Virus record (IMG/VR): IMGVR_UViG_3300042879_002474
Location: 1-21,390 of that record
Strand: one strand, 5' to 3'
DNA length: 21,390 bases
Source of the DNA: a virus
How positions within the stretch are numbered: the first letter of the stretch is position 1; each line of letters begins with the position of its first letter. The notes under the pieces were generated by a model. The model did not search any database, was not told where the DNA came from, and saw nothing but the letters and a program-made list of their open reading frames with translations. The position numbers were made by a program, and so were the translations under genes. Below, piece after piece: positions 1 to 21,390 of this stretch.

Positions 1-98
1 TCCTGTTTTGCTTCGCCGCCTTGGGCTTTGTCTGGTCGGTCGAGGCCACTTGTCGGGTCATCCTGCGAGTGCTTGGCCTTTGACAGTTTGGCAAAAGC
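1..98 (+). other. Window edge, possible 3' end of an upstream gene
   Basis: No complete gene fits here. One frame is open from the left edge to a TGA at 81-83, which lies inside the TTTGACAG element. A second frame is open to a TGA at 110-112. In lambda-type head modules the large terminase subunit sits directly before the gpW-like gene, so either frame could be its C-terminus. The visible residues are too few to recognise. Confidence 0.2.
80..85 (+). promoter_or_regulatory. TTGACA start-site element, copy 1
   Basis: TTGACA followed by G lies 13 nt before the ATG at 99, and GC directly precedes that ATG. No Shine-Dalgarno sequence is visible in the spacer. At the sigma-70 spacing downstream the bases are GC-rich coding sequence with no TATAAT-like box. 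Confidence 0.6.
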
Positions 99-344
99 AT
101 GGCGCGTTCTGATTTTTACGGCTTACCCGTTGCGACTCTTGAGGAGTTGCGCGACGAGTATGTTGCCGCCATCAAGGCCGTTGCGACCAATGGCGTCAGC
201 TATTCCATCGGCGGGCGCAGCCTGTCCCGCGCCAATTTGACGGAAATGCGAAACACGCTTGGCGACATTCAAGCCGCGCTGACTCGCGCTTCTAACACTC
301 GCCGCCGCACGACCTACGCATCCTTTGCGGGCGTCCGCTCATGA
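99..344 (+). CDS. gpW-like head-tail connector
   Basis: This 81-residue protein resembles the phage lambda gpW family. Members sit at the portal vertex after DNA packaging and help join the head to the tail. The first helix region reads LEELRDEYVAA (about 14-24). It is followed by the short VSYSIGGRSLSRANLTEM segment (about 33-50), the family's usual beta-hairpin followed by the second helix. An Arg/Thr-rich tail ends the protein. The length is close to gpW (about 68) with a longer C-terminus. The start is supported by the TTGACA element 13 nt upstream. The stop overlaps the portal ATG in an ATGA arrangement, suggesting coupled translation. The position directly before a lambda-family portal is the standard one. 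Confidence 0.85.
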   Translation: MARSDFYGLPVATLEELRDEYVAAIKAVATNGVSYSIGGRSLSRANLTEMRNTLGDIQAALTRASNTRRRTTYASFAGVRS

Positions 345-2197
345 ACTTTGTTGACCAGACCATCGCCCTGTTCAGCCCTCGCGCGGCCCTGCGCCGGGAG
401 GTTGCGCGGCAGAAGCTAACCGCCTTCTCGCGCTTCGACGCGGCCAAGATCACCCGCGCCCGCCCGCAGGCCCGTCAGAATATGCCCGCCGAGCAGATCG
501 GGGGAACGACCGAGCGCATCCGGTTAATGAACCGCGCCCGTGACTTGGACGATAACTTCTCCACCGTTCGCGCGATCCTCACTCATTTCGTCATTCACAC
601 GGCAGGCACGCTTTCTTACCAAGCCCGCACGGGCGACACGGCCCTTGACCAAGACGTTGAGGCGTATCTGAATCAATGGTTCGCAAACTGCGACTTGACC
701 GGACGCCACTCGCTCCTTTGCCTTACGCAACTCGTTTTCCGCGCCGTCCTTGTCGATGGCGATTGCGGCGTGATCCTTGTCCGCGACGGGGATGACCTCA
801 AACTTCAGACCGTGACCGCCGACCGGATCGGGCGGGACATTGACCTCGACCTTAACGACCCTGCCTATATCGGCGGGGTGCAGATCGACCCGCGCGGGCG
901 TCCGCTCAAATACCGCGTGTATGAGCGCGACCGCTCCGGGCGTTATCTGAACTTTGAGGAAATCGACGCGGAGAACTTCTGCCACATCGCCAACTTCACT
1001 CGCCCCGACGAATACCGGGGCCGCTCGGTTCTCGCCCCGATGTTGGATGACGCGCAGGACGTAGCCGACTTGATCGAATACGAAAAGCTCGCCGCGCGGT
1101 GGGCCTCCTCACAGGCGGGCGTGGTCAAGACCGAATACGGCGCGGACGAGGAACTTGCTTCCGTGCTGCGTGGGGAGAAAGACCAATTTGGCAACGAGAT
1201 TAAGCTGACGGCGCTGGAGCCGGGGCGCATTAACTATCTGAATACTGGCGAGTCGATGGAGATGTTCAAGAGCGGCGATCGCCCTGCCGCCGCCTTCGCC
1301 AACTTCGTGCAATACTTGGAGAACCGGATGTGCCGCGCCCTTGGCGCTTCCGCTCGCGTTATCCTCGACCGCACCAGCGCAGGCCCGGAAGCGCGCAAAG
1401 ACCTTCGCCAAGCCGAGCGCACGTTCGACTTCTGGCGCTATCAGTTGGAGGCGCAATTCCTCAACAAAGTCGTGCGCCTCGCCTTGATGGATGCCGCCGC
1501 CAAGCGACTCCTGCCGAACCGCCCCGAAGTCACGCTCGGTCAATGGCAATGGCCGGGATCGGTTAGCATCGACGCGGGCCGTGACGCTCGCGCCGACATC
1601 GAACTCTGGCGCATGGGCCTTGCTACCGCCGCCGAACTCTACGGCGAGGCGGGCCACGATTGGCAGGCCAGCATGAGACAGCGCGCCAAGGAGGCGGCGT
1701 ATATCCGCGAGCTTGCGGAAGAAATGGACGTAAGCCCTGCCGAGATTAGCGGAGGCAAAGAGTCTATCGCTACCGATCCCAACCGCGCCCCGGTCACGGC
1801 TCCAGCGCCGTCCGCACCGGAACAGGAGCTATCGCAGTTTGCGATCCCCAAAAAATACGCGCACATCAATTTTAAGCCAACCGCCGCTCTCGCGGTCGAG
1901 GCCAAGCGCGGCCTTGAGTGGCGCGAGGAATACGGACGCGGCGGAACGGAAGTCGGAGTAGCCCGCGCGCGTGATCTAATGAACCGCGCCAATCTTTCAC
2001 CGGACACGATTCGCCGCATGAACAGCTATTTTGCCCGTCACGAAGTCGATAAGCAGGGCGAAGGATTTAAGCCGGGGCAAGACGGTTATCCGTCTGCTGG
2101 CCGTATCGCGTGGGCCTTATGGGGCGGCGATGCAGGCGCGTCATGGGCTGCGGCCCGCGCGGCACAGATGGATGCCGTCGATGACGATGAAGGCTAA
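341..2197 (+). CDS. Portal protein, lambda family, with extra C-terminal domain
   Basis: This 618-residue protein is a lambda gpB-type portal. Twelve copies normally form the ring through which DNA enters and leaves the capsid and to which terminase and connectors dock. Residues 1 to about 480 carry the family pattern: an Arg-rich N-terminus, DLDDNFSTVRAIL, a DGDCGVILV strand, and NFCHIANFTRPDEYRGRSVLAPML before the clip/stem region. From about 505 to 612 there is an additional domain with GRGGTEVGVARARDLMNR, LSPDTIRRMNSYFARHEVDK and PSAGRIAWALWGGDAG. I recognise this as a module found in other phage head proteins, of unknown function. A Pro/Ala-rich linker (about 485-500) joins the two parts. 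The ATG overlaps the upstream stop by 4 nt. Confidence 0.93.
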   Translation: MNFVDQTIALFSPRAALRREVARQKLTAFSRFDAAKITRARPQARQNMPAEQIGGTTERIRLMNRARDLDDNFSTVRAILTHFVIHTAGTLSYQARTGDTALDQDVEAYLNQWFANCDLTGRHSLLCLTQLVFRAVLVDGDCGVILVRDGDDLKLQTVTADRIGRDIDLDLNDPAYIGGVQIDPRGRPLKYRVYERDRSGRYLNFEEIDAENFCHIANFTRPDEYRGRSVLAPMLDDAQDVADLIEYEKLAARWASSQAGVVKTEYGADEELASVLRGEKDQFGNEIKLTALEPGRINYLNTGESMEMFKSGDRPAAAFANFVQYLENRMCRALGASARVILDRTSAGPEARKDLRQAERTFDFWRYQLEAQFLNKVVRLALMDAAAKRLLPNRPEVTLGQWQWPGSVSIDAGRDARADIELWRMGLATAAELYGEAGHDWQASMRQRAKEAAYIRELAEEMDVSPAEISGGKESIATDPNRAPVTAPAPSAPEQELSQFAIPKKYAHINFKPTAALAVEAKRGLEWREEYGRGGTEVGVARARDLMNRANLSPDTIRRMNSYFARHEVDKQGEGFKPGQDGYPSAGRIAWALWGGDAGASWAAARAAQMDAVDDDEG

Positions 2198-2224
2198 CAC
2201 TTAACGGGGGCGATTGCTTCGACC

Positions 2225-2260
2225 GAGGCTGCGGCCTCTGGCACGGGGGTGAAAGCCCCC
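2225..2260 (+). promoter_or_regulatory. Two small hairpins between portal and protease
   Basis: The 94-base gap 2198-2291 holds two adjacent hairpins. The first pairs GAGGC (2225-2229) with GCCTC (2234-2238). The second pairs GGGGGT (2245-2250) with GCCCCC (2255-2260), including one G-U pair, around a GAAA tetraloop. A run of four T follows only 10 nt later at 2271-2274, so termination would be weak. They may slow transcription, protect or process mRNA, or shield the start region. Confidence 0.45.
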
Positions 2261-2272
2261 CGCCTCCACCTT

Positions 2273-2278
2273 TTGACA
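2273..2278 (+). promoter_or_regulatory. TTGACA start-site element, copy 2
   Basis: TTTTGACAG precedes the ATG at 2292. The spacer from the last A of TTGACA is 13 nt and ends in GC before ATG, exactly as at 99, 7499, 8318 and 21039. No Shine-Dalgarno sequence is seen in the spacer. Confidence 0.6.
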
Positions 2279-2291
2279 GATCGCGTCTTGC

Positions 2292-3215
2292 ATGACCAAG
2301 ACCGACTTCGCTGTTCTGCAAGGACAGATCGACGCGCAGGCTGCGACCATTTCTGACGTTAGCGTCATTACGGTTGGCGAAGCCAAGGGCCACGGAATGC
2401 AAATCGACGCGCAAACGTTGGTTGAAGTGAAAGCCGCCGCCGAGACTTATGCGGGCGGGCTGAAAGTGAAGACGGATCACTACACCGGATTCAACGAGAT
2501 TGTCGGAACGCTGAAAAACTTCCGCATCGACGGCGATCAGCTACGCGCCGACTTGTTCCTGCTTAAGAATCACGATGCCACGGCTCGCATCTTGGAAATG
2601 GCCGAGCTTATGCCCGACACATTCGGTCTTTCGATCTCGTTCACGGGCGAACACGAAGAGAGCGACAACGATATTGTCTTTGCGCGCTGCACGGAGATTT
2701 ACAGCGCCGATCTGGTCGATGCCCCGGCGGCTAATCCCACGGGGCTGTTTAGCGTTAAGGTTGACAGCGAGAAAAAGGCTATGGACGAAAAGCAAATCGC
2801 TGACGCTATCGCTGCCGCTCTGGCCCCGGTCATCGCTGAAATGACCGATATGCAGGCCAAGCTCGCCGCTCTTGAAGTGGACGAAGAGAAGGAAATGACC
2901 GAGGACAAGCCCGAGGAAATGACCGAAGACAAAGCGATGGTCGAGCACGACGAAGAAAAGGAAGACATGAGCGCCAAGCTGGCCGCTGAAGTCTCCGAAC
3001 TGAAAGCCCTCGTCGCCAATTTCGGCGCAAAGCCCGTTTCGGTTGCCGTTGCCACCGAAGTCAAGGCCGAGCCTAAGACTCCTACCAATTTCAACGAAGC
3101 CCTCGACCTCGTTAAGTCCGAAGGCTTGAGCGGCACATCGGCCACCAAAGCCGTCATCGCTCGCTTCCCTGAACTTTTCCTTGCTGCCCGTAACAGCGGC
3201 ATTCGCACTCTCTAA
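2292..3215 (+). CDS. Prohead protease with C-terminal scaffold domain
   Basis: This 307-residue protein has two parts. Residues 1 to about 155 resemble phage prohead serine proteases, which cleave scaffold and capsid proteins during head maturation. Candidate catalytic residues are His63 in KTDHYTGF, a Ser in FGLSISF (114 or 116) and Asp140 or Asp143 in ADLVDAPAANPTG, the usual end of this fold. Residues about 164-307 form a highly acidic, Glu/Lys-rich segment with repeated EEMTEDK-type runs and helical stretches, as expected for a scaffold. The TTGACA element supports the start. An internal in-frame ATG with its own TTGACA at the domain junction suggests a separate scaffold product. Family assignment is by motif and position. 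Confidence 0.85.
   Translation: MTKTDFAVLQGQIDAQAATISDVSVITVGEAKGHGMQIDAQTLVEVKAAAETYAGGLKVKTDHYTGFNEIVGTLKNFRIDGDQLRADLFLLKNHDATARILEMAELMPDTFGLSISFTGEHEESDNDIVFARCTEIYSADLVDAPAANPTGLFSVKVDSEKKAMDEKQIADAIAAALAPVIAEMTDMQAKLAALEVDEEKEMTEDKPEEMTEDKAMVEHDEEKEDMSAKLAAEVSELKALVANFGAKPVSVAVATEVKAEPKTPTNFNEALDLVKSEGLSGTSATKAVIARFPELFLAARNSGIRTL
2761..2766 (+). promoter_or_regulatory. Internal TTGACA element, copy 3
   Basis: TTGACAG occurs inside the protease gene, 14 nt before the in-frame ATG at 2781. It encodes part of Val-Asp-Ser at the protease-scaffold junction. It is the only copy inside a gene that does not mark an annotated gene start, and it still faces an in-frame ATG at nearly the same distance. 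Confidence 0.45.
2781..3215 (+). CDS. Candidate nested scaffold protein (internal start)
   Basis: An internal in-frame ATG at codon 164 of the protease gene would give a 144-residue scaffold-only protein beginning MDEKQIADAIAAAL. It would contain only the acidic helical C-terminal domain. Phage lambda does this with protease C and nested scaffold Nu3. Two observations support it here: the ATG falls precisely after the end of the protease domain (NPTGLFSVKVDSEKKA), and a TTGACAG element precedes it as at seven gene starts. AAGG at 2775-2778 is too close to the ATG to be a good ribosome site. Expression is inferred. Confidence 0.5.
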   Translation: MDEKQIADAIAAALAPVIAEMTDMQAKLAALEVDEEKEMTEDKPEEMTEDKAMVEHDEEKEDMSAKLAAEVSELKALVANFGAKPVSVAVATEVKAEPKTPTNFNEALDLVKSEGLSGTSATKAVIARFPELFLAARNSGIRTL

Positions 3216-3227
3216 CCTAAAACTACT

Positions 3228-3581
3228 ATGGCATCACAAGTTGACTCCCTAAACCGCAGCTTCATCGCTGACGTTGCAATCAGCGCGTTCCGCTTGGTCA
3301 AACTGCACACCACGGAAAACGAAGTCGTGGCTGCAACCAACGGAGCCGCCATCGGGTTCACACAAGATGACGCTTCGGCGGATCAGACTGTGAACGTCAA
3401 ACTCTTTCACCCCACCTTCCTCGCCACCGTTTCGGGCGCGGGCGTTGCGGTCGGCTCGGCGATTCACGCCATTGCTGACGGCAAAGTCGCTTCCGCTGGC
3501 GGTGTTACTGTGGGCTTCGCAATCAACGCTGGCACGACCAACGACATCATTGAAGTCGCCGTGCCGAGCAAGAGCTTCTAA
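3228..3581 (+). CDS. Capsid decoration protein (DUF2190-like)
   Basis: This 117-residue, Ala/Val/Gly-rich, beta-predicted protein precedes the major capsid gene. It resembles the DUF2190-type small capsid cement proteins that bind the outer shell and stabilise the expanded head. Typical features are the central NGAAIGFTQDDASADQTVNV segment, with alternating short strands, and the late GVTVGFAINAGTTNDIIEVAV stretch. It begins 12 nt after the protease stop. That leader ends ACT before ATGGCAT, matching the leader of the next gene. There is neither a TTGACA element nor an obvious Shine-Dalgarno sequence. Position between protease and capsid protein matches lambda gpD. Confidence 0.75.
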   Translation: MASQVDSLNRSFIADVAISAFRLVKLHTTENEVVAATNGAAIGFTQDDASADQTVNVKLFHPTFLATVSGAGVAVGSAIHAIADGKVASAGGVTVGFAINAGTTNDIIEVAVPSKSF

Positions 3582-3593
3582 TCGGATACCACT

Positions 3594-4556
3594 ATGGCAT
3601 ACGCAAACTCTAACGCACTTCCCCGCGCGGAAATCAGCCAAGCTGTTTTCGAGGCGGCGAGCAACAGCAACGCCCTTCCCTTCATCGGCCTTGAGGTGCT
3701 TCCGATCTACTCGGTTGCCGCCCGCTCCGGTGAATACGTGAAGATCGAACTCGGCGGCGGTGAGGCTTATAACCTCGACGCGCTGAAGACCGATCCCGGC
3801 GCGAACCGCTCGCGCGTCACTCGCCGCTTCACCACCGACAACTACGCGACCACCAGCTTTGAACTTGAAGAGCTTCTGCCCGACGAGACATCTGCTGACC
3901 TTGGCCGCTACTTTGACGTTGAAGTGTCGAGCGCGACCTTCCTCAACAACTCGCTTATGCTCTCGCATGAGCAGCGCGTTGCCGACCTAGTTTTCGGTAG
4001 CAGCGTCAGCGCGATCAGCGCAAACGCCGCTTACACCGCTGGCTCGGTCGATACCCTCGACGTTGCCAAAGATGTCGATGACGCGATGACGGAACTCGCC
4101 AAGAAGAACGTGGTTGCCGACACGGTGATCCTTTCTCTCCCGGTGTTCAACCGCATCCGTCGCAGCACCAAGCTTCTCAACAACATCTTCGGCCCCGTGA
4201 AAAACGTGGCGCAGGCCCGCCCTGCCTCCGCCGAGGAAGTTGCCGCCGCTCTTAATGTTTCGCGCGTCCTCATCGGTCGCGCTGCCAAGAACGGCGCGAA
4301 GAAGGGCCAGAGCTACTCCGGTTCCTTCATCTGGGGCAACAGCAAGATCGTCCTCGCCAAGCTTGGCGCAGGTGAGTTCACCGCTGGCGGTCTGGGTCGC
4401 ACCCTCCTCTGGAACGAGGATAGCCCGACACCGCTGGTCACCGAGACTTACCGCGACGAGGCTCGCCGCAGCAACGTCATCCGCTGCCGCCACAACACGG
4501 CGGAGAAGCTGATCGACACCAGCTGCGCCATCGGCATCGACACCTCCTACGCCTAA
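3594..4556 (+). CDS. Major capsid protein, lambda gpE-like
   Basis: This 320-residue protein is the major head subunit, close in length to lambda gpE (341). It has the HK97-type fold pattern: an N-terminal region with FEAASNSNALPFIGLEVLPI, an extended loop with YVKIELGGGEAYN, the spine-like run SATFLNNSLMLSHEQRVADL, and a C-terminal part with GRTLLWNEDSPTPLVTETYRDE. It follows protease and decoration genes and ends just before a strong terminator, as expected for a highly expressed gene. The start lies 12 nt after the decoration stop, in the shared ACTATGGCAT context. GC content is high (about 68% in one line counted by hand). Confidence 0.92.
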   Translation: MAYANSNALPRAEISQAVFEAASNSNALPFIGLEVLPIYSVAARSGEYVKIELGGGEAYNLDALKTDPGANRSRVTRRFTTDNYATTSFELEELLPDETSADLGRYFDVEVSSATFLNNSLMLSHEQRVADLVFGSSVSAISANAAYTAGSVDTLDVAKDVDDAMTELAKKNVVADTVILSLPVFNRIRRSTKLLNNIFGPVKNVAQARPASAEEVAAALNVSRVLIGRAAKNGAKKGQSYSGSFIWGNSKIVLAKLGAGEFTAGGLGRTLLWNEDSPTPLVTETYRDEARRSNVIRCRHNTAEKLIDTSCAIGIDTSYA

Positions 4557-4580
4557 AAAACTGTTCTGTGTGTTCACTGG

Positions 4581-4612
4581 AACCCCGCCGGGAGGCGGGG
4601 TTTCTGCTTTTT
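4581..4612 (+). terminator. Intrinsic terminator after the capsid gene
   Basis: A perfect 9-bp stem pairs AACCCCGCC (4581-4589) with GGCGGGGTT (4594-4602) around a GGGA loop. It is followed by TCTGC and five T (4608-4612). It lies 25 nt after the capsid stop and would end or reduce head-gene transcription before the sugar-modification genes. The T tract runs directly into the TTGACA element of the next gene. Confidence 0.85.
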
Positions 4613-4616
4613 GACA
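4611..4616 (+). promoter_or_regulatory. TTGACA start-site element, copy 4
   Basis: TTTTTGACAG forms the end of the terminator T tract and lies 15 nt before the ATG at 4632. The spacer is 2 nt longer than in the main group and ends in AG rather than GC. Reading TTG here as a start codon would add seven residues ahead of the glycosyltransferase core, so it is better read as a signal. Confidence 0.55.
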
Positions 4617-4631
4617 GACGCCCTCGGGCAG

Positions 4632-6311
4632 ATGAAAATTGCCGTCTGCTTGATTGCAGGCAACGAGGCGGGCCTAATTAGCCGCGCTCTCGACTCTGCC
4701 TTCTCCGTAACCGATATCGTTGTTGTTGTCCGCGCCGTAGGGGGCCAGACGCCCGACCAAACGCTCGACGTTGCCCGTGAGCGCGGTTGCATTATCGGGG
4801 AATACCGCAACAGCCCCGCGACCGCATCGTGGCCGTTTGTGGACGATTTCGCCGCAGCGCGGAACATGGCTTTTCAGCTTGGCGCGGATACCGGGGCCGA
4901 GTGGCTGATGTGGATGGACTGCGACGATACGTTGCCCGCAGGCATGGGCGAGACGATCCGTAAAGCCTGCGAGGAAACCGTCGAGGATTGGATACTTGCG
5001 GAGTATGTCCTGCCCAATCACGGCAAGGCCGTTTGGCGCGAGCGGCTATTCCGCACCGGAACCGCCGCATGGTTTCACGGTGTGCATGAAAAGTGCGTCC
5101 CGGTCAGCAACGACAAGGACAAGGACTCGCTCAAGGTGCGGGTCAATCGCAACATCCGGGTCATTCATGAACCGCTAGGCGAGAAGACCGGATCGCAGGA
5201 ACGCAACATCAACATCCTGCGCTGGCGCTACCAAGAGGCGCAGCACTTAGCCTTCTACCTTCATTACGAATACTACCTCCTAGGCAACAAAGAAGAGGCC
5301 GTGCGCTACGGGCTGGAAGCCCTGCGGATGAAAGACCTTGATGGGGTCTATCGCTACGAAGTCTTTCTGAACCTCGCCCTGCTCGCCGGGGAGAACGCTC
5401 ACGGGCAAGACCTATGCCAGCGAGCGATCAAGCTCAACCCGCAACGCCGAGAGGCGCACAACATCCTCGCCTTGCTGCAAATGGACGCGGGGCAGACGGA
5501 GGACGCACTAAAGACCGCCGAGCATACGCTGACCATACCGCTGCCCAAGATACCGGAGTGGACGCACCGCCCCGATTGCTACAACTGGAAGGGCTACGCG
5601 ACCCTCGCATGGGCGCACAGGCTAGCGGGCAAAGAGGACGAGGCCGCGAAGATCGAAACGAAGATGCTAGAGGAAGGCGGCAAACCCCGCATTTCTCTGT
5701 TGCACGCCACGCGCGGGCGCTGGGCGCAGGCAATACAGGCAATGAATTTGTGGATGTCTCGCGCTGAAAACCCGATGTCCGTCGAGCACATCTTTGCCAT
5801 CGACGCCGATGACGAAGAATCCCAAGACAAGCTGCGGCGATTCCGTTGCACAATCTCCGCACAGGGCGGCTACTCGGTGCAGGCGTGGAACGTGGCCGCG
5901 CTCTGCTCGACGGGCGATGTCTTGATTCAGATGGCTGATGACTTTGAGCCGCCTGCGGGCTGGGATCGGCAAATCCTCGACGCGCTCGGCGGCAACATCT
6001 TCGCGCCGCGCGTGCTGCGCGTAGCAGACGGCAACCGCACAGACGGCTTGCTGACTTGCGCCATCGTGACCCGCCGCTGGTATGAGCAGCACGGATTGTT
6101 CCACGGAGAATATCGCAACGTGTATTCCGACAACGATCTTACCGCAACCGCGACCAAGGCCAGGGCAATCATCGAAGCCCCGCACATTGTCATTCGTCAC
6201 CACCATCCGTTCTTCAACGACAAGGTGCAGATGGATGCGACCTACGAGCGCGGCAATGACCCCGCCGAATACGAAAGAGCAAAGGCAATCTTTCAAGCCC
6301 GCCACCCATGA
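4632..6311 (+). CDS. Two-domain glycosyltransferase with TPR-like middle
   Basis: This 559-residue protein likely transfers sugars from nucleotide-sugar donors. Residues 1 to about 190 form a GT2-type GT-A domain: MKIAVCLIAGNEAG opens the first strand, DDFAAARNMAFQLG follows, and the metal-binding motif is WMDCDD (about 94-99). Residues about 200-345 are helical repeats of TPR type (EEAVRYGLEALRM, AHNILALLQMDAGQTEDAL). Residues about 352-559 form a second GT-A-like domain beginning RISLLHATRGRW, with MADDFEPPAGWD (about 434-445) as its DxD-type motif, then YSDND and an HHH cluster. The ATG was chosen because the GT core begins there. The stop overlaps the next start (ATGA). The target is not evident; capsid or tail proteins are the contextual guess. 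Confidence 0.85.
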   Translation: MKIAVCLIAGNEAGLISRALDSAFSVTDIVVVVRAVGGQTPDQTLDVARERGCIIGEYRNSPATASWPFVDDFAAARNMAFQLGADTGAEWLMWMDCDDTLPAGMGETIRKACEETVEDWILAEYVLPNHGKAVWRERLFRTGTAAWFHGVHEKCVPVSNDKDKDSLKVRVNRNIRVIHEPLGEKTGSQERNINILRWRYQEAQHLAFYLHYEYYLLGNKEEAVRYGLEALRMKDLDGVYRYEVFLNLALLAGENAHGQDLCQRAIKLNPQRREAHNILALLQMDAGQTEDALKTAEHTLTIPLPKIPEWTHRPDCYNWKGYATLAWAHRLAGKEDEAAKIETKMLEEGGKPRISLLHATRGRWAQAIQAMNLWMSRAENPMSVEHIFAIDADDEESQDKLRRFRCTISAQGGYSVQAWNVAALCSTGDVLIQMADDFEPPAGWDRQILDALGGNIFAPRVLRVADGNRTDGLLTCAIVTRRWYEQHGLFHGEYRNVYSDNDLTATATKARAIIEAPHIVIRHHHPFFNDKVQMDATYERGNDPAEYERAKAIFQARHP

Positions 6312-6907
6312 GCTATTCGCAGAACAACGAAGAGGCGGTCTTGCTCGACTATTTTGGCGACAAGGCAGACGGCACATTTTTGGAGATCGGCGCATTTCAT
6401 CCGACTCGCCACTCCAACACTCGCGCGCTGATTGAGCGCGGCTGGTCTGGCGTCATGGTCGAGATGTCGCCTTACGGGCTGGTCGATTTGATCGAATCCT
6501 ACAAAGACAACCCTCGCATCCGCATCGTCGCCGGGGCCGTGACGATTAACGCGCAGCCGCCTGCATCGGTATGGCTGATGCCCAAGGATGCTGAGAATGA
6601 CGGGGCGATTAGCACGACAGAGACATGGCATCGTGACAAATGGGCGGGGCGCGTGAGCGGCAAGCACATTGCCATGACTGCCGCGACACTCAGCATGACC
6701 GAACTCATGTGGATGCTGCCCCCGCAAATCGACCTTGTGAGCATAGACACGGAGGGAACCAGCGTGCAAATCGCCAGTGCGTTCGACTTTGATCGCTTTG
6801 GAGTCAAAGCCGTAGTGCTAGAGCATGACGGGGCGCAGGAAATCACCATGCCCTCATCCTTCAGAGTTGCCGCGATGAATACTGAAAACGTGATTTTTGT
6901 GCGATGA
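6308..6907 (+). CDS. FkbM-like methyltransferase
   Basis: This 199-residue protein resembles FkbM-family SAM-dependent methyltransferases, which often O-methylate sugars. The opening SYSQNNEEAVLLDYFG is typical of the phage and polysaccharide-locus subgroup. The SAM-binding motif I is FLEIGAF (about 24-30), followed by HPTRHSNTRALIERGW and the acidic VVEMSP-like strand end (VMVEMSP). IDLVSIDTEG (about 141-150) is the family's second signature. It overlaps both neighbours by 4 nt, so the three cassette genes are probably translated as a coupled unit. A natural role is methylating the glycan added by the flanking transferases. Confidence 0.82.
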   Translation: MSYSQNNEEAVLLDYFGDKADGTFLEIGAFHPTRHSNTRALIERGWSGVMVEMSPYGLVDLIESYKDNPRIRIVAGAVTINAQPPASVWLMPKDAENDGAISTTETWHRDKWAGRVSGKHIAMTAATLSMTELMWMLPPQIDLVSIDTEGTSVQIASAFDFDRFGVKAVVLEHDGAQEITMPSSFRVAAMNTENVIFVR

Positions 6908-7497
6908 AACGCGCGCCAATACCGGAGTTGTCCGTTCTGATTCCAACGATCACGGAGCGCGAGCAAGAAGCCAATGCCTTGTTCCGGTCGCTAGAAGGCC
7001 GCGTAAGGGGCCGCAACGTCGAGATACTAATGATGCGCGACAACTGCTTGAGCGGTATCGGGGAGGCGCGGAACAAGCTCCTACGCGCAGCGGGTGGAAA
7101 ATATATCACCTTCTTAGATGACGATGACGCCTTGTGCGAAGGCTACTTTGAGCTAGTGCTCGACAACATCCGCCACGACCGGGACGTAATCACGTTCGAT
7201 CAATGGGCGACAGTCGATGGCGCGGAAGGCAGGATCAACTGCCGCCTCGGTCACGAATTGGAACCCTTCCGCCCCGGTCTAGTGACCAAACGCCCGCCGT
7301 GGTTCTGGTGCGTCTGGCGCCGGGAGTTGGCTTCTGCTTACGCCGTTCCACAAGTCCGCGCGCAGGAAGATGTGCTTTGGCTGCGCCACCTATGGGCCGA
7401 GGCCGAAACGGAGGCGCACATCCCGCAAGTGCTGCACCGCTACAATTTCTCCAGCGCGACCACGACCCTTCAGAAGCCATTGACAGAAGGGGGATAG
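6904..7497 (+). CDS. Small GT2-type glycosyltransferase
   Basis: This 197-residue protein is a compact family 2 glycosyltransferase. LSVLIPTITER (about 9-19) is the first strand of the nucleotide-binding fold, GIGEARNKLLRAAGGKYITFLDDDD (about 51-75) leads into the DxD metal-binding motif, and QEDVLWLRHLW (about 154-164) carries the usual late acidic catalytic region. It lacks a long C-terminal acceptor domain. The start overlaps the methyltransferase stop. The last codons (Pro-Leu-Thr-Glu-Gly-Gly) contain the TTGACA element for the next gene, whose ATG begins two bases after this stop. Confidence 0.83.
   Translation: MKRAPIPELSVLIPTITEREQEANALFRSLEGRVRGRNVEILMMRDNCLSGIGEARNKLLRAAGGKYITFLDDDDALCEGYFELVLDNIRHDRDVITFDQWATVDGAEGRINCRLGHELEPFRPGLVTKRPPWFWCVWRRELASAYAVPQVRAQEDVLWLRHLWAEAETEAHIPQVLHRYNFSSATTTLQKPLTEGG
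7480..7485 (+). promoter_or_regulatory. TTGACA start-site element, copy 5
   Basis: TTGACAG lies inside the final codons of the glycosyltransferase gene, 13 nt before the ATG at 7499, with GC directly before that ATG. This spacer also contains a G-rich run (AGGGGGAT) that could act as a weak Shine-Dalgarno sequence. Confidence 0.6.
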
Positions 7498-7498
7498 C

Positions 7499-7822
7499 AT
7501 GGCCCTCGACACAGCGCGGCTCGCTACCGAACTCGACAGCATCATTGCCGACCTCCCGGCAACGGTGACCTTTGGCGAGGCGACATTCAGCGCGGCGGTT
7601 ACGCAGTCAACCACGGGCGCGGACATCGAAGAGGGCGGATTTCTACCCGCTCGCGATGTCGGTCTGCACGTTAAGTCCACCACGACCACACGCTCGGTCA
7701 AGGTAGGAAGCAAGCTAGACGTTGCCAGCGCAGGCGTCACTACCACCTATCGCGTCATTTCCATCGAACGCTCGCAAGACGGGCAAGAACTCATCTTATC
7801 ATGCCAGAGTCACCGCCGCTAA
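7499..7822 (+). CDS. Probable head completion / head-tail joining protein
   Basis: This 107-residue protein is placed where small head-closure proteins normally lie, between the head genes and the tail terminator. The sequence opens with a helix (DTARLATELDSIIADL), continues with short strands (ATVTFGEATFSAAV), and ends with TTYRVISIERSQDGQELILSC. This resembles the small beta-barrel joining proteins that end with a strand pair. I do not recognise an exact family. The start is supported by a TTGACA element 13 nt upstream. The 3' end overlaps the next gene by 22 nt. Confidence 0.6.
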   Translation: MALDTARLATELDSIIADLPATVTFGEATFSAAVTQSTTGADIEEGGFLPARDVGLHVKSTTTTRSVKVGSKLDVASAGVTTTYRVISIERSQDGQELILSCQSHRR

Positions 7823-8295
7823 ATTATCAGACGATCCAACGCCGCGCCCCCGAGCCGCTAGAGGAAGCGGTCGAAAAAGCAGTCGCGGATATGATCGATT
7901 TTAATCTGCGCGCTTACCAGTTAAGCGAAGTCAATGTGACCCGCGCCGATGTCGGAACCGACCTTGAGCTTCCCGCCGTGGTCGTGCGCGCGGCCCGCCT
8001 GCGCGAGTCAATCCCGACCGGGGATGTCTATGAGGTGCAAGTCGCCGTCTCGGCCATGACCCTGATGGATAAGCTCAACGACAGCGATCCTTCCCCGGAG
8101 GAATACACGGATCGGCTGTGGTCGGCCCTTGTCGCCATGATGGAAGACCCGCAGCTTTTGCTTGTCCTCAAGGACTCGCGCTCGTCTGTGACCTTTCACG
8201 GCCTTGTCCGTCAGAGCGGCATGGAGTTCTCGCGGCAGGATCGACACGCTGTGCGCGGACTGCGTTTCAACGTCCACGTGTCCCGCCTAGCCTAG
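7801..8295 (+). CDS. Probable tail terminator / minor tail protein
   Basis: This 164-residue protein lies between the head-closure candidate and the tail-tube candidate, the usual place for tail completion proteins such as lambda Z or U. It has a helical N-terminus, then ELPAVVVRAARLRE and VYEVQVAVSAMTLMD strands, an LWSALVAMMEDPQLLLVL helix, and a final GLRFNVHVSRLA strand. That helix-strand mix fits the gpU-type fold but is not diagnostic. The first ATG lies 22 nt inside the preceding gene. A later in-frame ATG at 7894 is possible, but it would lose sequence that looks coding. No clear ribosome site is visible. Confidence 0.55.
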   Translation: MPESPPLNYQTIQRRAPEPLEEAVEKAVADMIDFNLRAYQLSEVNVTRADVGTDLELPAVVVRAARLRESIPTGDVYEVQVAVSAMTLMDKLNDSDPSPEEYTDRLWSALVAMMEDPQLLLVLKDSRSSVTFHGLVRQSGMEFSRQDRHAVRGLRFNVHVSRLA

Positions 8296-8298
8296 TGG

Positions 8299-8304
8299 TT
8301 GACA
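8299..8304 (+). promoter_or_regulatory. TTGACA start-site element, copy 6
   Basis: TTGACAG lies 4 nt after the stop of the preceding gene and 13 nt before the ATG at 8318. The spacer ends AAGC before ATG, identical to the end of copy 1. A GCGGGG run in the spacer is at best a weak Shine-Dalgarno sequence. Confidence 0.6.
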
Positions 8305-8317
8305 GGCGGGGTCAAGC

Positions 8318-8689
8318 ATGGCCGCAACTATCGTTTCTTCTTCCGCCGCTACTTCGGTGGTTTTTGGCGCAACCGCCGAAACCGGAATCATCATCAACAG
8401 CTTTTCCCGCGCGGTAAGCCGCGAAAAAGCAGAGGTTATGGACAATGACGGAGACGTTGTTGCGGTTTCCTATTACAAGCCTACCGCCACGATTTCTATT
8501 TCGGGCACACTCAACGGTTCTACCGGAGTTGCCGCCGCCGCCCCCGGCGTTGCGCTGACGATTGCCAGCACGACAAGCGGAAGCGGCATTACTGGCGGCA
8601 AAGTTGTCGTGGACTCCGTGACTTTGAACCAGACCTCCGAAGGGTTCAACGAGTTCGCCGTCGAGGCCACGCAATACCCCGATCTCTAA
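8318..8689 (+). CDS. Probable major tail (tube) protein
   Basis: This 123-residue protein is Ser/Thr/Val/Gly-rich and beta-predicted. It precedes the chaperone and tape-measure genes, where siphoviruses encode the tail tube subunit. The core EKAEVMDNDGDVVAVSYYKPTATISISGTL resembles tail-tube strands in which DGD-type turns join long hairpins, and it ends with a conserved-looking NEFAVEATQYPDL. It is shorter than most tube proteins. The start is supported by a TTGACA element and follows a 22-nt gap. It has no sheath gene nearby, consistent with a non-contractile tail. Confidence 0.62.
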   Translation: MAATIVSSSAATSVVFGATAETGIIINSFSRAVSREKAEVMDNDGDVVAVSYYKPTATISISGTLNGSTGVAAAAPGVALTIASTTSGSGITGGKVVVDSVTLNQTSEGFNEFAVEATQYPDL

Positions 8690-8749
8690 GAGTTTCCCTC
8701 TAACGCGAACGCAGCGGGCGCGTAATCCCGCAGCACAAATTCAAATTTC

Positions 8750-9193
8750 ATGCTGCAAGAGTCCATCAAGAACGACGAGGTATTCCTTACCTCATCTACG
8801 CGCCTCGCTACGGCGCTTTTATCTTTGGGGCAAACGCTTCGCCGCCCTCCGTGCACACGCCAAGTTCGTCGTGACGGCAACACCATCGTCACCTTCCTTT
8901 TTGAGTCGGGCGAATGCGGGCGCATTGCCGCGCGCTGGACGGAGATTGAGCAGCAAGACCCCGGCAGCGAAACGCCCGAAGCCCTTCGCTCCCGCCTTGT
9001 CTGGCTGCGCGAATTAGTCAAGGACAGCGATCCGGTTGCTCTGGCTTATGCCAACGGCGCATGGCGCGATCTGGCGCTGATGATCGTTAAGGCCACACCG
9101 CGCATGGTCGAGATTTACGGGCGCGACTCTATCGGCTTTGTCCGCGAGGACGCATCCGCGCGGGATATTCAACAAATGCAAAAACTATTATGA
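8750..9193 (+). CDS. Unrecognised protein before the tail chaperone
   Basis: This 147-residue protein is not one I recognise. It starts with FLTSSTRLATALLSLGQTLRRPP. A short beta hairpin follows (DGNTIVTFLFESGECG), and the rest is mostly helical with many Arg and Asp. It sits after a 60-nt gap (8690-8749) containing a small hairpin, GCGGG against CCCGC, and an A/T-rich leader. There is no TTGACA element. The stop overlaps the chaperone start (ATGA), so the two are probably made together. Position suggests a tail-assembly role, but nothing in the sequence fixes it. Confidence 0.6.
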   Translation: MLQESIKNDEVFLTSSTRLATALLSLGQTLRRPPCTRQVRRDGNTIVTFLFESGECGRIAARWTEIEQQDPGSETPEALRSRLVWLRELVKDSDPVALAYANGAWRDLALMIVKATPRMVEIYGRDSIGFVREDASARDIQQMQKLL

Positions 9194-9681
9194 GCCACAT
9201 CGAAGCAATCGCCACCGACGAAGAAATCCTGCAAGAGTCCCGACCCGAAATCTTGAGCAAAGCCATATTAAGCAAGGGTCGCAAGCTAGGGGAACTAACC
9301 GTGCGCCCGATAACGGCAGAAACCCTGTCTTACCTTTTTGAAGTCGAGAACTTCTTTATCAAAGGAATGAAGGGCGAGCGGGTCAGCGCAGCCAATGCCA
9401 ACGCGATTTGGTCAACGGGCGAGTTTATCTACATCCACGCCGCCGATCCCGACATTGTAGCCGAGGTTATCTGGCGACGAGACGAGTTCCGCGAAGGCGT
9501 GCGCGCCTTTCTGCGCGGCCCGCTCAATGACCCAAAGATGTTGACCGATGCCTTGCCGATCATCGAACAATCCGTCACGGAATACTTTGCCGCGCAAAGC
9601 GAAGTCGCCGCTGCGCCAACCGGGAGCAAGCTCGTTCGACCGGGAAAAGCATCGGCCCGTCATGGCAAGCGTCCTATCTGA
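9190..9681 (+). CDS. Tail assembly chaperone, short (G-like) product
   Basis: This 163-residue protein corresponds to lambda gpG, the unshifted tail assembly chaperone that keeps the tape measure soluble while the tube polymerises. RKLGELTVRPITAETLSYLFEVENFF opens a helix-strand domain, and ALPIIEQSVTEYFAAQSEV precedes a low-complexity end. The identification rests on position directly after tail genes and before the tape measure, and on the slippery site near its 3' end. The last ten codons after the slip site look non-conserved and Arg/Lys-rich, as expected for the short product. Confidence 0.8.
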   Translation: MSHIEAIATDEEILQESRPEILSKAILSKGRKLGELTVRPITAETLSYLFEVENFFIKGMKGERVSAANANAIWSTGEFIYIHAADPDIVAEVIWRRDEFREGVRAFLRGPLNDPKMLTDALPIIEQSVTEYFAAQSEVAAAPTGSKLVRPGKASARHGKRPI

Positions 9682-9896
9682 CGCTCATCGCCTCCGTGAC
9701 GGGCTGGAGCGCGGACTACATCCTGCGTCGATTGCCTCTTGCGATGGGGTTGCAGATGATCCTATGGCATGACATCAAGGCGGGCCGCAAGATGCGGTGG
9801 GCGCACAGCATGAACGAGGGTCGTGGGTCGGTGGACATTGCTGCCCAGATAAGAAAGTCCCTCGCCAACGCCAATGAAGATTACAGCAATGACTGA
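9190..9896 (+). CDS. Tail chaperone GT-like fusion by -1 frameshift
   Basis: A -1 shift at G GGA AAA (9642-9648) joins the 153 residues encoded by 9190-9648 to 82 more read from 9648-9896, giving 235 residues. The shifted frame reads SIGPSWQASYLTLIASVTGW, then helical LPLAMGLQMILWHDIKAGRKM, ending NEDYSND. This is the T-like part that binds the tape measure in lambda gpGT. The shifted frame has no early ATG of its own that keeps the conserved SWQASYL stretch, which supports expression by frameshift. The stop at 9894-9896 overlaps the next ATG at 9889. Confidence 0.82.
9642..9648 (+). promoter_or_regulatory. Canonical -1 slippery heptamer
   Basis: GGGAAAA is read as G GGA AAA in the chaperone frame, an exact X XXY YYZ site and one base different from lambda's G GGA AAG. 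Both tRNAs can re-pair after a -1 slip. The unshifted frame stops at 9679-9681. Confidence 0.88.
9668..9685 (+). promoter_or_regulatory. Hairpin downstream of the slippery site
   Basis: AGCGTC (9668-9673) pairs perfectly with GACGCT (9680-9685) around a 6-nt loop. It begins 19 nt after the heptamer, farther than the usual 5-9 nt for a stimulatory stem, and it contains the unshifted stop codon. It may assist frameshifting or be incidental. Confidence 0.35.
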
Positions 9897-10719
9897 TACG
9901 AGTGATCTTCGGGGTCGCTTGGCTGAGTTTGGGCGCATTGTTGGTAAGGAGACAAGCGAAGCTGTGCGACAATTCGCGCGGGTTTCCTGCGTTAATTTGG
10001 CGACCGAAACGCAGCCTTTTGGAACAGACGATACCGCCAAGGCTAAAGGAGAGACAGCCGTGGCGCGAGACATTTACAAGGTCTATTATCCTGCCACCGG
10101 GGCAAAGTTCTTAAAGCAGGCAACGCAAGCCGTGGCAGGCTACTACGCTAGTCGCGGAAAATCGTCCAAGGGCGCGGAAAACTTCAGAGTGCGAATGTTG
10201 AAGTATCAAATGGATGGCAACACGGGCGCGCTGGCAAAGATCGCCGCCGACATCGGATTTACCGATGCGCAGATTGATGGCTTCGAGCCTTCGCGGCACA
10301 AGTCCAGCAGAGACAGCAGGGGCAGAGTAAGCGGAGCAAGGCCGCAACTTATTATTGAGGGCGAGCGACAGCTTGAGAAATACGTCGAAACGACTCAGCG
10401 CAAGGTCGGATTAACCAAAGCAGGATGGGCCAAGTGCGCCGAAGCGATCCCGCTTAATCGCGCAAGCTCGGCCACGCGCGGCATCCCACAGTGGGTCACG
10501 CGCAACAAGGGCCGCGCCTCCGGGTCGATTGCCGACCTATCCGCCGATCCGATCAATCCGAAGGTCAAAATGACCAACTCAACGCCGTGGTGTTCTACTG
10601 TTTTAACCCCCGCACAAGCGCAGCAAGCTCTGACGCTGGCGCGAGATAACTTCGTCAAATACATGAACCAAGCCATTAAAGGCACGCTGCGGGCGCAAGC
10701 AAAGTTGTCAGCGGGCTAA
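9889..10719 (+). CDS. Unrecognised tail-region protein
   Basis: This protein of 276 residues (281 if the in-frame ATG at 9874 is used) is not one I can name. It lies between the chaperones and the tape measure. Its N-terminus (LAEFGRIVGKETSEAVRQFARVSC) looks like the helical opening of gp10-type or minor tail proteins. The centre is Lys/Arg-rich, followed by KVGLTKAGWAKCAEAIP and SIADLSADPINPKVKMTNSTPW. The C-terminus is a helix rich in Ala and Gln. The start at 9889 overlaps the chaperone stop by 8 nt. Neither candidate start has a strong ribosome site. A minor tail or tail-completion role is inferred from context only. Confidence 0.6.
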   Translation: MTDTSDLRGRLAEFGRIVGKETSEAVRQFARVSCVNLATETQPFGTDDTAKAKGETAVARDIYKVYYPATGAKFLKQATQAVAGYYASRGKSSKGAENFRVRMLKYQMDGNTGALAKIAADIGFTDAQIDGFEPSRHKSSRDSRGRVSGARPQLIIEGERQLEKYVETTQRKVGLTKAGWAKCAEAIPLNRASSATRGIPQWVTRNKGRASGSIADLSADPINPKVKMTNSTPWCSTVLTPAQAQQALTLARDNFVKYMNQAIKGTLRAQAKLSAG

Positions 10720-10727
10720 TAGGTAAA

Positions 10728-13019
10728 ATGGCCGACGTAACAACATCATTTGCCGCAAAGGACGAGTCGTTCGCGCAGACAGTTGACCGACTAAACGCGC
10801 GGCTCGCTGGATTTCAGCAGACCGTGGCAGACTTCAGCGGCAAAGTAGGAAACATGGCCTCGGCCTTTGGCGGCTTCGCTACCAAGATCGGAACCGTGGC
10901 CGCTGCCTTTTTGGGCGCGCAAAGCGCCGTCCAGACATTCAAGCAAGCGATCGATGTCGGAGGGCAGTTAGCGGAACTATCCGCACGAACCGGGGAAACG
11001 GCGGGCAACTTGGCCGTATTGCAACGCGCGTTTCAAAACGCTGGCTCAAGCGGCGAAGCCGTAGGCCCGATGCTTAATCGCCTGCAAAAGTTCATGGTGG
11101 AAGCATCGACGGGCGGAAAGCAACAAATCGAAACGATGACGGGCCTCGGCCTTTCCTACGATGACCTTGCAGGGAAAACTCCCACCGAGCAAATGGCGAC
11201 CCTTGCCCGGAGCATTTCTTCCATTAGTGACCCCGCCGAGCGCGCGACCGCCGCTATCGCCGTATTCGGGAAAAGCGGCGGCGAGTTGTTGCCCCTCCTG
11301 CAAAACATGGATGCCGATCTTGCCTCTGCGCGCAGTCAGCTAGGAAGTTATCCCGATGCGGTCGATCAAGCCGCAACATCCTTGGACGGCATTGGCGATG
11401 CCTTCGCCGCCGTAGCAACTAAAGCGCAGGAGTTTGTGACCGGGGCTTTGGTAAAAATAGCGCCCGAGATTGAGAACGTCTTGAACGCAGTCGCGCAGAT
11501 TGATTTCGCGGCTTTTGGCATGAGACTTTCCGAGTCTTTGGAAAGGGCAGTCAATTTCTTTCGCGGGCTTTGGTCTGACCCCTCTCAGATTTTTGGGCTG
11601 CTTGGCGACTACCTTAACGCCACGTTCCGACAGGCGGGCGATAGCCTTGTGTCAGCGTTTTTGACTGCGGGCAACGCGCTGACGAATTTTTTCAGCGAGC
11701 TAGTGAACGGCGGAGTATTTACGCAGCTGGGACAAGTTCTGGCCGATGCGCTGGTTTTCGGAGCCAGCAAACTCGGCGTGCTGCTCATTGACGGAATAGA
11801 GGCCGCGATGAATCTTTTTGGCACGCTCTGGGCTTCGGTTACTAGCCAAGGCGTGAGCGGGTTTGCGGCCAAGTTGCTTGACGTAGCAAAGTTCTTCGCC
11901 AGCGACTTTGTGCAAGCCATGACCAATCCGGTTGCTTTTGTCGCGGGAAAGTTAGGTTCCTCGCTTGCCGATGCTGTTACGCAAGGCGCAGAGACTTACA
12001 AATTCTCGTTCGATTCGGCCACCGGAAGCTATATCGAAAAAGCCCGTGCGGGCTTTCAAAGCGTCTCGGATACGGCGGGAGCAAATTTGCAGCAATCCGC
12101 CTCGACCTTTGGCGAGACTTTAGTGACCGCCGCCACTAATGCCGCCGCGCAATCTGATCTTATTGAGGTCAATCTTTTTGGTGGAGCGGAAGCCATTAAC
12201 CAAGTTAACCAACGCATTGGGGAAATCGTAAATGCTGGCGAGCAGTATCGCGGAGCGATGGAATCCTCGGTTGATCCGGCAACGCAAGTGAAGGCAGAAG
12301 CTCAAGCAACAGCGTCAGAAGGTCGATCCTTTGCTGGCGCGATCAATCAAGCCAAGATCGACGCCGAGGCAACGGCCAATGTCTTTACTGGTCTGTCCGA
12401 TCGCATGAGCAGCGCGGTTAATAGCACCAGCACAATGCTCGACAAGATGCGCGAAGCGTTCCATTTCGGTCGCACTTCGTCTGAAGAGGCGTATCAAAAA
12501 TACCGGGATGGCGGCATGAGCATCCTTGAGGCGAGCAAGGCGGCAGCGGCACACATGGCACAACAAAACGAGGCAGACGCCAATATGCGCAGCGCGGAAA
12601 ATAAGGTGCGTCTAGCTGAAAACGCAAGAGACCGATCCTATGAACGCGCCGAACGCATGGATCGCGCGGGCCAAGAGAAGTCAGCGCACAACACGCGTAT
12701 GCGGGCCGATGCAAAACTGACCAAGACGCTTGAAGAAATTAGTCCCGAGCTAAAGAAGGGCGCGGAAGATGCGGGCAGGTTACTCGGTGACGGAGGTTCT
12801 GGCGCTGGCGATGACGTTACCGCTGGCGGCAGTTCCGCAGAAGACAGCATGACAAGCGGCGGCGAGGCGGCGGGGGAATCTATTTCGACCGCAGCAAGCG
12901 CGCTTAAAGATGCTGTTAGTGGCATGGGCAAGGCGTTGGCCTTGGATGCCACACTTGTACGATGCGAAGGATTCTTGAAAAGCATCAATGAGAAACTTCC
13001 GCAAAACGCCTTGAGCTAA
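10728..13019 (+). CDS. Tail tape measure protein
   Basis: This 763-residue protein sets tail length and is later expelled during DNA injection. It has the family's hallmarks: the largest gene after the chaperones, Ala/Gly/Ser-rich with heptad-like helices, and hydrophobic stretches. The hydrophobic stretches include the N-terminal MASAFGGFATKIGTVAAAFLG and the central LVFGASKLGVLLIDGIEAAM region. The C-terminal third has a charged coiled coil (about 610-670, AENKVRLAENARDRSYERAER) and a Gly/Ser/Asp-rich linker. At roughly 0.15 nm per residue this would give a tail of a little over 110 nm. It starts 8 nt after the previous stop, with AGG 4 nt before the ATG. Confidence 0.9.
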   Translation: MADVTTSFAAKDESFAQTVDRLNARLAGFQQTVADFSGKVGNMASAFGGFATKIGTVAAAFLGAQSAVQTFKQAIDVGGQLAELSARTGETAGNLAVLQRAFQNAGSSGEAVGPMLNRLQKFMVEASTGGKQQIETMTGLGLSYDDLAGKTPTEQMATLARSISSISDPAERATAAIAVFGKSGGELLPLLQNMDADLASARSQLGSYPDAVDQAATSLDGIGDAFAAVATKAQEFVTGALVKIAPEIENVLNAVAQIDFAAFGMRLSESLERAVNFFRGLWSDPSQIFGLLGDYLNATFRQAGDSLVSAFLTAGNALTNFFSELVNGGVFTQLGQVLADALVFGASKLGVLLIDGIEAAMNLFGTLWASVTSQGVSGFAAKLLDVAKFFASDFVQAMTNPVAFVAGKLGSSLADAVTQGAETYKFSFDSATGSYIEKARAGFQSVSDTAGANLQQSASTFGETLVTAATNAAAQSDLIEVNLFGGAEAINQVNQRIGEIVNAGEQYRGAMESSVDPATQVKAEAQATASEGRSFAGAINQAKIDAEATANVFTGLSDRMSSAVNSTSTMLDKMREAFHFGRTSSEEAYQKYRDGGMSILEASKAAAAHMAQQNEADANMRSAENKVRLAENARDRSYERAERMDRAGQEKSAHNTRMRADAKLTKTLEEISPELKKGAEDAGRLLGDGGSGAGDDVTAGGSSAEDSMTSGGEAAGESISTAASALKDAVSGMGKALALDATLVRCEGFLKSINEKLPQNALS

Positions 13020-13025
13020 TCCGTC

Positions 13026-13691
13026 ATGCCTTCCCTCGTCCACGCATCCTCCCGCCTCACGGGTTCTCCTGGCGTTGCCTTGGTATCGCATAGCGTCTCA
13101 GAGCAGGCAAATGGACTTTATAGCGTATCCTGCGAGTTTGTTTGCCGAGCAACTAATTCCCTTGCTGTGGACAATCTGTTTTACCCGGATGCCGAGCCGC
13201 CAGTTTATCCATCTGCCGTCAATAAGCAGTATCTATTGAGTGGTCGCTTATTTATGAGCGACAGGGAAGTAAAGACCGAAAACGGATTAAGCTACATCTC
13301 GGCATCGTATGCTTCGGGTATCACCCGCAACGGGAGTTTTGGTTACATCTCAACAGAACGAGAAAGCCTAGTTTACAAGTTTTATCCCCTTGCACTTGAT
13401 ACCGATGGAGCCCTGCGATCGTGGATCGCATTGTCTTACGTGCCCATAGTCATCACCCACGAATATGTGCAAGTTGGCAATGAAAAGTCTGCGGTATTCG
13501 TGCCCCCGCAGCCAGATGATCTGTATGCGCTAATTGCATTTAGTGGAGTAGGAGTGTTTACGACTACTGTAGAAAAATTTGCAAGAAACCTTATACGCCC
13601 GCTTGCGCGAACCGACGACACAGCAAGAACAAGTATCACGCCAAGTGTCATCGTGAAGCAAACACGATACTACATCGAAGACACCGCCTAA
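13026..13691 (+). CDS. Unrecognised tail-tip candidate
   Basis: This 221-residue protein directly follows the tape measure, where distal tail or tail-tip proteins are usual. It is mostly beta-predicted with many Ser, Tyr and Val residues. Visible stretches include NGLYSVSCEFVCRATNSLAV, NKQYLLSGRLFMSDREV, ISASYASGITRNGSFGYIS and a late FARNLIRPLARTDDTART. I do not recognise a Dit, gpM or gpL family. It starts 6 nt after the tape-measure stop without a TTGACA element or clear ribosome site. From here the base composition becomes more AT-rich. A structural tail role is inferred from position. Confidence 0.6.
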   Translation: MPSLVHASSRLTGSPGVALVSHSVSEQANGLYSVSCEFVCRATNSLAVDNLFYPDAEPPVYPSAVNKQYLLSGRLFMSDREVKTENGLSYISASYASGITRNGSFGYISTERESLVYKFYPLALDTDGALRSWIALSYVPIVITHEYVQVGNEKSAVFVPPQPDDLYALIAFSGVGVFTTTVEKFARNLIRPLARTDDTARTSITPSVIVKQTRYYIEDTA

Positions 13692-13697
13692 TAATGT

Positions 13698-14039
13698 ATG
13701 GCCGCTCCCGATCTGCACAAATTTAGAGACGATCTAAAGAATCGCCCCGGCCCCGGAAGCAATGCCCCTCCCCGCAGCATCCGCGCAGAAGACCTAGACG
13801 AAAACTACAAAAAGGTCACTTTGATCGAGAGTGATAAATCGCCCAAACTTTACGATCTTCGCTACACAAAAGACGGAACGCGGCTCACGCGACTCATGCC
13901 AGACGGCACAAATGTCGGAGACTTACTTTACTGGAATGGGACGCGATGGGTCACGTTGCGGGCCGTTGTTTCAGGCCAGATGCACGTGCTGACCATTACC
14001 AACAATGTTCTTTCTTGGACGCAAACCGAAGACTGCTAG
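13698..14039 (+). CDS. Small unrecognised tail-region protein
   Basis: This 113-residue protein has a charged N-terminal half (PDLHKFRDDLKNRPGPGSN) and then IRAEDLDENYKKVTLI. Its C-terminal part contains GDLLYWNGTRWVTL. The short GxLLYWNGTxWxxL pattern is common at the ends or junctions of phage fibre and baseplate proteins, where it marks a small beta unit. The gene starts 6 nt after the preceding stop, and its own stop (TAG at 14037-14039) abuts the next ATG. No ribosome site is clear. A minor tail-tip or fibre-connector role is a contextual guess. Confidence 0.55.
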   Translation: MAAPDLHKFRDDLKNRPGPGSNAPPRSIRAEDLDENYKKVTLIESDKSPKLYDLRYTKDGTRLTRLMPDGTNVGDLLYWNGTRWVTLRAVVSGQMHVLTITNNVLSWTQTEDC

Positions 14040-14750
14040 ATGGCAACGATTAAAACGCAGACCGCTGGCGGGGTAAGGCGTATCATTACTAAGGCGGTCA
14101 ACGGCCAGCGGCGCGTCAGTTGTTCGTGTTGCGAGGCGGGGTGCTGTATGTATCCTGCGCAGGCTTTTAATAGTATTTTTACGATTGATGATTTGCCAGA
14201 CGAGGTAAAAGTTGAAGGCATTATTTATACAAAGGTTGGTTCTCCCTACACAATTACAGCGGAAACTGAATCTTTTGAGGTTTATTATGAAGGACGCTTG
14301 CTTCAAAGCCCAGAAGTGCAAGAGTTTATTGCTATTGCCAATTTTGCGCCAAACCAATGGACGCAAGGCACACTTCTTGCTTTTACGAGCTTCGATTGTT
14401 TAATAACTGAATTTAGTGTAATCACAGACACTTTTGAAGACACTTACACAGTTGCTACCCCATTTAGTTCTGGAACCGTAACCAGATTTGCATTGTGTAA
14501 TTGGGCGGGCATTGATGGCAATGGGTGCCCATTACAATTACTTTATGGCGGATTTGAAGGCGATCCAGAAACAGCCGAAAGCGGCCTAAAATGGAGTGTT
14601 AGTTTTCAGAAATATGAAGAACCAGAAGGATTGCCAGCGGGTTGCACCGTTAGTTATGGCAGGCTAAAAGGCGGATTTCAAAATTCTCCTGTTGGCACTT
14701 ATAACATTGTTTATGCCACCGAAGGGTCGGAATTTGCCACCGTTTCTTAG
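14040..14750 (+). CDS. AT-rich gene with N-terminal cysteine cluster
   Basis: This 236-residue protein has an N-terminal cluster of five cysteines (28, 30, 31, 35, 36) in SCSCCEAGCCMYPA. The rest is acidic, beta-predicted and aromatic-rich, with further single cysteines. The cluster could bind metal or form disulfides; neither is proven. Three 60-base lines counted by hand are about 35-40% GC, against 53-68% in lines from neighbouring structural genes, which suggests recent acquisition. The ATG directly abuts the preceding stop and the gene ends 1 nt before the next ATG. I do not recognise the family. Confidence 0.6.
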   Translation: MATIKTQTAGGVRRIITKAVNGQRRVSCSCCEAGCCMYPAQAFNSIFTIDDLPDEVKVEGIIYTKVGSPYTITAETESFEVYYEGRLLQSPEVQEFIAIANFAPNQWTQGTLLAFTSFDCLITEFSVITDTFEDTYTVATPFSSGTVTRFALCNWAGIDGNGCPLQLLYGGFEGDPETAESGLKWSVSFQKYEEPEGLPAGCTVSYGRLKGGFQNSPVGTYNIVYATEGSEFATVS

Positions 14751-14751
14751 A

Positions 14752-14973
14752 ATGACCTGCCCCCACCAAACCCGCATCCGCGACAGAGGGCAATTCACTT
14801 GCTCCCTTGGCTACTACGGCGGAAAGCCTTGGCTTGGAAACTGCATTGACTGCATGAAGCGCGGCGACAACACGCCCGAAGCCAAGGCTGCTTTTGATGC
14901 CAAGGGAGAACGCGCCCACCCCGCCTCCCGCCCGCGCCTTTCCGGTTGCTGCGACAGAGCGGATCAAGCCTAG
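14752..14973 (+). CDS. Small cysteine-rich protein, possible zinc binder
   Basis: This 73-residue protein begins MTCPHQTRIRDRGQFTC and carries Cys3, His5, Cys17, Cys31 and Cys34 (CIDC), then a late CC pair (66-67). The spacing of Cys3, Cys17 and the Cys-x-x-Cys at 31-34 would fit a small zinc-binding or disulfide-knotted fold. The ATG is 1 nt after the preceding stop. A longer in-frame start 60 nt upstream would overlap that gene and add residues without similar character, so I rejected it. Function is unknown. It pairs with another cysteine-bearing gene just upstream. Confidence 0.55.
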   Translation: MTCPHQTRIRDRGQFTCSLGYYGGKPWLGNCIDCMKRGDNTPEAKAAFDAKGERAHPASRPRLSGCCDRADQA

Positions 14974-14984
14974 CTAGGACTCCT

Positions 14985-14990
14985 TTGACA
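14985..14990 (+). promoter_or_regulatory. TTGACA start-site element, copy 7
   Basis: TTTGACAT lies 11 nt after the stop of the cysteine-rich gene and 15 nt before the ATG at 15006. It lacks both the following G and the GC before ATG. It also supports 15006 over a longer upstream start that would begin inside the preceding gene. Confidence 0.5.
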
Positions 14991-15005
14991 TCCCCCTCGC
15001 CAGAA

Positions 15006-16103
15006 ATGGCGCGCAAGCTCTACTTGGATGTCGATACAGGCAGATTCGTCGCAGGACTCAACGGCGGCGTGCCGCCTAATCTGTCTGCCTTTGAGGGCGA
15101 CAATGCCGATTACGAGCTTTATTTCCTAACCGCAGGCACGGGCAGCAGCGCATACGAGCCGCTGGATTACTCGTCTAAGTCGGTCAAACTGCACATTGGC
15201 CCAAAGCCGCCCTCGACGGCTACGGCCTACGTTGCCGCGCAGGCGTGGTCGAATCTTCCCATAACGGTCAGCGCGACACTCGCGCGCACGATTACCGGAG
15301 GAACCGCCGCCAATGAGCAGCAAGTGCTTTCCTTCAGCCCGGACGCCTACGATGGAACCTTTGCGCTAACTTTCCCAAGCCAAGCTCTGACCTTTTCCAG
15401 CGTCACAGGCGGGCTTTTTACGACGAGCGGTTCGCACGGGCTTGCCGCAGGGCAGGCTTTTGTGGTCACGGGATTCGGGACGCCAACGGGGTTCAGTAAC
15501 GGATCGACGCTCTACACCGCGCAGCTTGTCTCGGGCAGTCAGTTCTACGCGAACACAACGGCCACGACTAGCGCAATAACTAGCTACACGGCGACCACAG
15601 CGGGAACAGGATACACCCTTACGGCCACGACCAGCGTTATTGAGGCGCGGGCCGCGACTACGGCGGTAGAGGATGCGCTTGAAGCAATTTCGCCTATCGG
15701 CACGGGCAACGTGCGCGTGACCGGGATTGCGGGGCGAATTTATCGCATAGCCTTTACCGGAGCGAAAAGCCAAGTCGCGCTCCCCCTTATGACCGTAGCT
15801 CAAGCCTTAACCCCGGTCTACGGCAAAACGGCTACGCTTAACTTCAACACGACCGAGCTGATCAACGCGATTAGCGCATCGGCCAGCATTGAGGCAACGA
15901 TGGAAGTGGAGGTAAGCCAGAGCGGCAAGATCGAAACCGTGACGCAAGCCCTCGTTACCCTCGGCAATGACATTATTGCGACAACCGGGGGCGTTCCGGT
16001 CACGGTAAGTCCCGCTGCTTTCTTTTATCTTCAGTCACCGGACAACTCTACGTGGAGCATTAGTGTAGCGAATGACGGCTCGCTAACCGCCGCAAAACTC
16101 TAA
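15006..16103 (+). CDS. Tail / baseplate adhesin with FCCH-like domain
   Basis: This 365-residue protein opens with KLYLDVDTGRFVAG and a strand-rich domain (about 1-125, with DYELYFLTAGTGSSAYEPL) similar to N-terminal baseplate-attachment domains of phage fibres. Residues about 130-180 contain TSGSHGLAAGQAFVVTGFG and LYTAQLVSGSQFYA. This HGLxxGDxVxxxG plus YxVxxxxxxxFxxA layout is known from FCCH-like domains in phage tail proteins. A Thr/Ala/Ser-rich beta repeat region follows, ending AFFYLQSPDNSTWSISVANDG. The start at 15006 is supported by a TTGACA element and lies after the preceding stop. The likely role is a tail-surface or receptor-contact protein. Confidence 0.6.
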   Translation: MARKLYLDVDTGRFVAGLNGGVPPNLSAFEGDNADYELYFLTAGTGSSAYEPLDYSSKSVKLHIGPKPPSTATAYVAAQAWSNLPITVSATLARTITGGTAANEQQVLSFSPDAYDGTFALTFPSQALTFSSVTGGLFTTSGSHGLAAGQAFVVTGFGTPTGFSNGSTLYTAQLVSGSQFYANTTATTSAITSYTATTAGTGYTLTATTSVIEARAATTAVEDALEAISPIGTGNVRVTGIAGRIYRIAFTGAKSQVALPLMTVAQALTPVYGKTATLNFNTTELINAISASASIEATMEVEVSQSGKIETVTQALVTLGNDIIATTGGVPVTVSPAAFFYLQSPDNSTWSISVANDGSLTAAKL

Positions 16104-16107
16104 CATT

Positions 16108-16809
16108 ATGAAATTCTTTTGCATCCTTCTCGCCACCCTCTGCGCGGCCACCAGCTTCGGGCAGACGATCAAATCGCTCGGATTTAACACCACCAACGGA
16201 GAGGTAGTCGCTAATACCACGAACACGCTCACGTTTACCAATGCAGGCGTGGCTTTTGGCGGCGACATGACCATAAGCGGGCCAGTAATTGCTGGAAGCG
16301 GCGTCTCGTTTTCCTTTGAGGACGCCGATTTTGCCTACGGCGCATCTATCGTTCGCCAGAACCTTGGCTTCTCCACCAACCTCAACACTTTGTGGACTGC
16401 GACCAACTCAAGCAACGCGCGGAGTGCGGTCGGCCTCGAAGCGACATGGCTCACCAACACAAACGTCACGAATTTTCGGACAGCGATTGGGTTGGGGGTA
16501 TCAAATGAGGTCACGTTTGAGGCCATTGTTGGGGGCTCTAGATCAATTCATATGGTAAACGGCGAATTTATGGGGGCTTGGTATTTTGATGACTCAGTTA
16601 GCTTCGGTGCGCCAAATGTTGTCCGCACCAACGTCGGCCTCCCGCTCGCCGCCCTCACCAACACCAGCAACGTCACCATGATGCGGGCGCTGGCGGGGAG
16701 CACAAATACAAATCAGCCGTTTAGCGGGACGATTTCGTTTCCAGACGCAAACAACGACGATCAAACAATCACTATTTCTAACGGCATTATTGTGAATTGG
16801 ACGCCATGA
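16108..16809 (+). CDS. Fibre-like protein with Sec signal peptide
   Basis: This 233-residue protein starts with a clear signal peptide: MK, a hydrophobic FFCILLATLCAA core and likely cleavage near SFGQ (about 16-19). The mature part is fibre-like with Asn/Thr-rich units. Repeats of an R-x-x-(V/I/L)-G-(L/F) type occur (RQNLGF, RSAVGL, RTAIGL, RTNVGL), separated by WLTNTN or ALTNTS linkers, a pattern known from phage tail fibres. A signal peptide on a virion-like protein is unexpected and suggests export during infection, display on the host surface, or capture of a host gene. It starts 4 nt after the previous stop and overlaps the next gene by 4 nt. Confidence 0.65.
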   Translation: MKFFCILLATLCAATSFGQTIKSLGFNTTNGEVVANTTNTLTFTNAGVAFGGDMTISGPVIAGSGVSFSFEDADFAYGASIVRQNLGFSTNLNTLWTATNSSNARSAVGLEATWLTNTNVTNFRTAIGLGVSNEVTFEAIVGGSRSIHMVNGEFMGAWYFDDSVSFGAPNVVRTNVGLPLAALTNTSNVTMMRALAGSTNTNQPFSGTISFPDANNDDQTITISNGIIVNWTP

Positions 16810-16991
16810 GCTTTCACGACCCGCTTGACTTCATTTCCCGCCCAATCATCGGCGTGACCACAAGCCTCGGCAGCGTGATATTTTCCCTGCTCCCGCACCT
16901 TGAGACAGGGATGCGCGTATCCGCCTTGGTTATGGGTGTTTTCATTGCGTATATGAGCGCCCGCAAGGCGTGGAGGGATCGCAACAAATGA
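16806..16991 (+). CDS. Small membrane protein, possible holin
   Basis: This 61-residue protein has two hydrophobic segments (about 12-30, PIIGVTTSLGSVIFSLLP, and about 37-51, RVSALVMGVFIAYMS) and a basic end, ARKAWRDRNK. That is the usual size and layout of a class II holin, which forms membrane holes at the end of infection. It overlaps both neighbours (ATGA with the gene before and ATGAG with the gene after). It lies within the fibre genes rather than beside an endolysin, so another membrane role is possible. A second small membrane protein is encoded at 21039. Confidence 0.5.
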   Translation: MSFHDPLDFISRPIIGVTTSLGSVIFSLLPHLETGMRVSALVMGVFIAYMSARKAWRDRNK

Positions 16992-17356
16992 GTGACACCC
17001 TCTACGGCGACTGTCCCGCGCAGGCTGATCTTTGTCTTCCGCAAGGGCAAACCCTCTCGCAGGCGTTTCGTTACAAAAGCGATGACGTTATTGTAAATCT
17101 TACAGGCTACACCGGACGCGCCATGTTCAGAGCAACCCCAGACTCGGCTACGGTTGCGCTTTCTTTAACCACTGCCAACGGCGGCGTGGTCATCTCCGCA
17201 GCGGGCGGGCTTGTCACGCTTTCAGCCTCGGCGGTTTCAATGTCCGCGATTACGGCGGGTCGGTATGTCTACGATGTAGAAATCGAATCCTCCACCGGAG
17301 CCGTCAAGCGTCTTGTCGAGGGAGTCGCCAAAGTTTCGCGGGAGGTAACGCGCTAA
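16988..17356 (+). CDS. Tail / baseplate protein with beta-sandwich
   Basis: This 122-residue protein resembles a small domain common in phage tail regions. It has CLPQGQTLSQAFRY, then GYTGRAMFRATPDSATVALSLTT, NGGVVISAAGGLVTLSASAV and a closing GRYVYDVEIESSTGAVKRLVEGVAKVS. This strand order matches N-terminal baseplate-type (BppU-like) beta domains that anchor fibres to the tail tip. It lies immediately before the large fibre gene and overlaps it by one base (TAATG), which suggests that it anchors or precedes that fibre. It was started at the ATG overlapping the preceding stop; a longer GTG start is less likely. Confidence 0.65.
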   Translation: MSDTLYGDCPAQADLCLPQGQTLSQAFRYKSDDVIVNLTGYTGRAMFRATPDSATVALSLTTANGGVVISAAGGLVTLSASAVSMSAITAGRYVYDVEIESSTGAVKRLVEGVAKVSREVTR

Positions 17357-20300
17357 TGGGTGATGTAATCGAAGTTTTAACGACTGCGACGAATACCGTT
17401 GAGGTCGCAGCCACAGGCCCGCAGGGAACCCCCGGCGTAGGTGTTCCGACAGGCGGCAGCGCATTGCAAGTGCTTCGCAAGGCCAGCGGCACGGACTACG
17501 ATACCGAGTGGGCAAGCAGCGGTGGCGGCTCGGTCGATCTGAGCAGTCCCGATCCCATCGGTGACGTAACCCCAAACACCGGAGCATTCACGACCCTTTC
17601 CGCAACGGGCACGGCGACCCTGCCGCACATCCACGGCTCGCTGGCAGGCAATCTATACCTTCATGTGAAAAACGTGTCGGGCGGCCAACTGACGCGCGGG
17701 ACGCCTGTCTATATCGTGGGCAACGTGGGCGACACGGATCGCGTCGAGGTCGCAGCAGCAGACTTTGATGACGCCACCAAAATGCCCGCCGTGGGACTGC
17801 TTGAGCAAACGCTCGCCAATAACGGCAGCGGTGACGCTATTATTTTGGGCGAATTGGACGAGGCCAACACCAACGCTTACACGATTAACCAAGAATTGTT
17901 TGTCGGCAACAATGGCACTTTAACCGCGACCCGCCCGACCACCGGGCAAGTGCAATCAGCGGGCGTGGTGGCGCGAGTCAACAGCAACACGGGCGTGATC
18001 GTGGTTAATATGCAGGGACAGCGCAGCCCAAACGAGACGTTTGCCGCCGCAAGCCACGCCCACGGCAACCTAACCAACGACGGCAAGATCGGAACCACCG
18101 CCAACCTCCCGCTCAAAACAGGCAACAACGGCGTCATCGAGGCGGGGGCATTCGGCACATCGGCAGGGAGTTTTTGCGCTGGCGATGATGCGCGGCTGAG
18201 TGATGCGAGGACGCCAAGCAGCACGTTGGCCCACGCCGCCAGTCACCTCGCAGGCACGCCCGCCATTGCCGCCAGCTACACAGGAATCGGAGACAACGAA
18301 ACTTTTTCCGAAGCAGTCACCATCACGGCCAACACCGCAGGCACGGCGGGCAATAGCATCACGCTGACCTTCGATGGTGTGGACGATGTGGATACCGTGC
18401 TGGCGGCATGGAACTCGGCCAACCCATCGAACCAAGCTACATTAGACAGCGGCGATGGCGCACAAGTTCCCGATAACGGCGATGAGCTTACGCTTTCGGG
18501 CGGGGTTGCGGCTATTGCGGGCGGAAGCGATCCGTTTGCCAATATCAACCAAGACTTAGGCAATACGGACAATGTTCAATTCAACAGCGTGGGCATCAAC
18601 ACGCCATCCAGCGGCAACGACTTGTATATTGTCGGCAAAGATGACGCAGACGCCAACATGGTTTTTGAAACGTCTGAAGTTCTGAATGGCGGCTACAGGG
18701 CGTCCATAGTTTTTGAAAACAAAGGGACAGGTGGGCGGCGTTGGCAAATGGCAGCGAGCAACAATGCTGACGGCGGATTGGGCGGCGGAAAGTTTTCAAT
18801 CGTGGACGGCACGGAGGGGCCAAGCGACGACAGATTTCATATCACCAGCAGCGGCCTCGTCGGCGTTGGAGCGTTTGGAACGGCGACGGCGCAAGCCCAA
18901 CTCGATGTTGCAGGCGAAATACAATTTGCCGACTCCACCGACACAAGCAAAAAGGCAACCTTTGACGTTTCGGGCGTCACGGCGGGCCAAACAAGAAGTT
19001 TAGAAATCCCCGATGCGAGCGGAAAGATTGCTCTTGTAACCGACAACGCCGATCAATTCAGCAGCGGGTCTGCGCCAGACAACTACGTCCTTACGGCTGA
19101 CGGCGCTGGCGGGGCTGCGTGGGAGGCGGCAACTGGCGGAGGTGGCGGCGATACCGTCTCCATCGAGACAACCGCAGCCGATATTCTTTCAGTCGCTTCG
19201 GGTGCCATCTCTGCCGACGATGCTGGCGCAGATCGGATCGTTTACTGGAACAACACCAGCAACAAACTCGCTTATGGCACTCCGTCCGATGTTGGCGCGG
19301 CGGCAAGCTCGCACACGCACTCTGCTTCCGCCATCTCCGACTCAACCACCGCAGGCCGCGCTCTGCTCACGGCGGCAGACGCAGCGGCACAGCGCACATC
19401 TCTCGGCCTCGCCGCCTCGGCGACCACGGACACGACAAACGCCAGCAACATTACGAGCGGGACGCTTGCCCCTGCTCGGATGGGATCGGGGACACCTAGC
19501 GCCTCAAACTACCTTCGTGGAGATGGGTCATGGCAAACCGTGACGGCTGGTGTCGGCGGCGGCACAGGCTCCACCGACAATTCTATTTTGCGGAGTGACG
19601 GCACGGGGGGCAGCACGTTGCAGGATTCGGCCTTCATCATTGCCGACAACGCCACAGCCAGCCCTAACAACACGGTCAACCACGCTTCGATTCAAGCCAC
19701 AGGCGGCAGCACGAACGTCTCGGTTTCGATTGTGCCGAAGGGAACAGGTGCATTCATGCTGCAAGTGCCGAACGCGGCGGCTGGCGGGGGGAATGCTCGC
19801 GGCGACAGCGCGGTCGATTTGCAATCGTCGCGGTCAGCGGCAACACAAGTTGCATCTGCAACGCGCTCGGTGATTTGTGGTGGAGGAAACAACACCGCTT
19901 CCTCGCAAGAAGCCTGCGTGTTGGGAGGAACTGGAAACAACGCCAGCGGATTTCAAGCCGCAATTTTGGGCGGGCGTTCCAATACGGCAAGCGGCGACAG
20001 GGCTATTGCCTTGGGAGACACAAACACAAGCAACGGAACAACGAGTTTTGCTGTCGGAATCAGCAACACATCTTCGTCTACTGTAACCTTTGCTATCGGC
20101 TCCAATAGTCGCGCAGACAGGATAAGCCTTTTCTCTCACGCCTCTGGAGCTTTCGCTTCTGCTGGTGATTCCCAAAGAATCCGCGCCGTCCTGCGCTGCA
20201 AAACCACCACCAACGCCGCCGTGGAAATGGCGCTGGATGGCAGCACGACCTATCTCACGATCCCCAGCGGCAAGGTCATGTTCTGCAACATTAAGGTGGT

Positions 20301-20550
20301 CGGCGTGAAATCAGACGGCGCAGTAGTCGCCACCTACGAGCGGCAATACGCGGCCAAGAATGTGGCGGGGACGAGCAGTGAAGTGTTTGCGCCAGTAACT
20401 ATCGGCACGGACAACGCCTCATCGACATCTCTTGAAATCGCCACGGTGGACGCAGGCGACTACATCCGCATCCGCCCAACTGGAATTACATCCGAAATAT
20501 GGCGCTGGGTCGCCAGCGTGGACGCCGTGGAGGTAGCTTATGGAACCTAA
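17356..20550 (+). CDS. Large tail fibre with collagen-like and YadA-like repeats
   Basis: This 1064-residue fibre is the probable host-recognition protein. In order it has a short collagen-like GPQGTPGVGVP (about 21-31), a known fibre junction GTDYDTEWAS, and a beta domain (about 90-220). The motif DDARLSDARTP is common in phage fibres and follows near 275. A repeat block (about 315-390) contains SGDGAQVPDNGDELTLSGG. Fibre motifs come next (LTADGAGG, AQRTSLGLAASAT, YLRGDGSWQTV, ILRSDGTGG), then YadA-head-like repeats (about 839-915). The last 150 residues form a distinct beta-rich tip ending EIWRWVASVDAVEVAYG. It overlaps both neighbouring genes. Trimerisation is inferred from the repeats. 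Confidence 0.85.
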   Translation: MGDVIEVLTTATNTVEVAATGPQGTPGVGVPTGGSALQVLRKASGTDYDTEWASSGGGSVDLSSPDPIGDVTPNTGAFTTLSATGTATLPHIHGSLAGNLYLHVKNVSGGQLTRGTPVYIVGNVGDTDRVEVAAADFDDATKMPAVGLLEQTLANNGSGDAIILGELDEANTNAYTINQELFVGNNGTLTATRPTTGQVQSAGVVARVNSNTGVIVVNMQGQRSPNETFAAASHAHGNLTNDGKIGTTANLPLKTGNNGVIEAGAFGTSAGSFCAGDDARLSDARTPSSTLAHAASHLAGTPAIAASYTGIGDNETFSEAVTITANTAGTAGNSITLTFDGVDDVDTVLAAWNSANPSNQATLDSGDGAQVPDNGDELTLSGGVAAIAGGSDPFANINQDLGNTDNVQFNSVGINTPSSGNDLYIVGKDDADANMVFETSEVLNGGYRASIVFENKGTGGRRWQMAASNNADGGLGGGKFSIVDGTEGPSDDRFHITSSGLVGVGAFGTATAQAQLDVAGEIQFADSTDTSKKATFDVSGVTAGQTRSLEIPDASGKIALVTDNADQFSSGSAPDNYVLTADGAGGAAWEAATGGGGGDTVSIETTAADILSVASGAISADDAGADRIVYWNNTSNKLAYGTPSDVGAAASSHTHSASAISDSTTAGRALLTAADAAAQRTSLGLAASATTDTTNASNITSGTLAPARMGSGTPSASNYLRGDGSWQTVTAGVGGGTGSTDNSILRSDGTGGSTLQDSAFIIADNATASPNNTVNHASIQATGGSTNVSVSIVPKGTGAFMLQVPNAAAGGGNARGDSAVDLQSSRSAATQVASATRSVICGGGNNTASSQEACVLGGTGNNASGFQAAILGGRSNTASGDRAIALGDTNTSNGTTSFAVGISNTSSSTVTFAIGSNSRADRISLFSHASGAFASAGDSQRIRAVLRCKTTTNAAVEMALDGSTTYLTIPSGKVMFCNIKVVGVKSDGAVVATYERQYAAKNVAGTSSEVFAPVTIGTDNASSTSLEIATVDAGDYIRIRPTGITSEIWRWVASVDAVEVAYGT
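19870..20100 (+). repeat. YadA-head-like protein repeats in the fibre
   Basis: About five 14-residue units follow one another: GGGNNTASSQEACVLGG, GTGNNASGFQAAILGG, GRSNTASGDRAIALGD, then TNTSNGTTSFAVGI and SNTSSSTVTFAIG. The S/N-x-A-S-G-x-x-A-x-x-(I/V)-G pattern is that of trimeric autotransporter adhesin heads, which stack as a left-handed beta roll. Confidence 0.7.
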
Positions 20551-21016
20551 TCAAATGTTCACAGTCGGCCTTCTGCCATCGCAGCAACTCGTCAGCCTGC
20601 TCACGGATGACGAGGGCAACTGGCGTGATGTGCCCGAGGGCGAATCCGTAGTGCCGCTGGTCAAAATCCCGAAGCCTGAAGCGGGAGCATGGGAGCCGAA
20701 CGTGGTGTGGTTTGAGGATCGCGTCGAACGGCAGTGGGTTGCTGGGACGCCTGCGCCGTTGCCGACCTTCACCGCAGACGAATGGGTGGACGTGCAAGGT
20801 TTTGCAGGCAAGCGACCGACAACCCTGCTTTACCTCAAGCTGCAGCTCGACGCCGCGCAAAAGACATCGGCCAAGCTCGCTGCCGTGCAGGCGTGGTTGG
20901 ATGGCATGATCGTCGCTGGCGTGACCGCACCAGAGGAGAAGCGCAGCGACTATCCCACCGCGCCTTATTCGTTTGAAGAAGCGAGCCAAGAGGCGCTTTC
21001 TGTGCTGGCAAGCTAG
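20540..21016 (+). CDS. Unrecognised protein after the fibre, possible fibre assembly
   Basis: This 158-residue protein starts 11 nt inside the fibre gene and so is probably co-translated with it. It is Trp, Pro and Glu-rich in the first half (EGNWRDVPEGESVVPLVKIP, then WEPNVVWFEDRVERQWVAG). The second half is helical (TLLYLKLQLDAAQKTSAKLAAVQAWLDG). Position directly after a large fibre is typical for a fibre assembly chaperone, and the Trp-rich opening with charged helix would fit. I do not recognise the family. An in-frame ATG at 20555 is an alternative start. Confidence 0.55.
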   Translation: MEPNQMFTVGLLPSQQLVSLLTDDEGNWRDVPEGESVVPLVKIPKPEAGAWEPNVVWFEDRVERQWVAGTPAPLPTFTADEWVDVQGFAGKRPTTLLYLKLQLDAAQKTSAKLAAVQAWLDGMIVAGVTAPEEKRSDYPTAPYSFEEASQEALSVLAS

Positions 21017-21019
21017 GCT

Positions 21020-21025
21020 TTGACA
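21020..21025 (+). promoter_or_regulatory. TTGACA start-site element, copy 8
   Basis: TTTGACAC lies 3 nt after the previous stop and 13 nt before the ATG at 21039, with GC directly before it. The next base is C rather than G. A GAGGG run 1 nt before that GC-ATG is too close to be a standard Shine-Dalgarno sequence. Confidence 0.55.
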
Positions 21026-21038
21026 CCCCGCCGAGGGC

Positions 21039-21206
21039 ATGGTCACCACGATCCTCGCTAGACTCAAAGAACGCAGCACATGGGCCGGACTCGCCACGCT
21101 CACGGCGGCGGTCGGCTGGAAACTCGACCCGGAGCAATGGAGCGCCATTGCGGCGGCTGCCATCGCGGCAATTAGCCTCTACGAAGTCTTTCGCCGGGAG
21201 AAGTGA
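21039..21206 (+). CDS. Small membrane protein, probable holin-like
   Basis: This 55-residue protein has a charged start (MVTTILARLKERSTW), a mid segment AGLATLTAAVGWKLDPEQW, and a hydrophobic SAIAAAAIAAISLYEVF helix (about 35-51) ending RREK. The pattern resembles small phage holin-like proteins with a WxxIAAAxxAxxxLYEVFR(R) end. It is preceded by a TTGACA element and followed 2 nt later by a lipoprotein gene, together suggesting the start of a lysis cassette. It is too short for the usual gene-length cutoff of 60 residues. Confidence 0.6.
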   Translation: MVTTILARLKERSTWAGLATLTAAVGWKLDPEQWSAIAAAAIAAISLYEVFRREK

Positions 21207-21208
21207 CA

Positions 21209-21390
21209 ATGCGCTTTGCCGCGCTAGTGCTTGCGCTGCTCGCCACGGGTTGCGCCTCAATGCCTCAAATGAATGGCGACAGCCTTTCGCTCGGAAAAAG
21301 CGGATGGCAAATGTCTGGGGGCGCGGACTTCGACAAGAAGGTTTGGTTCGTCATGTTCTGGCGTCCTTGGGGCAAGTCGGAAACTGACGC
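21209..21390 (+). CDS. Lipoprotein, partial (possible spanin-type)
   Basis: The window ends within this gene; 60 codons and two bases are visible. The N-terminus MRFAALVLALLATGCAS is a lipoprotein signal peptide, with Cys15 in an ATGC box. The Ala after the Cys favours outer-membrane sorting in diderms. Downstream is GWQMSGGADFDKKVWFVMFWRPWG, with no recognised domain. The ATG lies 2 nt after the holin-like stop. A small outer-membrane lipoprotein next to a holin candidate is where Rz1-like spanins occur, but the sequence is not Pro-rich as Rz1 usually is, so another lipoprotein is possible. Confidence 0.6.
   Translation, partial: MRFAALVLALLATGCASMPQMNGDSLSLGKSGWQMSGGADFDKKVWFVMFWRPWGKSETD

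Follow-up and report, generated by a model that had tools for sequence, protein, structure and literature searches.

A candidate tail-tip host-recognition cassette with conserved cysteine-bearing ends in uncultured phages

The sequence analyzed here, referred to below as the window, is the whole of a 21,390-base linear virus record from IMG/VR (IMGVR_UViG_3300042879_002474), with an overall GC content of 57.7%. Matches to a portal protein (PF05136, E 7.9e-45), to a major head protein (phrog_1005) and to tape-measure proteins are found upstream of the two genes that are the subject of this article. The relatives of the portal protein among annotated phages are all distant (best E 1e-25, mostly under 60% identity). 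The interval between the head and tail genes contains glycosyltransferase matches at 4611–6311 and 6904–7497 as well as a protein resembling FkbM methyltransferases (6308–6907) that falls slightly below the Pfam cut-off; the genes of this interval (4611–7497) are perhaps involved in glycan modification of the virion or the host.

The genes of interest lie on the plus strand. P0004 (221 residues; 13026–13691) directly follows the tape-measure gene; it has no family match of note and just three weak matches in annotated phages (E 0.1–0.4), and proteins of similar size are seen by eye at this position in several related loci. Next comes P0003 (113 residues; 13698–14039), the proposed stem, whose C-terminus reads ...WTQTEDC. 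Gene 1 (P0001, 236 residues; 14040–14750) combines an N-terminal cysteine cluster with a variable, mostly beta body and is our candidate for a recognition (adhesin) subunit. Gene 2 (P0002, 73 residues; 14752–14973) carries six conserved cysteines and is its proposed dedicated partner or chaperone. The two genes do not overlap, a single nucleotide lying between the stop of gene 1 and the start of gene 2.

Database searches with genes 1 and 2 (Pfam, PHROGs, NCBIfam and PDB sequences) returned no useful match to a receptor-binding protein, tail fibre or chaperone; the PDB sequences gave two matches only, with E values of 0.64 and 0.39. Gene 2 has no Pfam match at E up to 1, no PHROGs match, and no tblastn match to annotated phages at E up to 1, while gene 1 has a single weak match to annotated phages (E 0.1) and no useful one. 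The region at 15006–16103, beyond gene 2, has no match in annotated phages either. The structure model of gene 1 is of low confidence (pLDDT 68.2); Foldseek found no match to it at E 0.001 or below, and the best VIA match (Z 4.3, rmsd 3.1, 86 residues aligned) was among small beta barrels. Structural matches of this kind are weak, and an avidin-like barrel is not claimed for gene 1. The model of gene 2 (pLDDT 59.8) is too poor for a fold search.

As an earlier interpretation made from the letters alone (the sequence-only reading) had described, gene 1 contains five cysteines within nine residues, CSCCEAGCC (residues 28–36; 14121–14147, plus strand), that is, C28, C30, C31, C35 and C36, and it has four more at C120, C153, C163 and C202. 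All five cysteines of the cluster are invariant over 27 aligned gene-1 sequences, as are P53 and C153; more distant relatives keep SCxCC and lose the second CC. The possibility of a chance cluster was assessed with a set of the longest non-overlapping open reading frames of at least 100 residues from 29 loci, a few of which are near-identical. Three cysteines within five residues were found in the first 60 residues of 29 of these 276 frames, and 28 of the 29 are gene-1 relatives, which rules out chance.

The sequence-only reading had also placed both genes in an AT-rich island and suggested that they were acquired as a pair. The dip in GC content is real: positions 14221–14460 have 39.2% GC against 57.7% in the window (35–45% in individual 60-base lines; z about -3.9 relative to non-overlapping 240-base blocks). 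GC content over 240 bases reaches its minimum for the window in the stretch starting at 14165 (37.9%); among stretches clear of gene 1 the minimum is 45.4%. However, the dip is confined to the middle of gene 1. The cysteine-coding start of the gene (14040–14169) has 56.9% GC, the segment 14170–14435 has 37.6% and the remainder of the gene 45.1%, and gene 2, at 62.2%, lies outside the island and is of ordinary composition. The low GC content of gene 1 is shared across the lineage: in each of 28 loci the gene-1 relative is below the locus as a whole, and the gene-2 relative is above it in 25 of 28.

The nature of the dip is indicated by comparison with the nearest relative, contig 3300044707_000508 (L004; loci are designated by L and a number). 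In 100-base bins between 12.7 and 16.2 kb the identity is 0.88–1.00, mostly at least 0.94, except at 14101–14500, where the consecutive bins have identities of 0.83, 0.30, 0.40 and 0.79. The BLAST pieces stop at 14163–14169 and restart at 14424–14439, and within genes 1 and 2 only about 14170–14435 (plus strand), with the two bins at 0.30–0.40 as its core, is unrelated to the relative. This break coincides with the GC minimum, which marks the dip as a swapped segment inside gene 1 rather than an acquired gene pair. Joint acquisition of an AT-rich pair by the phage is already largely refuted by the narrow extent of the unrelated segment and by the GC content of gene 2 and of the N-terminal part of gene 1, and we regard it as highly improbable, the point in its favor being a pair of relatives, L023 and L024, in which an identity of 0.93–1.00 extends over the gene-1 body, gene 2 and some 250 bases beyond, amid divergent neighbors (0.68–0.73 in the gene before, lower further upstream, and 0.43–0.59 in the rest of the gene after).

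Sharp breaks in identity within gene 1, of different extent, are also seen in two further pairs. Nearly the whole of gene 1 is replaced between L014 and L025, with flanks that are 0.80–1.00 identical, and the C-terminal half of gene 1 is replaced between L030 and L031, where the region before P0003 differs too. The window and L004 also diverge in the tape-measure gene (before 12.7 kb) and in later fibre genes (after 16.2 kb), and consequently divergence is not unique to gene 1. Pairwise identities were compared for 140 of the 325 pairs among 26 sequences, chosen for a gene-2 identity of at least 0.70. Within gene 1 the body has a median identity of 0.27 and the N-terminal part one of 0.47, compared with 0.78 in gene 2, where identity was itself the selection criterion; for the flanks the median is 0.32 in the gene before (last 85 residues) and 0.47 in the gene after (first 120 residues, 77 pairs). 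Where all five segments are available (65 pairs), the gene-1 body is the least conserved of them in 48 pairs and is not in 17. Gene 1 has the variable body, the constant anchor and the exchange as a module between phages that characterize genes of the fibre or adhesin type.

The cysteines of gene 2 (C3, C17, C31, C34, C66 and C67) likewise agree with the earlier description as Cys3, Cys17, a CxxC and a CC, and the last two belong to its C-terminal tail, SGCCDRADQA (14941–14970, plus strand). A search with residues 1–63, which omit the tail, found 53 loci, of which 35 have a partner of the same kind as the window (type I) and 18 have one of a second kind (type III, L214–L231). SGCCD stands near the C-terminus in all 35 type I sequences (28 SGCCDRADQ and 7 SGCCDSA), and SGCCD[R/S]A does so in 50 of 50 type I relatives collected in all (45 distinct sequences; two cut-off copies and a GTDB copy were excluded). 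Exactly six cysteines are present in 49 of these 50 and seven in one, and a single four-cysteine spacing pattern fits 49, the exception being L033. The cysteines of both genes are conserved among the relatives. Of the two findings named as refuting the sequence-only reading, a composition shared across the lineage holds for gene 1, and a lack of cysteine conservation does not hold.

Type III partners are longer and lack SGCCD (L217 appears cut short). They are related to type I over the N-terminal half (hhalign 98.0%), and behind this half they carry a cysteine-rich domain of unknown function, DUF6171 or phrog_13558. All three type III sequences scanned match phrog_13558 (E 3.4e-13, 8.1e-5 and 0.0047); against DUF6171, L214 reaches E 5.1e-5 and 24 bits, under the cut-off of 27, and L216 and L225 have no match. 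Unlike type III, gene 2 of the window ends in SGCCDRADQA without such a domain, and membership in DUF6171, to which P0002 has no match, was rejected. The open reading frame downstream of the type III partner in L215, L218, L221, L225 and L228 resembles, we presume, a tyrosine recombinase, which would suggest temperate phages.

The same tail is also found on a second N-terminal domain without detectable homology to that of type I. Scanning viral contigs for GCCDRADQ gave 60 stretches, comprising 32 type I sequences, 11 in which the N-terminal domain differs (type II, MICVPA...) and 17 in other frames or due to chance, which were dropped. In all 43 retained sequences a single residue separates the motif from the stop codon. 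The sequence is SGCCDRADQ in 42 of them and HGCCDRADQ in one, L068. Type II occupies the same place in the gene order where the flanks allow this to be seen, and several type II loci, judged by eye, have the order tape measure, protein of 220–260 residues, P0003-like protein, cysteine protein, small cysteine protein and FLDxQ protein. There is no support for grouping types I and II in a single domain family (hhalign probability 0.8%, from shallow alignments of 23 and 5 sequences). Searches with type II sequences without the tail found 5 and 6 loci, every one on contigs already in the set. The divergent L068 (HGCCDRADQY), one of the 11 type II loci, is without an upstream flank, and an open reading frame near it is one that we take to resemble ParB.

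Synonymous codons vary at all nine positions of SGCCDRADQ among 37 sequences selected by the motif, which rules out a constraint at the DNA level and indicates that the constraint acts on the protein; the first cysteine codon has a synonymous variant in only 1 of the 37. A scan of GTDB for the C-terminal motif followed by a stop gave three matches, namely L097 (type I, 6.7 kb) and L098 (type II, 8.1 kb), both on contigs of metagenome-assembled genomes, and L096, which looks like chance. A looser motif scan was set aside; among the matches listed, 52 of 53 newly translated loci (L099–L151) represent one unrelated frame, G[G/S]NGCCDRADA. A literature search found no mention of the CCDRADQ motif or of the word DUF6171.

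The search of other phages showed that genes 1 and 2 are kept as a pair behind the tape-measure gene, with their cysteines conserved, which supports this part of the sequence-only reading. A gene with a dense N-terminal cysteine cluster immediately precedes gene 2 in 59 of 63 loci, the window included. In the other four, the locus starts at the contig edge (L202), the gene is cut (L183) or the cluster is looser (L216 and L217). Spacing in 26 type I loci amounts to a 4-nt overlap in 18, a 1-nt overlap in 2 and a gap of 1–5 nt in 6, including the window; the overlap of gene 2 with gene 1 in many relatives suggests that the two are probably translated together. In L033 the gene-1-like frame stops 281 bases short of gene 2. 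In the reverse direction, residues 1–40 of gene 1 as the query returned 31 loci, of which 14 were new and 17 lay on contigs where gene 2 had been seen before. The next gene is a gene-2 relative in 12 of the new loci, one locus is cut by the contig end, and in L259 the SCxCC gene is followed by a different small frame with six cysteines (3007–3270; CRACRSDPAW...CAKRRNALNRA). By adjacency alone, a small partner lies directly downstream in 59 of 63 loci and in 12 of 13 complete new loci. The frame in L259, with no Pfam family above the cut-off and no NCBIfam match, is possibly a further type of partner.

Such regular adjacency to a gene-1-like gene, divergent phages included and often with overlap, is difficult to reconcile with gene 2 being unrelated cargo, such as a regulator, a counter-defence gene or a gene with another early function that merely sits within the tail operon. 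We consider cargo improbable, even though the N-terminal domains of the partner vary by lineage (types I, II and III) as in modular accessory genes and no tail homologue is detectable in Pfam, PHROGs or NCBIfam.

The gene before gene 1 has two recognizable types of C-terminal end, W..T[E/Q].C (type A) and a CD/CN-G/N stretch (type B). Type A ends precede SCxCC starts of gene 1 and type B ends precede CCC starts in all 40 classifiable rows of 65 (33 A/A, 7 B/B and none mixed), the end types having been defined after viewing the ends. The remaining 25 rows did not fit the patterns, although by eye two of them, L005 and L213, resemble type A. The counts are uncorrected for relatedness, as some contigs in the set are nearly identical and one is represented twice (L077/L238). 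This matching could also arise from simple linkage of neighboring bases. The P0003-like protein of L033 contains collagen-like repeats (GEKGDKGDKGDP), a hint of a trimeric stem. A P0003-like stem is not universal; another gene is found at its place in L205, L209, L210 and L212, and type III loci have other upstream genes. The protein directly before the SCxCC gene in L205, L209, L210 and L212 has about 290–306 residues and presumably resembles a glycosyltransferase, with no Pfam match for the L205 copy.

We propose that genes 1 and 2 constitute a tail-tip host-recognition cassette with a variable adhesin body, fixed cysteine-bearing ends and a small cysteine-rich partner, and we assign this interpretation a probability of roughly 0.58. 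Gene 1 would be the recognition subunit, its body exchanged among phages via recombination, and the AT-rich island would be an exchanged piece of that body. The N-terminal SCxCC segment may serve as a constant plug, fitting into the preceding protein (the putative stem) at its cysteine-bearing C-terminus. Gene 2 would serve as a small assembly chaperone or cap, whose fixed SGCCD[R/S]A tail may recognize the constant part of the joint. The arrangement looks like an undescribed kit for changing the host-recognizing part of the phage.

Modules of a fibre and its chaperone, in which the fibre gene is immediately followed by that of its helper, offer the closest parallel considered here. The gp38 protein of phage T4 is required for the folding of gp37 (PMC6957217), and in Alteromonas phages a host recognition module of a tail fibre and its cognate chaperone is described as exchanged among distant phages (PMC10579305). 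As in T4 gp37/gp38 and in the fibre and chaperone of Alteromonas phages A5/V22, a putative recognition gene is accompanied here by its own helper and exchange is module-wise. In contrast to those modules, the fixed end of gene 1 is N-terminal and rich in cysteine, the partner is cysteine-rich with an invariant CC tail, and neither gene matches a known fibre or chaperone family in Pfam, PHROGs or NCBIfam.

Gene 2 could instead be a structural protein of the virion, a tip plug or cap whose cysteine domain and SGCCD tail stay in the particle in the manner of the iron-sulfur domain of gpL. Conserved cysteines in a gene of the tail module or tail-tip region are what this alternative leads one to expect, and PMC10721106 and PMC7296036 describe a four-cysteine iron-sulfur site in the tail tip for both lambda gpL and the RcGTA hub. 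However, the cysteine spacing differs (173, 182, 205 and 212 in gpL versus 3, 17, 31 and 34 plus 66 and 67 in P0002), on which ground membership of gene 2 with gpL was rejected. Moreover, gene 2 is a separate protein of 73 residues rather than a domain of the hub protein, and it has no profile match, including none in Pfam at E up to 1. We view a structural role of this kind as unlikely, though deserving serious attention.

Returning to the recognition cassette, its cysteines suggest a further step. Phages assemble in the reducing cytoplasm, which makes putative metal coordination by the cysteine clusters a reasonable guess. We put forward only tentatively, and with considerable doubt, a standard docking joint loaded with zinc or iron-sulfur, in which three ends of adjacent tail proteins would meet: the stem with its C-terminal cysteines, the recognition subunit with its SCxCC plug, and a small carrier, delivering or holding the metal, with its SGCCD[R/S]A tail. 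Because such a joint would be fixed, the receptor-binding bodies behind it could be exchanged, and unrelated carrier domains would have converged on, or exchanged, the same tail. It is difficult to infer from sequence which hosts an uncultured phage can infect. If the proposed interpretation is true, the SCxCC N-terminus and the SGCCD tail flag the swappable recognition gene even where environmental phages lack annotated relatives, and they open the idea of a cysteine-based universal joint in the tail tip to testing.

Two minor observations concern the region downstream of gene 2. The second gene after it (16108–16809) starts with a signal peptide that appears Sec-like by eye (MKFFCILLATLCAATSFGQ), and the equivalent gene in L058, L059, L077 and L098 begins with MKRALLILL...ASAQ, also Sec-like by eye. 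The heptamer TTTGACA occurs at 79, 2272, 4610, 14984 and 21019, five times on the plus strand of the window and never on the minus strand, each time 20–22 nt upstream of an ATG (99, 2292, 4632, 15006 and 21039); with one mismatch permitted, the strand bias in the window is absent (25 vs 22). In 28 related loci, an open reading frame starts 10–35 nt downstream of 19 of 31 distinct forward copies, compared to 2047 of 11200 random positions, and in 30 of 37 sequences a copy of TTTGACA lies no more than 70 nt downstream of gene 2. This heptamer is possibly a phage-specific promoter or start signal.
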